Shown here piece after piece: positions 1 through 64,000 of a DNA stretch of 64,000 bases. The stretch is taken from contig NZ_MKUD01000045.1 of NCBI RefSeq assembly GCF_001898575.1, positions 327,382 to 391,381 of the forward strand, given 5' to 3'. Both the position numbers and the translations under genes were made by a program. Origin of the DNA: Spirosoma sp. 48-14. Its GTDB lineage: Bacteria > Bacteroidota > Bacteroidia > Cytophagales > Spirosomataceae. The notes beneath the pieces are model-generated. The model made no database searches. It was given only the letters and a program-made list of their open reading frames with translations, and had not been told where the DNA came from. The number at the start of each line of letters is the position of its first letter. The stretch's first letter is position 1.

Positions 1-891
1 CATATTCGACACGGTATTGCTCGACCGGGGGCTTCCTGCTGGATTATTTTTCAGGACATAATCTGCAACGGCTACCAGCGTATATTCTTCGCCAAAGGGG
101 GAACCATCTTCGCAAATCAGGGCCAACCGATCAACATCGGGGTCGACAACAATGCCGAGATCTGCTTTACCTTTCTGCATTTCCTTGATGATATCCCGGA
201 GATTCTCTGGTAATGGTTCAGGATTATGGGCAAAATTTCCGGTTGGTTCGCAGTGCAGTTTGGTCACCTGTTCGACACCCAAAGCTTCCAGCAACATCGG
301 AACGGCCAGACCACCCGTTGAGTTAACGGCATCCACCACAATACGGAAGTTCCGGGCGGCAATCGCTTCCTTATCGACTAACGGTAAAGCCAGAATCTGA
401 TCGATATGTTTCTGAAGCCAGGTCGAATCGGCCCGGTACTGGCCTAACTTTCGTACCTCGGCAAAATCGAACGACTCAGCTTCGGCAATGGCTAAGACCT
501 CGGCTCCGTCCTGTGCCGAAATAAACTCACCGGCTTCATTGAGTAGTTTAAGGGCGTTCCACTGAATGGGGTTATGGCTGGCGGTTAAGATAATACCTCC
601 CGAAGCCACTTCGCCAGGTACCGCCAGTTCGACAGTGGGTGTCGTAGATAGGCCCAGGTCAATTACGTTAAGTCCAAGTCCCTGCAAGGTAGCAGCCACC
701 AATTTAGAAATCATTTCGCCCGACAGCCGACCATCCCGGCCAATGACCACCGTCTGACGGTCGGGGTTACGCTGTCGCAGCCACTGCCCAAAGGCGGCTG
801 TAAATTTAACTACATCTAAAGGTGTCAGGCCTTCTCCACTTTGTCCTCCAATCGTTCCTCGAATGCCGGAAATAGACTTTATTAATGCCAC
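1..891 (-). CDS. glmM: phosphoglucosamine mutase / phosphohexomutase (partial, C-terminus beyond window)
   Basis: Translating the minus strand from a GTG at 889-891 gives 297 codons open to the window edge, so the C-terminal part is missing. The start MALIKSISGIRGTIGG is typical of Bacteroidota phosphoglucosamine mutases. The catalytic phosphoserine motif TASHNP places Ser at about residue 105, and a DPDVDR metal-binding loop lies near residue 250; both mark the alpha-D-phosphohexomutase family. The expected reaction is glucosamine-6-phosphate to glucosamine-1-phosphate for peptidoglycan and LPS precursors. Family members also act on mannose or glucose phosphates, so substrate is inference. 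GTG is the only sensible start, since no in-frame ATG precedes the conserved N-terminus. Confidence 0.85.
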   Translation of the reverse strand, partial: MALIKSISGIRGTIGGQSGEGLTPLDVVKFTAAFGQWLRQRNPDRQTVVIGRDGRLSGEMISKLVAATLQGLGLNVIDLGLSTTPTVELAVPGEVASGGIILTASHNPIQWNALKLLNEAGEFISAQDGAEVLAIAEAESFDFAEVRKLGQYRADSTWLQKHIDQILALPLVDKEAIAARNFRIVVDAVNSTGGLAVPMLLEALGVEQVTKLHCEPTGNFAHNPEPLPENLRDIIKEMQKGKADLGIVVDPDVDRLALICEDGSPFGEEYTLVAVADYVLKNNPAGSPRSSNTVSNM

Positions 892-1059
892 GTGACGGGT
901 TGGATAATTGTTTTGGTTAAATTGTAAAAATAGTTGATCGTGGTCAGTCGTCGATTACTTACCATTACTTATTTAATAGTAAGTTGTCAATTTCCGATAA
1001 AGAGCCGGGTTTAGTAGTAACCACGTACCTGTATAAACGAAAGACCCTACGTGACTAGT

Positions 1060-1890
1060 TTAGATGAATGTCAATTCTGATCGTAAAGTAGAATTAGCCC
1101 GTCCCATAAACGTACCGCTGATTGGCGCTGCCAGCTCGGGTTTGGCCGTTGATGTCAGAAAAACATGCCGATTCACAACCAGTGTGCCTTCGGTCGGGTC
1201 GAAACCACGCCAGCCTGCTCCGGGCAGATATGCTTCAGCCCAGGCATGAAGCTGATGCTCCTGCTGAGGGTTTCCCAGCAGATAGCCACTTACAAAGCGG
1301 GAAGCTATTCCTAAACTCCGGCAGGCTGCCATAAACAGGGTCGTATAATCACGACAGGAGCCCTTCCGTTGGCGCAGCGTTTGTTCGGGTGGTAATGGCA
1401 GACCTTCTTCACGAACTTCATAGGTAAATTTCCAGATCGTCTGATTAAGCGCCATCAAAAACGCTGTGGTCTGCCAGTTGGCCTGCGCTGCTAATTCTCT
1501 GGCCCAGCTTTCGACCTGCTCTGTTACACCCAGTTTGTCCAGGTACGGACGCAGTAATTCGTCTTCTGCTTTAGGGTACTGGAAAGGAACCTGCTGGGTA
1601 TCAAAGGGGAACAATACAAAATCGAACGAGTTGAATTCGTCGGATTCCAGTTCCATTTCAACAGTTACCCGCAAATGTGAGGTCAAATGACTGAAGTACA
1701 CGACCTGCTGTACATTACCTTCTACATCCACATTACGGACAATGCGTGCTGGTTCGGGATCAATCTGCAAGGTGTACGCTAGTAGCCGCTGATATGGATA
1801 CATACGCGGATACAGGTACAGCGTTTGTGGTCCTAATGCCACAGGTGCATCGTATGTATACTCAGATTCGTGCCGGACGTGCAGACGCAT
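1060..1890 (-). CDS. transglutaminase-like family protein
   Basis: This 276-residue protein has an N-terminal bacterial transglutaminase beta-domain (about residues 1-85, starting with the RLHVRHESEYTYDAPV pattern) and a transglutaminase/protease core. The catalytic triad is visible as Cys179 (GSCRDY), His215 (HAWAEA) and Asp231 (FDPTEG). Proteins of this kind are cytoplasmic cysteine proteases or amidases, commonly encoded beside Anbu, alpha-E and ATP-grasp genes in a proposed peptide-tagging system. Here it follows the Anbu gene by 79 bp on the same strand, so co-transcription is likely. No signal peptide is visible. The substrate is unknown. Confidence 0.88.
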   Translation of the reverse strand: MRLHVRHESEYTYDAPVALGPQTLYLYPRMYPYQRLLAYTLQIDPEPARIVRNVDVEGNVQQVVYFSHLTSHLRVTVEMELESDEFNSFDFVLFPFDTQQVPFQYPKAEDELLRPYLDKLGVTEQVESWARELAAQANWQTTAFLMALNQTIWKFTYEVREEGLPLPPEQTLRQRKGSCRDYTTLFMAACRSLGIASRFVSGYLLGNPQQEHQLHAWAEAYLPGAGWRGFDPTEGTLVVNRHVFLTSTAKPELAAPISGTFMGRANSTLRSELTFI

Positions 1891-1969
1891 GGGAATGTAT
1901 ATAGGGTGTATGACGTATCATGTATGATTCTGACGGAGAAAATTTACAGCCTATATCCTACAATTAACC

Positions 1970-2710
1970 TCATACATTTTTTACGGCGCGAACTTTTTCA
2001 AAGATGGGGTCCATCCAGTAGGAAGGCAGTTTCCGGACGGAGTTGCTCAGCAGGGCGCTCCACTGGTGTGATATTTCGTCCATATCTTCCTTATCGAGCC
2101 GGTATTCCGTCATGTGGAAGCTGTTTTTAGGATAGATCACCACATCGAGCGGATAATCGACATCGTTGGCACTAACCCGCGTGGCATCGAAAGCCAGAAA
2201 GCCAATTTTAAGCGCATCCTGCATGCTGGACTCATACGACAGGTTTCGGAATAACAACGGCTTGCCATAGCCCGAATTGCCAATAATTTTAAACGGCGAT
2301 CCCTGATCTACCTCTACCCAGTTACCCTCGGGATACAGCAAGAACAACTTGTGTTCGGTGTCATCTTCAAGTTGGCCACCCACAATAGCATTCAGATTGA
2401 AATTCAGCCCGTTAGCAATAATCGACGCTTTATCCTCCTGGGCTACGCGTTTCACCTGCTCACCGAATGCATTAACGGCTTTGTAGAGTTTATTGAATGA
2501 CCTATCCTGTTCAGTAAGCACTTCACTAAAATAGGTAATGGCTTTATCACGGACAGATCGTAGCCCCGAAGTCATGATAAACAGGGAGTGATTCTCAACT
2601 TCATGAACTGAGATTTTTCGGTTCGAGGACACTTCCGTACCCGAAGTCAATCGTCTGTCGGCAATAGCAACCAGGCCCGACGCCACCTTAACACCTAAGC
2701 AATACGTCAT
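1970..2710 (-). CDS. Anbu, proteasome-type peptidase (HslV/proteasome beta-like)
   Basis: A 246-residue protein starting MTYCLGVKV. Thr2 would become the N-terminal nucleophile after Met removal, as in the Ntn-hydrolase Anbu family; an ADRR motif (Asp18) and a Lys near residue 32 complete the expected active-site set. An ATG at 2731 is also in frame, but its use would bury Thr2. A TATATTTG box at 2745-2752 puts transcription start close to 2738, which also favours the 2710 start. Anbu is a self-compartmentalising peptidase of unclear substrate. The neighbouring transglutaminase supports membership of the amidoligase/Anbu system, but the usual ATP-grasp and alpha-E partners are absent next to it. 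Confidence 0.85.
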   Translation of the reverse strand: MTYCLGVKVASGLVAIADRRLTSGTEVSSNRKISVHEVENHSLFIMTSGLRSVRDKAITYFSEVLTEQDRSFNKLYKAVNAFGEQVKRVAQEDKASIIANGLNFNLNAIVGGQLEDDTEHKLFLLYPEGNWVEVDQGSPFKIIGNSGYGKPLLFRNLSYESSMQDALKIGFLAFDATRVSANDVDYPLDVVIYPKNSFHMTEYRLDKEDMDEISHQWSALLSNSVRKLPSYWMDPIFEKVRAVKNV

Positions 2711-2744
2711 TCTATACAGTGGGAAAAGCAAATCGTAAACCCGA

Positions 2745-2752
2745 CAAATATA
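2745..2752 (-). promoter_or_regulatory. -7 box of the anbu promoter (TAnnTTTG type)
   Basis: The minus strand reads TATATTTG, a perfect match to the Bacteroidota -7 consensus TAnnTTTG. It lies about 35 bp upstream of the Thr2-type anbu start. No good TTTG -33 element is visible 19-21 bp upstream, so this is a half-supported promoter. Confidence 0.5.
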
Positions 2753-2977
2753 CAGGTTACCCTAATTTTTGTTCGATTTACAGGTCGGTTTTTCTTCAAA
2801 AAGAAGGTAGGATGTCGACAGGCGCTCTTGTTTCACCAGATTCGGCAGATGTACTCAGCTTTACATTTTAGGTTCCCGCCTGTTATAGCCAGCAACTACT
2901 AACCCCATACCCATGTATCTATAGCCGAAGCGTGGACAATTATTGGCCGAACTTCAAAGGGTTTTTGGGAAAAAAGG
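2753..2977. other. intergenic region between divergent genes
   Basis: Divergent spacer between anbu and the acidic hypothetical gene. Apart from the two flanking promoter signals I see no coding potential, RNA gene or convincing repeat here. Confidence 0.5.
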
Positions 2978-3008
2978 TTTGTTTTTGGGAAACGTTTGTG
3001 TTACTTTG
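2978..3008 (+). promoter_or_regulatory. Bacteroidota-type promoter (TTTG-N19-TTACTTTG)
   Basis: A TTTG at 2978-2981 is followed after 19 bp by TTACTTTG at 3001-3008, one base off the TAnnTTTG consensus. Transcription would start near 3015. That excludes the upstream in-frame TTG at 2943 as a start and supports the ATG at 3045. Confidence 0.6.
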
Positions 3009-3044
3009 GCAAGCGAAGGTGATATTCCCTTTGCCCATTTTGCA

Positions 3045-3539
3045 ATGAACTTTGACGACGAAGACGACGACGATAGCTTTCTGGATTGGGATGGCTTCGA
3101 TGAGGATTATGACCCGGAAGAGGCTCGTGCCGAAATGGAAGCAGAGAACCGACGCATCAAGAATCTGCCTATTCTGCGGAAAGCCAACGAATTGATGGAA
3201 CTCACACAGGCTATTGTGGAAACCATCAACAAGGAGGACGATGTGCTGATGATGCATGAACAGATGCTGGCCAATGCAATGATGCTGGCCCCCAAAATTG
3301 TTGGAGCCGAAGGGGGCGATTTATACACCCTTCGTATGGAAAATGCCGTCATCATCAAAATGCATGCCCGCGAACTGTTGGCGCAAACATCTTACTGCAA
3401 AGCTGAAAAGCTAGCGGCAACCGCTTATTTGAACCTGCTTCGGGACGAAATTGAACAGTTTCGCATCCTCTTTGTAGAATGGGTGAATAGTTTCGATAAG
3501 GACAATGATGCCCCAGATGATTGGGGACTCTTTTACTAA
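3045..3539 (+). CDS. conserved acidic hypothetical protein
   Basis: A 164-residue soluble protein starting with a very acidic stretch (MNFDDEDDDDSFLDWDG) followed by a mostly helical body rich in Met, Leu and Glu. The open frame extends upstream to a TTG at 2943, but a promoter lies inside that extension, so the ATG at 3045 is preferred. No catalytic motif, signal peptide or transmembrane segment is seen. The general look is of a small conserved cytosolic protein of Cytophagales; I cannot assign a function. Confidence 0.75.
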   Translation: MNFDDEDDDDSFLDWDGFDEDYDPEEARAEMEAENRRIKNLPILRKANELMELTQAIVETINKEDDVLMMHEQMLANAMMLAPKIVGAEGGDLYTLRMENAVIIKMHARELLAQTSYCKAEKLAATAYLNLLRDEIEQFRILFVEWVNSFDKDNDAPDDWGLFY

Positions 3540-3682
3540 CGCTTGTTGAGAACGTAAACCTCCTAGTCAGACACGCCCAGCTTCGTGACATATAGTCTCG
3601 CCTGGAAGCTTCCACAGGATAAATTGCTGTTGATCCCATCTGAATACTGATCCCACAATATAGGTTTCGTAACTGAACAAAC

Positions 3683-3690
3683 TATCTTTG
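3683..3690 (+). promoter_or_regulatory. -7 box upstream of SprB-repeat gene
   Basis: TATCTTTG matches the TAnnTTTG consensus perfectly and lies 24 bp upstream of the ATG at 3715. The upstream -33 element is weak (a TTTC at 3665-3668 at short spacing). Confidence 0.45.
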
Positions 3691-3714
3691 TTTGTGAGGC
3701 TATGATACCTAATT

Positions 3715-6000
3715 ATGATCTATTCTATACGCCCTTTTTCTTCGTTTCCAGTACACCCCAGTCGATTGATCCTATGTATGCTCATAGGACTTATTTTCTG
3801 GTCCCCTGCCTGGGCCAATGATCTGACCACTGCCAATGCCCCGACCGATCTGGTCGTGACGGTAAGCGGAACGGCATCCGTTTGCGCTGGCACCAGTACA
3901 ACCCTCACCGCGTCAGGCTGTCCAACAGCAGGTACCGTTCGCTGGTCAACAACGCAAACGGGAGCTAGTATCGTTGTTGCTCCTCAACAGACAACTTCCT
4001 ATACGGCCATTTGTCAGGTAGCAGGCTCAGGTAGTACCACCGCCGTAACCACAACTACTGCCGTAGGAACCGTTCGGGTTTACCGCCCTATCGTCATTTC
4101 ATTTGACTACCGCCCCCCCTCCTGCAATAACCTGCTGGACGGTGGTATCGTGATCAATGGAAGCGGTGGCGTTGGTTTGCTACAGTATCAACTTGGCGAT
4201 TTCCCTTTCCAGACGTTCAATGCCTTTGGCCCCTTCAAAGCAGGTACTTATCCGGTTGTGGTAAAAGATTCGGCTGGCTGTATGCTAAAAACAACCGCAG
4301 AATTACCGCAGCCTCCTCCCTTAACGGCAAACGTCATGGTCGCCAATGCTAAATGTGTGGGCAGTCGGGATGGTCAATTGGTGGCAGTAGCATCAGGGGG
4401 CGTCGGCGATTATCGCTACGCACTTCAGGGAACTCCCCCACAGGAAAGTAATGCCTTCTATGGACTTAAAGCTGATTCTACGTACACGTTGATCGTATCG
4501 GATAAAAATAACTGTGTCTTATACAAACCTGTTTATATTGGCCAGCCTACTCCTTTTTCCATCAAACTGACGCCCGCACCAACACGCTGCACGGGCTCGA
4601 TCGATGGAAGCATCAGCGTTTCGGCAACAGGAGGCTTATCGCCTTATCAATATCAACTTGGCACTGGAACCTTCCAATCGGGCACTCAATTTACAGGGCT
4701 AGCAGCTACCAGCTATGATATAACGGTAATGGATGCGAACGGCTGTAAGGGCAAACAAAGTGTATCTGTTCCGCAACCAGCGCCCCTCGTTCTTAAAGCA
4801 ACAGCACGACCTGTTCTGTGTTCAGGTCCCAACACTGGAGCCATTGCTATAACACCGTCTGGTGGAACCGGAACCGTTCTTTATCAGGCCACCAGTAGTT
4901 CTACCCCTCAGAATACCAGTGTCCTGACGGGGCTTGCAACTGGCGTCTACACTGTAGTAGGCACCGACGCGAATGGCTGCACGGGTATCGTATCTGTAAC
5001 AATTGGCAACATTACACCCGTAAAAATACAGGCTACGCCCATACCCGCTACATGTTGCACCTGCCCAACGGGGGGGGTTAAACTAGCAGCTACAGGTGGA
5101 ACAGGTACAGGGCTGCGTTTTCAGATACTTGGGCAGGCCTTACAAACCAGTAGCCAGATTAATAACCTGACCCCCAGCCCGTATCGGGTTCGGGTAGTCG
5201 ACGATGGTGGATGTAGTGACACCACAACAGCTATTGTCACGGATGGAGGAGCCCTGACTCTATCGACAGGTACGTTAAAAAATGTAAGTTGTCCGGGTTT
5301 ACGCAATGGCGAAGCGACCGTGCAGGTGGCCGGTGGAGCCAAACCGTTTACGTATTTCTGGACAACAGAACGCCTGGACACATTAAAGCCCTACACAGCT
5401 ACCCAGATCAATTTACCGGAAGGGACCTACACGGTCAGCGTTCGGGACAGCAATCGCTGTACAACCTCTACCTTGTTTGTCACAATAAAAGCACAGAATC
5501 CGACACCTGCTAAACCAATTATCAGTTCGGTATCCAATAGCAGTCTGGTTGTCAATCAAACGAGTGGCATCCAATGGTATTTGCAAACGGGAACGAATTC
5601 GGCAACTGCCATTTCGAATGCAACCAGTGCTACGCTGGTCCCCTACGCAAGTGGCCTGTATACGGTAATTGTAACGATCAATGGCTGTGCTTCTCCCCCA
5701 TCTGATGCATTAAACTTTGTGCTGACGGCCCTGGATGAGCCTACTGCCAATTTAACGGTACGAATAGTGCCGAATCCTGTGGTTGACATCCTGCGTCTGG
5801 AGATTGAGCAGTTGGAACGATCGGCTATTCAGATTCACCTGCTCGATGCAGCAGGACGAGCGATTCGAATGTATCAGATACCGGCTTTCAGCGGTAAAAA
5901 ACTGGTTGAGTGGCCCATTGATGGTATAGCCACGGGTACATACCTGCTAAAAGCAACGACCGAATCACGCCAGTCGTTAATGCGGGTAGCTGTAGAATGA
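3715..6000 (+). CDS. SprB-repeat surface protein with T9SS type A sorting domain
   Basis: A 761-residue secreted protein. Residues 1-35 form a signal peptide ending near SPAWA. An Ig-like domain with a CAGTSTTLTASGC pattern follows. Next come about six SprB-type repeats of 85-95 residues, each with the pattern C..(D/N)G.I...GG...Y.Y..G....(F)..L..G.Y.V.V.D..GC. The last 80 residues (IVPNPVVDILRLEI to the end) form a type A C-terminal sorting domain, so the protein should leave through the type IX system and be anchored on or released from the cell surface. SprB is a gliding adhesin in Flavobacterium; adhesion is the likely but unproven role here. A strong hairpin follows the stop codon. Confidence 0.9.
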   Translation: MIYSIRPFSSFPVHPSRLILCMLIGLIFWSPAWANDLTTANAPTDLVVTVSGTASVCAGTSTTLTASGCPTAGTVRWSTTQTGASIVVAPQQTTSYTAICQVAGSGSTTAVTTTTAVGTVRVYRPIVISFDYRPPSCNNLLDGGIVINGSGGVGLLQYQLGDFPFQTFNAFGPFKAGTYPVVVKDSAGCMLKTTAELPQPPPLTANVMVANAKCVGSRDGQLVAVASGGVGDYRYALQGTPPQESNAFYGLKADSTYTLIVSDKNNCVLYKPVYIGQPTPFSIKLTPAPTRCTGSIDGSISVSATGGLSPYQYQLGTGTFQSGTQFTGLAATSYDITVMDANGCKGKQSVSVPQPAPLVLKATARPVLCSGPNTGAIAITPSGGTGTVLYQATSSSTPQNTSVLTGLATGVYTVVGTDANGCTGIVSVTIGNITPVKIQATPIPATCCTCPTGGVKLAATGGTGTGLRFQILGQALQTSSQINNLTPSPYRVRVVDDGGCSDTTTAIVTDGGALTLSTGTLKNVSCPGLRNGEATVQVAGGAKPFTYFWTTERLDTLKPYTATQINLPEGTYTVSVRDSNRCTTSTLFVTIKAQNPTPAKPIISSVSNSSLVVNQTSGIQWYLQTGTNSATAISNATSATLVPYASGLYTVIVTINGCASPPSDALNFVLTALDEPTANLTVRIVPNPVVDILRLEIEQLERSAIQIHLLDAAGRAIRMYQIPAFSGKKLVEWPIDGIATGTYLLKATTESRQSLMRVAVE

Positions 6001-6048
6001 AATGGCCCACAAACGCATCGTCAGGCTAATAGGGAGGGATTTAACAAG

Positions 6049-6077
6049 CGAGCCGCCGAGATTATCTCGGCGGCTCG
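6049..6077. terminator. bidirectional hairpin terminator
   Basis: A perfect 12-bp stem (CGAGCCGCCGAG / CTCGGCGGCTCG) with a 5-nt ATTAT loop sits between the convergent SprB-repeat and FMN-reductase genes. T-rich sequence follows on the plus side only weakly. Confidence 0.75.
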
Positions 6078-6083
6078 TCGTTT

Positions 6084-6680
6084 CTATTTCTCAATTAAAG
6101 TGGGACTCGTCCATCGCTGTGCTACATTCAGCGTATAGTCGACAAAGGCCCGCACGGTTCGCTGATAGACCTCATGCCCAATAAAATAGCCGTGTTCGTC
6201 CAGATTGATCGCCGTTTCGTGCGACTCGTACAACTTGGGCGATACAATCGAATAGCTGTTGGTAAAGCTGATAATTTTGTTCACCACGGTAGTCATATCC
6301 AGCGCAGGCTGTCGGCCACCGCGTCCGTTCGAAACGCCCACCATGGCAAACACCTTATTATCGAATAAGTGCTTGAAAGCAGGGCCACCCAACTGATGAA
6401 TCGTGTTGGTTGCCTGTGGCGGAGCGGTCCAGTTATACTCAGGCATGGCAAAAATCACCAAGTCGGCATCCTCCCAGTTGCTGATGAGTTTCTCCTGAAA
6501 TGGTGTCAGTTCATCTTTTTTGACTACACCCTGCCCCACAAATGGGATGTCGTATTCCTCAAAATCTATAATCGAAACCTCGTGGTCACCTTCTTCGGCC
6601 AACAGATGGCGAAGGTAGGTCACAAAGCGCAACGAATTACTGTTCTTGCGCGACGAGGTGGCTATAAGCGCAATTTTCAT
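6084..6680 (-). CDS. NADPH-dependent FMN reductase family protein
   Basis: A 198-residue flavodoxin-like protein. The N-terminus MKIALIATSSRKNSNSLR is the phosphate-binding loop of the FMN_red family. MPEYNWTAPP and VGVSNGRGGRQ match the second flavin-contact loop and the SNGxxGG loop of this family. It probably reduces flavin or quinones using NAD(P)H in the cytosol; some relatives are azo- or chromate reductases. The gene stands alone, convergent with the SprB-repeat gene. Confidence 0.85.
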   Translation of the reverse strand: MKIALIATSSRKNSNSLRFVTYLRHLLAEEGDHEVSIIDFEEYDIPFVGQGVVKKDELTPFQEKLISNWEDADLVIFAMPEYNWTAPPQATNTIHQLGGPAFKHLFDNKVFAMVGVSNGRGGRQPALDMTTVVNKIISFTNSYSIVSPKLYESHETAINLDEHGYFIGHEVYQRTVRAFVDYTLNVAQRWTSPTLIEK

Positions 6681-6817
6681 CGTAGTGAGCTAATTCAATT
6701 CGTCTAGAGAACCCCGACACTGTTGCTTTAGTTCGTACTCTTTTGTGGGGCATATTGCAACGCTACTGGTAGGTATGGAGTCTATTCAATAGTGTATGAA
6801 TCAAATTACTATCAGCC

Positions 6818-7129
6818 ATGAAACTCGTCGGCATCCTCACCCTGTTCAGCATAACCTGCGCGATGGCTCAGGTACCAACCACTCGAATCCGAAATGATTC
6901 GGTACCTTCTGTTTTCCCTCCCGACCTTATGCCAAATGTGCTGCCGAATAATTCATTTTACCGGCATCCCATGGACCCCAAAAACGTTGTGCGAGCCACC
7001 CTGGATAATATGCCGATAAAAGTGCCCGACTCGTCTACATCCTACACAATCCAGCTTAAGAATCTGGACACTAAAAAGCTGTATTACTGGAATCCCGGCA
7101 CTCAACCCATTCCCAAAAAACGGCGGTAA
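6818..7129 (+). CDS. small secreted hypothetical protein
   Basis: A 103-residue protein with a clear signal peptide (MKLVGILTLFSITCAMAQ, cut near residue 18). The rest is Pro/Asn-rich with a basic tail ending KKRR. No domain is recognised. Its TAA (7127-7129) directly abuts the TAA of the convergent metB-like gene (7130-7132), with no terminator between them. Confidence 0.65.
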   Translation: MKLVGILTLFSITCAMAQVPTTRIRNDSVPSVFPPDLMPNVLPNNSFYRHPMDPKNVVRATLDNMPIKVPDSSTSYTIQLKNLDTKKLYYWNPGTQPIPKKRR

Positions 7130-8251
7130 TTAGTAGCCCAGAGCCTGAGCCAGATCGGCCAGCAAATCGTCGGCATGTTCAAGACCGACAGAAATACGTA
7201 ACAGATTTTTCGGCGTTATCGAGTTTGGCCCTTCGGCTGTGGCCCGATGCTCGATCAACGATTCAACACCACCCAGGCTTGTGGCTCGCGTAAACAGCTT
7301 TAGCTTCCCGATGAAGCGAAGCGCTTCGTCGGCTCCACCCTTTACCTGCACCGACAGCATAGCTCCGGGGCCTTTCATCTGTTGCTGAATCACTGACCGT
7401 TGTGGGTGATTTTCCAGACCAGGATAATGTACGCTCTCAACCGCCGAATGATTTACCAGGAACTCCGCAATACGCTGTGCGGTAGCACTTTGGGCACGCA
7501 CCCGTACACCCAACGTTTTGATTCCCCGACTAACCAGCCAGCAATCGAATGGAGATGGCACAGCACCCGACAAACCCTGTAACAGCCGCACGCGCTGGGT
7601 AAACTCATTCTCTTCCTTAAAAATCAACGCTCCGCCCAGCACATCGCTATGGCCACTCAAATATTTTGTAGTCGAGTGCATGACAACATCACAGCCTAGC
7701 TCAATAGGTCGCTGAAGAACGGGGGTCGCCCAGGTATTGTCGCATACGCAAATCGCCCCAACTTCGTGAGCCAGTTGACTAATTAATTGCAAATCGGCAA
7801 TATCGAGCATGGGGTTAGAAGGCGTTTCGCACCAGATCACACGGGTATTTTCGTGGATCGACGAGCGTACGGCCCCCAGATCACGCATATCTACACGCGT
7901 ATAGGTAAGCCCCCACGGATGAAACACCTGTTCGAGCAGGGCGGGAGTGCCATAATACGCATCAGTCGATAACAATACGTGATCACCGGGGCTGAGCGCC
8001 TGAAACAAGGTCATTGTAGCGGCCTGTCCCGAACCAAATGCCATACCGACAGCTCCCCCTTCGAGGGTTGCAAGGGCTTTTTCCAAAGCCTCGCGCGTTG
8101 GGTTGTTTGGGCGGGTATAGATGAAACTACCCGGTAACTCATTGGCTTCGTTTCGAGCGTAGGTTGTCGACAAATGAATCGGTGGCACAACTACCCCGGT
8201 AATTGGGTCGGGCTGATGGGTAGCGCGGAGGGCGAGTGTATCGAAGTGCAT
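7130..8251 (-). CDS. metB: cystathionine gamma-synthase-like PLP enzyme
   Basis: A 373-residue Cys/Met-metabolism PLP-dependent enzyme (fold type I). The PLP lysine is Lys196 in HSTTKYLSGHSD. YTRPNNPTR (near residue 45) and GSGQAATM (about 73-80) are phosphate- and substrate-binding signatures, and CDNTWATP contains the PLP-ring aspartate. The family includes cystathionine gamma-synthase, gamma-lyase and O-acetylhomoserine sulfhydrylase; sequence alone does not separate these fully. It functions in the cytosol in methionine or cysteine biosynthesis. The gene is monocistronic. Confidence 0.82.
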   Translation of the reverse strand: MHFDTLALRATHQPDPITGVVVPPIHLSTTYARNEANELPGSFIYTRPNNPTREALEKALATLEGGAVGMAFGSGQAATMTLFQALSPGDHVLLSTDAYYGTPALLEQVFHPWGLTYTRVDMRDLGAVRSSIHENTRVIWCETPSNPMLDIADLQLISQLAHEVGAICVCDNTWATPVLQRPIELGCDVVMHSTTKYLSGHSDVLGGALIFKEENEFTQRVRLLQGLSGAVPSPFDCWLVSRGIKTLGVRVRAQSATAQRIAEFLVNHSAVESVHYPGLENHPQRSVIQQQMKGPGAMLSVQVKGGADEALRFIGKLKLFTRATSLGGVESLIEHRATAEGPNSITPKNLLRISVGLEHADDLLADLAQALGY

Positions 8252-8442
8252 AACTGATGAATTTTAAAGTAAACGGTCAACGGCAAACCAAATACGGTTG
8301 ACTAAGCCTACCAAACCGTAAAAACGGCTCATTTTTTGTTATCGAAATTGCAGGTTTCTGCTGGTTCTTTTGCCATCAGTGCTTAAATTGTTTATCTCTC
8401 CTAACCCACTATGCTAGCTTTTCACTGGAACAGATGGATTAG

Positions 8443-10080
8443 ATGCCTTCTCTGGCGACGTACACAACTCCGCTTACGGCTCAAACAGCCGCTCATTTGC
8501 TTCGGCGGGCAACCTTTGGGCCAACTCAGGCCGAAATTACCAGCTTTACTGGTCTGACGGCTATACAGGCTGTACAGCAGCTTATTGCCAATGCTACGTA
8601 TTCGCCTGCCCCACCCGTTGATCTGGACGAGAATCAGCCAACAGCCGGGCAGACTTATCTGGATAAGCCGTTTAATCACAACCGAAACTTCGATTTCGGC
8701 CACTATTTGAGTTGCTGGTGGCTGGGGCTCATGGCCTCTCAAACCGCCCCACTCAGCCTGCTCGATAAGTTGACGCTGTTCTGGCAAAACCATTTCGTAA
8801 CGACCCGGTCAACCGTTGGCGATTATCGGTTTCTGAATCAGTACCTGCTGTTGCTACGCAATAATGCCCTGGGAAACTTTCGGGATTTGGTTATTCAGGT
8901 TACCAAAGATCCGGCCATGCTGCGCTACCTGAATGGGAATGAGAACATTGTAGGACACCCTAATGAGAATTATGCCCGCGAACTTCAGGAGCTATTTACG
9001 GTTGGCGTTTTTGACTTCGCTGGGAATAAGAACTATACCGAAGATGACGTAAAAGCAGCCGCTAAAGTGCTGACCGGCTGGGAATACACAAACTACGAAG
9101 TTGACAATTCGACCAGTTTTACGACCATCTTTAATCTGGCCAACCACGATAGTACAAACAAAACCTTTTCGGCCAATTACAACAATACGGTAATTGTAGG
9201 TCGATCAGCCAACCCATCCCCTACGGTTACGGCAGGTGATGCCGAACTCAGCGATCTAATCAATATGCTGTTGAGTCACCCAGCGTCGGCCCGATTCATT
9301 TGCCGGAAACTATATCGGTGGTACGTCAACCCCAACGTTACACAGGCCGTTGAAGATGATATTATCATCCCACTCGCGCAGCTTTTCGTCTCCAATAATT
9401 TTGCCATTCAACCAGTCATCGAAAAACTGCTGACGAGTCAGGCATTTTTCGATACATCAACCATTGGTGCGCTGGTAAAGTCGCCAGTCGATCTGGCCGT
9501 TGGCTCGATGCGGTTCTTTAACCAGCCTGTTCCGGCGCTGCCAACGCATTATGTTGGTTTTCGGAATTATACCGATTTTATGTTCTACCGCATGCAGGAC
9601 ATGCTGATGCCTTTGCTGGATCAACCCTCGGTATTCGGCTATGAGCCTTATTACGATACTGGCTACACCAAAATCTGGATCAATACCACTACCATCGGTT
9701 ATCGCTATGAGTATACGGATGCCTATGTGTTAAGGTATCTGCAGGTTGAACCCACGTATCTGATGGGGATTGATGTGCTGGCCTGGGCGACGGCACTCCA
9801 GCCAAACTTTTCGGATGTAGCTGGAACCCCTGCCATTTCCTGCGCCGATGTCCAGACCGGCTTTTCAACGAACCTGTTCGCCATTGATTTAAAGCAATCT
9901 CAAAAAGACTTTTTAATTGACACGATTATGATGCAGGGCCTGCCACGTACGTCCTGGACATTCCAATGGAACGCATACCGAACCAATATAAATGATGGAG
10001 GAGCCCGGTATGAGGTTCGCTCTCGTTTAGAGAATCTGATGAAGTATATGCTTCGGATGGCCGAGTACCATATTTGTTAA
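8443..10080 (+). CDS. DUF1800 domain protein, copy 1
   Basis: A 545-residue DUF1800 protein. The diagnostic N-terminal LLRRATFGPT pattern is at about residues 20-29, followed by LTLFWQNHFVT and a GNENIVGHPNENYARELQELFTVG-type block. No signal peptide is apparent. DUF1800 genes are almost always followed by a DUF1501 gene, as here; their role is unknown. The next gene is a close paralogue (most of the first 200 residues are identical), indicating tandem duplication. Confidence 0.9.
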   Translation: MPSLATYTTPLTAQTAAHLLRRATFGPTQAEITSFTGLTAIQAVQQLIANATYSPAPPVDLDENQPTAGQTYLDKPFNHNRNFDFGHYLSCWWLGLMASQTAPLSLLDKLTLFWQNHFVTTRSTVGDYRFLNQYLLLLRNNALGNFRDLVIQVTKDPAMLRYLNGNENIVGHPNENYARELQELFTVGVFDFAGNKNYTEDDVKAAAKVLTGWEYTNYEVDNSTSFTTIFNLANHDSTNKTFSANYNNTVIVGRSANPSPTVTAGDAELSDLINMLLSHPASARFICRKLYRWYVNPNVTQAVEDDIIIPLAQLFVSNNFAIQPVIEKLLTSQAFFDTSTIGALVKSPVDLAVGSMRFFNQPVPALPTHYVGFRNYTDFMFYRMQDMLMPLLDQPSVFGYEPYYDTGYTKIWINTTTIGYRYEYTDAYVLRYLQVEPTYLMGIDVLAWATALQPNFSDVAGTPAISCADVQTGFSTNLFAIDLKQSQKDFLIDTIMMQGLPRTSWTFQWNAYRTNINDGGARYEVRSRLENLMKYMLRMAEYHIC

Positions 10081-10211
10081 TGCCTGCTTGTTTTAATAGG
10101 CAGCCCTATTGTATACCATCCAACAAATAAGTAAACTTGTTATTTTCCAGACGATTAAAGCTTACCCAAAATCAGTCCTGATCGTCTTCAAACGTAACAC
10201 ACTCATCGTAA

Positions 10212-11840
10212 ATGCCTTACCTGGAGCCGTATACAATCCTGCTAACAGCCAAAACGGCTGCCCACTTGCTTCGGCGGGCAACCTTCGGGCCAACGCAGAC
10301 CGAAATTACCAGTTTTACGGGCTTAACGGCTACGCAGGCAGTTCAGCAGCTTATCAGCAACGCCAATTACTCGCCACCGCCCCCCGTTGACCTGGATAGT
10401 AATAAAGCCACTGCTGGGCAGACGTACCTCGATAAACCGTTCAACGGTGACCGAAATTTTGATTTTGGCCATTATTTACGGTATTGGTGGTTAGGCCTCA
10501 TGGCCTCCCAAACAGCCCCACCGAGCCTGCTTGATAAACTAACCCTGTTCTGGCAGAACCATTTCGTAACAACCCGCGAAGTTGTCGATGACTATCGCTT
10601 TGTCAATCAGTATATGCTCCTGCTGCGTAACAATGCTCTGGGAAATTTCCGTACGCTGGTCACTCAGATCAGTAAGGATCCGGCAATGCTACGCTACCTG
10701 AATGGCAACGAAAACGAGGTTGGCAAACCCAACGAGAATTATGCCCGTGAACTTCAGGAACTGTTTACAGTAGGCGCATTCGACTTTGCCGGAAATAAAA
10801 ATTATACCGAAGACGATGTAAAAGCAGCCGCCCGGGTACTTACGGGCTGGAAGTACACCAATTATTGGGTGGTTGGCTCTACCAGTTTCGGCACGACATT
10901 TACTCTGTCGAAACACGACAAAACCAATAAAACTTTTTCGGCACAGTACAACAATACCACCATTACAGGTCGATCGACAACAACGGCGGGTGACGATGAA
11001 CTAGCTGACCTGGTGACTATGCTGCTGAATCACCCACAAACGTCACGGTTTATCTGCCGGAAACTATATCGGTGGTATGTCAATCCTAACGTTACTCAGA
11101 CCATCGAGGATAACGTCATTATTCCACTGGCCCAGTTTTTTGCCAGTCCATCAAATAACTACGCCATTCAGCCGGTCATTGTCAAGCTGCTAACCAGTCA
11201 GGTTTTTTTCGATGATGCCAATCGCGGATCACTGGTAAAATCGCCGGTCGACCTGGCTGTTGGGGCCATGCGTTTCTTCAATCAGCCTGTTCCGGATATG
11301 ACAACCGATTATGCCGCCTTTAAGGTGTACTGCGATTTCATGTTCTGGCGTATGCGGGACATGCAGATGGCATTGGTCGATCAGCCGTCCGTTTTTGGGT
11401 ATGACGCCTATTATCAGACCGGCTATTCGAAAATATGGATGAACACCACTACGCTGGCACTTCGGAGCGATTATACCGATGCCTATATCTGGCGCTGGCT
11501 CCAGGTAAAACCGAACTATAAAATGGGAATCGACCTCCTGGGTTGGGTTACATCACTTCAACCCAACTTTTCAGATGTAACCGGAACCCCTGCCATTTCC
11601 TGCGCTGATGTTCAGGCTGCCTTTTCCAAAAATCTGTTTGCTCTTGATCTCTTTCCGTCGCAGACCAACTTTTTGATCGACACCATCATGATGCAGGGCA
11701 TTCCGCGTTCGTCCTGGATAGTTGAGTGGAACAATTATCGCTCAACGCCAACGAACACGAACCGAAAAAATGCAGTGCTGTATCGATTACAGAATTTAAT
11801 GAAATACATGCTCCGCATGGCTGAATATCAACTCTTTTAA
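10212..11840 (+). CDS. DUF1800 domain protein, copy 2 (tandem paralogue)
   Basis: A 542-residue DUF1800 protein, collinear with the preceding gene and nearly identical in the N-terminal half (LLRRATFGPT, LTLFWQNHFVT, NENYARELQELFTVG). It is more diverged around residues 205-240 and in the last 100 residues. The ATG at 10212 aligns with the copy 1 start (MPYLEPYT versus MPSLATYT). It is 131 bp from copy 1 and 89 bp from DUF1501. An octamer-repeat hairpin starts 5 bp after its stop codon. Confidence 0.9.
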   Translation: MPYLEPYTILLTAKTAAHLLRRATFGPTQTEITSFTGLTATQAVQQLISNANYSPPPPVDLDSNKATAGQTYLDKPFNGDRNFDFGHYLRYWWLGLMASQTAPPSLLDKLTLFWQNHFVTTREVVDDYRFVNQYMLLLRNNALGNFRTLVTQISKDPAMLRYLNGNENEVGKPNENYARELQELFTVGAFDFAGNKNYTEDDVKAAARVLTGWKYTNYWVVGSTSFGTTFTLSKHDKTNKTFSAQYNNTTITGRSTTTAGDDELADLVTMLLNHPQTSRFICRKLYRWYVNPNVTQTIEDNVIIPLAQFFASPSNNYAIQPVIVKLLTSQVFFDDANRGSLVKSPVDLAVGAMRFFNQPVPDMTTDYAAFKVYCDFMFWRMRDMQMALVDQPSVFGYDAYYQTGYSKIWMNTTTLALRSDYTDAYIWRWLQVKPNYKMGIDLLGWVTSLQPNFSDVTGTPAISCADVQAAFSKNLFALDLFPSQTNFLIDTIMMQGIPRSSWIVEWNNYRSTPTNTNRKNAVLYRLQNLMKYMLRMAEYQLF

Positions 11841-11844
11841 TCCT

Positions 11845-11917
11845 GAATGAGTGAATGATAGAATGAGTGACTAAAACCTTAGGCCAATGATTCACTCGTT
11901 CACTCATTCGCTCTTTC
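11845..11917. repeat. intercistronic octamer-repeat hairpin (DUF1800-DUF1501)
   Basis: Arm 11845-11870 (units like GAATGAGT) pairs with 11892-11917 (units like TTCACTCG) at about 21 of 26 positions around a 21-nt loop. It lies between the stop of the second DUF1800 gene and the DUF1501 ATG at 11930. It belongs with the similar hairpins at 14439, 15391, 28838 and 38495. Confidence 0.7.
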
Positions 11918-11929
11918 ACTCTTTGATCA

Positions 11930-13438
11930 ATGAAACGTAGAGACTTTTTGGCAGCAGCCTCCGCAAGTCTGGTGCCTGTAATGCTGGATGGGTTTGGGCT
12001 GAAAGCCATGACGAGCCAATCGGCACTGGTTCAATCCCTGTTGCATACAGGAGCCCTGGCTACCGACCGGGTCCTGGTAATCGTGTATCTCAATGGCGGG
12101 AATGACGGCCTGAACACCGTGATTCCACGGGATCAGTACTCGCTTTATACAGGCTTACGAAGCAACATCGCCATTCCCGAAAGTGTCGTACTGGCATTAG
12201 ATGGAAATCCGGCAACTGGCCTGCATCCGGCCATGACCGGCATGCGCGATCTGTATAATACCGGTAAGCTCTCCATTATCCACTCGGTTTCGTATCCCAA
12301 CCCCGATCAGTCGCACTACCGCGCTACCGACATCTGGATGACCGCCGTCGACGCCAACGTTACCTCGGATTCAGGCTGGGCGGGGCGTTACCTCGAGAAT
12401 CGGTTCCCTGGCTATCCCGTTGGCTATCCGAATGCGCAGATGGAGGACCCACTGGCGATTCAGATCGGCTATCTGACCTCAACGGCCTTGTTGGGTAGCC
12501 AGCAATCCATGGGTATCGCCCTTAGCGACCCCAATAGTTTTTACCAGTTGGTTGGGTCGGGAGGCACACCATCGCCTGATGATCTGCCCTGTTGCGATGC
12601 CGGTGAATTGATTGCGTTTATCCGGCAGCAACAGGTTCTGTCGGTTGGCTATGCGACCGAAATCAAGGCAGCGGCCGATGCAGGTCAAAACATGGCTACT
12701 TATCCCGATGCATCGGCTAAAAACTCACTGGCCGACCAGTTGAAAATCGTTGCCCGGCTAATTCACGGCGGTCTGAAAACGAAAATCTATTTTGTCTCGC
12801 TCAGTGGATTCGATACCCATTCTACTCAGGTCGACCCAACCAACGTACTGATCGGAACCCATGCCGACTTACTGGGTAAAGTATCGACGGCCATCAGTGC
12901 TTTTCAACAGGATTTAAAGTTGCAGGGCATTGAAGACAAAGTGGTTGGCATGACATTCTCCGAGTTTGGGCGACGGGCCAATTCCAACAATTCGCGCGGC
13001 ACCGATCACGGCGTAGCGGCTCCCATGTTCGTTTTCGGCAGTAATCTCAAGCACCGTACCTTTGGTCAAAACCCCGACCTTGCCAATCTGACGGGTCAGA
13101 CTGGCAACAAAGACATCACAATGCAGATCGATTTCCGGCGGGTTTATACCGACATCCTCAACGACTGGTTCGGTACCGCTTCCACCACCACAAACTCATT
13201 GCTTTTCCATCCGTTCCCCACCATATCGCTTTTCTCAGACACCGTCGAAACGGTAGCATCGGGCAACTGGCAGGACAAATCGATATGGACCGTTGGGCGC
13301 GTTCCGTTTGCCAACGAATACGTAAAAGTAAACGCTGGGCATACGGTCACGATCAGCCAAAATACGTCCGTCAAAAATATTCGTCTGGATGGCAAACTGG
13401 TCTATACCGGGCCTTATTCGGTTCAGGTTGCCGGCTGA
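11930..13438 (+). CDS. DUF1501 domain protein with Tat-like signal
   Basis: A 502-residue protein beginning MKRRDFLAAASASLVPVM, a twin-arginine-like export signal. The body carries the DUF1501 (sulfatase/alkaline-phosphatase-fold) hallmarks YLNGGNDGLNTVIP, SHYRATDIWMT, FSEFGRRANSN and GTDHGVAAPMFVFG. The final 65 residues, from about DTVETVASGNWQDKSIW, resemble a small beta-helix or G8-like module and are not part of the usual DUF1501 core. It is partnered with the two DUF1800 genes; enzymatic activity is unknown. Confidence 0.88.
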   Translation: MKRRDFLAAASASLVPVMLDGFGLKAMTSQSALVQSLLHTGALATDRVLVIVYLNGGNDGLNTVIPRDQYSLYTGLRSNIAIPESVVLALDGNPATGLHPAMTGMRDLYNTGKLSIIHSVSYPNPDQSHYRATDIWMTAVDANVTSDSGWAGRYLENRFPGYPVGYPNAQMEDPLAIQIGYLTSTALLGSQQSMGIALSDPNSFYQLVGSGGTPSPDDLPCCDAGELIAFIRQQQVLSVGYATEIKAAADAGQNMATYPDASAKNSLADQLKIVARLIHGGLKTKIYFVSLSGFDTHSTQVDPTNVLIGTHADLLGKVSTAISAFQQDLKLQGIEDKVVGMTFSEFGRRANSNNSRGTDHGVAAPMFVFGSNLKHRTFGQNPDLANLTGQTGNKDITMQIDFRRVYTDILNDWFGTASTTTNSLLFHPFPTISLFSDTVETVASGNWQDKSIWTVGRVPFANEYVKVNAGHTVTISQNTSVKNIRLDGKLVYTGPYSVQVAG

Positions 13439-13591
13439 GAATTTGTTCGTCAACCAAAAGGACTGTTGTGTTTCATTGAGCAATTCTGCTACCTTTACAT
13501 CAACAGTATGCAAGCATACTAATTAGATTATTGTCTAATCCGTTCTTTTATGGTCACTAGAAAGAACGACTAGCCACTCAGCCTAAGCTCT

Positions 13592-14431
13592 ATGGAACAA
13601 ACCTATCAGTCACTATCCTTCGCACAGACCGATGGCGTGATGACCATTTCTTTACTTGGCCCTGGCAAAGGCAATGCAATGGGGCCTGAGTTTTGGGAAG
13701 AACTGCCCAGAGCTATGGACGAGCTAAACCGGATGTCCAACGTTCGGTGTATTGTATTTCGCGGCAGTGGCGACCACTTCAGCTATGGCCTCAATGTGAT
13801 GCAGATGCTGCCGCGAATTGGCAAAATGACTACCGGCACCATACTGGCCCACCAGCGGGTCGACCTGATGGCGCAGATTCGGCACATGCAGTCGGGGTTT
13901 CAAAAAATGCATGAGTCGCCCAAACCCGTTATTGCGGCTGTGCATGGCTGGTGTATTGGCGGTGGCTTAAATATGATCGCAGCAGCCGATATCCGGCTAT
14001 GCTCCCGCGATGCTAAATTCAGCCTCCGGGAAGTGAAACTGGCCATTACGCCCGATATTGGCGGTCTACAGTTTCTCCCCCAGATCATCGGTCAGGGCTT
14101 TACCCGCGAAATGGCCTTTACCGGAGCCGACTACGACGCGGCCTTTGCCGAACGGACTGGCCTGGTCAATCATGTTTACGATACGCCCGATCAGCTTTTT
14201 GAAGCCGCCGACAAACTAGCCCATCAAATAGCCGATAATCCGGCAACAGCCGTACAGGGAGCCAAACAAGTCCTGAATTACAGCCTCAATAAATCCATTG
14301 AAGACGGTTTGCAGTATGTGGCCGTCTGGAACTCCAGCCAACTCCAATCGACCGATTTTTCGGAAGCCATGCAAGCCACACAGGAAAAACGCAAAGCCGA
14401 ATTCAACAAGAAAATAGACAGAGGATACTAA
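13592..14431 (+). CDS. enoyl-CoA hydratase/isomerase, dienoyl-CoA isomerase-like
   Basis: A 279-residue crotonase-fold enzyme. The oxyanion-hole segment is HGWCIGGGLN (about 118-127). Glu147 and Asp155 in REVKLAITPDIGG have the eight-residue spacing of the Glu/Asp pair of delta3,5-delta2,4-dienoyl-CoA isomerase. The third acidic residue of that enzyme, after GGG, is Asn127 here. It probably isomerises or hydrates enoyl-CoA in beta-oxidation of unsaturated fatty acids. The downstream gene is a 2,4-dienoyl-CoA reductase-like SDR, which fits. Confidence 0.82.
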   Translation: MEQTYQSLSFAQTDGVMTISLLGPGKGNAMGPEFWEELPRAMDELNRMSNVRCIVFRGSGDHFSYGLNVMQMLPRIGKMTTGTILAHQRVDLMAQIRHMQSGFQKMHESPKPVIAAVHGWCIGGGLNMIAAADIRLCSRDAKFSLREVKLAITPDIGGLQFLPQIIGQGFTREMAFTGADYDAAFAERTGLVNHVYDTPDQLFEAADKLAHQIADNPATAVQGAKQVLNYSLNKSIEDGLQYVAVWNSSQLQSTDFSEAMQATQEKRKAEFNKKIDRGY

Positions 14432-14438
14432 ATGAGTA

Positions 14439-14515
14439 AATGATTGAATTGTTGAATGATTGAATGGGGTTCCTTCGATTATTCAATCATTCACTCATTC
14501 AACAATTCAATCATT
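14439..14515. repeat. intercistronic octamer-repeat hairpin (crotonase-SDR)
   Basis: Arm 14439-14465 (27 nt) is the exact reverse complement of arm 14481-14515 (35 nt) except for one inserted octamer, ACTCATTC, in the second arm. The second arm ends at 14515 and the SDR ATG begins at 14516, so the leader of that gene is the repeat itself. Confidence 0.8.
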
Positions 14516-15403
14516 ATGACAACAGGCATGCTGCGCGATGATGCGCTTAAGGGAAAAACGATTATTGTTACCGGGGGAGGAACGGGACTGGGTAAGTCCA
14601 TCAGTCGGTATCTGCTTCAGCTTGGGGCGAACATCACCATTTGTAGCCGTCGCCAGTCCGTGATCGATGAAACGGCGAAGGAATTAATGGACGAGACAGG
14701 CGGGCAAGTTCTGGCAGTTCCCTGTGATGTCCGGAATACAGCCGACATTGAAGCCGTCCTCGCAAAAACGATTGAGAAGTTTGGTAAAGTCGATGGGTTA
14801 CTGAATAATTCGGCTGGTAATTTCATCAGTCCGACAGAGCGCCTGTCGTATAAAGCCTTCGATACTATTGTCGATATTGTGCTGCGCGGAACGTATTATT
14901 TTACCCTGGCCGTAGGCAAATACTGGATTGAAAACAACATTCCGGGAACGGTACTGAACATCTCAACAACTTACGCCACAACGGGTTCGGGCTATGTCGT
15001 TCCTTCGGCGGTAGCCAAGGGCGGAGCGCTTATCATGACCAAATCGCTGGCAGCCGAATGGGGTAAATACGGCATTCGCCTGAATGCCATTGCCCCTGGT
15101 CCGTTCCCGACCAAAGGTGCCTGGGACCGGCTTTTCCCGGAACCGTTGATGAAGATGATGGACCCCGTCAGCCGTATCCCGCTCAAACGCGTGGGCGAAC
15201 ATGGCGAACTGGCGAATCTGGCGGCCTACCTGTTGTCCGACTATTCGGGTTTTATCACTGGCGAGTGCATCACCATCGACGGAGGGGAGGTACTGGCAGC
15301 CGGGGAATTCAATCACCTCGAAGCCGTCTCGTCGGAACAGTGGGATATGATCGAGCAATCCATCAAACAGGCCAATCGAGATAGTAAACGGGCGAAAGAG
15401 TGA
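14516..15403 (+). CDS. SDR oxidoreductase, 2,4-dienoyl-CoA reductase-like
   Basis: A 295-residue short-chain dehydrogenase. The NAD(P)-binding motif TGGGTGLGKS is at residues 19-28 and NNSAGN follows near 97. The usual Tyr of YxxxK is replaced by Ser164 (SAVAK, Lys168), as in mitochondrial 2,4-dienoyl-CoA reductase, and Tyr153 or Tyr160 may supply the proton. LAAEWGKYGIRLN also resembles that family. An in-frame ATG at 14456 would translate the upstream hairpin, so 14516 is preferred. It pairs functionally with the crotonase gene upstream. The octamer repeat at 15391 overlaps its last codons. Confidence 0.85.
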   Translation: MTTGMLRDDALKGKTIIVTGGGTGLGKSISRYLLQLGANITICSRRQSVIDETAKELMDETGGQVLAVPCDVRNTADIEAVLAKTIEKFGKVDGLLNNSAGNFISPTERLSYKAFDTIVDIVLRGTYYFTLAVGKYWIENNIPGTVLNISTTYATTGSGYVVPSAVAKGGALIMTKSLAAEWGKYGIRLNAIAPGPFPTKGAWDRLFPEPLMKMMDPVSRIPLKRVGEHGELANLAAYLLSDYSGFITGECITIDGGEVLAAGEFNHLEAVSSEQWDMIEQSIKQANRDSKRAKE

Positions 15404-15463
15404 GCTGAAGAAAAGGCGGCCGATACCCGGAAATTCACTCGTTCATTCTTTCACTCTTTCGCC
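15391..15463. repeat. octamer-repeat hairpin overlapping the SDR stop codon
   Basis: GGCGAAAGAGTGA at 15391-15403 includes the final GCG AAA GAG TGA codons of the SDR. Its exact reverse complement is at 15451-15463, and more octamers (GTTCATTC, TTTCACTC) fill the space between. It could act as a terminator or processing hairpin before the DUF4494 gene. Confidence 0.6.
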
Positions 15464-15522
15464 ATTTTTCGGCACTTTTGCGGCCTCAAAAACGTTATCC
15501 TTACAGATCAAAATCTTAAAAA

Positions 15523-16041
15523 ATGCCTAACTGGTTTCTAGGAAAAATCCGCTATCAGCAGCCCATCGACGACTCGAACGTCGGAAGCCGAAACGAAGAA
15601 TTTATCAAGCAAAAGACGGTTACCGAAGCCTATCTGGTCGACGCCGTTAGCTACACGGATGCCGAAACCCGGCTTTATCAGGAGATTGCGGCCAACACCC
15701 CTGAGTTTGACATTACCAACATCTCGCGCATGAAACTGGCCGATGTGTTTCACCACGACGATGGTAGTGAAACCTGGTATAAAGTGAAAGCGATGTTCAT
15801 CACCGACGACGAGAAAACGGGCAAACAGAAGAAAACGCCTAGTGTGATGCTCGTTAATGCCGACACACCCAAACAGGCCTATGAGCGGGTTGAACAAAGC
15901 CTGAAAACAGCGCTTGACCCATTCGAAATTACGGACGTGAACATTACCAAGATTCTGGAAATTTTCCCCTATAACGAAGAGGAAAAGCGTAACCTGCGTC
16001 CCTTAAGTGACGTCATAAGCCCTGAGCCAGAAACGGTTTAG
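15523..16041 (+). CDS. DUF4494 domain protein
   Basis: A 172-residue cytosolic protein matching the DUF4494 pattern: W(F)..K(I/V)RY near the N-terminus, KTVTEAYLVDAVSYTDAE at about residues 31-48, and WYKVKAMFITDDEKTGK in the middle. It is widespread in Bacteroidota with no known function. A CACTTTTGC at about 15473, close to the -7 consensus, may drive it. Confidence 0.8.
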   Translation: MPNWFLGKIRYQQPIDDSNVGSRNEEFIKQKTVTEAYLVDAVSYTDAETRLYQEIAANTPEFDITNISRMKLADVFHHDDGSETWYKVKAMFITDDEKTGKQKKTPSVMLVNADTPKQAYERVEQSLKTALDPFEITDVNITKILEIFPYNEEEKRNLRPLSDVISPEPETV

Positions 16042-16106
16042 GGTATCATTACAACCCCATACCGGTCAGTAGGGTCTTAGCCATAAAGAACGTCCATAGT
16101 ACACCG

Positions 16107-16940
16107 ATGAAACGACCTTTATTGCTGGTAGCCTTATTGGCCGGTATTGTTTTTGGGTGCCAGGAAGACACCAACATCGCGGCTGTTGCCAACGACGGCC
16201 TGAGCCTCTATTGGGACCATGAAATCTTTGGCGAAGAGGGCCGTCGATTTCGATTTGAATTTTCCAGCCAGAAAGCCCTCTCCGAACAATACCAGTTGGT
16301 TTTTCAAAAAACCATTACCGGCAACGTCATCACAGTCAGACTAACCAATACAACTAGTCAGGGGCCATGTCAGCCTTTTCCGGGAGACAAACCAAGCTGT
16401 ATTTCCAAAGGCGGATTTTCTATTCCGGAAACAGACCTTCCTCCCGGCCCATACACCATCAATCTGATTACGCCCTCCTTTACAGAAAGTGGTCAACTAA
16501 CCATTACCTCCGAAAAAGCAGTATTGGACCTGGGAGCGAACAAACAATTTACGAGTTCAATCGAACAAGTTTTCCCAATACCCCGTCAACTCCTTTTTGG
16601 CTCAATCGTTTATACAGGTTCCGATAAAACCCAGGCAGCTAACAACCTTATCGCCTACTTATCGACCCTTGGTGTAACTCCTGTTACCTTACCAGATCAT
16701 CCCTACCGACACCTCAGCCGTGAGGCTTTGCATTTAGCTACCAAAGACTGGCCTGAAGATAATCACATGATATCGCTGCTCTATTCGATGAAGCGAAGTT
16801 TCCGGGATATTGTTGGTGATCTGAAACGGTACGTCGATCAAACAGGCCAGCCTTTGTCCATCTATCTGTATTCCAGTTTGGGCGGTGAAGTACGATTGGG
16901 TACGACAGATCCGCTTTTCATCTATGGGTCTGACCAATAG
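16107..16940 (+). CDS. hypothetical lipoprotein
   Basis: A 277-residue protein with a lipoprotein signal (MKRPLLLVALLAGIVFGC, lipidated Cys18). The N-terminal half looks like a beta-sandwich (residues 30-135). No known catalytic motif is visible, and I recognise no family. It stands alone between the DUF4494 gene and the copper island. Confidence 0.65.
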   Translation: MKRPLLLVALLAGIVFGCQEDTNIAAVANDGLSLYWDHEIFGEEGRRFRFEFSSQKALSEQYQLVFQKTITGNVITVRLTNTTSQGPCQPFPGDKPSCISKGGFSIPETDLPPGPYTINLITPSFTESGQLTITSEKAVLDLGANKQFTSSIEQVFPIPRQLLFGSIVYTGSDKTQAANNLIAYLSTLGVTPVTLPDHPYRHLSREALHLATKDWPEDNHMISLLYSMKRSFRDIVGDLKRYVDQTGQPLSIYLYSSLGGEVRLGTTDPLFIYGSDQ

Positions 16941-17050
16941 ACCCTCTCAGGCGTTATTTTATAGAATAAAGACTGAGAATTACAGAATTTCGACCGTTGA
17001 CAGATAATCACTTGCCTTGAATAGGTTCTATTGTAGATATTTGTGCCACG

Positions 17051-17500
17051 ATGAAACGCACTCTGTTCAAATGGTTCAACTTACTGATGGCCTGCATCGT
17101 GCTGCTGAGCAGTACGGGGTTTGGGCTGGTTGAACATTCGTGCCAGATGCGTGGTAAGAAAAGAACAATGGTGGTTGCCTTTAGCGAGGTAAAAACCAAG
17201 CAGGGTTGCTCAGCCGATCAACAGTTGGTATCGACCAATGAACCAACTGTCAAAAAAATGGAATGCTGCCAGGACGATCAGCATTACGAAAATGTAGACA
17301 TCTCGTCGTCGTTAAGCCAACTGGTTGCCAAGTTTGTTAAAACCCTCACTGAAACCATCTTTCACGGTGTAGCTACCGTTCTGGCCTGGCTTTTCAATTG
17401 GGTATTCGCGGGCAATTCATCGTCGGTTTCGGCATTCCCCTCTCCTCCTTCTCTTTCCGGGCGCGACATTCTCACGCTCGTTCGTTGCCTGCTTATTTGA
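17051..17500 (+). CDS. HYC_CC_PP-like small membrane/secreted protein
   Basis: A 149-residue protein with an N-terminal hydrophobic segment (residues 8-27), a VEHSCQMRGKK motif, a later ECCQDD motif, a second hydrophobic segment near 110 and a Ser/Pro-rich tail (SPPS). This H-x-C ... CC ... PP layout matches the small HYC_CC_PP proteins of Bacteroidota, which sit just upstream of TonB receptors, as here (78 bp). The Cys/His pairs suggest metal binding, probably copper given the neighbours; this is inference. Confidence 0.65.
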   Translation: MKRTLFKWFNLLMACIVLLSSTGFGLVEHSCQMRGKKRTMVVAFSEVKTKQGCSADQQLVSTNEPTVKKMECCQDDQHYENVDISSSLSQLVAKFVKTLTETIFHGVATVLAWLFNWVFAGNSSSVSAFPSPPSLSGRDILTLVRCLLI

Positions 17501-17578
17501 GCTTGTTGATGCATGAATCATGGCTTGTGTCTTTTTGGCATTGGCCTGTTGTCCTGTTTTCAATAAATCAACGAACGC

Positions 17579-19924
17579 ATGAAAGCCTTGTTCACCGGAA
17601 TGATGCTGGTTATTAGTGGGTTACTACCCTCTTATCAGACAGAGGCCCAGACCGCACCTTCCCAATCGTCAACTATAGATTCCTCAAAAACACAACTTGT
17701 TCGGGGGCGCGTCAGTGAACTCGTCAATAGCAAAACCATACCGTTAGTGGGTGCCACTGTCATATGGGCAGGCACCTCTTCGGGTAGTGTAACCGACACC
17801 GACGGTCATTTCCAACTCCCAATTCATACCAACTCGAAGCAATTGGTTATCAGCTATGTCGGCTACCGCCCTGATACGCTTCTGGTAACCAATCCCGCGA
17901 CACACCTGGACGTAACCCTTCGCAGCGAACGCACCTTGCAGGAAGTAACGGTATCCGGAGCACCGGGTCAGATTGACCGGATCAATCCGATTCAGACGGA
18001 GTTTATCAATCAGCGGACGCTGGCGAAAGCGGCCTGCTGCAATCTGTCGGAAAGTTTCGAAACCAACGCATCGGTAAGCGTGTCGTACAGCGATGCCGTT
18101 ACCGGAGCGAAGCAAATTCAGTTTCTGGGCCTGGGTGGCCAGTACGTGCAAACCAATGTCGAAAATATTCCGAACGTTCGGGGCCTGGCAACCACCTTCG
18201 GCCTCAACTACATTCCGGGCACCTGGATTACGAGCATCGATGTGGGTAAAGGAGCCGGTTCGGTAGTCAATGGCTACGAGTCGATGAGCGGACAAATGAA
18301 CGTCGAACTTCAGAAACCAGACGACAAGCAAACGCTTTTTCTGAACGGCTATATCAATAGTTTTGGCCGGGTCGAAGGAAACATCAACTGGTCGAAACCG
18401 CTGGTCAACAAACGAAACAGCTATAACTATCTCTGGCCGGGTCAAAAAGATCGGAGCGTCTCTGATCCGAAATGGAGTATGGGCGTGCTGGGACATGCGA
18501 GTACACTCCGTAATGAAATTGACCAGAACAATGACGGATTCCGCGATTTACCGCTCTACACCCAGGTCAATGTCATTAACCGCTATAAATACAACGGGGA
18601 GAAATATATGGCCCAGTTTGGGGTAAAGGCCCTTTATGAAGACCGCGATGGTGGCCAGTTGTCGTCATTTGGCGATACCCGTTATCGGTTTTTGAACACG
18701 ACCAAACGGCTGGAATTTTTCTCAAAAACGGCAAAGTTATATCTCGACAAGCCATATAAGGGGCTTGGTCTTATTCTGAACGGAGTGCATCATGAGCAAT
18801 CGGCCCGGTTTGGCTTTGCGCCTTATGAGGGTCGCCAGCAAACATTTTATGCCAACCTGATTTATCAGAGTATCATCGGCAATACCAACAATGCGTTCAA
18901 AGCGGGATTAAGCTATCTGCTCGATGATTATTCCGAACACTACAAAACCATTCAGACGGCCCGAACCGAGTCGGTGCCGGGAGCATTTGTCGAGTACACC
19001 TATACGTATCCCGAAAAGCTTACGCTGGTATTGGGCGGTCGACTCGACTTTCATAACCTGTTCGGTACCCAGCTTACACCACGCGCCCATCTGAAATACA
19101 ATCCTAGCCAGCACATCACTTTCCGAGCATCGGCGGGCCGGGGATTTCGCGCAGCTAATCCATTTGCCGAAAACTTTGGGTATCTGGTTAGTTCACGGGC
19201 TGTATACCTGAACCAGCCTTTACAGTTTGAATCGTCATGGAATTATGGCGTTAGTCTGACGAATGATTTTCAGGTACTTGGCAAAAAAGCGTCGCTGGTG
19301 CTGGATTACCATCGGACCGATTTCCAGAACCAGCTTATCGTCGACATTGAACACCCCGGCAAACTCTATTTTTACAACCTTGCCGAAGCGGGCGGAAAAG
19401 CCCGTTCGTTTGCCAACAGTTTTCAGGCTGAGTTGAACGTACAGCCTGCCAGGCGGTTCGAGGTAAAAGCAGCCTACCGTCTGTTTGATGTGGAGCAAAG
19501 CATGGGTGGGCCTTTTGGTGAAGAACGACTGTTACCCAAAATGATGATTAGCCGCGAGCGCGTTTTGCTCAATGCGGGATATGCACTGCCATTCGACAAA
19601 TGGAAATTCGACGCTACGCTTCAATGGAACGGTCCACGCCGGATCCCCTATCTGCGCGACGGTTATGTTCATACCAGCTATCAGAATATGCCTGTCGATA
19701 TGGCGCCCAGCTTTTACAACCTCAATGCCCAGCTCAGCCGCGCTTTCCGCAGCGGTTGGGAAATCTACCTGGGTGGCGAAAACCTGACGGGCTTCCGGCA
19801 ACTTAATCCGATTGTGGCCGCGAATGATCCCTTCGGCCCTCGTTTCGATGCCGGGTCGCAGGTGTGGGGGCCTATCACGGGCCGTATGGTGTACGCAGGC
19901 TTCCGTTTTAAACCTCAACCCTGA
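17579..19924 (+). CDS. TonB-dependent receptor with carboxypeptidase-like regulatory domain
   Basis: A 781-residue outer-membrane receptor. It has a signal peptide (to about residue 24), a CarboxypepD-regulatory-like domain (about 40-115, VRGRVSEL...PLVGATVIWAGTSSGSVTDTDGHF), a plug domain (about 120-250, with an unusual AACCNLSESF motif) and a beta-barrel ending in FRFKPQP. The adjacent HYC_CC_PP gene and metal-handling genes suggest transport or sensing of copper or another metal complex. The HMA-AraC regulator starts 9 bp after its stop, so they are probably one transcript. Confidence 0.9.
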   Translation: MKALFTGMMLVISGLLPSYQTEAQTAPSQSSTIDSSKTQLVRGRVSELVNSKTIPLVGATVIWAGTSSGSVTDTDGHFQLPIHTNSKQLVISYVGYRPDTLLVTNPATHLDVTLRSERTLQEVTVSGAPGQIDRINPIQTEFINQRTLAKAACCNLSESFETNASVSVSYSDAVTGAKQIQFLGLGGQYVQTNVENIPNVRGLATTFGLNYIPGTWITSIDVGKGAGSVVNGYESMSGQMNVELQKPDDKQTLFLNGYINSFGRVEGNINWSKPLVNKRNSYNYLWPGQKDRSVSDPKWSMGVLGHASTLRNEIDQNNDGFRDLPLYTQVNVINRYKYNGEKYMAQFGVKALYEDRDGGQLSSFGDTRYRFLNTTKRLEFFSKTAKLYLDKPYKGLGLILNGVHHEQSARFGFAPYEGRQQTFYANLIYQSIIGNTNNAFKAGLSYLLDDYSEHYKTIQTARTESVPGAFVEYTYTYPEKLTLVLGGRLDFHNLFGTQLTPRAHLKYNPSQHITFRASAGRGFRAANPFAENFGYLVSSRAVYLNQPLQFESSWNYGVSLTNDFQVLGKKASLVLDYHRTDFQNQLIVDIEHPGKLYFYNLAEAGGKARSFANSFQAELNVQPARRFEVKAAYRLFDVEQSMGGPFGEERLLPKMMISRERVLLNAGYALPFDKWKFDATLQWNGPRRIPYLRDGYVHTSYQNMPVDMAPSFYNLNAQLSRAFRSGWEIYLGGENLTGFRQLNPIVAANDPFGPRFDAGSQVWGPITGRMVYAGFRFKPQP

Positions 19925-19932
19925 CCTGGACC

Positions 19933-20499
19933 ATGACACTAACCATTCGAAATATGGTGTGCGATCGTTGTAAGCGGGTTGTACGCGAAGAGCTGGAAGC
20001 CCTGGGCCTGACGGTGGCCCGGGTAGAGCTGGGAGAAGTTGACGTAGCCGAAATCCCTCCCAGGCTCACCCTGGATACTGTCCGCCAGACGTTACAGGCC
20101 AACGGCTTCGATCTGGTCGATGATAAAAAGCAGTCGCTGGTGGAGCACATCAAGATTCTGCTGATCAACGAAATCCAGCACCTGAAAAATGAGCGGCTGG
20201 CCTCAGAAAATTATTCGACATTTCTGGAGCGCAAGCTAGGCTATGAATACTCGTACCTGAGTGGCCTGTTTTCTACCAGCGAAGGGCACACTCTGGAAAA
20301 GTACATCATTGCCCTCAAAATCGAAAAAGTTAAAGAATGGCTTCGCTACGACGAACTGACACTCAGCGAAATAGCCTGGCGATTAGGGTATAGCAGTGTG
20401 CAGCATCTTTCGAATCAGTTCAGGCAGGTAACCGGGCAAACACCGGGTCAATTTCGGAAAGCGACTTATGTAGAACGACGTAACCTCGATTCGATTTGA
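19933..20499 (+). CDS. HMA-AraC fusion transcriptional regulator
   Basis: A 188-residue protein. Residues 1-65 look like a heavy-metal-associated ferredoxin-like fold with a CxxC pair (Cys10, Cys13 in MVCDRCKRV) followed by GLTVARVELGEVDV. Residues 85-180 form an AraC-type double helix-turn-helix with LTLSEIAWRLGYSSVQHLSNQFRQVTGQTPGQFR. The architecture suggests that binding of a soft metal such as Cu(I) or Zn(II) by the HMA part controls DNA binding. Co-transcription with the TonB receptor and position inside the copper island support a metal-responsive role. Confidence 0.85.
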   Translation: MTLTIRNMVCDRCKRVVREELEALGLTVARVELGEVDVAEIPPRLTLDTVRQTLQANGFDLVDDKKQSLVEHIKILLINEIQHLKNERLASENYSTFLERKLGYEYSYLSGLFSTSEGHTLEKYIIALKIEKVKEWLRYDELTLSEIAWRLGYSSVQHLSNQFRQVTGQTPGQFRKATYVERRNLDSI

Positions 20500-20580
20500 G
20501 AGTCAAAATAACAGTTGAGGAGCATCTGCGTTTCGCATCGACCTCAGATAATCGTCGTTATTCAACCCAACCATAACGTT

Positions 20581-21714
20581 ATGAAAAGCCGAGTTAAAGC
20601 CCTGATCAGCCGGTTGATTGAGTGGGTGTTACGCGTGCGCGGAATCCGGATTCTAACCAAAGAGCAAACCGAAGTTTTTCTAAAGCCATACCGGATCGCC
20701 AATCATCCGTCTGATCACATTCGCCTAACCAACGTTCCTAATGCGATCAATCCATCACAGTTAATTTTCCACCAATCTGACGCGATCACGGAGCCAGCCC
20801 AGGTTTGGGATTACAGTCAGACTAACCAGAAAATCCAGCTATTCCCGTATGGCAGCGCTTTAGTCAATCGTAATCTGCTCTGTACCAATTTTGGAAATCA
20901 CCACCTGTTGGAAAATCTCCTTAGCTGGCGGAGTCGGAAACCATATTCTACCAAAACGGTCATCACTCCCTGGAGCCATTATCTGGATGGTATTGCGTAT
21001 GGTGGTTATTATGATTTTGTGGTACTGGTAGCTGCTCAACTGTGCCGAATCAAAGACGCCCTGCCGGAGCCCGTATTTTCTGAAGCCATCGTTTCATATC
21101 CACTGTTCAATACGCCGTATGAACGGGAATACCTGAGCCTGATCGGTGTCGGAAACGACCAGCTTATCGACAGCAGCCACTATGCAGTTGAAGCGGATCG
21201 GTTTATTAGCGGCAATAATGGCCACTGGTTTTACCCGAATGTAGCGGACATTTTAGCCCTAAAAAGACAGGTTGAAGCCCAGCTAAAACCCGTTCGAAAC
21301 GAACGCAACCGCATTTACATCAGTCGTTCGGGCAGACGTCGGATTGTTAATGAGTCCGACCTGATTTCCATGCTCAAAGGCTACGGATTCGTCATTGTTG
21401 ACGACCAGCCCCGACCCGTAGCCGAACAGGTTGCGCTTTATAAAAATGCATCCTTTATTATAGGGCCTCACGGGGCTTCGTTCACTAATATTATCTGGTG
21501 CGAACCCGGCACGCATCTCTTTGAATTGTTTTCGCCTAGCTATGCCCCACCGCACTTCCAGTATCTGGCATCTGTACTACAAATAAACTACTCCGCTTAT
21601 TATGAGGGCAATACAGGAGTAAATCAACACGCAGAGCTGGAAGGAAATATCCAGGTATCGGTCGATGAAGTAGAACGTTGCCTGAGCCAATTGCTTCGTA
21701 ACGAATATGCCTGA
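20581..21714 (+). CDS. glycosyltransferase family 61 (DUF563) protein
   Basis: A 377-residue protein from the ATG at 20581; a GTG/TTG-type extension to 20515 is possible but not needed. The C-terminal half has the GT61/DUF563 signature: RNRIYISRSGRRRIVNE near residue 240, then IVDDQPRPVAEQVALYKNASFIIGPHGASFTNIIWCEPG. The family transfers sugars to surface polysaccharides or glycoproteins. There is no signal or membrane segment. It is an odd presence among copper genes and could be an insertion. Confidence 0.85.
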   Translation: MKSRVKALISRLIEWVLRVRGIRILTKEQTEVFLKPYRIANHPSDHIRLTNVPNAINPSQLIFHQSDAITEPAQVWDYSQTNQKIQLFPYGSALVNRNLLCTNFGNHHLLENLLSWRSRKPYSTKTVITPWSHYLDGIAYGGYYDFVVLVAAQLCRIKDALPEPVFSEAIVSYPLFNTPYEREYLSLIGVGNDQLIDSSHYAVEADRFISGNNGHWFYPNVADILALKRQVEAQLKPVRNERNRIYISRSGRRRIVNESDLISMLKGYGFVIVDDQPRPVAEQVALYKNASFIIGPHGASFTNIIWCEPGTHLFELFSPSYAPPHFQYLASVLQINYSAYYEGNTGVNQHAELEGNIQVSVDEVERCLSQLLRNEYA

Positions 21715-21818
21715 TCAGGTGTATTCTGCACATCTTACCCGGAATTTTGTAAAAACTCTATCGATTGTCCGTAGTTATTTTGACAGACCAATGGTGGTCG
21801 ACCAACATATAGCTCAAC

Positions 21819-22175
21819 ATGACTATGGAAACGATGCAACACACTCACGTAGACACCTGTTTCGACTGCGCCGAAGCCTGCGAACGCTGTGCCACTGCCT
21901 GCCTGGAAATGGGCGACAAAGATGGGCGCGGCCACGACATGACCGCCTGTATTAAGCTCTGCCGGGACTGCGCCGATATTTGTACGCTTTGCGGCCGACT
22001 GGATGCCCGCGGCTCTGATTTCGCACGCGATTTCATGGCACTCTGCGCCGAAGTATGCGATGCCTGTGCCGAAGAATGTGAAAAACATGCCAGTCATGTT
22101 GCGCATTGCAAAGCCTGTGCTGAAGCCTGCCGTAAATGCGCAGAAGAGTGTCGGTCGATGTCGGCCAATGCGTAA
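21819..22175 (+). CDS. four-helix-bundle copper-storage-like protein (Csp/DUF326)
   Basis: A 118-residue protein with 19 cysteines spaced mainly as CxxC, CxxxC and CxxxxxC along predicted amphipathic helices (TCFDCAEACERCATAC, CIKLCRDCADICTLC, CAEVCDACAEEC, CKACAEACRKCAEEC). This is the signature of the Csp/DUF326 family, which stores Cu(I) inside a four-helix bundle. No export signal is seen, so it is probably cytosolic (Csp3-like). It could start at the ATG at 21819 or the one shortly after. It probably buffers copper together with the efflux genes downstream. Confidence 0.9.
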   Translation: MTMETMQHTHVDTCFDCAEACERCATACLEMGDKDGRGHDMTACIKLCRDCADICTLCGRLDARGSDFARDFMALCAEVCDACAEECEKHASHVAHCKACAEACRKCAEECRSMSANA

Positions 22176-22274
22176 CCAATCATGCCGGGATTCTTTTGAT
22201 TCTGTGGATTCGATTGGTTTACCAGCAAATCGTTACCACCATAAAATTCACTGAATTCAAAGAATCCGGCCTTT

Positions 22275-23318
22275 ATGTTACCTTATCTGTTTACCCTTTT
22301 ATCGATTGCCAACTGGCTGCTAATTTCTGAATCGGTTTCCGAAAAAAAGGTCGGTACAGGCCGACATCCATCAGCCGCAGCGGATCTGTCCGGAATGGTG
22401 CATGTGGTGTATGGTCGTGGTGAAAACCTCTATTACTCAACCACCCAAACCGGCGATCAATTTACGCCCGCCATTCGGGTCGATAGTCTACCCGGACTAC
22501 AACTTGGTGCTTCACGTGGTCCACAGATTGCCGCTTCGACTAAATCAGTAGTGATTCTGGCGATCGATAAACCGGGAAATATCTGGGCCTATACGTTAGA
22601 CCGGACTTCGGGCCAATGGCACAAACGCGTCCCCGTAAACGATGCGCCCGACATAGCCAAGGAAGGGTTTTTAGGGCTGACAGCCGAACCGGATAACAGC
22701 TATATGGCCGCCTGGCTCGACCTGAGAGGCAATAAGCGGAATAAGCTGGTCGGTGCGCGGTCAGTCGATGGCGGAAAGTCCTGGTCGGCCAATAAGGTAT
22801 TATATGAATCGCCGGATGGGACAATCTGCGAATGTTGTCAGGTTTCGGTCGTTAGTCATGGAAAGCAGGTAGCTATCATGTTCCGTAACTTCCTCAACGG
22901 CTTCCGGGATATGTATCTACTGCAATCGACGGATGGCGGTCAAACCTTTGGCAAAGCCAAAAAATTAGGCAAAGGCACCTGGAAACTGGCTGCCTGCCCT
23001 ATGGATGGCGGTGGGTTGTCGGTCGACCAAGCCGGTCATTTATCAACCGTCTGGCGACGGGCCGATACCTTGTATACAGCCCGGCCTGGGCAACCCGAAA
23101 CGGAACTAACAACGGGAAAAAACGCAAAAATTGCCAGTACGTCCCACGGTGATTACCTGGTTTTTCAAAAGGCTGAACAGCTCTGGGCTGTTACACCTCA
23201 GCAAAAACAACCTGTAGCACTTGGGCCGGGAGCTTACGCCAAGCTCGCTCAGCTTAACAACAACCGTGTCTTGTGTATCTGGGAGCACGATGGTAATGTA
23301 TGGGCAAAGATTCTCTGA
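22275..23318 (+). CDS. secreted BNR/sialidase-like protein with CECC motif
   Basis: A 347-residue protein with an N-terminal hydrophobic segment (residues 1-20). BNR/Asp-box repeats are visible as SVDGGKSWS and STDGGQTF, indicating a six-bladed propeller of the sialidase-like fold. A striking TICECCQVSV motif lies near residue 190 and ACPMDGGG near 240. True sialidase arginines are not obvious. In this cluster the Cys motif suggests copper binding rather than glycan hydrolysis; this is inference. It lies between the Csp-like and Met/His-rich genes on the same strand. Confidence 0.75.
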   Translation: MLPYLFTLLSIANWLLISESVSEKKVGTGRHPSAAADLSGMVHVVYGRGENLYYSTTQTGDQFTPAIRVDSLPGLQLGASRGPQIAASTKSVVILAIDKPGNIWAYTLDRTSGQWHKRVPVNDAPDIAKEGFLGLTAEPDNSYMAAWLDLRGNKRNKLVGARSVDGGKSWSANKVLYESPDGTICECCQVSVVSHGKQVAIMFRNFLNGFRDMYLLQSTDGGQTFGKAKKLGKGTWKLAACPMDGGGLSVDQAGHLSTVWRRADTLYTARPGQPETELTTGKNAKIASTSHGDYLVFQKAEQLWAVTPQQKQPVALGPGAYAKLAQLNNNRVLCIWEHDGNVWAKIL

Positions 23319-23368
23319 TTTTAGCGAGGTGATTAAGAACTATTGCCTTTGCTTTTACGACATACGTT

Positions 23369-24847
23369 ATGAATAAGTTTATTTTCCTGATTCTGCTAGG
23401 TGCTCTAGCCGAACAAGCTTTTGCGCAACAGCAACACGAAGGCATGCCCATGACCAACAAATCGAAAGCGGACACAACCAAACCGATGGATCATTCGATG
23501 CATGAGATGGCCAAACCTCATCACGGAACTATGGATATGAGCGGCAGCGACATGCTGAACCATGGGCTTACCATGGATACAACCATGGGCATGACCCATT
23601 CCCTTTCACGCCATTTGCCCATGAATCGGAACGGGTCGGGTACCTCCTGGCATCCCGACAATACGCCGATGTACGCGTACATGACCCATCCATCACCCAG
23701 CGGTTGGAGCTATATGCTGCACTATGCGGTCTATCTACGCTACACCAGGCAGAATGCGAATAATGACGATAAACGAGGAGCTGGTCAACAATTTGGCGCA
23801 CCGAACTGGTTCATGGGTATGGCTCAACGTAAAGTGGGCCAACGAGGCTTGTTTCAGATTCGGGCCATGATCTCACTCGATCCTCTAACAGTTGGTAATG
23901 GCGGTTATCCACTCCTTTTTCAAACGGGCGAAAGTTACAAGGGTCAGCCCCTGATCGATAAACAGCACCCGCACGATCTGGTTTCTGAGTTATCCGTCAG
24001 CTATAGCCATGCCTTCAGCAAAGACATTGATCTGTATGGATACGTTGGGTATCCCGGCGAACCCGCTCTGGGCCCTCCAGCCTTTATGCACCGGATTTCG
24101 GCCTTTAATTTGCCCGACGCTCCCCTAAGTCATCACTGGCAGGATGCTACGCATATTTTGTTCGGCGTGGCAACGGTCGGCTTCCGCTACAAATGGGCCA
24201 AACTGGAAGGCTCCACGTTTACGGGCCGGGAACCCGATGAAAACCGATATAATTTCGACAAACCCCGATTCGATAGCTATTCGTACCGACTATCCATCAA
24301 TCCATCCCCGTCGTTGGCGTTACAGTTTTCTCAGGGATTTCTGCATAGCCCGGAAGACTTACATCCCAACGAAAACGTGACCCGCACTACGGCATCCATT
24401 TTGCATAGCAAAGGATTAGGTCCTGATCGCTACATAACATCGGCGTTTGTCTGGGGACGTAATACACATGACGGAGAGGGTGATAACTCCTTTCTGGCCG
24501 AGAGTAGTTTGCAACTGAAACGTATTGCTCTGTACGGCCGCTACGAAAATGTTGGAAAAACAGCAGAGGAGTTAGGCATTATTGATCCGGGTTTCAGTGG
24601 TATTCCCGCTCACACACCACTGGTTATAAACAACCTAACACTCGGCTTGAACTACCGAATAACCCGGCAACTTAATTCCGATCTGGTTCTGGGTGCGCAG
24701 GTAACTGGCAGTGTACCCGACAAATGGCTTCGGCCTTTATATGGTAAAACACCAATCTCCGGTGAAATTTATCTTCGTTTATCACCCAGCCTGATGACCA
24801 TGCAGGGGATGAGCAGGATGCGTCACCGGCCAATGCAAAGAATGTAA
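23369..24847 (+). CDS. Met/His-rich outer-membrane beta-barrel, copper-island protein
   Basis: A 492-residue exported protein (signal peptide to about residue 20). The segment after it is loaded with Met and His (GMPM, MDHSMHEM, PHHGTMDMSGSDM, MGMTHSL), and the C-terminus has MTMQGMSRMRHRPMQRM. Such Met/His motifs bind Cu(I)/Cu(II) in PcoB/CopB-like proteins. The middle and C-terminal parts show alternating beta-barrel strands. It probably sits in the outer membrane and binds or exports copper. The next gene is a secreted HMA protein, 63 bp away. Confidence 0.78.
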   Translation: MNKFIFLILLGALAEQAFAQQQHEGMPMTNKSKADTTKPMDHSMHEMAKPHHGTMDMSGSDMLNHGLTMDTTMGMTHSLSRHLPMNRNGSGTSWHPDNTPMYAYMTHPSPSGWSYMLHYAVYLRYTRQNANNDDKRGAGQQFGAPNWFMGMAQRKVGQRGLFQIRAMISLDPLTVGNGGYPLLFQTGESYKGQPLIDKQHPHDLVSELSVSYSHAFSKDIDLYGYVGYPGEPALGPPAFMHRISAFNLPDAPLSHHWQDATHILFGVATVGFRYKWAKLEGSTFTGREPDENRYNFDKPRFDSYSYRLSINPSPSLALQFSQGFLHSPEDLHPNENVTRTTASILHSKGLGPDRYITSAFVWGRNTHDGEGDNSFLAESSLQLKRIALYGRYENVGKTAEELGIIDPGFSGIPAHTPLVINNLTLGLNYRITRQLNSDLVLGAQVTGSVPDKWLRPLYGKTPISGEIYLRLSPSLMTMQGMSRMRHRPMQRM

Positions 24848-24910
24848 GCCGTTTTGGCACCAAAGCCGTTAAATTTTCGTTTTCAATTCACTATAAACCA
24901 ATTAAATACC

Positions 24911-25276
24911 ATGATTCGTAGCCTGTTTCTAGCCGCCCTGACCTCACTTCTGCTCGTAGGTAACTCCTTTGCCAGCTCGCCTACCCGCGACGATAAGGAG
25001 AAAGAAGTAAAAATTAAAACTTCTGCCATCTGCGGTATGTGCAAAGCCCGTATCGAACGAAATCTATCATTCGAGAAAGGCGTCAAAGAAGCAGATCTGG
25101 ATGTTAAAACGAAGGTTGTTACGATCAAATACAATCCTGCCAAAACGGATATTACCAAACTTAAATCGGTGATTAGTAAAACCGGTTACGATGCCGATGA
25201 AGTGGTAGCCGATGAAGCCGGGTACAACAAACTGCCAAGCTGCTGCAAAAAAGGTGGCGGCATGGATCATCAGTAA
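24911..25276 (+). CDS. secreted heavy-metal-associated (HMA) domain protein
   Basis: A 121-residue protein: signal peptide (MIRSLFLAALTSLLLVGNSFA), then an HMA fold (residues 33-100) with the metal motif SAICGMCKARIE (Cys41, Cys44), then a Cys/His tail (SCCKKGGGMDHQ). The ATG at 24911 is preferred because the longer frame from 24854 lacks a leader. It probably works as a periplasmic Cu(I) carrier feeding the CusBA-type pump. It is the last gene of the plus-strand group; two repeat units and a terminator follow. Confidence 0.88.
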   Translation: MIRSLFLAALTSLLLVGNSFASSPTRDDKEKEVKIKTSAICGMCKARIERNLSFEKGVKEADLDVKTKVVTIKYNPAKTDITKLKSVISKTGYDADEVVADEAGYNKLPSCCKKGGGMDHQ

Positions 25277-25336
25277 CTGTAAGGTGGGCGGAAGCCCGCC
25301 ATTCTCAGCCCCGGCGCGGGTTTCCACCCGCGTTAC
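25277..25336. repeat. REP/BIME-like inverted pair
   Basis: Two short hairpins lie in inverted orientation: a GGCGG-AAGC-CCGCC stem within the 25280-25300 part and CGCGGG-TTTCCA-CCCGCG within the 25315-25333 part. The outer flanks also resemble each other's reverse complement (CTGTAAGGTGGGCGG against TTGTAACGCGGGTGG read from the other side). This is the layout of bacterial interspersed mosaic elements. Confidence 0.55.
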
Positions 25337-25376
25337 AAGTAAAAGCTCGGAATCAGATATTCCGAGCTTTTTACTT
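25337..25376. terminator. bidirectional terminator
   Basis: AAGTAAAAGCTCGGAAT and ATTCCGAGCTTTTTACTT form a 17-bp stem (one bulged T) with a CAGAT loop. It separates the convergent HMA gene and response-regulator gene and carries T-runs in both directions. Confidence 0.8.
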
Positions 25377-25432
25377 GGGCAAACCTGACGGCTGTCGATT
25401 AGACCGATTTAGTTAGGCGCTCCACGCAGGCA

Positions 25433-26113
25433 TTATAAATCTGGCTTTAACAGATAGCCCAGCCCTATGAAGGTGTGAATCAGTTTATGATCGAACTCCC
25501 GATCAACCTTATTCCGCAAATAATTAATATATACTTCTACCTTATTGGAATTATGACGTTCGGTCATATTCCAGGCTTTCTCCAGAATCTGTGTCTTCGT
25601 CACCACACGCCCGGCATTTTCGATCAGGTATTCGAGAAGCTGGAACTCACGTACGGTGAGTTTAATTCGTTTATTATCCCGATAGGCCGCTTTTTCAGCA
25701 ATATTCAATTCAAGATTATCAACGCGAAGGATCCTGGGGCCCGTAAAGCCACCTATCCGCCGTCGGTATAAGGCAAAAATGCGGGCCTGAAGCTCAGAGC
25801 TTTCTACCGACTTGACTACATAATCATCAGCCCCGGCATTAAGTCCTCTTACCTTACTGGCCGTATCGTTTTGATTAGACAGCAGCAATACCGGCGTAGA
25901 GTCGTTCTCCTGACGCAACCGCCTGACCAATTCAACACCATCTATTCCAGCGATCTGTGTATCGAGCAAAATCAGATCGAACTGAGCGTGTAGCGCCTGC
26001 GAAAATCCGAGTAAGCCATTACGGGCCAGTTGAATTGTATGTTGGTGATCGGGTAAGATCCGGGTCAGGAATTCAAGATAAGCAGGATCATCCTGGATGA
26101 GTAAAATAGTCAT
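25433..26113 (-). CDS. OmpR/PhoB-family response regulator
   Basis: A 226-residue two-domain regulator. The receiver domain (1-120) has the acidic pocket Asp8/Asp9, phosphoacceptor Asp51 and Lys101. The winged-helix DNA-binding domain (125-226) contains LTVREFQLLEYLIENAGRVVTKTQILEKAW. No histidine kinase gene is adjacent, so it is an orphan in this window. It diverges from tolC-cusBA, and two 11-bp-phased box arrays lie in the intergenic region. The likely role is metal-responsive control of the efflux operon, in the manner of CusR. Confidence 0.9.
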   Translation of the reverse strand: MTILLIQDDPAYLEFLTRILPDHQHTIQLARNGLLGFSQALHAQFDLILLDTQIAGIDGVELVRRLRQENDSTPVLLLSNQNDTASKVRGLNAGADDYVVKSVESSELQARIFALYRRRIGGFTGPRILRVDNLELNIAEKAAYRDNKRIKLTVREFQLLEYLIENAGRVVTKTQILEKAWNMTERHNSNKVEVYINYLRNKVDREFDHKLIHTFIGLGYLLKPDL

Positions 26114-26129
26114 AAGTCACATAGCCTTA

Positions 26130-26154
26130 CCGTACGTTTTGAGCCCGTACGTTT
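26130..26154. repeat. 15-bp-spaced direct repeat CCGTACGTTT
   Basis: CCGTACGTTT occurs at 26130-26139 and 26145-26154, in the leader of the response-regulator gene just before its ATG. It may be a second regulatory site or chance. Confidence 0.35.
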
Positions 26155-26185
26155 CTTGATTTGGCTACAAAAGACTCCGTTCGGC

Positions 26186-26229
26186 TTTAAAGCGATTTTA
26201 AAAGGCTATTAAATCTTCTTTAAAAAATT
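26186..26229. promoter_or_regulatory. array 1: four 11-bp-phased TTTAAA boxes (response-regulator side)
   Basis: Boxes start at 26186 (TTTAAAgcgat), 26197 (TTTAAAaggct), 26208 (ATTAAAtcttc) and 26219 (TTTAAAaaatt), an exact 11-bp period. PhoB/OmpR-family dimers bind tandem 11-bp direct repeats. Read toward the regulator gene, the array ends 14 bp before a minus-strand TTTG (26168-26171), so it overlaps the expected -33 position. Autoregulation is the natural inference. Confidence 0.6.
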
Positions 26230-26285
26230 AAGTAGTAATACGTTGCTCACCTAAGCGGGAGTCGTATAAGTAAAGTTGTCGTTTT

Positions 26286-26329
26286 TTTAAGCAGATATTA
26301 ATGATGGTTTAAGCGGCCCTTAACCAGAG
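26286..26329. promoter_or_regulatory. array 2: four 11-bp-phased TTTAAG boxes (tolC side)
   Basis: Boxes start at 26286 (TTTAAG), 26297 (ATTAAT), 26308 (TTTAAG) and 26319 (CTTAAC), again exactly 11 bp apart. The last box ends 13 bp before a plus-strand TTTG (26338-26341), a possible -7 core for tolC, so the array covers the -33 region as an activator site would. The arrangement mirrors array 1. Confidence 0.6.
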
Positions 26330-26386
26330 CAGTGCTATTTGCAGCCCAAGCCAGTCGATTTTCTGGCCCTACTTTCCGTTTATTTT

Positions 26387-27715
26387 ATGCCGAGTCCTCG
26401 ATCCATTCGCTTTCACTATTATCTGGCCTTACTAGCCTGTCTAAGTATATTTCCATACGTAAATGCTCAGTCATTGAGCACTCCACCAGCCACCGATACC
26501 ACCCGGCAAAGCCTTCCACAACTGGAACAGCAATTTCTGGAACGTAATTTTCAACTCCTTGCCCAGCGGTATCAGATCGACATGGCCGATGCCGCTATTA
26601 CCCAGGCGGGCCTTCGCCCCAACCCTAACCTATGGTTTCAGGGTAATCTGTATAATCCACAAACCCATAAAGTACTACCTTTTGGCCGACCTTCGCAGGC
26701 CGATATTGATGCCGGAGTTTTTAACAGCGGCTACTACGCCGTGCAGCTACAACAGGTGATTTTGCTGGCCGGTAAACGCAGCAAACTGGTTGCGCTGGCC
26801 GAGAGCAACAAAGCGTTAACAAAGCTGGCTTTCCGTGATCTGATGCGGACACTTCATTACCAGTTATATACCACCTATGCCAACCTGTATTATGATTTAC
26901 AGACACTTCGCCTGTTCGACGATGAGGTAACAAGGCAGCAGCGGTTGCTCGAATCGTATCGAATTGCCCTTCAATCGGGAGGGGTGGCTCCTTATGAAGT
27001 GACTCGGCTGGAAGTTGCCATCCGGGATTTGCAGGCCAATATCGCCAATTACCGAACCCAGATTGCTGATGAACAGGCAACCCTGCGCGTACTTCTTCGC
27101 CAGCCGGCCAATACCTTCATTCTGCCGACAGGGCTCCCCGATCGTCAACTGACGCTGCCCCCACTAGCCATAGCCCTGGATTCGGCCCAAACCAACAGAC
27201 CCGACATTGGCCTTTCGCAGGAACAAATCAACAATGCACAGCGTAGCCTGGCGTTGGAAAAGGCCCGCCGGACACCCGACCTCACAACTGGACTCCTGTT
27301 TGAAAAATACGGAAACGCATATATTAATTTTCTGGGCTTTCAGGCATCGATGGACTTACCCCTTCTGAACCGCAATCAGGGGGCTATTCGGTCGGCCGAA
27401 ACAACGTTGAAAGCAGCCTCCGGCGGCCTGGAGAACCAGCAGGTTGTGGTGCAGAGCGATGTATTGAATGCCTACGACAAGCTGAATACCTACTATCAGC
27501 AGTTCACCTCCCGCCCAGCCGGGTATCTGGACCGGATTCAGAATATTTCGATTGAAGCGACCAAAGCCTATAACGCCCGGACCATTGGCCTGCTGGATTA
27601 TCTGGATAAGATCCGAACCTATCAACAGGCGCAACTCAACAACATCAATCTGCTAAATAACCTATTCAATACCCAGCAATTGCTCAACTACACTACCAAT
27701 ACCCGGTTCTTTTAG
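26387..27715 (+). CDS. TolC-family outer-membrane efflux protein (CusC/CzcC-like)
   Basis: A 442-residue protein from the ATG at 26387 (an in-frame TTG at 26339 would put extra residues before the signal peptide). It has an export signal ending near YVNAQ, then two outer-membrane efflux protein repeats of long helices (about 50-230 and 250-440; QQVILLAGKRSKLVALAESN and ALEKARRTPDLTTGLLFEKYG). It forms the outer-membrane exit duct of a tripartite metal pump. It is the first gene of tolC-cusB-cusA; the adaptor starts 3 bp after its stop. Confidence 0.88.
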   Translation: MPSPRSIRFHYYLALLACLSIFPYVNAQSLSTPPATDTTRQSLPQLEQQFLERNFQLLAQRYQIDMADAAITQAGLRPNPNLWFQGNLYNPQTHKVLPFGRPSQADIDAGVFNSGYYAVQLQQVILLAGKRSKLVALAESNKALTKLAFRDLMRTLHYQLYTTYANLYYDLQTLRLFDDEVTRQQRLLESYRIALQSGGVAPYEVTRLEVAIRDLQANIANYRTQIADEQATLRVLLRQPANTFILPTGLPDRQLTLPPLAIALDSAQTNRPDIGLSQEQINNAQRSLALEKARRTPDLTTGLLFEKYGNAYINFLGFQASMDLPLLNRNQGAIRSAETTLKAASGGLENQQVVVQSDVLNAYDKLNTYYQQFTSRPAGYLDRIQNISIEATKAYNARTIGLLDYLDKIRTYQQAQLNNINLLNNLFNTQQLLNYTTNTRFF

Positions 27716-27718
27716 TCT

Positions 27719-28831
27719 ATGAAAACATTCATTCAAGTTATGGCGCTTGGGCTACTCGTCGCTGCCTGCGGTCATAAAAATACAGAAGACGAAAAACTGC
27801 CTACCTCCAGTGCCGATTCATCCAGTAGTTACCTGACCGATTCGGTTCGCCAAATGAGCCCGGAAGATGAACTGACGCTGAATGGTACGGTTACGTTCGA
27901 TCAGGATAATGTGGTACGCGTATTCCCGCTGGTGAGCGGAAACGTCGAAAAAACAAATGCATCGCTGGGAGCCTTTGTACAAAAAGGACAGGATCTTGCC
28001 TTGATTCGCTCTGGTGATATTTCGACGTATACGAATAACTATCAGGCCGACAAGTCGGATCTGGAAGTTGCGCAGCAGCAACTGAAAAATGTGTCGGCCC
28101 AGTTCAAATCAGGCTTTGCCTCGGAAACCGATCTTCTGACCGCCAAAAACAACGTCAAAAAAGCAGAAGACGAGTTGAGCAAATCGGCCAACATTTTACG
28201 CGTCTATGGCGGAACCTCGGGGAACACCAACGGAGCCAGTCAACCCTATTTCACCGTCAAGGCGCCAATTGCTGGCTATATCGTCGAAAAGAACGTCAAC
28301 ACGGGCCAGGATTTACGATCCGATAACCAGAACCCGCTCTATACCATCTCCAGCTTACAACAGATATGGGTACTGGCCAATGTGTATGAGCAGGATATTC
28401 CCGACATCAAGCAGGGACAACCCGTTGATATTCAAGTATTGGCATATCCCGACAAAGTATTTAAAGGCGTTATCAGCAACGTGAGCAGCGTACTCGACGA
28501 GCAGGCACGGGTGCTGAAAGTCCGTATTGTTCTGCCCAATAAAGACGGGCTGCTCAAACCCGACATGTTTGCCACGATCCACGTCCATCTACCCAATTCG
28601 AGTGGTGGAAATGGGGGAAAATCGCTGGCTGTTCCGCAAAAAGCCGTCGTCTTCGACCGTGACCATTATTACGTGATTGTACAGACCGGCAAAGACAAAT
28701 ATGAAGCCCGCGAGGTGACTGTCCTGAAAAACACCACCCGCTACGCTTTTATCGAAGGTGGCAACCTGAAACCGGGCGACATCGTCGTCACCGAAGGCAG
28801 CTTACTCCTCTACAACGATTTAACGGACTAA
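27719..28831 (+). CDS. RND efflux periplasmic adaptor (CusB/CzcB-like), lipoprotein
   Basis: A 370-residue membrane fusion protein. The lipobox is VAACGHK (Cys17). The barrel-sandwich lipoyl halves lie at about 70-100 (VVRVFPLVSGNVEKTNASLGAFVQKGQDL) and 175-205 (YFTVKAPIAGYIVEKNVNTGQDL) around an alpha-hairpin, followed by a beta-barrel and membrane-proximal domain. It bridges the RND pump and TolC across the periplasm. An octamer-repeat hairpin separates it from cusA. Confidence 0.9.
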   Translation: MKTFIQVMALGLLVAACGHKNTEDEKLPTSSADSSSSYLTDSVRQMSPEDELTLNGTVTFDQDNVVRVFPLVSGNVEKTNASLGAFVQKGQDLALIRSGDISTYTNNYQADKSDLEVAQQQLKNVSAQFKSGFASETDLLTAKNNVKKAEDELSKSANILRVYGGTSGNTNGASQPYFTVKAPIAGYIVEKNVNTGQDLRSDNQNPLYTISSLQQIWVLANVYEQDIPDIKQGQPVDIQVLAYPDKVFKGVISNVSSVLDEQARVLKVRIVLPNKDGLLKPDMFATIHVHLPNSSGGNGGKSLAVPQKAVVFDRDHYYVIVQTGKDKYEAREVTVLKNTTRYAFIEGGNLKPGDIVVTEGSLLLYNDLTD

Positions 28832-28837
28832 ATCCAA

Positions 28838-28942
28838 TGAGCGAAAGAGTGAAAGAGCGAAAGAGCGATTAGCTGGCGCATGCATATTTCACCAGTCCGG
28901 CGACCGCTCTTTCGCTCTTTCACTCTTTCACTCTTTCACTCA
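28838..28942. repeat. intercistronic octamer-repeat hairpin (cusB-cusA)
   Basis: Arm 28838-28867 (GAAAGAGT-type units) pairs with 28905-28942 (CTCTTTCA-type units). The second arm carries exactly one extra octamer (ACTCTTTC) and ends two bases before the cusA ATG at 28945. The loop is 37 nt. Confidence 0.8.
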
Positions 28943-28944
28943 CC

Positions 28945-31900
28945 ATGAACAAGTTCATTCGTAGTATCATCACGTTCGCGCTGACCAATCGGTTTGCTAT
29001 CTTTTTTGGGATTGCCCTGATTATCGTAGGTGGCGTTGTTTCGTTTCTGAATACTCCCGTCGAGACGTTTCCCGACGTGACCAATACCAACGTCATTGTC
29101 ATTACCCAGTGGCCGGGCCGCTCGGCCGAAGAGGTGGAGCGCTTTGTGACGCTGCCACTCGAAACCGAACTAAACTCGGTTCCCCGCAAAAGCACGCTTC
29201 GGTCGGTATCCTTGTTCGGCCTGTCGGTTGTGACGATGATTTTCGAAGATGGCGTCGACAACTTTACAGCGCAAACCAACGTAGCCAACCGAATTGCCGA
29301 CGTGGATTTGCCCGATGGTGTTTCGGCCGAGATCGAGCCGCCTTACGGACCAACCGGCGAAATTTATCGGTTCACGCTGGAGAGTAAAACCAAAGACGTT
29401 ACCGAACTCAAAACCATACAGGACTGGGTCATCGAACGGCAGATCAAAAGCGTACCGGGTATTGCCGATGTAGTGAGTTTTGGGGGCAAGGTCAAAACGA
29501 TTGAGGTGAGCCTGAACCCTACCCTGCTGGCAAATTACGGGTTTACCGCCCTCGACGTAGATGATGCCATTAAATCCAGCAATATCAACGTAGGTGGCGA
29601 TGTGATCAAACAGGGAAACCAGTCGCTGGTTGTTCGGGGCATTGGCTTACTGACCAAACCCGAAGATGTAGCCGGCATTATTATCGACAACGTAAATGGT
29701 GTACCGATAAAAGTTCGGGATGTGGCCACGGTGAAAGAAGGTTTTCAGCCCCGACTGGGTATTGTAGGGCGCGACAAGCAGGATGATGTGGTAGAATGTA
29801 TCGTTGTGATGCGGAAAGGCGAGAATCCCAACGATGTGATTCCGGCCCTGAAGGCAAAGATTGACGAGCTGAACACGAAAATCCTGCCGAAAGATGTCAA
29901 AATCAAGACCTTCTACGACCGCACCACGCTCAACAATTATACACTGCATACGGTGGGCGAAAATGTGCTGACGGGTATTTTCCTGGTGACGCTCATCCTG
30001 CTAATCTTCCTGGCCGACTGGCGTACAACGCTCACTGTAGCCATTGTGATTCCGCTGGCCCTGCTGTTTGCCTTTATCTGCCTCCGGGCCCGTGGCATGA
30101 CGGCTAACCTGCTCAGTATCGGCGCCCTGGACTTTGGCATCATCATCGACGGAGCTGTGGTAATGGTCGAAGGGCTCTTTGTTATGCTGGCCCATAATGC
30201 CGAAAAAATGGGCATGATGAAATTTAACAAGCGAGCAAAACTGAGCTGGATCACCCAAAATGCAACGGAGTTGGGCAAATCCATTTTCACGTCCAAAATC
30301 ATCATTATTACGGCCCTGCTTCCCATTTTCACCTTCCAGAAAGTAGAAGGCAAGCTGTTTAGTCCCTTAGCCTGGACCATTGGTTTTGCCCTGACCGGGT
30401 CGCTGATCGTTAGTCTTACCCTGATTCCTCTCCTCTGTAGCCTGTTGTTGAACAAAAACGTTCGCGAACGGCACAATCCTGTCGTAACGGGTCTGGAGAG
30501 AGCGTATGTTCCGGCCCTAAACTGGGCTATTCGAAAACCCGCAGCGATTATTTCAATTGCTATTGGGGCACTCGCTTTTTCGCTTTACCTGTTTCTGTTT
30601 CACATTGGCTCGGAGTTTCTACCGCAGTTGAATGAAGGGTCGATTTATGTGCGGGCCAGCCTCCCCTACTCGGTTGCGCTGGACGAAAGCTATGCCTATA
30701 CCCGTAAGTTCCGGGCCATTTTTGAGGAGTTCCCCGAGGTTCGGGGCGTCATTTCGCAAACGGGCCGACCGAACGACGGCACTGACCCCACTGGATTTTT
30801 CAACAATGAATTTTTCGTTGATCTCTATCCGAAAGAAGAATGGAAACGGGATATTACCAAAGACGAACTTATCGCTCAGATGCAGCAGAAACTAGCTCGC
30901 TTCCGGGGTATTTCGTTCAACTTCTCGCAGCCCATTTCCGACAATGTTGAAGAAGCCGTGTCGGGGGTGAAAGGATCGATGGCGATCAAGATTATTGGCC
31001 AGGATTTAGATGTGCTTGATAAAGAAGCCACTAAAGTGTTCAACGTAATGAAAACCGTGCGGGGGGTTAGTGATTTGGGTGTCTTTCGTAACCTGGGCCA
31101 GCCGGAGTTCCGCATTCTGCTCGATCCGCAGAAACTGGCGCTGTACAACGTACCGACCGATGTGGCCCAGTCTGTCATTGAAACCGCTATCGGCGGCAAA
31201 ACCGTGACCCAGTTCTACGAGGGCGAACGCCATTTCGACATAAAAGTGCGCTACGACGAACGGTTTCGGTATTCGCCCGAACTAATTGAGAACTTGCTGG
31301 TCCCTACGCGTTCGGGTAGTAAAATTCCCCTGAAAGAGTTGGCGTACATTGGCACTCGTTCGGGACCCGCGTTTGTTTACCGAGAAAACAACGCCCGGTT
31401 CATTGCCATCAAGTTTTCGGTGCGGGATCGCGACCTGGGCAGTACCATTGCCGAAGCACAGAAAAAAGTGGGCCAGCAGGTCAAACTTCCCGAAGGTTTT
31501 CAAATGCGCTGGGCGGGTGAATTCGAGAACCAGACCCGGGCCGAGCGCCAGTTGGCCATTGTGGTTCCGATTAGTATCACCATCATTTTTCTGATTCTGC
31601 TATTCACGTTTGGCAGCGCGCTGGATGCGGCCCTGATTATTCTGAACGTACCCTTTGCCCTGATTGGCGGTATGCTCGCCCTTTGGCTGACGGGCATTAA
31701 CTTCAGCATTTCGGCTGGGGTGGGTTTCATCTGTTTGTTTGGCGTATCGGTGCAGGATGGGGTTATTTTGATTAACCGCTTCAAGGAAAACCTGCACAAT
31801 AAACTGCCCATCAGTGAGGCCATTCGGGAAGGAGCCTTGACCAGGGTACGCCCGGTGGTGATGACAGCACTCATGGCGTCGCTTGGCCTGTTGCCAGCCG

Positions 31901-32091
31901 CCTTATCGACCGGCATTGGCTCCGAGACGCAGAAACCACTGGCGACCGTTATGATTGGTGGACTAATAACCTGTACGATTTTGTCGCTGCTGATCCTGCC
32001 GGTTACCTATGAGCTGATTCATAGCCGACGTGCCCGGAAAGAACTGGCTCGCCATGAGTCGAAAAAGGTCCAAATACCTCATCACCCGTAA
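28945..32091 (+). CDS. CusA/CzcA-family heavy-metal RND efflux pump
   Basis: A 1048-residue inner-membrane pump with 12 transmembrane helices and two large periplasmic loops. The proton-relay signature DFGIIIDGAVVMVE gives Asp396, Asp402 and Glu409, typical of heavy-metal RND (HME) pumps. FPDVTNTNVIVITQWPGRSAEEVER lies at the usual N-terminal porter position. The substrate (Cu/Ag, or Co/Zn/Cd) cannot be read with certainty, but the neighbouring copper proteins favour Cu(I)/Ag(I). It is the last gene of the operon. Confidence 0.92.
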   Translation: MNKFIRSIITFALTNRFAIFFGIALIIVGGVVSFLNTPVETFPDVTNTNVIVITQWPGRSAEEVERFVTLPLETELNSVPRKSTLRSVSLFGLSVVTMIFEDGVDNFTAQTNVANRIADVDLPDGVSAEIEPPYGPTGEIYRFTLESKTKDVTELKTIQDWVIERQIKSVPGIADVVSFGGKVKTIEVSLNPTLLANYGFTALDVDDAIKSSNINVGGDVIKQGNQSLVVRGIGLLTKPEDVAGIIIDNVNGVPIKVRDVATVKEGFQPRLGIVGRDKQDDVVECIVVMRKGENPNDVIPALKAKIDELNTKILPKDVKIKTFYDRTTLNNYTLHTVGENVLTGIFLVTLILLIFLADWRTTLTVAIVIPLALLFAFICLRARGMTANLLSIGALDFGIIIDGAVVMVEGLFVMLAHNAEKMGMMKFNKRAKLSWITQNATELGKSIFTSKIIIITALLPIFTFQKVEGKLFSPLAWTIGFALTGSLIVSLTLIPLLCSLLLNKNVRERHNPVVTGLERAYVPALNWAIRKPAAIISIAIGALAFSLYLFLFHIGSEFLPQLNEGSIYVRASLPYSVALDESYAYTRKFRAIFEEFPEVRGVISQTGRPNDGTDPTGFFNNEFFVDLYPKEEWKRDITKDELIAQMQQKLARFRGISFNFSQPISDNVEEAVSGVKGSMAIKIIGQDLDVLDKEATKVFNVMKTVRGVSDLGVFRNLGQPEFRILLDPQKLALYNVPTDVAQSVIETAIGGKTVTQFYEGERHFDIKVRYDERFRYSPELIENLLVPTRSGSKIPLKELAYIGTRSGPAFVYRENNARFIAIKFSVRDRDLGSTIAEAQKKVGQQVKLPEGFQMRWAGEFENQTRAERQLAIVVPISITIIFLILLFTFGSALDAALIILNVPFALIGGMLALWLTGINFSISAGVGFICLFGVSVQDGVILINRFKENLHNKLPISEAIREGALTRVRPVVMTALMASLGLLPAALSTGIGSETQKPLATVMIGGLITCTILSLLILPVTYELIHSRRARKELARHESKKVQIPHHP

Positions 32092-32115
32092 GCACTACCC
32101 CACATCGATTTCGTT

Positions 32116-33072
32116 ATGCTTTATCCAACGCGCCTTACCAGAATGATCGGGTACGCCCTTGTTTGCGGTGTGATCGCCTGCCGGGGAACCGAAACCCTGA
32201 ACTCTACCAATTCGAACCAAACAGCATTAAATCTGCTGGTAATCGGCGATTGGGGTGTTCAGGGGCAGTTACACCAACAGGCAGTAGCCGATCAGATGGA
32301 GCAATACGCCAGGGTTACTCATCCCCAGTTTATTATTTCGACTGGGGATAACTTCTATCCCTATGGCGTTACCAGTGTGAACGATAGCCTGTGGAAGCAG
32401 TCGTTCGAACGGGTGTATACTGGCCCAGACCTCCAGATTCCATTTAAGGCTATCCTGGGCAATCATGATTATGAGCAGACGGCTAATCCGGCAGCACAAC
32501 TTGCGTATTCGAAACGAAGCCCCCGCTGGCAAATGCCGTCTCGCTATTACACGGAAGTGGTTGCTGTAGATAACAAAACAAATCTGCGATTGATCTACCT
32601 GGATACCAATCCGTTCATCAAGGAATACCAGCAGAATCAGGCTGCGTATTCAGACCTGGCCAAACAGGATACCCAGCGGCAGTTGACCTGGCTCGATAGT
32701 ACGCTAAGCCATTCGCCCGAACCCTGGAAAATCGTGATTGGGCACCACCCTCTCTACTCCGTCGGACTGGACCATGGCGATCAACCTGAGTTGCAGACTC
32801 TGCTACTACCCATGTTAACAAAGTATGGTGTTCAGCTATACCTCTGTGGTCATACCCATACCCTTCAGCACCTATCGCCCGGTGGACCAACCGATTTTGT
32901 TATTTCGGGTGGAGGGGGAGCCCCGCTCGGAAGCGTTACAACTGGATCGTCGGCCCGGTTTGCGACAGCTCAGGGTGGTTTTGCGGCTCTCTCCATTACC
33001 GCCGATAGTCTGAATCTACGTTTTATTAATTCGTCGGGGAGCCAGCTTTACCAACTAAAACGTGGGCGATAA
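32116..33072 (+). CDS. purple-acid-phosphatase-like metallophosphoesterase
   Basis: A 318-residue protein with an N-terminal lipoprotein-like signal (VCGVIACRG). All calcineurin-type metal motifs are present in order: GDWG, STGDNFY, GNHDYE, GHHPLYS, GHTHTLQ. The pattern is closest to tartrate-resistant acid phosphatase (type 5). It is probably an envelope phosphatase releasing phosphate from organic esters. It lies 24 bp after cusA on the same strand; read-through is possible. Confidence 0.85.
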   Translation: MLYPTRLTRMIGYALVCGVIACRGTETLNSTNSNQTALNLLVIGDWGVQGQLHQQAVADQMEQYARVTHPQFIISTGDNFYPYGVTSVNDSLWKQSFERVYTGPDLQIPFKAILGNHDYEQTANPAAQLAYSKRSPRWQMPSRYYTEVVAVDNKTNLRLIYLDTNPFIKEYQQNQAAYSDLAKQDTQRQLTWLDSTLSHSPEPWKIVIGHHPLYSVGLDHGDQPELQTLLLPMLTKYGVQLYLCGHTHTLQHLSPGGPTDFVISGGGGAPLGSVTTGSSARFATAQGGFAALSITADSLNLRFINSSGSQLYQLKRGR

Positions 33073-33136
33073 ATGGCTTTGCAGACGCTAATAAGCACAC
33101 TAAATCAACCATCTTTGTGCATTGGCGATTAAGTAG

Positions 33137-33262
33137 ATGTTGTTTGTGGTGTCAGGTTCTCAAACCTGACGCGATCGGTTTTGAGAAACACCCCCAAGGG
33201 CAAGTTTGAGAATCTGCATTCGCACTAACTGACCGCTGTAAATTGACTAACGCAAACAACGT
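33137..33262. repeat. MITE-like element with inner palindromes
   Basis: The ends ATGTTGTTTGTG (33137-33148) and CGCAAACAACGT (33251-33262) are inverted repeats (10 of 12). Inside is a perfect palindrome GTCAGGTT-CTCA-AACCTGAC (33151-33170) and two degenerate copies of its half (near 33178 and 33201). No coding frame is present. The right end abuts the next gene's GTG at 33266. Confidence 0.45.
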
Positions 33263-33265
33263 CTT

Positions 33266-33952
33266 GTGAAATTATTCCTACTCTCCCTGTGCTTTTGTCT
33301 GTCGGGTCTCTGTTTTCAAACGCAAAGTCTTGCCCAAACCAAGTCTCGAGAACACTATAAGTACCTCCTCTACGTACCGAAAACCTACGCCACCGATCAG
33401 GCAGCGTATCCATTGGTTATTTACTTACATGGTGGTTCGCACCGGGGAGACGACCTGGCCAAATTGAAAGCCTATGGCTTACCTAACCAAGTTGAAAAAG
33501 GACAGGATTTTCCGTTTATCATCGCTTCGCCCCAATGTCCGGATGGTAAATTCTGGTCGACCGACAACTGGTTTGAGCCGCTGTATGACGAACTAAAAGC
33601 GAAATACCGTATCGACCCTAAACGGGTATACCTTACGGGTATCAGCATGGGTGGGTATGGAACCTGGCAAACCGCCGTAGCCTATCCCGACCGATTTGCA
33701 GCCATTGTTCCCTTATGCGGTGGTTGCGACGACTCGACCCAGATTTGCCGTATCAAACAGATTCCGGTCTGGACATTTCATGGTACAGCCGACGATATCA
33801 TCCCTATCAGCGAAACCGAACGTCTGGTAAAGCGACTGGAACAGTGCGGTGGACAGGTAAAGTTCACCCGATTAGAGGCCGAAGGACATGGGATTCAATA
33901 TCTCTATGGCGACAAATCCATCTATGAATGGTTGCTGAAACAGCACAAATAG
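33266..33952 (+). CDS. secreted alpha/beta hydrolase (phospholipase/carboxylesterase type)
   Basis: A 228-residue hydrolase with a signal peptide (MKLFLLSLCFCLSGLCFQTQSLAQ). The catalytic triad is visible: Ser127 in GISMGGYG, Asp176 or Asp177 in HGTADDIIP and His208 in EGHGIQ; the oxyanion segment is YLHGGSHRGDD. Related proteins hydrolyse esters, often carbohydrate acetyl or feruloyl esters. The start is a GTG, the only codon giving a signal peptide. It is convergent with the sialidase-like gene. Confidence 0.85.
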   Translation: MKLFLLSLCFCLSGLCFQTQSLAQTKSREHYKYLLYVPKTYATDQAAYPLVIYLHGGSHRGDDLAKLKAYGLPNQVEKGQDFPFIIASPQCPDGKFWSTDNWFEPLYDELKAKYRIDPKRVYLTGISMGGYGTWQTAVAYPDRFAAIVPLCGGCDDSTQICRIKQIPVWTFHGTADDIIPISETERLVKRLEQCGGQVKFTRLEAEGHGIQYLYGDKSIYEWLLKQHK

Positions 33953-33956
33953 CTGA

Positions 33957-35180
33957 TCATTTCAACACAACAAAATCGGTAATTCCCTCTAGTAAGGGCC
34001 TCCATTCGGCAGGTGTACGGTAAGTTCTGAAATTTTTGACTCGGTGAAAAGTCAGGAAGTTGGAATTATGCTGATTATCGGCCCCGCCCATGCCATCGTC
34101 AAAAGCCGTCCGTGATGCAACGATAATATCGTTCCCATCGAATTGCCAGTCCAGGTACTGAAAACCAGTCGTCTCAATATCAGGATGGTATAGGATGATG
34201 CCGTGAATAGTCCAGGTTTCCAGATTGGGTGATGATAGCATTACCTGTGCATTACGGGCTCTTTCCCGCCTGAACGTCCGGTGGTTCGGTAATACATAGT
34301 TTGTGAAGGTAAAATACCGTTTGGTTTTCGGGTCGAACCGAATATTGAATTTCTTGCAGGCGCCGGGCAACTTTATAAAGGTCACAGTACTTGAATCGGC
34401 CGTTTGTCCATCGTCGCTTACCCGGTACATGGCTGCCTGATCGTCTTCCAGATTATTGACCCGAAGTAGATTCCAGATTTCACCTTTGGGGTTCATCACT
34501 ACGTTACCTTCCAGCCAGGCATTACCCGGTCCCCAGGCCGATTTATTGTAGATCAGTCGGGGTGTAAATGCCCAGCTTTTCGGATCGAGCAGATCAGCAT
34601 CTACAGGTGCAGAAGCCACAAAGCTTTGAAAATTTCCCCAGCTCGTTACGGGTACATTTCGCTCCATCCCTTTCCAGACACGTCCCTTAAATACCTGAAC
34701 CGGCACCGACGCACAGTGATACCCATCTTCTTCGTTCAAAATCCCTTCGTCAACCCGGCTCCAGTTCCGTCCGCCATCCATCGAGCGTCGTATCGACATC
34801 CTGCCATACTCTCGGGTGGTGCCGAAAAGATACAAGGCGCCTTTGTTGATAAACAGGCTTGCCCACCACAGGCTGTCCAATTCAGCAATTTTCTGCCAGC
34901 TTTTGCCCCGGTCTGTCGACTCAAATACATGCGTATGCTGAGGGGTAGGCCCTTTGCCGAAAATATCGTGCGACGCGATGTAGTTTCCATTGGGCAAAAT
35001 AACGAGGCTAGGCGAGCCAATAAAATTACGGGTCGATTTAGGCAAATGATCGATGACGACGCCCGGCACTTGCGAAAAATTCTGTGCCCAGGCACTTAGT
35101 ATAACCCCTATCCAGAACAGCCAAATACACCCCAGTTGCTTGAAGCAGGCTAGTCTAAAAACAACCCGTTGATCGTTCAT
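33957..35180 (-). CDS. secreted sialidase-like BNR-repeat protein
   Basis: A 407-residue exported protein with a long N-terminus (signal ending near SAWAQ, about residue 32). Asp-box motifs STDRGKSWQ and SMDGGRNWS, plus VILPNGNYIASHD, mark a six-bladed sialidase-fold propeller. The usual catalytic Arg triad cannot be assigned by eye, so enzymatic activity on sialic acid is uncertain; many Bacteroidota relatives act on other glycans. The gene ends 4 bp from the convergent hydrolase. Confidence 0.78.
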   Translation of the reverse strand: MNDQRVVFRLACFKQLGCIWLFWIGVILSAWAQNFSQVPGVVIDHLPKSTRNFIGSPSLVILPNGNYIASHDIFGKGPTPQHTHVFESTDRGKSWQKIAELDSLWWASLFINKGALYLFGTTREYGRMSIRRSMDGGRNWSRVDEGILNEEDGYHCASVPVQVFKGRVWKGMERNVPVTSWGNFQSFVASAPVDADLLDPKSWAFTPRLIYNKSAWGPGNAWLEGNVVMNPKGEIWNLLRVNNLEDDQAAMYRVSDDGQTADSSTVTFIKLPGACKKFNIRFDPKTKRYFTFTNYVLPNHRTFRRERARNAQVMLSSPNLETWTIHGIILYHPDIETTGFQYLDWQFDGNDIIVASRTAFDDGMGGADNQHNSNFLTFHRVKNFRTYRTPAEWRPLLEGITDFVVLK

Positions 35181-35372
35181 GCTTACTTTAACAGTTACTC
35201 TATTAATTCAATATAAGCCTACTTACTGCCCAATGTCTCAAAAAGCTATCTTTTGGAAAGAAATACCCAAATCAACGCCTACCCAATGTTCTGTTGATAG
35301 TAGATTAGATGGCTAGTAAAACAACAGACGTGAGTTAGTGATTAATTAATTTCGCACGACATCTCCAGCATC

Positions 35373-36641
35373 ATGACCTACGACCGATCACTCACTTTTG
35401 CTCAACAACTCGATCAGAATGACCCGCTGCGTCACTTCCGGGAGCGTTTTCATATACCCCAACGGAACGGAAAGCCGTTGACTTATCTGTGCGGTAACTC
35501 ATTAGGCCTACAGCCCAAAAGCGCCAGAGCCGCCCTGGAACAGGAATTAGCTACGTGGCAACATCTCGGTGTTGAAGGCTGGTTTGATAAACCGGAAAGC
35601 GGGGAACAACCGTGGCTTGGCTACCATACCACCTGCAAAGAAGCCTTGTCAGAACTAGTTGGGGCCGAACCTTCAGAGGTTTGTCCCATGAACGCCCTGA
35701 CCGTCAACTTACATCTGCTGCTGACTTCCTTTTACCGACCGACCGGAAAGAAAGTCAAAATATTGACCATCAAAGGTGATTTTCCATCCGACCAATATGC
35801 ACTAGAAACCCACATTAAGCACCGAGGGCTTTCGGTTGATGATGTTTTAGTTGAAATCGCTCCACACCCCGACGACAACCTCATCCATACGACCGATATT
35901 CAGAGAGCCATCATTGAACAGGCCGATTCGCTGGCCCTGATCTGGATGAGTGGCCTGAATTACTATACGGGTCAGGTCTATAACATGGCAACTCTAGCCG
36001 AAACGGCCCAAAAACATTGCATCCCCATTGGTTTCGATCTGGCCCATGCTATTGGTAACATACCGCTGCGGCTACACGACTGGGGTGTTGATTTTGCGAC
36101 CTGGTGCTCGTATAAATACCTGAATGGCGGCCCCGGTGCAGTATCCGGCGTATTTATTCACCAGAAACACCACGAGCAGAACTTACCCCGACTGGCGGGT
36201 TGGTGGGGCTACCGGGAAGATCGGCGTTTCGAAATGACACCCGGTTTTCTGCCAGAGCACGGGGCTGATGGCTGGCAGGTAAGTACGCCCAATATTCTGG
36301 CGCTGGCGCTGCATCGGGCGGCTATTTCCATCACGGCAGAAGCAGGCATAGCAGCCCTCCGGCAAAAAAGCGAACACCTGACAGGCTATCTCGAATATCT
36401 ATTAACACCCTTCAACGACATCCTTATCCTTACCCCCGACGATCCGAATCAACGCGGTTGCCAGCTTTCGTTACTGGTCCGGAAACAGGGAAAAAGTTTA
36501 TTCAACTATCTAACCGAGCAGGGCATTATCGGCGACTGGCGTGAACCCGATTGCATTCGGCTGGCTCCTACTCCTTTGTACAATACCTTCGAAGATGTCT
36601 GGCGGGTTGGGGATGTATTAGCCCGCTTCTTTCAACAATAG
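35373..36641 (+). CDS. kynU: kynureninase
   Basis: A 422-residue PLP enzyme, the usual length. Family signatures: YLCGNSLGLQPK near residue 38, EVCPMNALTVNLHLLL near 105, GDFPSDQY near 135, GFDLAHAIGN near 225 and the PLP-lysine segment WCSYKYLNGGPG near 245. It cleaves kynurenine or 3-hydroxykynurenine to (hydroxy)anthranilate plus alanine in tryptophan degradation or NAD synthesis. No other kyn genes are adjacent. An inverted repeat follows the stop. Confidence 0.93.
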   Translation: MTYDRSLTFAQQLDQNDPLRHFRERFHIPQRNGKPLTYLCGNSLGLQPKSARAALEQELATWQHLGVEGWFDKPESGEQPWLGYHTTCKEALSELVGAEPSEVCPMNALTVNLHLLLTSFYRPTGKKVKILTIKGDFPSDQYALETHIKHRGLSVDDVLVEIAPHPDDNLIHTTDIQRAIIEQADSLALIWMSGLNYYTGQVYNMATLAETAQKHCIPIGFDLAHAIGNIPLRLHDWGVDFATWCSYKYLNGGPGAVSGVFIHQKHHEQNLPRLAGWWGYREDRRFEMTPGFLPEHGADGWQVSTPNILALALHRAAISITAEAGIAALRQKSEHLTGYLEYLLTPFNDILILTPDDPNQRGCQLSLLVRKQGKSLFNYLTEQGIIGDWREPDCIRLAPTPLYNTFEDVWRVGDVLARFFQQ

Positions 36642-36668
36642 CCTCGCCCGGGCGGCCCCGACGGATTG

Positions 36669-36718
36669 TTATGATTCTTATGATTTACACCGATCTTAAT
36701 GAATCATAACAATCATAA
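36669..36718. terminator. AT-rich inverted repeat between kynU and queG
   Basis: TTATGATTCTTATGATT (36669-36685) and AATCATAACAATCATAA (36702-36718) pair at 16 of 17 positions with a 16-nt loop. It lies between two convergent genes and probably acts as a bidirectional terminator. It resembles part of the hairpin at 52700. Confidence 0.55.
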
Positions 36719-36729
36719 AGATCTGTATT

Positions 36730-37665
36730 CTATTCACCTTGATTGAAGGCAATATTCCGCTTCAGCCCCTCTAATTTCGTCCGCTTTACGGCCGACCGAC
36801 GGAAGATTTCCCGGAACACTTCTTCCGTGATTTCCTCCCAATCGGGCTTGGTGAAGGCAGATAATTCAGGATGTAGCTCAAAAGCAGGGGTCTGGTGTGG
36901 CCGGGCAAATCGATTCCAGGGGCAGACATCCTGACAGATATCACAGCCGAAAATCCAGTTGTCAAATTTCCCCCGCACCTCTTCGGGAATGGCCTCTTTC
37001 AGTTCAATCGTAAAGTAGGAAATGCACTTACTCCCGTCTACCACATAGGGGGCCACGATAGCATCCGTCGGGCAAGCATCAATGCAACGCGTGCAGGTAC
37101 CGCAATAATCTGTGATGGGGCCGTCGGGCTCCAGTTCGAGGTCCAGAATTAGTTCACCAATAAAAAAGAACGAGCCAATCTCCCGATTAATCAGATTCGT
37201 GTGTTTACCAATCCAGCCTAAACCCGCACGTTTAGCCCAGGCTTTGTCCATCACCGGGGCCGAATCAACAAAAACCCGGCCATTTACCGCACCAATTTCT
37301 TCCTCAATAAAGGCTAGCAAGTCTTTCAGTTTGTCTTTAATAACGAAATGGTAATCGGTGCCATACGCATATTTCGACAGCTTGAAATCGTCGTCACCTT
37401 CGGGCAGACGTTGTTCGGGGTAATAGTTGAGTAGCACCGTGATGACTGACTTGGCCCCATCGACCAGTAATCGCGGGTCAAGTCGTTTATCGAAATGATT
37501 GGCCATGTAATTCATCTGGCCCTGCATCCCGTTTTTAAGCCAGGCTTCCAGCCGGGGCGCTTCCTCTTCCAGAAAGTCCGCTTTAGACACCCCACAAAAG
37601 TCAAAGCCTATTTCGGCCGCTTTCACTTTAATGCGTTGCGTATAGGCACGGGAGGGAGAATGCAT
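36730..37665 (-). CDS. queG: epoxyqueuosine reductase
   Basis: A 311-residue protein from the ATG at 37665; a longer frame to 37704 adds 13 unlikely residues. It contains a cobalamin-binding N-terminal part ([17 protein letters not shown]) and two [4Fe-4S] clusters: [16 protein letters not shown], with CISYFTIE, and [13 protein letters not shown]. The enzyme reduces epoxyqueuosine to queuosine at the wobble base of certain tRNAs. It is monocistronic and divergent from grpE. Confidence 0.92.
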
Positions 37666-37899
37666 TGAATTGTAGTATGAAGACTGACAATGGACTGTTG
37701 CCACTTACACAGTAAAACGAGATTCGGCACTTTTTAAATCCTGTGAATCGCTCAAATCTTGAAAATCCCGGTGCAAAATCATGACAGATTAAAAAATGAC
37801 GGTGCAGAAATTGTGTCAACTTGGCAGAAAATACCGATTTGGCCGGGCTTTTGCGCATCTTTGCATATGAATTTCTGGAAGCGAAATAGAAGCTCATCA

Positions 37900-38490
37900 A
37901 TGGAAAATAAAGACATTTTGGACGAACAAGCGTCTATGGATACCCCACAGCCTGACAACCTGACAAACGAAGAAGCGGTAACGGTCAATGGTGGAGAAAC
38001 CGAAGACCCCAAACAGACGGCTCCAGCCGACGATTTTATTGCTGAAACCAACCGAATTGGCAGCGAATTAGCCGAACTGAAAGATAAATACCTGCGTTTA
38101 TACGCTGATTTCGAGAACTTCCGCCGTCGTACAGCCAAGGAAAAGCTTGATCTGATCGGCAACGCCAACGAAAGTGTATTGCAGTCGATGATTCCTGTTG
38201 TCGATGATTTCGAACGGGCTTTGCAATCGATCGATAAGACCGACGATGTTGCTGCTGTCAAAGAAGGCGTATCGTTGATTTATAACAAGTTATTCAAGAC
38301 CCTTGAAAGCAAAGGCCTGAAACCGATGGTCTCAAAAGGCGAGCCGTTCAATGCCGACCTGCACGAGTCCGTTACGCAATTTCCTGCCCCGAGCGAAGAC
38401 CTTAAAGGTAAGGTGATCGACGAAATCGAAAAAGGATATTACCTGAATGACAAAGTCATCCGGTTCGCAAAAGTGATTGTAGGCAGTTAA
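37900..38490 (+). CDS. grpE: nucleotide exchange factor GrpE
   Basis: A 196-residue GrpE. It has an acidic disordered N-terminus, a long coiled coil (LAELKDKYLRLYADFENFRRRTAKEK near residues 65-90) and the C-terminal beta-domain (LHESVTQFPAPSEDLKGKVIDEIEKGYYLNDKVIRFAKVIV). An in-frame ATG at 37867 exists, but a CATCTTTGC promoter-like box (37856-37864) makes 37900 more likely. It releases ADP from DnaK. It forms an operon with dnaJ, joined by a long hairpin; no CIRCE element was found. Confidence 0.9.
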   Translation: MENKDILDEQASMDTPQPDNLTNEEAVTVNGGETEDPKQTAPADDFIAETNRIGSELAELKDKYLRLYADFENFRRRTAKEKLDLIGNANESVLQSMIPVVDDFERALQSIDKTDDVAAVKEGVSLIYNKLFKTLESKGLKPMVSKGEPFNADLHESVTQFPAPSEDLKGKVIDEIEKGYYLNDKVIRFAKVIVGS

Positions 38491-38494
38491 AATC

Positions 38495-38580
38495 AATGAT
38501 TGAATGACTGAATGGTTGAATGATTGAATAGGGTATAGATTAACTATTCAATCATTCAATCATTCAGTCATTCAATCATT
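38495..38580. repeat. intercistronic octamer-repeat hairpin (grpE-dnaJ), 37-bp arms
   Basis: Arm 38495-38531 and arm 38544-38580 are reverse complements at 36 of 37 positions with a 12-nt loop. The units are near-octamers (ATTCAATC, ATTCAGTC). The second arm ends 7 bp before the dnaJ ATG at 38588. Confidence 0.85.
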
Positions 38581-38587
38581 CAAAGAT

Positions 38588-39748
38588 ATGGCAACGAAGC
38601 GCGATTATTACGAAATTCTGGGCGTCGATAAGAACGTCTCATCGGAAGACCTTAAGAAGGCCTATCGGAAAATGGCTATCAAATACCATCCCGATAAAAA
38701 CCCCGATGATCCCACCGCTGAAGAGAAATTTAAGGAAGCTGCCGAGGCCTACGATGTGCTGAACGATCCCCAGAAGCGGGCTCGTTATGACCAGTTTGGG
38801 CATGCGGGTATGGGTGGTGCGGCCGGTGGATATGGCGCTGGTGGGCCAACTATGGAAGATATTTTCAGCCAGTTTGGCGACGTTTTCGGCGACGATTCTC
38901 CGTTTGGCAGCTTTTTCCGTGGAGCTAACGGTGGAGGAGGCCGTCAACGCGTTCGTCGTGGTTCCGACCTTCGCATCAAGCTAAAGCTGAACCTACAGGA
39001 AGTAGCCAATGGCGTTGAAAAGAAAATTAAGGTAAAACGCCATGTAACCTGTAACACCTGTGGCGGCAATGGCTCTAAAAATGGTACGGCGGTTCAAACC
39101 TGTTCGACCTGCCAGGGCACAGGCCAAACTCGCAAAGTGGTCAACACAATGCTGGGTCAGATGGTGTCTACCAGTACCTGCCCCACCTGTAATGGCGAAG
39201 GTAAAATTGTAACTGACCGTTGTGACGCCTGTTTTGGCGAAGGGCGCGTGTTGCAGGAAGATGTTATCCCGATCAAAATTCCGGCGGGTGTTGCCGAAGG
39301 TATTCAGCTATCGGTGGGTGGCAAAGGTAACGTTCCGCCACGCGGTGGTGTTGCTGGCGATCTGCTGATCGTGATTGAGGAAGAAGAAGATGCAGACCTG
39401 AAACGTGATGGCAACAACGTTGTGTTCGACCTATATGTCAGCTTCATCGATGCAGCCATCGGTACCAGTGTGGAAGTGCCAACGATTGATGGCAAAGCCC
39501 GCATTACCCTCGATCCGGGTACACAAAGTGGTAAAATCCTACGTCTGAAAGGAAAGGGAATTAAAGAACTCAATGGCTATGGCCGAGGGGACGAACTGGT
39601 TCATGTAAATGTCTGGACGCCCAAAACGCTTTCCTCCGAAGAACGGTCGATTCTGGAGAAGTTGCGCAACTCGCCCAATTTCCAGCCCAAACCCAACAAA
39701 AACGAAAAAGGGTTCTTCGATAAGATGAAAGACTTTTTTCATGGTTGA
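38588..39748 (+). CDS. dnaJ: molecular chaperone DnaJ
   Basis: A 386-residue type I J-protein. It has a J domain with HPD at residues 34-36, a Gly-rich linker ([11 protein letters not shown]), four zinc-finger repeats ([32 protein letters not shown]) and a C-terminal substrate-binding domain. It delivers clients to DnaK and stimulates its ATPase. Second gene of the grpE-dnaJ operon, followed by a clear terminator. Confidence 0.96.
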
Positions 39749-39785
39749 TTACCAGCCAATCTGATACATAACAAAGGATCAAATT

Positions 39786-39808
39786 AGCCCCGAAAGGGGC
39801 TTTTTTGT
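39786..39808 (+). terminator. dnaJ rho-independent terminator
   Basis: AGCCCC-GAAA-GGGGCTTTTTTG: a GC stem with a GAAA tetraloop followed by a T-run. Confidence 0.85.
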
Positions 39809-39981
39809 TGCCCTTATTACTCCGCCAATAAAACATTGAGGCTCACTGCATGCCACCAAAGCACTTATGATTTTACCACAAATGAAAATAGTTACACTAT
39901 TACTTGAAACAAAGGCTATTCCGCTTATATTCAGGCCGAAAAGATAACACCAGAGGTAATCATACGCCTAATAACCTTGTC

Positions 39982-40623
39982 ATGAAAAAAGCTTTACTTT
40001 TCTGCCTCATTCAATGGTCTGTCTTAACGGCTTCCGGCCAATATTTACCTGTCAGAAATTCGTTTCGAGTGGGTATGAATATGATGACTTTGGGAGGTAT
40101 CGATGCGATCGGCTTACACTACCAGGCCCGGTATGCCAGACATCTGGCCTCTGATCGATTGTTGCTAGCCCTCTCGGCTGGCTACTTCCAACGAAACAAC
40201 CGAGAATCTATAGCCTCAGACCTCTATGCCGATAGCGACCAAAAGCAGCGGCTTACCACCGATTTTAGCGTTTTAGTTGATCTGTTACCCTCCAGCCGAT
40301 CTGCATTACGTATAGGAGGTGGACTTTCGTACTGGTACCGTTCCGACAAGCTGATAACCGCCAGAAACTACAGCTGGTCCACCACCAGTGGTTATTATGA
40401 CTTTCAAACCAGTTGGAGTGACGAAAAGGAATGGAACTTGGGCTATCACTTAACCCTGGAATACGAGACGCGGTTAAGCCCTCAATTGGCGCTTAATGGC
40501 CAGATTGGCTGGGCCAATTTCACGCGAGATCGACTCCGGCGCAATGGGGGCATATTTTCAGGAAACACGATTCCCGTTTTCCAGAGCGCACAGGCTGGCC
40601 TGGGGCTGAGTTATCTCTTTTAA
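39982..40623 (+). CDS. outer-membrane beta-barrel hypothetical protein
   Basis: A 213-residue protein from the ATG at 39982, which gives a signal peptide (MKKALLFCLIQWSVLTASGQ). The body has alternating hydrophobic/aromatic strands and ends GLSYLF with a terminal Phe, typical of small outer-membrane barrels. A longer frame to 39904 lacks a signal. No specific family is recognised. Confidence 0.7.
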   Translation: MKKALLFCLIQWSVLTASGQYLPVRNSFRVGMNMMTLGGIDAIGLHYQARYARHLASDRLLLALSAGYFQRNNRESIASDLYADSDQKQRLTTDFSVLVDLLPSSRSALRIGGGLSYWYRSDKLITARNYSWSTTSGYYDFQTSWSDEKEWNLGYHLTLEYETRLSPQLALNGQIGWANFTRDRLRRNGGIFSGNTIPVFQSAQAGLGLSYLF

Positions 40624-40645
40624 CGTGAGTCAGCACTAAATGAGA

Positions 40646-41248
40646 TCACTTTATCATCGGCACAGAAGGCAGCCTGAACTGGGCTACCTCAGCAGATAAA
40701 GCCGTTCTGTTTTGTTTTAGGGAAGCAACAAACAAACTGGTATCAGAGCCATAACTACGTTGACAAACACCGAATAAAAGAACTCCCTGCTGGCCCGAAG
40801 CACTCGTAAACGGTTTATACCGATATACATTTCGTTCAACAATCTGCAGCGATCGGCCGTCGGGAGCGGGTTGGCTCATGACAAAGTCGAGTAAGATTTC
40901 TCCTGTTGCTGGCTGTTTGCTAAGCTGATACTTCACTAGGGGATTGGGCCCATTCTGCTGGTTAATTTCGGCTATTTTCGACGCTACCACCTGATTGAGG
41001 TCAACATGGCCGGTCACAACATCCAGCATAAGCATTGTTTTGAATGCGTTCGGATTCTCGCCTTTGCTAAGATATTCCTGCTTGTAGAAAGTCGAATTGG
41101 GGTGTGAACTCCAAGTCAGATGGTAAGGAACCCCTTTAAACAGAATCGGGCCAGGCACCTGTAAGTAGTTAGCAGGACCCGGCTGCGCTTGTGCCGGTGA
41201 CCCCAGTAGGAACAGACTGGCAGCCAGTAATGAAAGATACGTGTTCAT
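40646..41248 (-). CDS. secreted hypothetical protein
   Basis: A 200-residue protein with a signal peptide (MNTYLSLLAASLFLLGSPAQAQ). The mature part is mixed alpha/beta with no recognised motif. It ends 22 bp from the convergent beta-barrel gene. Confidence 0.65.
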   Translation of the reverse strand: MNTYLSLLAASLFLLGSPAQAQPGPANYLQVPGPILFKGVPYHLTWSSHPNSTFYKQEYLSKGENPNAFKTMLMLDVVTGHVDLNQVVASKIAEINQQNGPNPLVKYQLSKQPATGEILLDFVMSQPAPDGRSLQIVERNVYRYKPFTSASGQQGVLLFGVCQRSYGSDTSLFVASLKQNRTALSAEVAQFRLPSVPMIK

Positions 41249-41554
41249 GTGTATGTCGTGTAGCCGACCTTGTATGGGGCCGTTTTAATGGCCCAAAAGT
41301 GGTAGTCTGGCTGTTGGTGAACAAGCCAGAATTTGTAACGAGCCTCAAAATGCCAACGATAGGCTGTTCCTCGACAATAACACGTAGCCGATTTGATCAG
41401 GCCAAATGGGTCAGCTTAGACTGTTCGATTCCCTAAGACACCATTTAGTAAATTTACGATAAAACAGATCGATACTAGAGTGACATCGATAAAACAGAAA
41501 AGTCTAATTCAGTAACATACGCAATTAGATACTAGAAAACCTATCAGCTATATT
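41249..41554. other. 306-bp intergenic stretch
   Basis: Apart from a short GGGCC/GGCCC hairpin near 41277-41293 and two GATACTAGA-like repeats (near 41472 and 41528), I see no gene or clear regulatory element. It presumably carries the promoters of the flanking divergent genes. Confidence 0.4.
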
Positions 41555-41731
41555 ATGAATTACCAGACCAAACCCACTATTCAGGAAGTTATCGATCAGG
41601 CTAAATATTATTTTGACCAGGGAATTAGCCAGTCCGAAGCAATCCGGCTAGCTATTGCCGCCAGCACGCCCGGTTACTATACCAAACCTACTTCGAAGCC
41701 CGTGTTAGGCTACGTAGCTCGACCCAATTAA
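41555..41731 (+). CDS. 58-aa hypothetical small protein
   Basis: ATG at 41555 and TAA at 41729-41731 give a 58-residue soluble protein with an amphipathic helical core (IQEVIDQAKYYFDQGIS, SEAIRLAIAAS) and a Tyr/Pro-rich tail. Helical periodicity and normal codon use make it plausible as a real gene. No family is recognised. Confidence 0.45.
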   Translation: MNYQTKPTIQEVIDQAKYYFDQGISQSEAIRLAIAASTPGYYTKPTSKPVLGYVARPN

Positions 41732-41817
41732 GAAGTAAGCCTTTACAGTATAGATCATCTACCTAGCTCCTATTTATTCCATCTTCTGACACACCCTCCC
41801 TGCGAATCATTACCAAA

Positions 41818-42165
41818 TCAGAAGTACCATATTAATTGGGTTTGGATACCAAAGCTGTAAGATCTATACTGTGAGTAGGTATAAAAAGAATCATTAGCTG
41901 GCCGACAGAACGAGTAGCTGGCGGTGGGCTCAACCAAGATTGCTAATCCTGAATTAATTCGGTAATTTAACCCTATACCGACTACCCCCTCCGTGGTGAT
42001 AGGGCATTCCGTGAACGTTTTACTCTTCGCCAAAATAGCCCCAACTGAAAAATAGGGAGATAATCGAGAGTCGGTTAACCGATGACTCAACAGAATCGGG
42101 AATTGCCAACCCTTGCTGATAAAGGGAGTATACTCACCATAAGGGCCTTGTGGACTTTTAATCAT
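41818..42165 (-). pseudogene. C-terminal remnant of an outer-membrane beta-barrel gene
   Basis: A 115-codon frame encodes four or five beta-barrel strands (LSPYFSVGAILAK, GVVGIGLNYRINSGLAILVEPTASYSF, SYSFGIQTQLIWYF) and ends in a barrel-type terminal Phe. It has no signal peptide; the upstream in-frame sequence runs into a stop after about 18 unrelated codons. It looks like the surviving 3' end of a secreted barrel gene, though a short real protein cannot be excluded. Confidence 0.5.
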
Positions 42166-42340
42166 TCGGAAGCACAGGATTTTGAATGAATGCCTGGTCA
42201 GTTTGGGCCTTCTTATACATCAAGTTTTCGTACGAACGAATTGGTTATTGTAAAGCCGTTTCGGATTTGTTTTCTTTACTGATCAAGTTGAATCGACATG
42301 CGCTCAGGTTCAGCCAACTCCGTTATGTACGTATAGGCTT

Positions 42341-43939
42341 ATGCACCAAACACTATTTCTTTGTATCTCGCTACTTCTCGCTGTCTCGCTACTGGTTATG
42401 GTTGGCCAGCGATTACACATCCCCACCCCTATTTTTCTGGTAATTAGTGGCCTGATCGTCAGCCTGATTCCCGGTATTCCACGCATTGAGATCGACCCTG
42501 AGCTTATTTTTATGATCTTCCTGCCGCCTTTGCTTTACGAAGCGGCCTGGTTCACGTCGTGGAAGGAGTTCTGGCGATGGCGACGGATCATTATTGTACT
42601 CGCCTTTGGTCTGGTCATCGTTACGGCCTTCGCCGTGGCTTACGTTTCGAGTGCTACGATGCCTGGTTTCACACTGGCGATGGGCTTTCTGCTCGGCGGT
42701 ATCATCTCCCCCCCCGATGCCGTTGCCGCTACTTCGGTTTTAAAGAATATCAAGGTATCCAAAACCACGATTAGCATTCTAGAAGGCGAAAGTCTGGTTA
42801 ACGATGCGGCCAGCCTGGTGGTATTTCGGTTTGCACTGGCTGCGGTTTTATCAGGAACCTTCGTATGGCAGAGTGCCTCCGTCGATTTCGTGCTGGTAAC
42901 TTTACTGGGTATTGCTGTTGGATTAGGAGTAGCCTGCGTCTTTTACGCCATTCATCGCTGGTTACCAACTACTACCCGAATCAGTATTTTGCTAACCTTC
43001 ATGGCGCCGTATATCATGTACATCGTTGCCGAAGAGTTCCACGTATCGGGGGTTATGGCGGTTGTCAGCGGAGGACTATTTCTGTCCAATCAGAGCCATG
43101 TCATTCTCAATCACAGCTCACGTATTCAGGGTACGGGTATGTGGGCCACCGTAGTTTTTGCCCTGAATGGTATTGTGTTTATTCTGATTGGCCTTGAGTT
43201 GCCTGTGATTATCAACGGACTTGACGGCTATTCGAAAACCGAAGCCATTTTATATGCCCTGATGATTACCGGAGTCATCATTGTTACGCGAATGGTATTT
43301 ACCATTGCGTCCTCCTACTTCACCCAGTTTATTGGCCGGTACATTACCGTAGCCCGGCGTAATCCTGGCTTACGTGGGCCAATTGTTCTGGGTTGGGCCG
43401 GTATGCGTGGGGTTGTATCCTTAGCCTCTGCCCTATCCATTCCGTTGACATTACCCGACAACACACCATTTCCCCATCGGAATCTGATTCTGTTCATTAC
43501 ATTCGTCGTCATTCTGGTAACACTTGTCTTTCAGGGTTTAACCTTACCGTTTGTTATTCGCCTGGTAAAGCTTACAGACACCGACGAGGGTTTATCGGAA
43601 GATATGCAGGAATCAAAAATTCGCCTGAAAGTATTGAAAGTTGCCTTAAACCATCTCCGTGAAAACTATGCCGATCAGCTAAGTACCAATGAGTTGGTAG
43701 AAAATCTTAAGAATAGTATTGAAAGCGAACTCCACCAGACCAAACGGCACCTGGACTCGGTGGAAAACGATGGGGAGTCTCTGACCGAATATAACCAGAT
43801 CATGGCCGATATTATCAGCGTAAAACGTGACGAACTCCACCGACTGCGTAATGTCCAGGAATTCGACGATGAAATTATTCGTAAAGAAGAGGCCCGGATT
43901 GATCTGGACGAAGAAAAAATCAATCACCCTATTCATTAA
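42341..43939 (+). CDS. CPA1-family Na+/H+ antiporter
   Basis: A 532-residue protein with about 12 transmembrane helices in residues 1-410. ISPPDAVAAT and EGESLVNDAASLVVF are the CPA1 ion-binding signatures (Asn-Asp pair). The last 120 residues form a hydrophilic helical cytosolic tail rich in Glu and Lys. It exchanges Na+ (or K+) for H+ across the inner membrane. It is 20 bp upstream of the AlkZ-like gene on the same strand, possibly co-transcribed. Confidence 0.9.
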   Translation: MHQTLFLCISLLLAVSLLVMVGQRLHIPTPIFLVISGLIVSLIPGIPRIEIDPELIFMIFLPPLLYEAAWFTSWKEFWRWRRIIIVLAFGLVIVTAFAVAYVSSATMPGFTLAMGFLLGGIISPPDAVAATSVLKNIKVSKTTISILEGESLVNDAASLVVFRFALAAVLSGTFVWQSASVDFVLVTLLGIAVGLGVACVFYAIHRWLPTTTRISILLTFMAPYIMYIVAEEFHVSGVMAVVSGGLFLSNQSHVILNHSSRIQGTGMWATVVFALNGIVFILIGLELPVIINGLDGYSKTEAILYALMITGVIIVTRMVFTIASSYFTQFIGRYITVARRNPGLRGPIVLGWAGMRGVVSLASALSIPLTLPDNTPFPHRNLILFITFVVILVTLVFQGLTLPFVIRLVKLTDTDEGLSEDMQESKIRLKVLKVALNHLRENYADQLSTNELVENLKNSIESELHQTKRHLDSVENDGESLTEYNQIMADIISVKRDELHRLRNVQEFDDEIIRKEEARIDLDEEKINHPIH

Positions 43940-43959
43940 TCCTTCTGCTCCATCCTCAC

Positions 43960-45057
43960 ATGCAGTTGTCCGACGTAGCCCACTACCGATTACATAACCA
44001 GCTGATTGCCCAACCAGCTCATACAACGATCAGCGCATTGGTGAGCTGGATGGGCGCTATGCAGGCGCAGGATGCTCATATGGTGAAATGGGCCATTGGC
44101 GTCAGATCTCCCGGTGTGACTGAAAGCCAGGTTGCAGCCGCATTGGATGCAGGAGCATTGATTCGGACGCATTTACTTCGGCCAACCTGGCATATTGTGG
44201 CCGCCGAAGATATTCACTGGCTGCTGGCTCTATCTGCTCCCCATGTGAAAGCGTCTATCCGATCAAGACTTAAGGAACTGGAAATCACAACCGACGTTCT
44301 GACGACATGTTATTCCATTCTTGAAAAAGCTTTATCGGAGCAGGTTCATTTGACCCGCCCGGAGCTGATGCTTGAACTCCAACAGGCAGGTATACCAACC
44401 GATAATAACCGATCGTCACATCTGATGATACTCGCTGAACTCGATGGCATCGTTTGCAATGGAATGACCAAAGGGAACCAGCTCACCTATGCCCTACTTC
44501 AGGAGCGTGTGCCCAAGCCCCAACCCCTACAACGGGAAGAAGCGCTGTTGAAATTGGCTCGTACTTACTTCTCCAGCCATGGGCCAGCTACGTTGTCCGA
44601 TTTTGTCTGGTGGTCGGGCCTACCGATTACAGATGCCCGACGCGCCCTGTTGGCAATTCAATCGGACTTTGTTTCGGAAAACATCGGCTCCCAAACCTAC
44701 TGGTTCGATGCCTCACAATATGTCCCGCCATCAGTCGACGAATCCCTGTATTTACTGCCCGCTTTCGATGAATACACGATCAGCTATAAAGATCGTAGTG
44801 CTGTTCTTTCTGCCGATGCTCATCAGATGGCGATTTCAGCTAATGGGATATTCAGCCCAATTATTGTTTATAATGGCGCGGTTATTGGGCTTTGGAAGCG
44901 AACCCTAAAAAAGGACAATGTGATTCTTGAACCCAGCTTTTTCGAAAAACCGACGCCGTCGATTCTGCGCCTGTTCGAAAAAGCAAGTGCCGATTTTGGC
45001 CGATTTCTCAACCGCAACCCTGAACTAGCCTACGAACAAAACAGCCCCGAAGCTTGA
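43960..45057 (+). CDS. AlkZ/AlkX-like winged-helix DNA glycosylase family (HTH_42)
   Basis: A 365-residue tandem winged-helix protein of the DUF1006/HTH_42 family. The QxQ motif Q35-A-Q37 in WMGAMQAQDAH matches the catalytic pair of AlkZ-type enzymes, which excise alkylated or crosslinked bases; E. coli YcaQ-type relatives have QxD. RTHLLRPTWHIVAAEDI and LLPAFDEYTISYKDRS are other family blocks. Function is inferred from the family. A terminator overlaps its final codons. Confidence 0.8.
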   Translation: MQLSDVAHYRLHNQLIAQPAHTTISALVSWMGAMQAQDAHMVKWAIGVRSPGVTESQVAAALDAGALIRTHLLRPTWHIVAAEDIHWLLALSAPHVKASIRSRLKELEITTDVLTTCYSILEKALSEQVHLTRPELMLELQQAGIPTDNNRSSHLMILAELDGIVCNGMTKGNQLTYALLQERVPKPQPLQREEALLKLARTYFSSHGPATLSDFVWWSGLPITDARRALLAIQSDFVSENIGSQTYWFDASQYVPPSVDESLYLLPAFDEYTISYKDRSAVLSADAHQMAISANGIFSPIIVYNGAVIGLWKRTLKKDNVILEPSFFEKPTPSILRLFEKASADFGRFLNRNPELAYEQNSPEA

Positions 45058-45071
45058 CACTTCGGGGCTGT
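45041..45071. terminator. terminator overlapping the stop codon
   Basis: ACAGCCCCGAAG (45041-45052) pairs perfectly with CTTCGGGGCTGT (45060-45071). The first arm is the end of the AlkZ-like coding sequence. It serves convergent genes on both sides. Confidence 0.7.
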
Positions 45072-45113
45072 TGATGATAAGCCAGATCTTAGCATTCTAC
45101 GGCTGAAGCCAGA

Positions 45114-48071
45114 TCAACCGAAGGCGTTGATATGCTTCTGGAAGATCGCTTCATATTTATTAGCCGCAGCCGTTTGTTTAGCATCCTTACAGGCTTCAAC
45201 AATCGTTTGCAGGATGTACAGATCTGAATCAGGACTGCCGAATCGATTGCCGTTTCCGCTTTTATCGTACGTCAGATTCTGGTCGGCACGCGTAGCCATG
45301 GTTTCGGCAATATCAAGGGCTTTCTTGGTATCACCTACCTCAAACAGGAACCGCACATAGTTTGACGAAATCTGGTCGTAGGGAATACTCTTGTCGGGAA
45401 TCACCCGCAGCGAATAGTCGAGTACCTCACGCGCCTTATCTTTTTTGCCTTCCCGCATCAGTTGGTCAGCCAGTCGGAAGAAGGCAATCCGGGCCGAGAT
45501 AACCGGCGGCCCTTTATACGTTTCGTCGTAATACGTGTTCGGATTATCAAAATCACGCCAGAAAGTTTTCTTCAGCATGTTATTGTACATGATATCGGAG
45601 TTCACGTATCCATCCGTTGCGCCCGGAATAGCCACCGGCATCAGACGATAAGCATAGCCTTCCAACTGCATGTAGTTTTTCAGGCTCAGGTAGTTATCGC
45701 TGGCCAGCGTGCTGGAGAAATAAATAGGTCGTTTCCAGTTGTTGGTAGCAATCATATCGAGCATGATCAGATCAGGCTTGTAGAGGTCCTTCTTGCCGAT
45801 GGTCCACTGCAAGGTATCTTTCATCAACGGACGCAGATTAGCCGGAACGAAATTAGCCTGATCAACAGCCGCTTTGTCGATGGGCAGAAACAACACCGAC
45901 GAGGGCAGAATGCTGGTCATATCACCACTGGTCAATGGCACCTGAATGGCCGGATTGTTGGTTTTGATGAGGCTGATATATTGCTTCAGATCAATACCAT
46001 TCTTCACACCCGCCATTTCGTAGAAGGGTACAATGTCGTTTTTACCCTTGTTGAAGTTGTCGAACTCCAGCGAAATCGGTAGGGCATCCGACTCATACGT
46101 TTTACGTTTCATTTGCTGGATATACCATTCCGTGCCCAGCAAACTCAGGTTACACACCCGTACATCACGCCGGAAACCTTCTACCTCCTGAACGTACCAG
46201 AGTGGGAAGGTATCGTTATCGCCACCCGTAAACAGAACGGCATTGGGCGCACAGGAATTCAGCAGGTTTTTAGCAAAATCGACCGATTGATAGCGGTGAT
46301 CACGGTTATGGTTATCCCAACTTTTGGCCCCCATCATAAGAGGCACCAACAAACATAGGCCAACAACCAGACCGTTTCGGGCCATATCAGATTTCAATGT
46401 ATTGCGTATTCCTTCGGCTAATGCCATTACGCCCAGGCCAAGCCAGATTGCAAAGAAATAGAACGACCCTACATAGATGTAATCGCGTTCGCGGGGCTCA
46501 GTCGGTGGCGAGTTCAGGAAGACCTGTAGGGCAATACCCGTAAACAGAAACAGCAATCCGACAATCAGGAAATCACGACGCCGACGGAAATACTGGAACG
46601 CAATCCCAAACAAACCTAAAGCAAACGGTAGCATGTAGAAGTTATCGCGGGCTTTATTGGTCTTCAACAAATCGGGAGCACCGTTATCCGACGACCAGGG
46701 TAGCAGATACCCAGCGCCTTCTTCGTCACTCTCCCGTCCGGCAAAGTTCCACATCAGGTAACGCCACCACATGTGCCCCAGCTGATAGCTAAACAGAAAC
46801 TTCAGGTTGTCGCCCATAGTCGGCTTCTGTCCTTCGGCCAATCCCAGCATCTGGCGATAGAGAGCCGGGTGGTTTTGCTGACTGCTATATACCCGTGGGA
46901 ACAGCATTTCGTCGCCAGGAGCATAAACGTATTCAGGCTGATAGTCGAAAATAACGTACTTATTCGCTTCTTTTTTCCACATCGGTGCACCACGCTTCTG
47001 ATCAATAGGACGCGATGTGAAGACGGGGCCATACAACAGTGAGCGACTTCCGTACTGCTCCCGTTTCAGGTACGACAGGAAGTTCAGAGCATCGTCAGGG
47101 TTGTTTTCGTTGATAGGCGGGTTAAAATCGGCCCGCACCAGCACCTGCATGTACGAGGCATAACCAATCAGTACGAACGCCAGGGCCAACAGAGAGGTAT
47201 TCAAGACAGCGCGACGCTGCCGTACCGACCAGATGATTCCATACGTGATAGCACCAAGGAATATCACCGTAAAGAAAATAACCCCGGAGTTGAAGGGTAG
47301 GCCAAACGAGTTGACAAAGAGCCGCTCTACAGCAAACGCCATACTAGGCAAACCAGGAATGATACCAGCATTGATGATTCCCAGTATAACCAGCCCAATA
47401 CCGGCCGCAATTACCCCACCCCAGAATGTTGGTTTCGGCTGCTTTTTGAAATAATAAATTAGCGCCAGAGCGGGCAACGTCACCAGGTTCAATAAGTGAA
47501 CCCCGATCGATAAGCCCGTCAGATAGGCGATCAGAATAAGCCAGCGATTAGCAGCAGCCTCATCGTCGATACGCTCCCATTTGAACGCAGCCCATACGAC
47601 AATGGCTGTAAAAAACGACGACATCCCGTACACCTCTGCTTCAACGGCTGAAAACCAGAACGTATCGGAGAAGGTATAGGCCAGTGACCCAACGGCACCC
47701 GCACCCAGAACCAGAAGCGTGTCGCTTGTCGTGTATTCACTTTCAGCCTTCCCAAATACTTTCTGAGCCAGCATTGTTATGGTCCAGAACAGGAAAGCGA
47801 TAGTAAATGCACTGGCCAGTACCGACGCCATATTGACCCAATAAGCCACATTAGTCAGGTTGCCAAACGACAGCATCGAAAACAACCGTCCTAACAACAG
47901 GAAAAACGGAGCACCAGGTGGGTGAGGTACCTGCAGCTTGAACGAACACGCAATGAATTCGCCACAATCCCAGAAACTAGCCGTTCGCTCAACTGTCATT
48001 GCATAGGTGATCAGTGCAACAACAAATACGAACCAGCCTGTCAGGGTGTTCAGGCGTTTAAATGATTGCAT
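45114..48071 (-). CDS. GT117-family (DUF2723) membrane glycosyltransferase-like protein
   Basis: A 985-residue polytopic membrane protein. The N-terminal 550 residues hold about 12 transmembrane helices and the DUF2723 block (ERTASFWDCGEFIACSFKLQVPHPPGAPFFLLLGR). A globular periplasmic part follows (about 600-850), and the last 120 residues are TPR-like helices. DUF2723 proteins are related to protein O-mannosyltransferases and are assigned to GT117 in Bacteroidota. It is probably involved in glycosylating exported proteins. A TAATTTTG promoter box lies 56 bp upstream. Confidence 0.87.
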   Translation of the reverse strand: MQSFKRLNTLTGWFVFVVALITYAMTVERTASFWDCGEFIACSFKLQVPHPPGAPFFLLLGRLFSMLSFGNLTNVAYWVNMASVLASAFTIAFLFWTITMLAQKVFGKAESEYTTSDTLLVLGAGAVGSLAYTFSDTFWFSAVEAEVYGMSSFFTAIVVWAAFKWERIDDEAAANRWLILIAYLTGLSIGVHLLNLVTLPALALIYYFKKQPKPTFWGGVIAAGIGLVILGIINAGIIPGLPSMAFAVERLFVNSFGLPFNSGVIFFTVIFLGAITYGIIWSVRQRRAVLNTSLLALAFVLIGYASYMQVLVRADFNPPINENNPDDALNFLSYLKREQYGSRSLLYGPVFTSRPIDQKRGAPMWKKEANKYVIFDYQPEYVYAPGDEMLFPRVYSSQQNHPALYRQMLGLAEGQKPTMGDNLKFLFSYQLGHMWWRYLMWNFAGRESDEEGAGYLLPWSSDNGAPDLLKTNKARDNFYMLPFALGLFGIAFQYFRRRRDFLIVGLLFLFTGIALQVFLNSPPTEPRERDYIYVGSFYFFAIWLGLGVMALAEGIRNTLKSDMARNGLVVGLCLLVPLMMGAKSWDNHNRDHRYQSVDFAKNLLNSCAPNAVLFTGGDNDTFPLWYVQEVEGFRRDVRVCNLSLLGTEWYIQQMKRKTYESDALPISLEFDNFNKGKNDIVPFYEMAGVKNGIDLKQYISLIKTNNPAIQVPLTSGDMTSILPSSVLFLPIDKAAVDQANFVPANLRPLMKDTLQWTIGKKDLYKPDLIMLDMIATNNWKRPIYFSSTLASDNYLSLKNYMQLEGYAYRLMPVAIPGATDGYVNSDIMYNNMLKKTFWRDFDNPNTYYDETYKGPPVISARIAFFRLADQLMREGKKDKAREVLDYSLRVIPDKSIPYDQISSNYVRFLFEVGDTKKALDIAETMATRADQNLTYDKSGNGNRFGSPDSDLYILQTIVEACKDAKQTAAANKYEAIFQKHINAFG

Positions 48072-48126
48072 ACAAATGAAGATTAACGAATTACTTTTTG
48101 TGTAAGTAGGGTCTTCCAGACCGGAC

Positions 48127-48134
48127 CAAAATTA
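48127..48134 (-). promoter_or_regulatory. -7 box of the GT117 gene
   Basis: The minus strand reads TAATTTTG, a perfect TAnnTTTG. No matching -33 TTTG is present at the usual spacing. Confidence 0.4.
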
Positions 48135-48528
48135 CACAAAAAGCGGCCGGGCCGGGTCATGAAGGGCTGTTAAAGTTTGTTAATGCACTTGTAATTAAAC
48201 CCACTATTACAAGCTATAGAAAAGGGTAGATTACTACGTCGACATATAACCGTACTACTGAACTACCTCTTTTTTTATCAGCACAATTGCATGAAAGATA
48301 AAATTCGCAGTAAGATTTTATCGACAATCATTTAAATAAAATAATTTCAATTCAAGCCTATTCATCGTATCAAAAAAAGAGCAAATACTCAATAGTAATT
48401 TTAATAACAAATCACAGTAATTAAATAAAAAATCATTAACTTTTTACCTAAATGGACCTAATCATATATTCATTATTTATTTAATCAATATAGGCTCAAA
48501 AATAATCAACAATATTTAACAACAGTAA

Positions 48529-48588
48529 ATTTATTTTTAAAAGCACAGAAAGCCTATATTTAGACTTTCTGTGCTTTTAAAAATAAAT
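48529..48588. terminator. 24-bp-stem hairpin terminator of the orphan gene
   Basis: ATTTATTTTTAAAAGCACAG... (48529-48552) is the exact reverse complement of 48565-48588, with a 12-nt loop. It begins 2 bp after the stop codon of the minus-strand orphan gene. Confidence 0.75.
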
Positions 48589-48589
48589 C

Positions 48590-48940
48590 TTATTCAACTA
48601 AAACTCTCAAATCAATTTCTTTCTGCAACAAAGCATCTTTTAGCTCTACATAATATTTCGGATACGATCTTCCGAACGAGTGCCAATAGTCTGGAGGTAG
48701 TTGATATAATAAATGCTGTATTGTAATATTTTCAACAGATACGGCCGTATCTATATGCCTTTTTATATCTAGAAGAAGTGTAGACCGTGTTACTGCTCTA
48801 AGTGGTAAATCGCGGATTTTCAGACGTTCATCGATAGCTAGCGTACGCTTTTGCCTACGGATTAATTCCTGATTGATAAGTTCCTGCATGATTAATAAGT
48901 TAGCCGTTGAGCTTGATTTTAATTGTTGATTTGTTTTCAT
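48590..48940 (-). CDS. orphan hypothetical protein in A+T-rich island
   Basis: A 116-residue basic, helical protein with no signal or membrane segment. Its codons are A/T-biased compared with neighbours (Lys AAA, Ile ATA/ATT), fitting horizontal acquisition. No domain recognised. It is flanked by non-coding A+T-rich sequence and followed by a strong hairpin, so it looks like an independent transcription unit. Confidence 0.6.
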   Translation of the reverse strand: MKTNQQLKSSSTANLLIMQELINQELIRRQKRTLAIDERLKIRDLPLRAVTRSTLLLDIKRHIDTAVSVENITIQHLLYQLPPDYWHSFGRSYPKYYVELKDALLQKEIDLRVLVE

Positions 48941-49399
48941 AAATAGTGAGGGTGCGAAATTTTTTCTTTGATTAACTACACAAATAAAATCAATTTTTCT
49001 GTAACAAATTTCTTAGTATTTCAAGTATTATTTAGTTTTTTATTAAGCGTAATTTTTAAAATACAACAATATTATAAATTAAAAATATTACCCAAAAATA
49101 ATATATATAAAATACAAATTTCAATAATAATAAAATAACATTTCACTTAACTATAATTCAATATTTCTATTGCAATATTTATATAATTCACACAAAATAA
49201 TTTCAATTTATCATAAAGTGTTTTACATATTTTTATTTAAAATAATTTACGTAGTTCTGAATAAAATTCATTAAAATTTTCGCATTATCTACTATGCATT
49301 ATTTAAAATATGACGATTTAAAAAATTAAAAAATCTATTTTCTATTTTCAAAAGTGTGAATATAAATTCTAAGCTAATACTGGTGAACACGCAATACTG

Positions 49400-49600
49400 A
49401 GCAATGGGATGCACATGCTTAGGCGCAAAACCTATCAGGAAAGAAGGAGGGTAACTTCGTGGAGGGTACTCAACGATGAACGATGTAATCCTATACAGGG
49501 CAGGACCCTAGCCACTATGACACGTCTAAAGTATGTCATCACCTGCCCAAGGGGTATTTCAAGAGAGGCTAAGACAAGACAAAACCCTAAAAATCAATAG
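49400..49600 (+). ncRNA. candidate structured RNA or element remnant
   Basis: The segment contains GGGCAGG (about 49498-49505) pairing with CCTGCCC (about 49542-49548), with ATGACA/TGTCAT forming an inner stem, plus a repeated GGAGGGTA. It is compositionally distinct from its A+T-rich surroundings. A 63-codon Arg/Lys-rich frame (49409-49600) overlaps, but I recognise no protein family. No known RNA family was recognised either; the strand is a guess. Confidence 0.3.
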
Positions 49601-49749
49601 ATTATTCAATTTCGCACATTTCTATACCCATTCGCAGGAATCAGGCTAAGTCGGATAATGCGAGTGTGATAGATCGAGTTAACGGAATGTCTAGCTATTC
49701 TCGGATCGTTGTCTGAGAATCACCATTTGGCTTCTGGCAATGCATAAAA

Positions 49750-49778
49750 AACCCGACAGGATGCTATCCCATCGGGTT
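49750..49778 (-). terminator. folD rho-independent terminator
   Basis: Arms AACCCGACAGGAT and ATCCCATCGGGTT pair at 11 of 13 positions around a 3-nt loop; the minus strand continues into a TTTTTT run. Confidence 0.8.
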
Positions 49779-49840
49779 CAACCGGCTTACGCTATAAACT
49801 TCGTCTAATAGACGCAGATAGAATCTGAGCTGGCCTTATC

Positions 49841-50719
49841 TTAATAGATTTCTCCTCGCGCAGCTTTCAATGTGTTTTGCATCAGCGAGCATATCGTCAT
49901 CAACCCAACTCCACCCGGAACGGGCGTGATGAAGCTTGTTTTCGGAGCGACTTCGTCAAATTTCACGTCGCCTTTCAACGCAAAACCGCTTTTCTTACTA
50001 GCGTCTGGCACACGTTCCAGGCCTACGTCGATCACCACAGCGCCTTCTTTAACCATGTCGGCCGTCACAAATTCGGGTTTGCCGAGAGCAGCTACCAGAA
50101 TGTCGGCCGAACGGCATATTTCGGCCAGATTTTTAGTACGGCTATGCGTAAGCGTAACGGTACAGTTGCCAGGATAGGTGTTTCGTTGCATCAGAATCGA
50201 CATAGGAAGCCCAACAATCTGACTTCGCCCAACCACAACACAATGTTTACCCGACGTTTCAATGTTATAGCGTTTGATCATCTCCAGTACTCCCTGTGGA
50301 GTCGCTGAAATATAAGCGGGTAAGCCCTTCGCCATGCGCCCAATATTGATGGGATGAAACCCATCTACATCTTTGGCAGGACTGATGGTTTCCATAACCC
50401 GGTCGGGATTGATATGGTCGGGAAGGGGCAGTTGCACGATCAGGCCATCCATATCCGGGTTTTCATTTACCTCGCGAACTTTATCCAGCAATTCGGCTTC
50501 TGAAACCGAAGGGTCGAACCGAATCAGGGTTGAGTGCATCCCAACTTCCTCGCAGTTTTTCATCTTCGAGGCTACGTACGTTTCAGAAGCGCCATTGTTG
50601 CCAACCAAAATAGCTACCAAATGAGGAATTTTGCCTCCTTTCTCACGAATCTGAGCGACCTCAGCCGCAATTTCCTTCTTTATTTGAGCAGACAGGAGCT
50701 TACCGTCTAACAGTTGCAT
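49841..50719 (-). CDS. folD: bifunctional methylene-THF dehydrogenase/cyclohydrolase
   Basis: A 292-residue protein of standard length. [14 protein letters not shown] provides the catalytic Tyr48/Lys52 pair, [14 protein letters not shown] is the NADP-binding region near 165, and [18 protein letters not shown] is the C-terminal signature. It interconverts 5,10-methylene-, methenyl- and 10-formyl-THF. It has its own terminator and a TACTTTCG -7-like box (minus strand, 50749-50756), so it is probably monocistronic. Confidence 0.96.
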
Positions 50720-50748
50720 AGGAATTAGTAATATCTGAAAATCTGGTG

Positions 50749-50756
50749 CGAAAGTA
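50749..50756 (-). promoter_or_regulatory. -7-like box of folD
   Basis: The minus strand reads TACTTTCG, one mismatch to TAnnTTTG, 30 bp before the folD ATG. The -33 element is not at the expected distance. Confidence 0.35.
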
Positions 50757-50889
50757 CCACCTTATCCAGTATTCACCAGCACAAAGATTGAATAGTTTGT
50801 CGTTTATGATCTACAGTTTTCGGTATACGGTTTTCAGTACGCGAAGTGGGCATGCGCAGCCTACCAAACACCATACATCCTAAACCGAA

Positions 50890-51723
50890 TCACCGACCAT
50901 AAGCAAATTTGAGGATATAGCCTTTCTTGCCATCGCCTTCGCTGGCAATGTACAGATCGCCATTGGGCGCAAAACAGATGCCTTCGGGCTGACGAAACAA
51001 TTTGGGGTCAAGTGGTTCTGAGTATTTGATTTTTGCCTGTCGGCTAGTAATGACTAATCGTTTTCCAGCCGACGTAAGAATATACCAGTCGCCCGTTATG
51101 GGGTGAACGGCAATACCCGATGGCTTGTAGGTTTCCGGGTCGATACCAGCCGCTTTAAGCTGCTCATCATTGAGACTCATATCCCGGAACACCGCTTTGT
51201 TCAACAGGTCGAACGAATAAACAGCTTTATCGGCCGATCCTTTTCCTTGTTTAACTGCAATCAGCAAGCGTTTCGTTTTAGGGTCATAGCCAAGCCCTTC
51301 GACTTCTGTTTTTTCGGGCAAATCCGTTTTTGTACGGCCTATTTGCGTCGATTCTGGTTTGAAGCGAAATAGATTGCCGTTGCTTTCGAGGACATACACT
51401 TCGTCGTTGACGTATTCTATGCCCTCAAAATCACCGTATCCACCGAAACCATAGTCGCTGGATACCTTACCTTTCTTCGTATCGAACACGTACACAACCG
51501 CTTCTTCATCCTGTACACACAGCAGTTTATCGTCTTTAAAATACGTCAGTCCCGATATTTCCTTTAATTCTTTAGGAAGGGTGTAATTCTCAGCAGGTTT
51601 GCCGAGTTCATAGGGAAGCTTGAAAGGTGCTTCGAGCGTTTCAGCCTCGGGTTTATCAGTCTTTTTTGAGGAGGGGCCGCAACTGGTCAGCAGAAGCAAC
51701 AGTCCGATAATCAGACGATTCAT
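50890..51723 (-). CDS. SdiA-regulated-domain lipoprotein
   Basis: A 277-residue lipoprotein (lipobox LLTSC, Cys15). The mature part is a beta-propeller of the SdiA-regulated type: LKEISGLTYFKDDKLLCVQDE, GDFEGIEYVNDEVYVLESNGNLFRF and RQPEGICFAPNGDLYIASEGDG. The last resembles phytase-like or esterase-like propeller blades. It is located in the envelope; the function is unknown. It is divergent from tssN. Confidence 0.8.
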   Translation of the reverse strand: MNRLIIGLLLLLTSCGPSSKKTDKPEAETLEAPFKLPYELGKPAENYTLPKELKEISGLTYFKDDKLLCVQDEEAVVYVFDTKKGKVSSDYGFGGYGDFEGIEYVNDEVYVLESNGNLFRFKPESTQIGRTKTDLPEKTEVEGLGYDPKTKRLLIAVKQGKGSADKAVYSFDLLNKAVFRDMSLNDEQLKAAGIDPETYKPSGIAVHPITGDWYILTSAGKRLVITSRQAKIKYSEPLDPKLFRQPEGICFAPNGDLYIASEGDGKKGYILKFAYGR

Positions 51724-51885
51724 AGTCGATCAGAATTTGAGAAGTGACAAAAATGCGCCATTTCCGACAATACCCTACAGTTTTACGACCCATTGCTGAA
51801 TTTTTTGTGTGATCTTTCAAATTTTCGACCATATTGCAAGTACGAACCAAAACCGCTCTACCACGATTAATACCATTTACCTGTA

Positions 51886-52647
51886 ATGCCCAATTTAGCT
51901 TCCGTAAAACGATTTCCAGGAGTTCTTTACGGCATAGTGATTGGCCTGCTGCTGGGGGCAATTAGTTATGCCGGTACGCTAGAGAGTGCTAATTTTCAGC
52001 AATATTATATTCTGGTCCAGGCACTTGCGCTGGGCATTGGTATCCTGCATGTGTGGTTAAGCCCCCGCTTTGCGCCCAATCTGGTTATGACGTTTGGCCT
52101 CGGGTTCATGACAACCCTGTTAATCCTGCTGGCAGGTATCGGCTTTGCCCTGCTACTCTATGCGCAAACGGGCTATCTGGGCAGCCGCTGGCCATTCGTT
52201 TCCAGCCTGTTACCATTTCTTATTCCATTTTTAGTCGTTCAGGCTTATCAGTATTTCATTCAGATTCCTCCTGCCCAATACAAAAAATGGTACTATCCGA
52301 TCAATGGTGATATGCCCGATCTGGATCTGCTTGACCTCTCGAAGATTTTAGTGATTCAGTTTGAGTTCTTTAAAACGCCAGCCGATACGAACTACACCAA
52401 TTTTAAAGCCAAAGCACCGGTAGCCATGTCGCTGGGCGATTTGTTTCTAGTGTTTATCAACGATTATAACGAACGCACACCCAACAGTCCCATTCAATAT
52501 ACCGATGCATCTGGCCGGCCTTATGGGTGGGTATTTACGAAGAAAACAGCCTGGTGGCAGCGTCCGGTGTATTTCGACCCGGCACTCGATTTTTCGCAGA
52601 ACCAGTTGGTTGATAATGCCACGATTATTGCCCTGAGAGCCGAGTGA
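51886..52647 (+). CDS. tssN: TssN-like T6SS subtype iii membrane protein
   Basis: A 253-residue protein with five or so hydrophobic segments in residues 12-130 and a soluble C-terminal domain (about 135-253) containing FKAKAPVAMSLGDLFLVFINDYNERTPNSPIQY and GRPYGWVFTKK. This topology and the FINDYNERxPxSPI block match TssN, a protein specific to the Bacteroidota T6SS. It lies on the opposite strand, 3.1 kb from the rest of the T6SS genes, behind unrelated genes. A 33-bp-arm hairpin follows. Confidence 0.7.
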   Translation: MPNLASVKRFPGVLYGIVIGLLLGAISYAGTLESANFQQYYILVQALALGIGILHVWLSPRFAPNLVMTFGLGFMTTLLILLAGIGFALLLYAQTGYLGSRWPFVSSLLPFLIPFLVVQAYQYFIQIPPAQYKKWYYPINGDMPDLDLLDLSKILVIQFEFFKTPADTNYTNFKAKAPVAMSLGDLFLVFINDYNERTPNSPIQYTDASGRPYGWVFTKKTAWWQRPVYFDPALDFSQNQLVDNATIIALRAE

Positions 52648-52699
52648 TGGCCTGAGCGCTTACCGATAAAAAGAGTATCTCGTTTGCGTTAGCTCCCCC

Positions 52700-52780
52700 A
52701 ACCAGAGCGCCGATTATTAGGACATTATGATTAATTAAGTTATTGACAATCATAATGCCCTAACAATCGGCGCTCTGGTT
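52700..52780. terminator. 33-bp-arm inverted repeat after tssN
   Basis: Arm 52700-52732 and arm 52748-52780 pair at 31 of 33 positions around a 15-nt loop, followed by ATTTTTACAT. It works as a strong terminator for tssN. The inner AATCATAATG part recalls the repeat at 36669-36718. Confidence 0.75.
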
Positions 52781-52813
52781 ATTTTTACATAGACTCTGCC
52801 TGTTCCCTGCCGT

Positions 52814-54052
52814 ATGAAACCCTTTTTACTGCTCGTTTGTGTCGTATTTGCCAGTTACGCCAAAGCCCAATCGCCTGCCAGCATTACCATCGGTAAAATT
52901 GACAGCCTTACATCCAGCATCCTGAATGAAAAACGGAAAATCTGGGTATACATTCCTGAAAGTGCAGGTGGAGATGTATTTGCGAAACCACGGTATCCGG
53001 TGGTTTACCTACTCGACGGCGATGCCCACTTCTCGTCTGTTGTTGGTATGATCGAACAACTGAGTCAGGTGAATGGCAACACTGTTTGCCCCCAGATGAT
53101 CGTTGTGGGCATTCCTAATACCAATCGCACACGAGACCTGACGCCCACACACGTTGAAAACGATCCGCCTTTCATGGGTGGCGAATTTGCGAAGCCTTCG
53201 GGCGGAGGGAATGCGTTTCTATCCTTTATCGAAAAAGAGCTGATACCTCACATTGACTCGTTGTACCCTACGCAGCCGTACCGGATGTTGATTGGGCATT
53301 CTTTCGGTGGACTGGCCGTAATGAATGCGCTGATCAGTCGACCACAGGTATTCAATTCCTATATCTGCATTGACCCCAGCATGTGGTACGACCGCATGAA
53401 CTTTTTAAAGACAACCGAAAAAGCACTCACTCAGCAAAAATTCGCAGGCAAATCGCTTTATCTGGGTATTGCCAATACGATGGGCGACGGCATGACACTC
53501 GCTAAATTACCGAAAGACACTTCGGCAACCAACCGCCATATCCGCTCCATTTTTGAACTGGACAGGCATATCAAGAGCAATTCGCAAAACGGTCTCCGCT
53601 ATAAAAGCAGATACTATCCTGACGACACCCACAGTTCGGCTCCTCTCATTACGGAATACGATGGACTGCGGTTTATTTTTGATTCCTATAGCTTAAAACT
53701 CAGTTCAAAAGACTTTACTGATACCACAACTGCCCTGGCCGACAAATACGCTGCCCATTATGCCCGTCTTTCGAAGCAAATGGGGTACGCAATAAGCCCC
53801 TCCGAGGGCCAGATTAATGCATTTGGGTATCAGGCACTTCAGGGTAAGCATTACCGAAAAGCGGAAAGCCTGTTTAAACTCAACATCGCCAACTACCCCA
53901 ATAGCTACAACGTGTACGACTCGTATGGCGATTTTTTCATGGCCTGTAATGACCCAAAGAACGCCATTCTGCAATTTCAGAAAGCCCTGTCACTGAAAGA
54001 AAATCCCGCGTCGCGGCAAAAGCTGGAAGCCTTGCTCAAACCCAAACCTTAG
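52814..54052 (+). CDS. secreted esterase (Esterase D/Fes-like) with C-terminal TPR
   Basis: A 412-residue exported protein (signal peptide to AKAQ, residue 19). The putative esterase domain (about 20-280) has YLLDGDAHF and the nucleophile Ser163 in GHSFGG, with DDTHSS as a likely His region. Residues 330-412 form TPR-like helices (LQGKHYRKAESLFKLNIANYPNSYNVYDSYGDFF). Related enzymes hydrolyse siderophore or other esters. Nothing in it suggests T6SS export. Confidence 0.85.
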   Translation: MKPFLLLVCVVFASYAKAQSPASITIGKIDSLTSSILNEKRKIWVYIPESAGGDVFAKPRYPVVYLLDGDAHFSSVVGMIEQLSQVNGNTVCPQMIVVGIPNTNRTRDLTPTHVENDPPFMGGEFAKPSGGGNAFLSFIEKELIPHIDSLYPTQPYRMLIGHSFGGLAVMNALISRPQVFNSYICIDPSMWYDRMNFLKTTEKALTQQKFAGKSLYLGIANTMGDGMTLAKLPKDTSATNRHIRSIFELDRHIKSNSQNGLRYKSRYYPDDTHSSAPLITEYDGLRFIFDSYSLKLSSKDFTDTTTALADKYAAHYARLSKQMGYAISPSEGQINAFGYQALQGKHYRKAESLFKLNIANYPNSYNVYDSYGDFFMACNDPKNAILQFQKALSLKENPASRQKLEALLKPKP

Positions 54053-54118
54053 CCACGTATAAAACACCTGCATCTATCCCAGTCGTCGGCTTTTCTTAAA
54101 CCTAAACCTTAATTTTTC

Positions 54119-55183
54119 ATGAAACGCTTACTTCTCCTTATCGGCTGCCTGCTACTGGGGCGGATCAGCTTCGCCCAATCCAGTAGTACACTCATTGACG
54201 CAACGAATCGGTTTCTGTCTACGCTCAGCACCGACGAACAAGCCAAAACCCAATATGCTTTCACCGACAGTCTTCGGTTCAAATGGACCAACCTGCCTGT
54301 AGGTCTGGTGCCCCGGCCGGGTATTCAGTACGGCTCCCTCTCCGACAAAAGCCGTATGGCGTTTCACCGGGTTCTATCGGCGATATTGAGTTCGCAGGGC
54401 TATCTGAAAACGACCAGTATTATGCAACTGGACGACATTCTGAATACACTCTACCAACAGGCGTTCGATAGTGGCCAAATCGACCAGAAAATGCTTAAAA
54501 TGATGCAGGATCTCAAATGGTCGCATGGCAACTACTATATTTCTGTATGGGGTAAACCGCAAGCCAGCGAACCGTGGGGGCTAAACTTTGGCGGCCATCA
54601 TATAGCCCTGAATCTCACCTGCGACGGTCGTAATGTGTCAATGTCGCCGTATTTTATTGGCACCGATCCCTCTGAAGTCAAATCAGCGAAGTATGCCGGA
54701 TGGCGGGTGCTCAGTAAGGAAGAAGATTACGGCTTTATGCTGATCAATGCGCTGAACGACACGCAGAAGAAAGTGGCGATTCTCCAACAGAAAATACCGG
54801 GCGATATTATTACCAGCCCGCAGAGTAACCAGCGCATTACCAGTTATTATGGCATTGCTGCCAGCCAGTTTACCAATGACCAGAAAGATTTACTGAAACT
54901 GCTCATTCAGGAATATACCCACAACTTCGAGCATCAGAAAGCCCATCAGCTTTTCAATAAAATTCTCAAATCGGGTATCGACAAGGTTTACTTTGCCTGG
55001 ATCGGTAATCAGGAAGCCAACAAACCGCATTACTACATTATCAATGGCCCTGATTTTCTGATCGAATATGACAATGTGGGTTTTCAGAACGATGGCAACC
55101 ATATTCACGCCATTCTGCGCGAAAAAGGTAGCGAATTCGGCGAGGATTTACTGAAGCAGCACTATTTGCAGAGTCATAAGTAA
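54119..55183 (+). CDS. DUF3500 domain secreted protein
   Basis: A 354-residue exported protein (signal peptide MKRLLLLIGCLLLGRISFAQ) matching DUF3500: WGLNFGGHHIALNLTCDG, TPYF/SPYFIGTDPSEV and HYYIINGPDFLIEYDNVGFQNDGNHIHAILR near the end. Histidines in GGHH and NHIH could bind metal. Function unknown. It is 66 bp after the esterase gene and possibly co-transcribed. Confidence 0.85.
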   Translation: MKRLLLLIGCLLLGRISFAQSSSTLIDATNRFLSTLSTDEQAKTQYAFTDSLRFKWTNLPVGLVPRPGIQYGSLSDKSRMAFHRVLSAILSSQGYLKTTSIMQLDDILNTLYQQAFDSGQIDQKMLKMMQDLKWSHGNYYISVWGKPQASEPWGLNFGGHHIALNLTCDGRNVSMSPYFIGTDPSEVKSAKYAGWRVLSKEEDYGFMLINALNDTQKKVAILQQKIPGDIITSPQSNQRITSYYGIAASQFTNDQKDLLKLLIQEYTHNFEHQKAHQLFNKILKSGIDKVYFAWIGNQEANKPHYYIINGPDFLIEYDNVGFQNDGNHIHAILREKGSEFGEDLLKQHYLQSHK

Positions 55184-55190
55184 TTGGTAT

Positions 55191-55255
55191 ACCGCAAGGA
55201 CGCTAAGGCGCAAAGAGTAGGTTTATACGTCTTTGCGCCTTAGCGTACTCGCGCT
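55191..55255. repeat. 25-bp-arm intergenic hairpin (GACGCTAAGGCGCAAAG type)
   Basis: Arms at 55191-55215 and 55231-55255 pair at 22 of 25 positions (15 perfect in the centre) with a 15-nt loop. It lies between convergent DUF3500 and DUF3592 genes and can terminate both. Sequences of this CGCTAAGGCGCAAAG kind recur between genes in many Bacteroidota. Confidence 0.7.
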
Positions 55256-55276
55256 GTAATTCAATGATACCTAAAC

Positions 55277-55693
55277 TTACAATGAATATGATTTCAGATA
55301 AAACTGCGCTAAGAAATAACCACCACCAACAATCAGAAGCGGTACCGCCACAGCCAGCCAGATGACCGCCCAGCCGAAAGCGCCAAAATACGTCAGGATA
55401 ACCGGATTTTCGGGATCGCTGGCCTGATAAACAATCGTTGCTTTTTCGCCTACCTCCCAATCGGGGGGCGAAGCAGCAAACATGTAGGAATGCCAAACTT
55501 CCTGACCACTCATGGTTTGGTATTTGAAAATGGGCCGGTAAGTGTATCCTTTTTTCGATTTTTCTTTTTCAAGCCGATCCACAACAGCCATGACCCGATG
55601 GCCCGACTGGATGAGGTTAATTGCTTTGGAAAACTTTGATACAGAGAGGATGAGCAGGCCAGCCCCAACCAAAAATGTGATTAAATAACCCAT
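55277..55693 (-). CDS. DUF3592 membrane protein
   Basis: A 138-residue protein with transmembrane segments at about 3-22 and 105-130 and a soluble DUF3592 domain between (YTYRPIFKYQTMSGQEVWHS ... WEVGEKATIVYQASDPENPVI). It is 49 bp downstream of vgrG on the same strand, so it may be co-transcribed with the T6SS genes; a role there is unproven. It might be an immunity or envelope protein. Confidence 0.8.
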   Translation of the reverse strand: MGYLITFLVGAGLLILSVSKFSKAINLIQSGHRVMAVVDRLEKEKSKKGYTYRPIFKYQTMSGQEVWHSYMFAASPPDWEVGEKATIVYQASDPENPVILTYFGAFGWAVIWLAVAVPLLIVGGGYFLAQFYLKSYSL

Positions 55694-55742
55694 ATCGTTT
55701 TTGTGTTGTGATTCGCCTGGCGACCTATTTTCCCAAAAATCA

Positions 55743-57539
55743 TTAGTTCAGCATGATAACACCACCTTTTACCTCAACCATCGCATCGCCTTTAAGTGAA
55801 GTCTGCGTTCCCTGAAGCGAGAGTTGGCCGTTGGCCTTGACTTCGGCCGTAGCATCGGCTTCGGCACTGACCTGAGCGCCTTTGACCTCGACCTTAGCCG
55901 TTCCCTCAATCTTGACTTCATTGGTGGCTTTCAGTTCGATATTGTTCTGCGCTTCGAGGGTGATATTGTTCTGCGCCTTTACTTCAATGTCTTTCCCCTC
56001 AATATGGACAACACCCTGCGTTTCGATCGTAATTTTTCCGTCATCGGCGAAGGAGAGCAGAATGCGGGTGTCGCTCTTATTAACGTTGGTCAGTTCAATT
56101 TTTTCTTCGCCCCCCTTATCATAAAGGCTAATCTTGTTGCCTGCTTTCGTTTGTATGGTTTTCTGAATATTGTCGCGGTACGTATAGTCTACCCCATCTT
56201 TTTTCGGATACAGGCTAGTCATTACGTAGGGGTACTCGGCCAGGTTCGACTCATATCCAATCATAACCTGCGCATCAATTTCAGGAACGAACAGCATGCC
56301 TTCGCCATCGGATGTGTAGGCATGTGCCACCCGAATCCAGTCTGATTCCTTACTATCGCCCGGCCACATGAACTCCACCTTTACCCGACCCAGTTTGTCA
56401 GGATCTTCATTATCAACAACTTTGGCTAGTTCTGGCAGTCCGATAGGTAACCGAAACGAGGGATTGGGAGGTGGATACGCTACTGAATCGGGAACAGCCC
56501 GAAATGTATTGGAATAGTTGCCGCTGCTGTCCAGGGTATGCGATACGTGCGTAACCCGATAACTACCAAAGTTTTCTTCCGACGAGCCTCGTTCGGTTAT
56601 GCGCGTGCCTTTCACCGAAATAACCGTACCGACCGACACATCAGGATTTTCGCCAAAACCCTGAAAATCGACCAGTCGGCTGGCTTCCATCGCCTTTTGC
56701 GTTTTGGTCACATCGTCCAGCTCTTTTTGGGCATACACAAGTTTAGGCAGCGGCACCTGCGATTCCTCGCTAAAAATCTTCTCCGACTCATCAAGAGTAA
56801 AGTCGCCCCACTGTCCCAACCCATCCACTTTCTGATCTTTGGAATGGCTCTGGTAGGTTTCGTCGGCCAGGTAGTCGTAGCGGTTGAAGAGGAATTTGGC
56901 GGGTTTCACGCGCAGGCTCATGGCAAACGTCTGCATACCGTCGACGTTGAAGTCCACTTTCTGATCATTGGGTTTGCCAAAAATCAACTGCTGACCGTCG
57001 TAAAAACACCACTCTCCATACTCAGCCGCCAGCCGCGCCAGAAACTCAAATGCGGTTTCGTCGTACTGAACCACGTACCGTAGTGAGTCGGAGTGCTTCG
57101 GCCTGATGGATCGTTTAAGCAGGTTACTAGGGTACGGGCTCAGCACTTTATCGACAATATCGGACAAGCCACATTCCAGAAACGACCGACGTAACCGACT
57201 ATCTTCCAGCAGAATAGTTAAGCCATAGCCCGTCAGAACAAATACATTGGACGTATCGCTGGTATTCTTTAGCGCGAGTTCGGTAATGATTCCCTTAAAC
57301 TTGAAATCGAAGGAGCCTTGTTCGAGCAGTGGTTCAAACGAGAACTGAATCGTTTTGCCAATAACATTTTTGTGCGACTCATGAAAAAACAGTTCGTTGG
57401 CATCTTCCAGGTCCTCGAATGGCACTGACAGGCTAAACTGATGATGGCCAAACAAGTCCTGCTCAATGCTCAGCGATCGAACGTTTTTCAGTTCTTTACC
57501 GCCTTCGAGTTCAATATGCGGGACAACCTGTTTCGCCAT
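55743..57539 (-). CDS. vgrG: VgrG, T6SS spike protein
   Basis: A 598-residue spike protein. The N-terminal gp27-like part (1-350) is followed by the OB-fold (GLPELAKVVDNEDPDKLGRVKVEFMW, about residue 365-390) and a gp5-like beta-helix needle with repeated IELKATNEVKIEGTAKVEVKG units up to GGVIMLN. There is no C-terminal effector extension. It caps the Hcp tube together with PAAR. It is separated by 3 bp from the last tssD gene. Confidence 0.93.
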   Translation of the reverse strand: MAKQVVPHIELEGGKELKNVRSLSIEQDLFGHHQFSLSVPFEDLEDANELFFHESHKNVIGKTIQFSFEPLLEQGSFDFKFKGIITELALKNTSDTSNVFVLTGYGLTILLEDSRLRRSFLECGLSDIVDKVLSPYPSNLLKRSIRPKHSDSLRYVVQYDETAFEFLARLAAEYGEWCFYDGQQLIFGKPNDQKVDFNVDGMQTFAMSLRVKPAKFLFNRYDYLADETYQSHSKDQKVDGLGQWGDFTLDESEKIFSEESQVPLPKLVYAQKELDDVTKTQKAMEASRLVDFQGFGENPDVSVGTVISVKGTRITERGSSEENFGSYRVTHVSHTLDSSGNYSNTFRAVPDSVAYPPPNPSFRLPIGLPELAKVVDNEDPDKLGRVKVEFMWPGDSKESDWIRVAHAYTSDGEGMLFVPEIDAQVMIGYESNLAEYPYVMTSLYPKKDGVDYTYRDNIQKTIQTKAGNKISLYDKGGEEKIELTNVNKSDTRILLSFADDGKITIETQGVVHIEGKDIEVKAQNNITLEAQNNIELKATNEVKIEGTAKVEVKGAQVSAEADATAEVKANGQLSLQGTQTSLKGDAMVEVKGGVIMLN

Positions 57540-57542
57540 AGA

Positions 57543-58049
57543 CTAGGTGTTTTGATGGTCAATACCATCCAGCTTAATTTTCTCCGCCGACAATCGGATC
57601 AATGTACAGTAGCTGCTCCCTGTTCGTTCCACGAAGTGTAACAGCCGTCTACGATTTGTAATTAATCGCGCCTTAAAATCATCATCATGCGGCCCAATAT
57701 CCGTATTGACGATGTCCTCCACATCGGCCGAAATACTGGCATGGTCAAGGGTAGCTGCCGACATAAACTCACTATACATCGTAGCATAGGCATCCTCAAA
57801 CTCAAGTTTTTGCAAGGTTGATTGCTGGTCGGTGCGGTTAAAGGTGATATCACCATTCTTTTTTGTGGTTGCCCCCGTCGCCCAGTCACCCAGCAGGTCT
57901 TCGTCGGAGCCATCCAGAATCAGTAAAATTGATCCCCCCCGTACCCCCGATGTTGGCCGACCACGATCATATTTTTGCGAAAGTGTATGCTGGCACTGCA
58001 ACACATTGAAGGTTTTTCCTTCAACCGTTAATGTAGCTAAAAATGACAT
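57543..58049 (-). CDS. tssD: TssD/Hcp tube protein, copy 4 (long type)
   Basis: A 168-residue tube protein from the ATG at 58049 (MSFLATLTVEGKTFN); an upstream in-frame ATG at 58109 lies inside the previous gene and is unlikely. It has the family GRPTSGVRGGSILLIL block and ends YCTLIRLSAEKIKLDGIDHQN. An extra stretch of about 45 residues precedes the last strand, compared with the short copies. Confidence 0.85.
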   Translation of the reverse strand: MSFLATLTVEGKTFNVLQCQHTLSQKYDRGRPTSGVRGGSILLILDGSDEDLLGDWATGATTKKNGDITFNRTDQQSTLQKLEFEDAYATMYSEFMSAATLDHASISADVEDIVNTDIGPHDDDFKARLITNRRRLLHFVERTGSSYCTLIRLSAEKIKLDGIDHQNT

Positions 58050-58065
58050 ATCATTTGGGATAAAA

Positions 58066-58440
58066 TCAGGTAACGCGCAGGGTCGCTTTATTAATAACCA
58101 GTTCTCCACCCGTTATCAATATTCGGGTATTCATGTAGTTCAGATCGGCCATAAAAAAATCCGAGTAATTGACACAAACCGACTGCTTGAATTCAATTTC
58201 CTTGAACGTGGCCGATTCATCAATTCGGCTCAGGATAACCTTTCCATCTTTCTGCATGTGCGGATCGATCATCCAGTTTTTAATGGTTTTATCATCCATC
58301 ACATCCAGGCAAATCACCATTGCCCAGGAAGGTCGGGACGCCGGTTTACCCCGTTGGTCCTCCTTCCGACCAACTTCCAGCATCATCCAGTTGATGTTGT
58401 AGGGATTACCGTCAATATTTAATGTTGCTTCAAAAGCCAT
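58066..58440 (-). CDS. tssD: TssD/Hcp tube protein, copy 3 (short type)
   Basis: A 124-residue Hcp-like protein with the GKPASRPSWAMVICLDV block and a core matching copy 1 (WMIDPHMQKDGKV versus WMVNPTMQKTVTV). This is the standard-length tube subunit. Confidence 0.88.
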   Translation of the reverse strand: MAFEATLNIDGNPYNINWMMLEVGRKEDQRGKPASRPSWAMVICLDVMDDKTIKNWMIDPHMQKDGKVILSRIDESATFKEIEFKQSVCVNYSDFFMADLNYMNTRILITGGELVINKATLRVT

Positions 58441-58502
58441 AGCGTACTCATTAGTAAAATTTGTGTCTGGAAATCAACACATTCCAGACACAACCTGGTT
58501 AG

Positions 58503-59048
58503 CTACTTCTTCCCCCACTGGTTATCATGTTCGACATCTCGCACCCGAATTTTTTCGCAGGATAACGAGAAGTACGTAACGTAGGCATTACCCGTACGGC
58601 GCTGAAAGCCTCGAGCCGTATCATAGGCACCCAGCAAGGGGCGATAGTTTTCGTCTCTACCCCGAATCTGATTATGAACCCGATGCCCGATGTTTCCATT
58701 ATCATCCTCTTCTGCTGATACTAGATTAAACTCATTGCGAATGCCCATAGCATCATCAATAAAGTTCTCGTTAACGTCGGTTATAAAGGCATTCTCAAAG
58801 GCATATTCAACGAGTGTACTTCCAGAATCGTCGATGGTCTTGATCTTGCCACTTTCGGTTCGGGTAGCTTCACAAAGCCATTCGAAGAAAGTATCATTAC
58901 CCCCTTCTACAATTAAAAAAATATCACCTGTAAATACGCCGGAAGCAGGGCGTCCCTTGTTATCCATCGCCTGTTGAAACGAAATAGCAAATTCATAAAT
59001 CGGCAGTTCTTCGAGGCCGGCAACCGTTAAGTTTGCTGTGTATGCCAT
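58503..59048 (-). CDS. tssD: TssD/Hcp tube protein, copy 2 (long type)
   Basis: A 181-residue Hcp-like protein. GRPASGVFTGDIFLIV is the family block. About 50 extra residues (NEFNLVSAEEDDNGN to FQRRTGN) precede the conserved final strand YVTYFSLSCEKIRVRDVEHDN. It is related to copy 4, not to the short copies, and could bring a different surface to the tube. Confidence 0.87.
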   Translation of the reverse strand: MAYTANLTVAGLEELPIYEFAISFQQAMDNKGRPASGVFTGDIFLIVEGGNDTFFEWLCEATRTESGKIKTIDDSGSTLVEYAFENAFITDVNENFIDDAMGIRNEFNLVSAEEDDNGNIGHRVHNQIRGRDENYRPLLGAYDTARGFQRRTGNAYVTYFSLSCEKIRVRDVEHDNQWGKK

Positions 59049-59068
59049 AGTGTTACAAGGTCTTGTGG

Positions 59069-59461
59069 TTAGCTCCAGTTATGGGTCAGGGTTGCATTTC
59101 CATTGCTTATTTCTGCTCCAGAAATAACCAGCGTGGTCATAAGGATAGACGAGTCAGCGACAAATCCTTCTATCATTGAATAACAATGGGCATCTTTTAA
59201 TGTCCATTGCTTAAGCACCGACCCTTCTTCGTCGATCTTGTAATATTTGACGGTAACAGTCTTTTGCATCGTTGGATTGACCATCCATTCCGTAAACGTA
59301 CCATCTTCATCCGTATCAATAGCGACAGCAATAGCCCACCTGGATGCCGAAGATGGCCGCCCCTTTGCATCCCGCTTGCGGTGGCAGGTGACAAAAACTT
59401 TTCTCAACTCAATTGGATCGCTAACGCCATCGATCTCTAACTTGGCATTAAATGAAGCCAT
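59069..59461 (-). CDS. tssD: TssD/Hcp tube protein, copy 1 (short type)
   Basis: A 130-residue Hcp-like protein starting MASFNAKLEIDG, with GRPSSASRWAIAVAIDT and the WMVNPTMQK segment shared with copy 3. It directly follows tssC (33 bp). It is probably the main tube subunit. Confidence 0.9.
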   Translation of the reverse strand: MASFNAKLEIDGVSDPIELRKVFVTCHRKRDAKGRPSSASRWAIAVAIDTDEDGTFTEWMVNPTMQKTVTVKYYKIDEEGSVLKQWTLKDAHCYSMIEGFVADSSILMTTLVISGAEISNGNATLTHNWS

Positions 59462-59494
59462 ACGAACTAGTGTTAAAAGGGTGAATAAAAGACC

Positions 59495-60856
59495 TTACTG
59501 TTGATCATAATCTGCTTTCCACTCGGCCGAATCGGGGTCGTCGCCCTTCTGTCCGTCGAGTTTGAGCAGGAACGTTTTAGCGGGAAAATAAGGAACCATA
59601 TGAATGTCGAGGTATATCCGATCTTTCTGTTTGGGGTCCTGCTCAAAGCGCAACAGCTTGAACTTTTCGATGAGCTTACCCGGCCCCGTTACATTGTCCA
59701 GAAACTTCACGATCTGCTTCTGAATATCGGCTTTCGTGTTGTAGTTGAAATTCTCAAACGCCCGTCGGTTCAGGAAATCAATCAGCACTTTGGTGATGTA
59801 GTCGAATACACGGACTACGGAGTAGGTCTGCAGCCCGAGATTATCGCCATTGAAAAGCGTCTTGGCCGAGAAGGGCATCACCTTGCCGTATTCGTTGACC
59901 ATCGGAATCAGACCCATTTTTTCGAGCGTCGATATTTCGCTTTTCTTCAACGGGAACCGCACGCCGTCGGCTCCATTCAGCGAACCGTGTTTCCGGCCAG
60001 CCGACACCTGCGACATGACCGTAGCGTATAACTTACCGGCCAAGGCACTCGACCCGGGCACATACAGGTCTTCTTCCTCCCCAACGTCCTGGTGTCGCCC
60101 ACGTCCGGCCAGCCAGTTGCAGGTCATCATCACGTTGGACAGGTAAGCATCCCCACCTGTCAGATCAGCCGATTCGAAGAGGTCAACCACGTCGTCGGGC
60201 GCATCGAGGTGCTGGAAGTCCGTCACCATCATTACCTTGTTTTTATGCGCAATCTGGGCCCAGGTATCCACCACCTTCTTCGACCCCAGATAACCGGGTA
60301 GCACCATCAGGGCATAGCTATCGCGAAGATCAAGCCGGTCGTAGTTGCGGGCAAACTCTTCGGCAACTGCATCGATAAAGGTGGTGTTGTCGAGGTCGGT
60401 GAGTTGCTCCGGCTCGGCATTCATAATATTCACATTCTTTACCTTATCCTGGTCGGTATTGACGTAAAAGCTGGCAACCGACCGATAGGCCTGTTCCAGT
60501 CCGCGGCTGGCTTCGAAGGCTCGACGTAAGTTTTCGCTCAGCAACGTTTGGGCCGCTTCGGCCTTCGACTGGGCAGTTTCGGCCAGCTCAGCTACTGAAT
60601 CGGCACTGGTGAGCAGGTCAAGCATGAGTTGAAGTCGTTTGCTCAACTGCGCCCGTTCCTGTTGCTTCGATTGCTCGGTAAGGAAGATTTTCTTACGGGC
60701 CTTTTTTTCGGGATTCAGGTTCTGAACGCCCTCCAGGGTCGTTTCCAGAATAGAAAACCCACCGTATTTGGCCAGTTTGGCCGAACTGGCGTCAAGAGAG
60801 GGTATATCTTCAGCGAGCTTTTCGCTGGTTTTGAGTGGTTTATCCTGTGCTTCCAT
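59495..60856 (-). CDS. tssC: TssC, large T6SS sheath subunit
   Basis: A 453-residue protein of the TssC/VipB family (Bacteroidota type). FSILETTLEGVQNLNPEKKARKKIFL opens the family core; NYDRLDLRDSYALMVLPGYLGSKKVVDTWAQIAHKN and VSAGRKHGSLNGADGVRFPLKKSEISTLEKMG follow. It assembles with TssB into the contractile sheath. It starts 23 bp after tssB. Confidence 0.92.
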   Translation of the reverse strand: MEAQDKPLKTSEKLAEDIPSLDASSAKLAKYGGFSILETTLEGVQNLNPEKKARKKIFLTEQSKQQERAQLSKRLQLMLDLLTSADSVAELAETAQSKAEAAQTLLSENLRRAFEASRGLEQAYRSVASFYVNTDQDKVKNVNIMNAEPEQLTDLDNTTFIDAVAEEFARNYDRLDLRDSYALMVLPGYLGSKKVVDTWAQIAHKNKVMMVTDFQHLDAPDDVVDLFESADLTGGDAYLSNVMMTCNWLAGRGRHQDVGEEEDLYVPGSSALAGKLYATVMSQVSAGRKHGSLNGADGVRFPLKKSEISTLEKMGLIPMVNEYGKVMPFSAKTLFNGDNLGLQTYSVVRVFDYITKVLIDFLNRRAFENFNYNTKADIQKQIVKFLDNVTGPGKLIEKFKLLRFEQDPKQKDRIYLDIHMVPYFPAKTFLLKLDGQKGDDPDSAEWKADYDQQ

Positions 60857-60879
60857 GTTATGTCTTTTCGGTGTACAGT

Positions 60880-61326
60880 TTATTGCGCTTCTTCCAGTTC
60901 GCGAATCATTGCCTGAATAGCGGCTATGTAAGCAGCTTTCCCATCGGGATTTTCGAGCATTGTTTTCAGTATTTTGTTCGATTTCAACTGCTTCACATAG
61001 CGCTGAAAATCTTCAAAAGTCATGTTCAGTTCCTGGAGGTATTCGCTTTGGGCAATGATGCCTTTTCGGCCAAAATCGGCTAATGACATAAACTGGAGGG
61101 TTTCGCTGGTGCTGCCTCCTTCGTCCGTTTCAAATTCGACCTCTACTTCGGGTCGGAAATGGGCAAACACTTCTCCTACTGTTTTCAGGCCTTCGACCAC
61201 TTCCGGGCGAACAGGAGGGTCGGATGTTAACTTCTCAATGAGGAGGGTTTTATTCTGTGGGATATCGACGATGCTTTCGCTGACATTGAGCTTTCGCTCC
61301 TGCCCACCAATTCCGTAATCGAACAT
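60880..61326 (-). CDS. tssB: TssB, small T6SS sheath subunit
   Basis: A 148-residue TssB/VipA-like protein. FDYGIGGQERKLNVSESIVDIPQNKTLLIEKL is the N-terminal strand region; a helical C-terminus (LEDFQRYVKQLKSNKILKTML-like) interacts with TssC. Gene order tssB-tssC is conserved. Confidence 0.9.
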   Translation of the reverse strand: MFDYGIGGQERKLNVSESIVDIPQNKTLLIEKLTSDPPVRPEVVEGLKTVGEVFAHFRPEVEVEFETDEGGSTSETLQFMSLADFGRKGIIAQSEYLQELNMTFEDFQRYVKQLKSNKILKTMLENPDGKAAYIAAIQAMIRELEEAQ

Positions 61327-61375
61327 AATGTATACTCAGTTAAACGGTTAGAAATCAATCTTTACAACCTTCATC

Positions 61376-61678
61376 TCACCCACCAATCAGCACGGTCGGG
61401 CAACCAACGACGATGCTTCCACCATGAGCGGTGGTATCCCCCATTCGAGCCGCAGGCTTCCCGCCAATCAGCACCGACGTGGAGCCCATCACAATCACAT
61501 CAGGAGGGCCTACGCAGGTACACAGATCACCGACTACGGAAGCCGGTTGACCACCGATCAGCACGGTTGGCATTCCAGGACCCATTATGGGACCGCCCAC
61601 GTGCGGAATCGGGACTACGGCAGGTGTTTGCATGGGGCAAACGTGCATATCGGCTAAGCGTGCGGCAGGTTGTCCCAT
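61376..61678 (-). CDS. PAAR-domain spike-tip protein
   Basis: A 100-residue minimal PAAR protein with three GxPTVLIGGxPA-type repeats (MPTVLIGGQPASVVGD, STSVLIGGKPAARMGD, CPTVLIGG) and a PAARLAD start. It sharpens the VgrG spike. It has no attached effector. It starts 3 bp after the tssH stop, so translation may be coupled. Confidence 0.92.
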   Translation of the reverse strand: MGQPAARLADMHVCPMQTPAVVPIPHVGGPIMGPGMPTVLIGGQPASVVGDLCTCVGPPDVIVMGSTSVLIGGKPAARMGDTTAHGGSIVVGCPTVLIGG

Positions 61679-61681
61679 TCG

Positions 61682-64000
61682 TTATGCGGTTTGCACTGAG
61701 CGATCAGCAGGTTGTTCAACAGAAGCGGTTAGAGCCGTTTCTTCATGGGTTATCGTCCATTGAAGCTCTTCATTGTTCACATCGACATGAATGGTAGACC
61801 CTTTAGTTACATCTCCGGCAATGATCATTCGGGAAATGGGTCGCCGAAGCTGGTTCCGAATGACACCTTTCAATTGCCGGGCTCCATACTGCGGTGTAAA
61901 GCCCGAAAGCGCCAGGTGCCGACGAGCCTCGGTCGTGAGATCGAGCACAATACCTTGCTTAGTCAATTGATCGGTCAGGCTGCGCAGATGGAGGTTGAAA
62001 ATCCGAATGGCGTTCTCTTCCGAGATCGGGGCGAAGGGTACGATTTCGGTCAGCCGGGCCAGAAATTCGGGGCGAAAATGGCGGCTCATGGTTTCCATCA
62101 GTTCCGTATTGGTCGGAATCTGGCCTTCGCCAAATCGCTGGATAACCAACTGACTTCCAATATTTGACGTAAATAACACCACGGCATCCGAGAAATCACC
62201 TTCCTTGCCTAATCGGTCGTGCAGACGGCCTTCGTCCAGAATTTGCAGGAAGATGTCGAACACAGATGGATGGGCTTTCTCAATTTCATCGAACAGAACG
62301 ACTGAGTAAGGTTTCTCACGGATTTTATTCACCAGCAAGCCCCCTTCTTCGTAGCCGACATAGCCCGGAGGAGCCCCGTACAGCAAAGCCGCTGAATGTT
62401 CTTCCTTGAACTCCGACATATCGAACCGAATCAGGAACGACTCATCGTTGAACAGGAAATCGGCCAGTGATTTGGCTAGTTCCGTTTTGCCGGTTCCGGT
62501 GGGTCCAAGCAAAAAGAACGAACCGATGGGTTGCCCTGCTTTGGTAAGACCAGAACGAGACTCCAGAATAGCATCGGCAACGGCTTTCACAGCATGATCC
62601 TGCCCGATAACGCGCTGTTTCAAGACTTCATCCATCGCCAGCAGTTTATCCCGCTCTTTGCTTTGAATTTTCCCCAGCGGAATACCCGTTTTGTGCGAGA
62701 TCACGGCCGCTACGTCATGCCGATCAACGGTTGTTTTTTGTACGTCGATCAAGGCAGAAAGCCGGGTTAGTTTCTGCTGAATATGTTCGGCCAGTGTCGA
62801 AACCGATTCAAAGGGATCATCCGTCGATTCGTCGTCGTCGCGTTCCGCAGCCAGATTCGCCAATAGAATAGGGCTTATTTTGGCTTCAAGCTCCTGATGC
62901 AAATAGCGTAGATTGCTCAATGAGCCGCTTCCATCAAACGAATTGGTCAACTTGTTCAGCTGTTCGGTTAGTTGAGCCACTTCGGCGGGGGTTCGTTCGC
63001 TGATCATCCGAACGGCCGACAACGTACGGTCGAGGAGGTCAACGGCGGCATCGGGCAACCGACGATTTCGACTATAACGCTTGGCAAGGGTGACGGCTTC
63101 CGAAACCGCATCGGTCCCGACGGTGAGCTGATGATGACTTTCGTAGAAGGGAACCAGCCGTTGCACCATCCGAATAGCCATATCGACCGAAGGCTCTTCT
63201 ACCCGCAACACATCGAATCGGCGGCTAAAGGCTTCATCTGTTTCAATGTATTTTCGGTATTCATCGAGCGTCGTAGCGCCAATCACCGTCAGATTCCCTT
63301 TGGCCAGTTCAGGCTTGAGCAAGTTGGCAACGCCCGTTCCAAGTGGCCCCCGGCTATCCAGTAGCTGGTGAATTTCGTCAATGAACAAAATGATTTTGGC
63401 ATCTTGTTTTAGCTCTTTGAGAATGCTTTTCAGCCGATCTTCTACCTCACCTTTGTACGAAGCACCAGCTACCAAAGCGCCCAGATCGAGTTCGAGGAGT
63501 CGGGCATTTTTCAGATGACCCGGCACATCCCCCGCTACAATATTGAGCGCAAAACCATCGGCCAGCGCAGTTTTCCCTACACCCGGTTCGCCAACCAGAA
63601 TCACATTGGGTTTAGTCCGTCGTCCGAGGGTTTCGGTCATCATCCTGACTTCCCTGTCGCGGCCCAAAATCGGGTCCAGACGTCCTTCTGTAGCCATGGC
63701 GGTTTTATCGACACAATACCGCAACAACGCCTGCTCCGACGTCGGTTTAGCAGCTCCGGCTGTTTTTGGCCCTCCCTCTGAACCAGCCGCTGGCGCAACC
63801 GCTGTCTGTACATCGGCATCAGCCAGAGCCGCCTGCATCAGTTCGACCTGTGTCAGTGGAAAGCTCTTCAACTGTTCTGGCGTAAACGCAATGCCTGGCT
63901 TGAGCAAAGCGGCCAGCACACAAACAGGGTCGGTTTGTACTTTTCCTAACTGCATGGCAACCAGATCGGCCAGTTCCATAGTGGCTTTCACCTGTTCATC
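61682..64000 (-). CDS. tssH: TssH/ClpV, T6SS sheath-disassembly ATPase (partial)
   Basis: The frame is open to the right window edge, so the true N-terminus is outside; a Met near 63991 lies inside the frame and is not a credible start. At least 769 residues are visible. Two AAA+ modules show Walker A GEPGVGKT and GPTGTGKT and Walker B ILFIDEIH and VVLFDEIE, with a ClpB-like linker between. It recycles contracted TssBC sheath. First visible gene of the minus-strand T6SS operon. Confidence 0.93.
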   Translation of the reverse strand, partial: DEQVKATMELADLVAMQLGKVQTDPVCVLAALLKPGIAFTPEQLKSFPLTQVELMQAALADADVQTAVAPAAGSEGGPKTAGAAKPTSEQALLRYCVDKTAMATEGRLDPILGRDREVRMMTETLGRRTKPNVILVGEPGVGKTALADGFALNIVAGDVPGHLKNARLLELDLGALVAGASYKGEVEDRLKSILKELKQDAKIILFIDEIHQLLDSRGPLGTGVANLLKPELAKGNLTVIGATTLDEYRKYIETDEAFSRRFDVLRVEEPSVDMAIRMVQRLVPFYESHHQLTVGTDAVSEAVTLAKRYSRNRRLPDAAVDLLDRTLSAVRMISERTPAEVAQLTEQLNKLTNSFDGSGSLSNLRYLHQELEAKISPILLANLAAERDDDESTDDPFESVSTLAEHIQQKLTRLSALIDVQKTTVDRHDVAAVISHKTGIPLGKIQSKERDKLLAMDEVLKQRVIGQDHAVKAVADAILESRSGLTKAGQPIGSFFLLGPTGTGKTELAKSLADFLFNDESFLIRFDMSEFKEEHSAALLYGAPPGYVGYEEGGLLVNKIREKPYSVVLFDEIEKAHPSVFDIFLQILDEGRLHDRLGKEGDFSDAVVLFTSNIGSQLVIQRFGEGQIPTNTELMETMSRHFRPEFLARLTEIVPFAPISEENAIRIFNLHLRSLTDQLTKQGIVLDLTTEARRHLALSGFTPQYGARQLKGVIRNQLRRPISRMIIAGDVTKGSTIHVDVNNEELQWTITHEETALTASVEQPADRSVQTA

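What the first reader, a model, noticed from the sequence alone, without database searches (positions are those of the whole stretch)
26186..26329. Two mirrored arrays of four 11-bp-phased TTTAAR boxes between response regulator and tolC-cusBA
Direct reading shows boxes at 26186, 26197, 26208, 26219 and at 26286, 26297, 26308, 26319, each array with an exact 11-bp period. In each direction the nearest box is 13-14 bp from a TTTG that could be the -7 core (26338-26341 plus strand; 26168-26171 minus strand), so each array covers the -33 position. PhoB/OmpR-family regulators bind 11-bp tandem repeats. This suggests the adjacent orphan regulator activates both its own gene and the pump, at a site unlike the palindromic CusR box of E. 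coli.
Basis: partly seen in the sequence, partly recalled or inferred. Interest (0 to 1): 0.78.

Follow-up and report, generated by a model that had tools for sequence, protein, structure and literature searches.

The report
Paired four-box activator sites, pump promoters
Between a metal-pump operon and a regulator gene in a Spirosoma genome lie two back-to-back control sites, each four TTAA boxes spaced exactly one DNA turn apart at a fixed distance from a promoter; they are conserved in relatives and look like landing pads for a known kind of switch protein, although which family member lands there is open.

Summary
Eight TTAA cores lie at exact 11-bp steps (26187-26220 and 26287-26320); none of 20,000 shuffles of the intergenic region gave even one such quadruplet. 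Thirteen of 13 loci chosen by regulator protein (62-100% identity) carry both arrays, each facing its own gene and ending exactly 15 bp before TTTG (regulator side, 12 of 13) or TTG (tolC side, 13 of 13). The architecture recurs: 150 quadruplet matches against 2 in the control over 36 genomes of the genus; quadruplet plus TTTG in 32 of 395 genomes of the phylum, control 2.

Best reading: class-II-type activator sites for OmpR/PhoB-family response regulators, of the TTTAAG-N5 kind known for PmrA, HP1043 and CiaR, with four half-sites instead of two. The neighbouring regulator is an orphan with a degenerate (pseudo-)receiver.

That this regulator drives both genes is only partly supported. The tolC array is intact in six genomes where no orthologue of the regulator was found; in one of them the former regulator-side array has decayed while the tolC array is perfect. 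A CusR-like paralogue, present in all six, is the likely second reader.

The parts
26187..26223 (-). Regulator-side array: four TTAA cores at 11-bp steps, facing the response-regulator gene (about -60 to -24 of the inferred start)
   Evidence: present in 13 of 13 orthologous loci at 62% identity or more
26168..26171 (-). TTTG, inferred -7 core of the regulator promoter, 15 bp after the last TTAA
   Evidence: 12 of 13 orthologues at exactly 15
26287..26323 (+). tolC-side array: four TTAA cores at 11-bp steps, facing tolC-cusBA
   Evidence: 13 of 13 regulator orthologue loci; 16 of 18 loci of this TolC subfamily
26338..26341 (+). TTTG, inferred -7 core of the tolC promoter (TA(C/T)TTGC in the 13 loci)
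   Evidence: TTG at exactly 15 in 13 of 13
25433..26113 (-). Orphan OmpR/PhoB-family response regulator, 226 aa, receiver with Gln in place of the first acidic residue (pseudo-receiver)
26387..27715 (+). TolC-like outer-membrane factor; the ATG at 26387 is the likely start, since the listed TTG at 26339 lies inside the inferred -7 core
   Evidence: start codon inferred
27719..28831 (+). CusB-like periplasmic adaptor
   Evidence: RND_mfp 147.6 bits, cutoff 94.9
28945..32091 (+). CusA/CzcA-family heavy-metal RND transporter
   Evidence: TIGR00914, 958 bits, cutoff 701

Best explanation
Two back-to-back activator-dependent promoters. [quoted passage not shown] One promoter drives the orphan regulator, the other tolC-cusBA. 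The orphan regulator has a degenerate receiver and probably acts without phosphorylation. I think it binds both arrays, amplifying itself and the pump, and that a phosphorylated CusR-like paralogue in the same genome (beside CopA, CusA and a CopS-like kinase) also reads the tolC array and perhaps switches on the orphan. Shown by sequence: arrays, orientation, fixed register, conservation, recurrence, receiver degeneracy, persistence of the tolC array without the orphan. Inferred: binding, activation, which regulator, and the metal signal.
For: 13 of 13 orthologues at 62% or more carry both arrays; the TTTG/TTG register is fixed while the gap between arrays varies from 49 to 145 bp, so the two are separate promoters. 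Among 37 quadruplet loci, TTTG lies 14 or 15 bp after the last TTAA at 25 of 74 ends (20 at 15, 5 at 14, none at 13 or 16); 24 of 37 loci have it, against a mean of 0.86 and a maximum of 4 for other offset pairs. None of the 37 lies inside an ORF of 80 aa or more called by my script. Genus totals: 150 matches against 2 control. In this genome quadruplets precede genes for metal efflux, by homology, at C45 (this locus), C10 (CusA family), C18 (TolC copy) and C32 (CusB-like), and one lies by another regulator-kinase pair at C9. Recognition helices of the C9 and C10 regulators are very similar to that of the orphan. An array lies upstream of the regulator gene in 16 of 16 orthologues seen: four or more boxes in 13, three in the 3 that have another neighbour (L014, L015, L266). 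Receiver of 15 orthologues: DD1 is Gln in 13, DD2 non-acidic in 12, D lost in 2, K lost in 11, Phe at K+2 absent in 15, while 15 of 15 paralogues keep all of these. Literature (passages): HP1043, CiaR and PmrA sites are TTTAAG-N5-TTTAAG.
Against: No binding or expression data. The tolC array persists without the regulator in 6 genomes, so the regulator is not its only reader. Only 5 of 72 loci around related regulators outside the orthologue group hold even a three-box array, so this kind of DNA-binding domain does not regularly go with such an array nearby. In this genome 2 of 8 quadruplets (C58, C78) lack TTTG at 14-15 bp and lie near genes of other function, and 13 of the 37 loci lack it. 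Outside the genus the bare quadruplet can be background: G038 has 3 matches against 63 in the control, and two boxes plus TTTG do not exceed the control there (70 against 104 in 23 genomes). In the window's own protein DD2, D51, S79 and K101 are kept and only Gln-7 departs, so phosphorylation is not excluded for this species.
Confidence: 0.72

Rival explanations
1. Both arrays are bound by a different regulator only, most likely the CusR-like paralogue at G000:C10 with its CopS-like kinase; the orphan regulator is just one of its targets and acts elsewhere or as a competitor.
For: tolC array intact in 6 genomes without the orphan; the C10 type is the best remaining match in each of those 6; the 15 paralogues tabulated, several of this type, keep all five receiver residues; the C10 copy has its own quadruplet before CusA; similar recognition helix.
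Against: An array lies before the orphan gene in 16 of 16 orthologues, also where the gene has another neighbour, as expected for self-regulation; in the 24 genomes compared the orphan occurs only with this TolC subfamily.
Confidence: 0.3
2. The repeats are phased AT tracts that bend DNA or act as UP-like elements, without a specific regulator.
For: AT-rich motif in helical phase upstream of promoters.
Against: The period is 11 bp, not 10 or 12: triplets number 20, 3 and 1. The reversed control AATT, also AT-rich, is not enriched in this genome (1 against 8). That TTTAAA bends less than AAATTT is recalled, not from a call.
Confidence: 0.04
3. Chance repeats in an AT-rich spacer.
For: The intergenic region is 38% G+C in a 49% window.
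Against: 0 of 20,000 shuffles; 13 of 13 orthologues; fixed promoter register.
Confidence: 0.005

Closest known systems
HP1043 (HsrA) of Helicobacter pylori (PMC5253667, PMC8345958; passages seen)
   Same: Orphan OmpR/PhoB regulator with degenerate receiver; site TTTAAG-N5-TTTAAG, 11 bp centre to centre, overlapping promoter sequences; ttTAAG-N5-tTTAAg the important letters by mutagenesis.
   Different: Two hexamers per site, essential master regulator in another phylum; here four boxes in a row, twice, at a metal-efflux operon, with a Bacteroidota-type -7 core.
PmrA box (PMC10927774; passages seen) and CiaR box (PMC9603419; passages seen)
   Same: Direct repeats of TTTAAG or YTTAAK; TTTAAG pairs with a 5-bp gap; bound by regulators of two-component systems (PmrA stated there to be OmpR/PhoB family).
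   Different: Two half-sites; regulators with partner kinases; the window protein scores 133 bits to the PmrA model against a cutoff of 330.
Bacillus subtilis PhoP sites with four TTAACA-like repeats at about 11 bp (recalled; searches listed no paper on it)
   Same: Four tandem half-sites covering the -35 region (recalled).
   Different: Phosphate response, Gram-positive promoter, TTAACA rather than TTAA with free flanks (recalled).
CusR/CopR/AgrR regulators of metal efflux (AgrR: PMC7380067; passages seen)
   Same: OmpR-family regulators of metal resistance; AgrR is active without phosphorylation, self-activating and suggested to act as a Type II activator.
   Different: The AgrR core box is an inverted repeat of ATTACA with a 4-bp spacer; the E. 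coli CusR box (recalled) is a palindrome and none is here. The window regulator scores 184 bits to TIGR01387 against a cutoff of 279.

Membership tests
OmpR/PhoB-family response regulator (25433-26113) | Receiver domain plus C-terminal Trans_reg_C domain | tested here: met
   PF00072 87.9 bits, PF00486 80.1 bits, both above cutoff
Pseudo-receiver (atypical) response regulator as defined in PMC12632262 | At least one of the five active-site residues missing | tested here: met
   Gln at DD1 in the window protein; DD2 also non-acidic in 12 of 15 orthologues
Aspartate-less receiver | Phospho-acceptor Asp missing | tested here: not met
   Asp kept in the window protein; Gly in L014 and L015, and by eye in L266
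Orphan regulator | No histidine kinase gene alongside | tested here: met
   none in the window or in 13 of 14 orthologue loci by motif screen (both positive controls found; loci of 4.7-19 kb, L081 and L091 being short contigs); L090 has a hybrid kinase about 2.7 kb away
TTTAAG-N5 tandem box of the PmrA/HP1043/CiaR kind | TTAA cores at 11 bp on one helix face | tested here: met
TTTAAG-N5 tandem box of the PmrA/HP1043/CiaR kind | Two half-sites per site | tested here: not met
   four or more in 13 of 13; 8 of 12 runs of three or more in this genome have four boxes
TTTAAG-N5 tandem box of the PmrA/HP1043/CiaR kind | Bound by the regulator in vitro | not testable with these tools
   needs protein and DNA
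CusR/CopR/SilR heavy-metal regulator (TIGR01387) | Score above curated cutoff | tested here: not met
   184.1 bits, cutoff 279.2 (the best-scoring NCBIfam model nevertheless); the C10 paralogue 265.9, also below
E. coli CusR box | Palindrome AATGACAANNTTGTCATT (recalled) | tested here: not met
   no match with up to 3 mismatches in 64 kb
Bacteroidota sigma-A promoter (-7 TAnnTTTG, PMC9723704) | TTTG core of the -7 box with TA four bases before | tested here: inconclusive
   TTTG is there on both sides in the window; the TA is not in place: the regulator promoter reads GTCTTTTG in L001-L003, window included, CACnTTTG in 9 of 13 and CACTTTAG in L013; tolC reads TA(C/T)TTGC, one base short
Class II activator site | Operator overlaps -33/-35 and activator contacts polymerase | tested here: inconclusive
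   position fits; start sites not mapped, contact not testable

The most novel reading that the evidence does not exclude
A two-tier metal switch on shared operators: a canonical CusR-CopS-like pair senses metal, its phosphorylated regulator binds TTAA quadruplets before the metal pumps and before the orphan gene, and the orphan, whose receiver has drifted towards an always-active pseudo-receiver (Phe at K+2 absent in 15 of 15), then holds the same class of operators as a self-sustaining amplifier. The four-box array with TTTG at 14-15 bp would be a general promoter class for such regulators in Bacteroidota.
Probability: 0.27. Interest if true: 0.7.

Novelty: new variant of a known kind. Interest (0 to 1): 0.52.

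Why it matters
How OmpR/PhoB regulators recognise promoters in Bacteroidota, which use an unusual -7/-33 promoter, is to my knowledge little described. The listings of four literature searches (in one search only 10 of 217 papers were listed) showed no title on a TTAA-quadruplet site in that phylum; only the held open library was searched. A fixed formula (four TTAA at 11 bp, 14-15 bp, TTTG) gives a searchable promoter class and predicts regulons. The locus also offers a natural experiment on how a pseudo-receiver regulator may share operators with canonical paralogues, which bears on the question, called open in PMC12632262, of how pseudo-receivers are turned on and off.

Tried and rejected
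Chance and AT-richness: rejected by shuffles and conservation. Intrinsic curvature: in this genome the AATT control is not enriched and periods 10 and 12 are not; near related regulators TTAA triplets occur at 11 bp and hardly at nine other periods. E. coli CusR palindrome: absent. A fixed-length loop between the two arrays: rejected, the gap varies from 49 to 145 bp. Two-box sites as a large hidden regulon: two boxes plus TTTG at 15 number 190 against 72 control in 36 genomes of the genus, an excess of about 3 per genome, roughly what the quadruplets give; in the 23 other genomes 70 against 104. AlphaFold model of the regulator: mean pLDDT 67.8, block means of the DNA-binding half about 61 or lower, so not used. 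First kinase motif screen missed one of two positive controls and was replaced by a looser one. First orientation of loci was wrong for minus-strand loci and was redone. No paper on the B. subtilis PhoP repeats was listed. The profile search of solved structures added nothing beyond.

Limits of counts: one search listed only part of its match rows. The 37 loci L031-L067 are one locus for each of 30 genomes (this one included) plus the other seven quadruplets of this genome; two of the 37 are the arrays of the finding. The 150 counts overlapping matches in runs of five or more separately. In one search the TTAA columns are conserved by construction once the quadruplets are chosen, so only the presence of arrays, the flanks and the TTTG/TTG are evidence; for L007 and L010, which have five boxes on the regulator side, the four nearest the gene were used. 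Of the matches in 59 relatives the 13 loci at 62% or more and two at 56-57% were treated as orthologues; a sixteenth (L266) came and is not in the residue table. L016-L030 are 15 paralogues among many more; none has a run of three within 600 bp upstream. TolC was searched in 36 genomes, 24 of them of this genus; G034 was added by hand. The truncated tolC beside the regulator in G021 is not among the 18 TolC loci; the two of the 18 without an array are G008 and a second copy in G006. The 16 triplet matches come from only 5 of 72 loci. G002 is 84% complete, so absence of the regulator there is weaker.

Full report
What is there. Between the response-regulator gene (25433-26113, minus) and a tolC-cusB-cusA operon (tolC probably from 26387, plus) lie two arrays of four TTAA cores at exact 11-bp steps: 26187-26223 and 26287-26323. 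Chance does not explain it: 0 of 20,000 dinucleotide shuffles of the intergenic region gave one quadruplet, and the genome holds 8 quadruplets against 1 for the reversed control, with triplets 20 at 11 bp (16 of them inside the quadruplets; control 5), 3 at 10 bp (control 6) and 1 at 12 bp (control 3).

Conservation. The regulator has orthologues at 62-100% identity in 13 genomes, this one included, all of one genus. The genus is Spirosoma: contigs of the same length in the named collection belong to S. panaciterrae, S. endophyticum, S. telluris, S. fluviale and S. validum. All 13 carry two arrays of at least four boxes upstream of the regulator. Two further orthologues at 56-57% (L014, L015), where the gene has another neighbour, keep three boxes on the regulator side and two beyond; a third such orthologue (L266) also has three. 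Fifteen paralogues at about 40-44% have no run of three within 600 bp upstream. The flanks show a shared polarity (box 1 mostly TTTTTAA(A/G), box 2 TTAAT) and each array faces its own gene. TTTG follows the last TTAA by exactly 15 bp at the regulator in 12 of 13 (TTTA in L013), and TTG by exactly 15 bp at tolC in 13 of 13, while the gap between the arrays runs from 49 to 145 bp. So these look like two independent promoters with a strict register between operator and -7 element.

A wider class. Of 59 relatives (own genome included) 42 hold a quadruplet; in the 36 of the genus there are 150 matches against 2 in the control, 33 of 36 genomes having at least one. Outside the genus the picture is mixed: G040 has 9 against 0, G055 5 against 1, but G038 has 3 against 63 in the control. 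Across 37 quadruplet loci TTTG lies 14 or 15 bp after the last box at 25 of 74 ends and never at 13 or 16; 24 of 37 loci have it, 13 do not; other offset pairs average 0.86, at most 4 (three TTTG lie at 26, which would fit one more, degenerate box). No locus of the 37 lies within an ORF called by my script. With TTTG included, 32 of 395 genomes drawn from the phylum hold the pattern, against 2 genomes with a control match. Taking -12 to -5 for the -7 box as mapped in Flavobacterium (PMC9723704, passages seen), the arrays span about -60 to -24 and take the place of a -33 element. This position and the 11-bp tandem repeat are those of OmpR/PhoB-type activators. In print, HP1043 (PMC5253667, PMC8345958), CiaR (PMC9603419) and PmrA (PMC10927774) bind TTTAAG-N5-TTTAAG (passages seen). 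Those sites have two half-sites; here four is the rule. The -7 boxes themselves are imperfect: GTCTTTTG at the regulator in this species and its two nearest relatives, CACnTTTG in 9 of 13 loci, TA(C/T)TTGC at tolC.

The regulator. It is an OmpR/PhoB-family protein with no kinase gene found by motif in the window or in 13 of 14 orthologue loci (the exception L090 has a hybrid kinase about 2.7 kb off). Its receiver is degenerate: in 15 orthologues the first acidic residue is Gln in 13, the second is not acidic in 12, the phospho-acceptor is Gly in 2, the Lys is replaced in 11, and the Phe two places after the Lys is absent in all 15; 15 of 15 paralogues keep every one of these. L266 adds an insertion of 29 residues in the receiver. 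By the definition in PMC12632262 (passages seen) it is a pseudo-receiver; that paper also says that Phe at K+2 biases CheY towards inactive conformations and that Ala, Ile, Leu and Val shift it most towards active ones. The window protein has Val there; 10 of 15 orthologues have Cys and 2 Gly, which that passage does not cover. The window protein keeps the second acidic residue, Asp, Ser and Lys, so some phosphorylation cannot be excluded.

Who reads the arrays. Three facts complicate it. First, among 18 loci of this TolC subfamily (59% identity or more), 16 have a quadruplet, but the regulator is adjacent at only 6 of the 16; of the other 10, five are in genomes whose regulator lies elsewhere and five (G014, G003, G023, G006, G002) in genomes where no orthologue was found. 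Second, G034 has no orthologue either: at its tolC locus the place of the regulator-side array holds a decayed copy (TTAA, TCAA, then a 10-bp instead of an 11-bp step, TTAA, TTAA), while its tolC array is perfect. Third, two paralogous regulator-kinase pairs of this genome have quadruplets nearby: C10, CusR-like with a CopS-like kinase (both below the curated cutoffs), a CusA-family pump and a copper-type P-ATPase, and C9. Their recognition helices (NVIDVYVNFLRKKI, NVIEVYINFLRKKI) are close to that of the orphan (NKVEVYINYLRNKV), and a C10-type regulator is the best remaining match in all six genomes without the orphan. Four quadruplet-bearing loci of this genome, this one included, precede genes that by homology serve metal efflux. 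On the other side, an array lies before the orphan gene in 16 of 16 orthologues seen, and in 24 genomes compared the orphan occurs only with this TolC subfamily (9 of 15 against 0 of 9; p = 0.007 without allowing for relatedness). I therefore favour shared reading: the orphan and a CusR-like paralogue both use these operators. This step is inference.

Verdict. Observation confirmed; interpretation partly supported; a new variant (four half-sites, strict register to a Bacteroidota-type -7 core, pseudo-receiver neighbour) of a known kind of operator. Copper or silver as the signal rests on gene content: a CusA/CzcA-family pump, a DUF326 protein that resembles Csp1 copper storage (below the NCBIfam cutoff) and an HMA-domain protein nearby.

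Noticed in passing
window 19933-20499 (+): AraC-type HTH protein with an N-terminal stretch that by eye resembles a metal-binding HMA domain (CDRC motif); Pfam reports the HTH and only a sub-threshold unrelated match. Similar ORFs lie in the same island in L078 and L079. A possible one-component metal sensor.
   Followed up: partly
G000:C18:86076-86112 (L070 6077-6113): Second tolC copy (84% identical) with a single tolC-type quadruplet and TTTG, in the neighbourhood where other species keep the regulator gene; looks like the ancestral locus without the regulator.
   Followed up: partly
L266 1117-1884 (G020): Regulator orthologue with a 29-residue insertion in the receiver and Gly at the phospho-site, yet a well-conserved DNA-binding domain and a three-box array upstream.
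   Followed up: partly
L239 9578-10297 (G008): A strongly diverged response regulator lies directly upstream of tolC-cusBA in the same direction, with no TTAA array: a different wiring of the same pump.
   Followed up: no
L079 9739-10029 (G021): Where tolC would be, next to the regulator, only a short ORF is called, although both arrays and cusBA remain.
   Followed up: no
G000:C58:44408-44444 and G000:C78:22573-22609: Two quadruplets without TTTG at 14-15 bp, near a 2-oxoglutarate dehydrogenase gene and a SulP-type transporter gene; reader unknown.
   Followed up: partly
L220-L230 (genomes of the phylum outside the class of the window): Quadruplets mostly of the form TTAACA with TTTG, in two other families (f53 and f35); they resemble Pho-box repeats (recalled) and may be phosphate-regulator promoters.
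   Followed up: no
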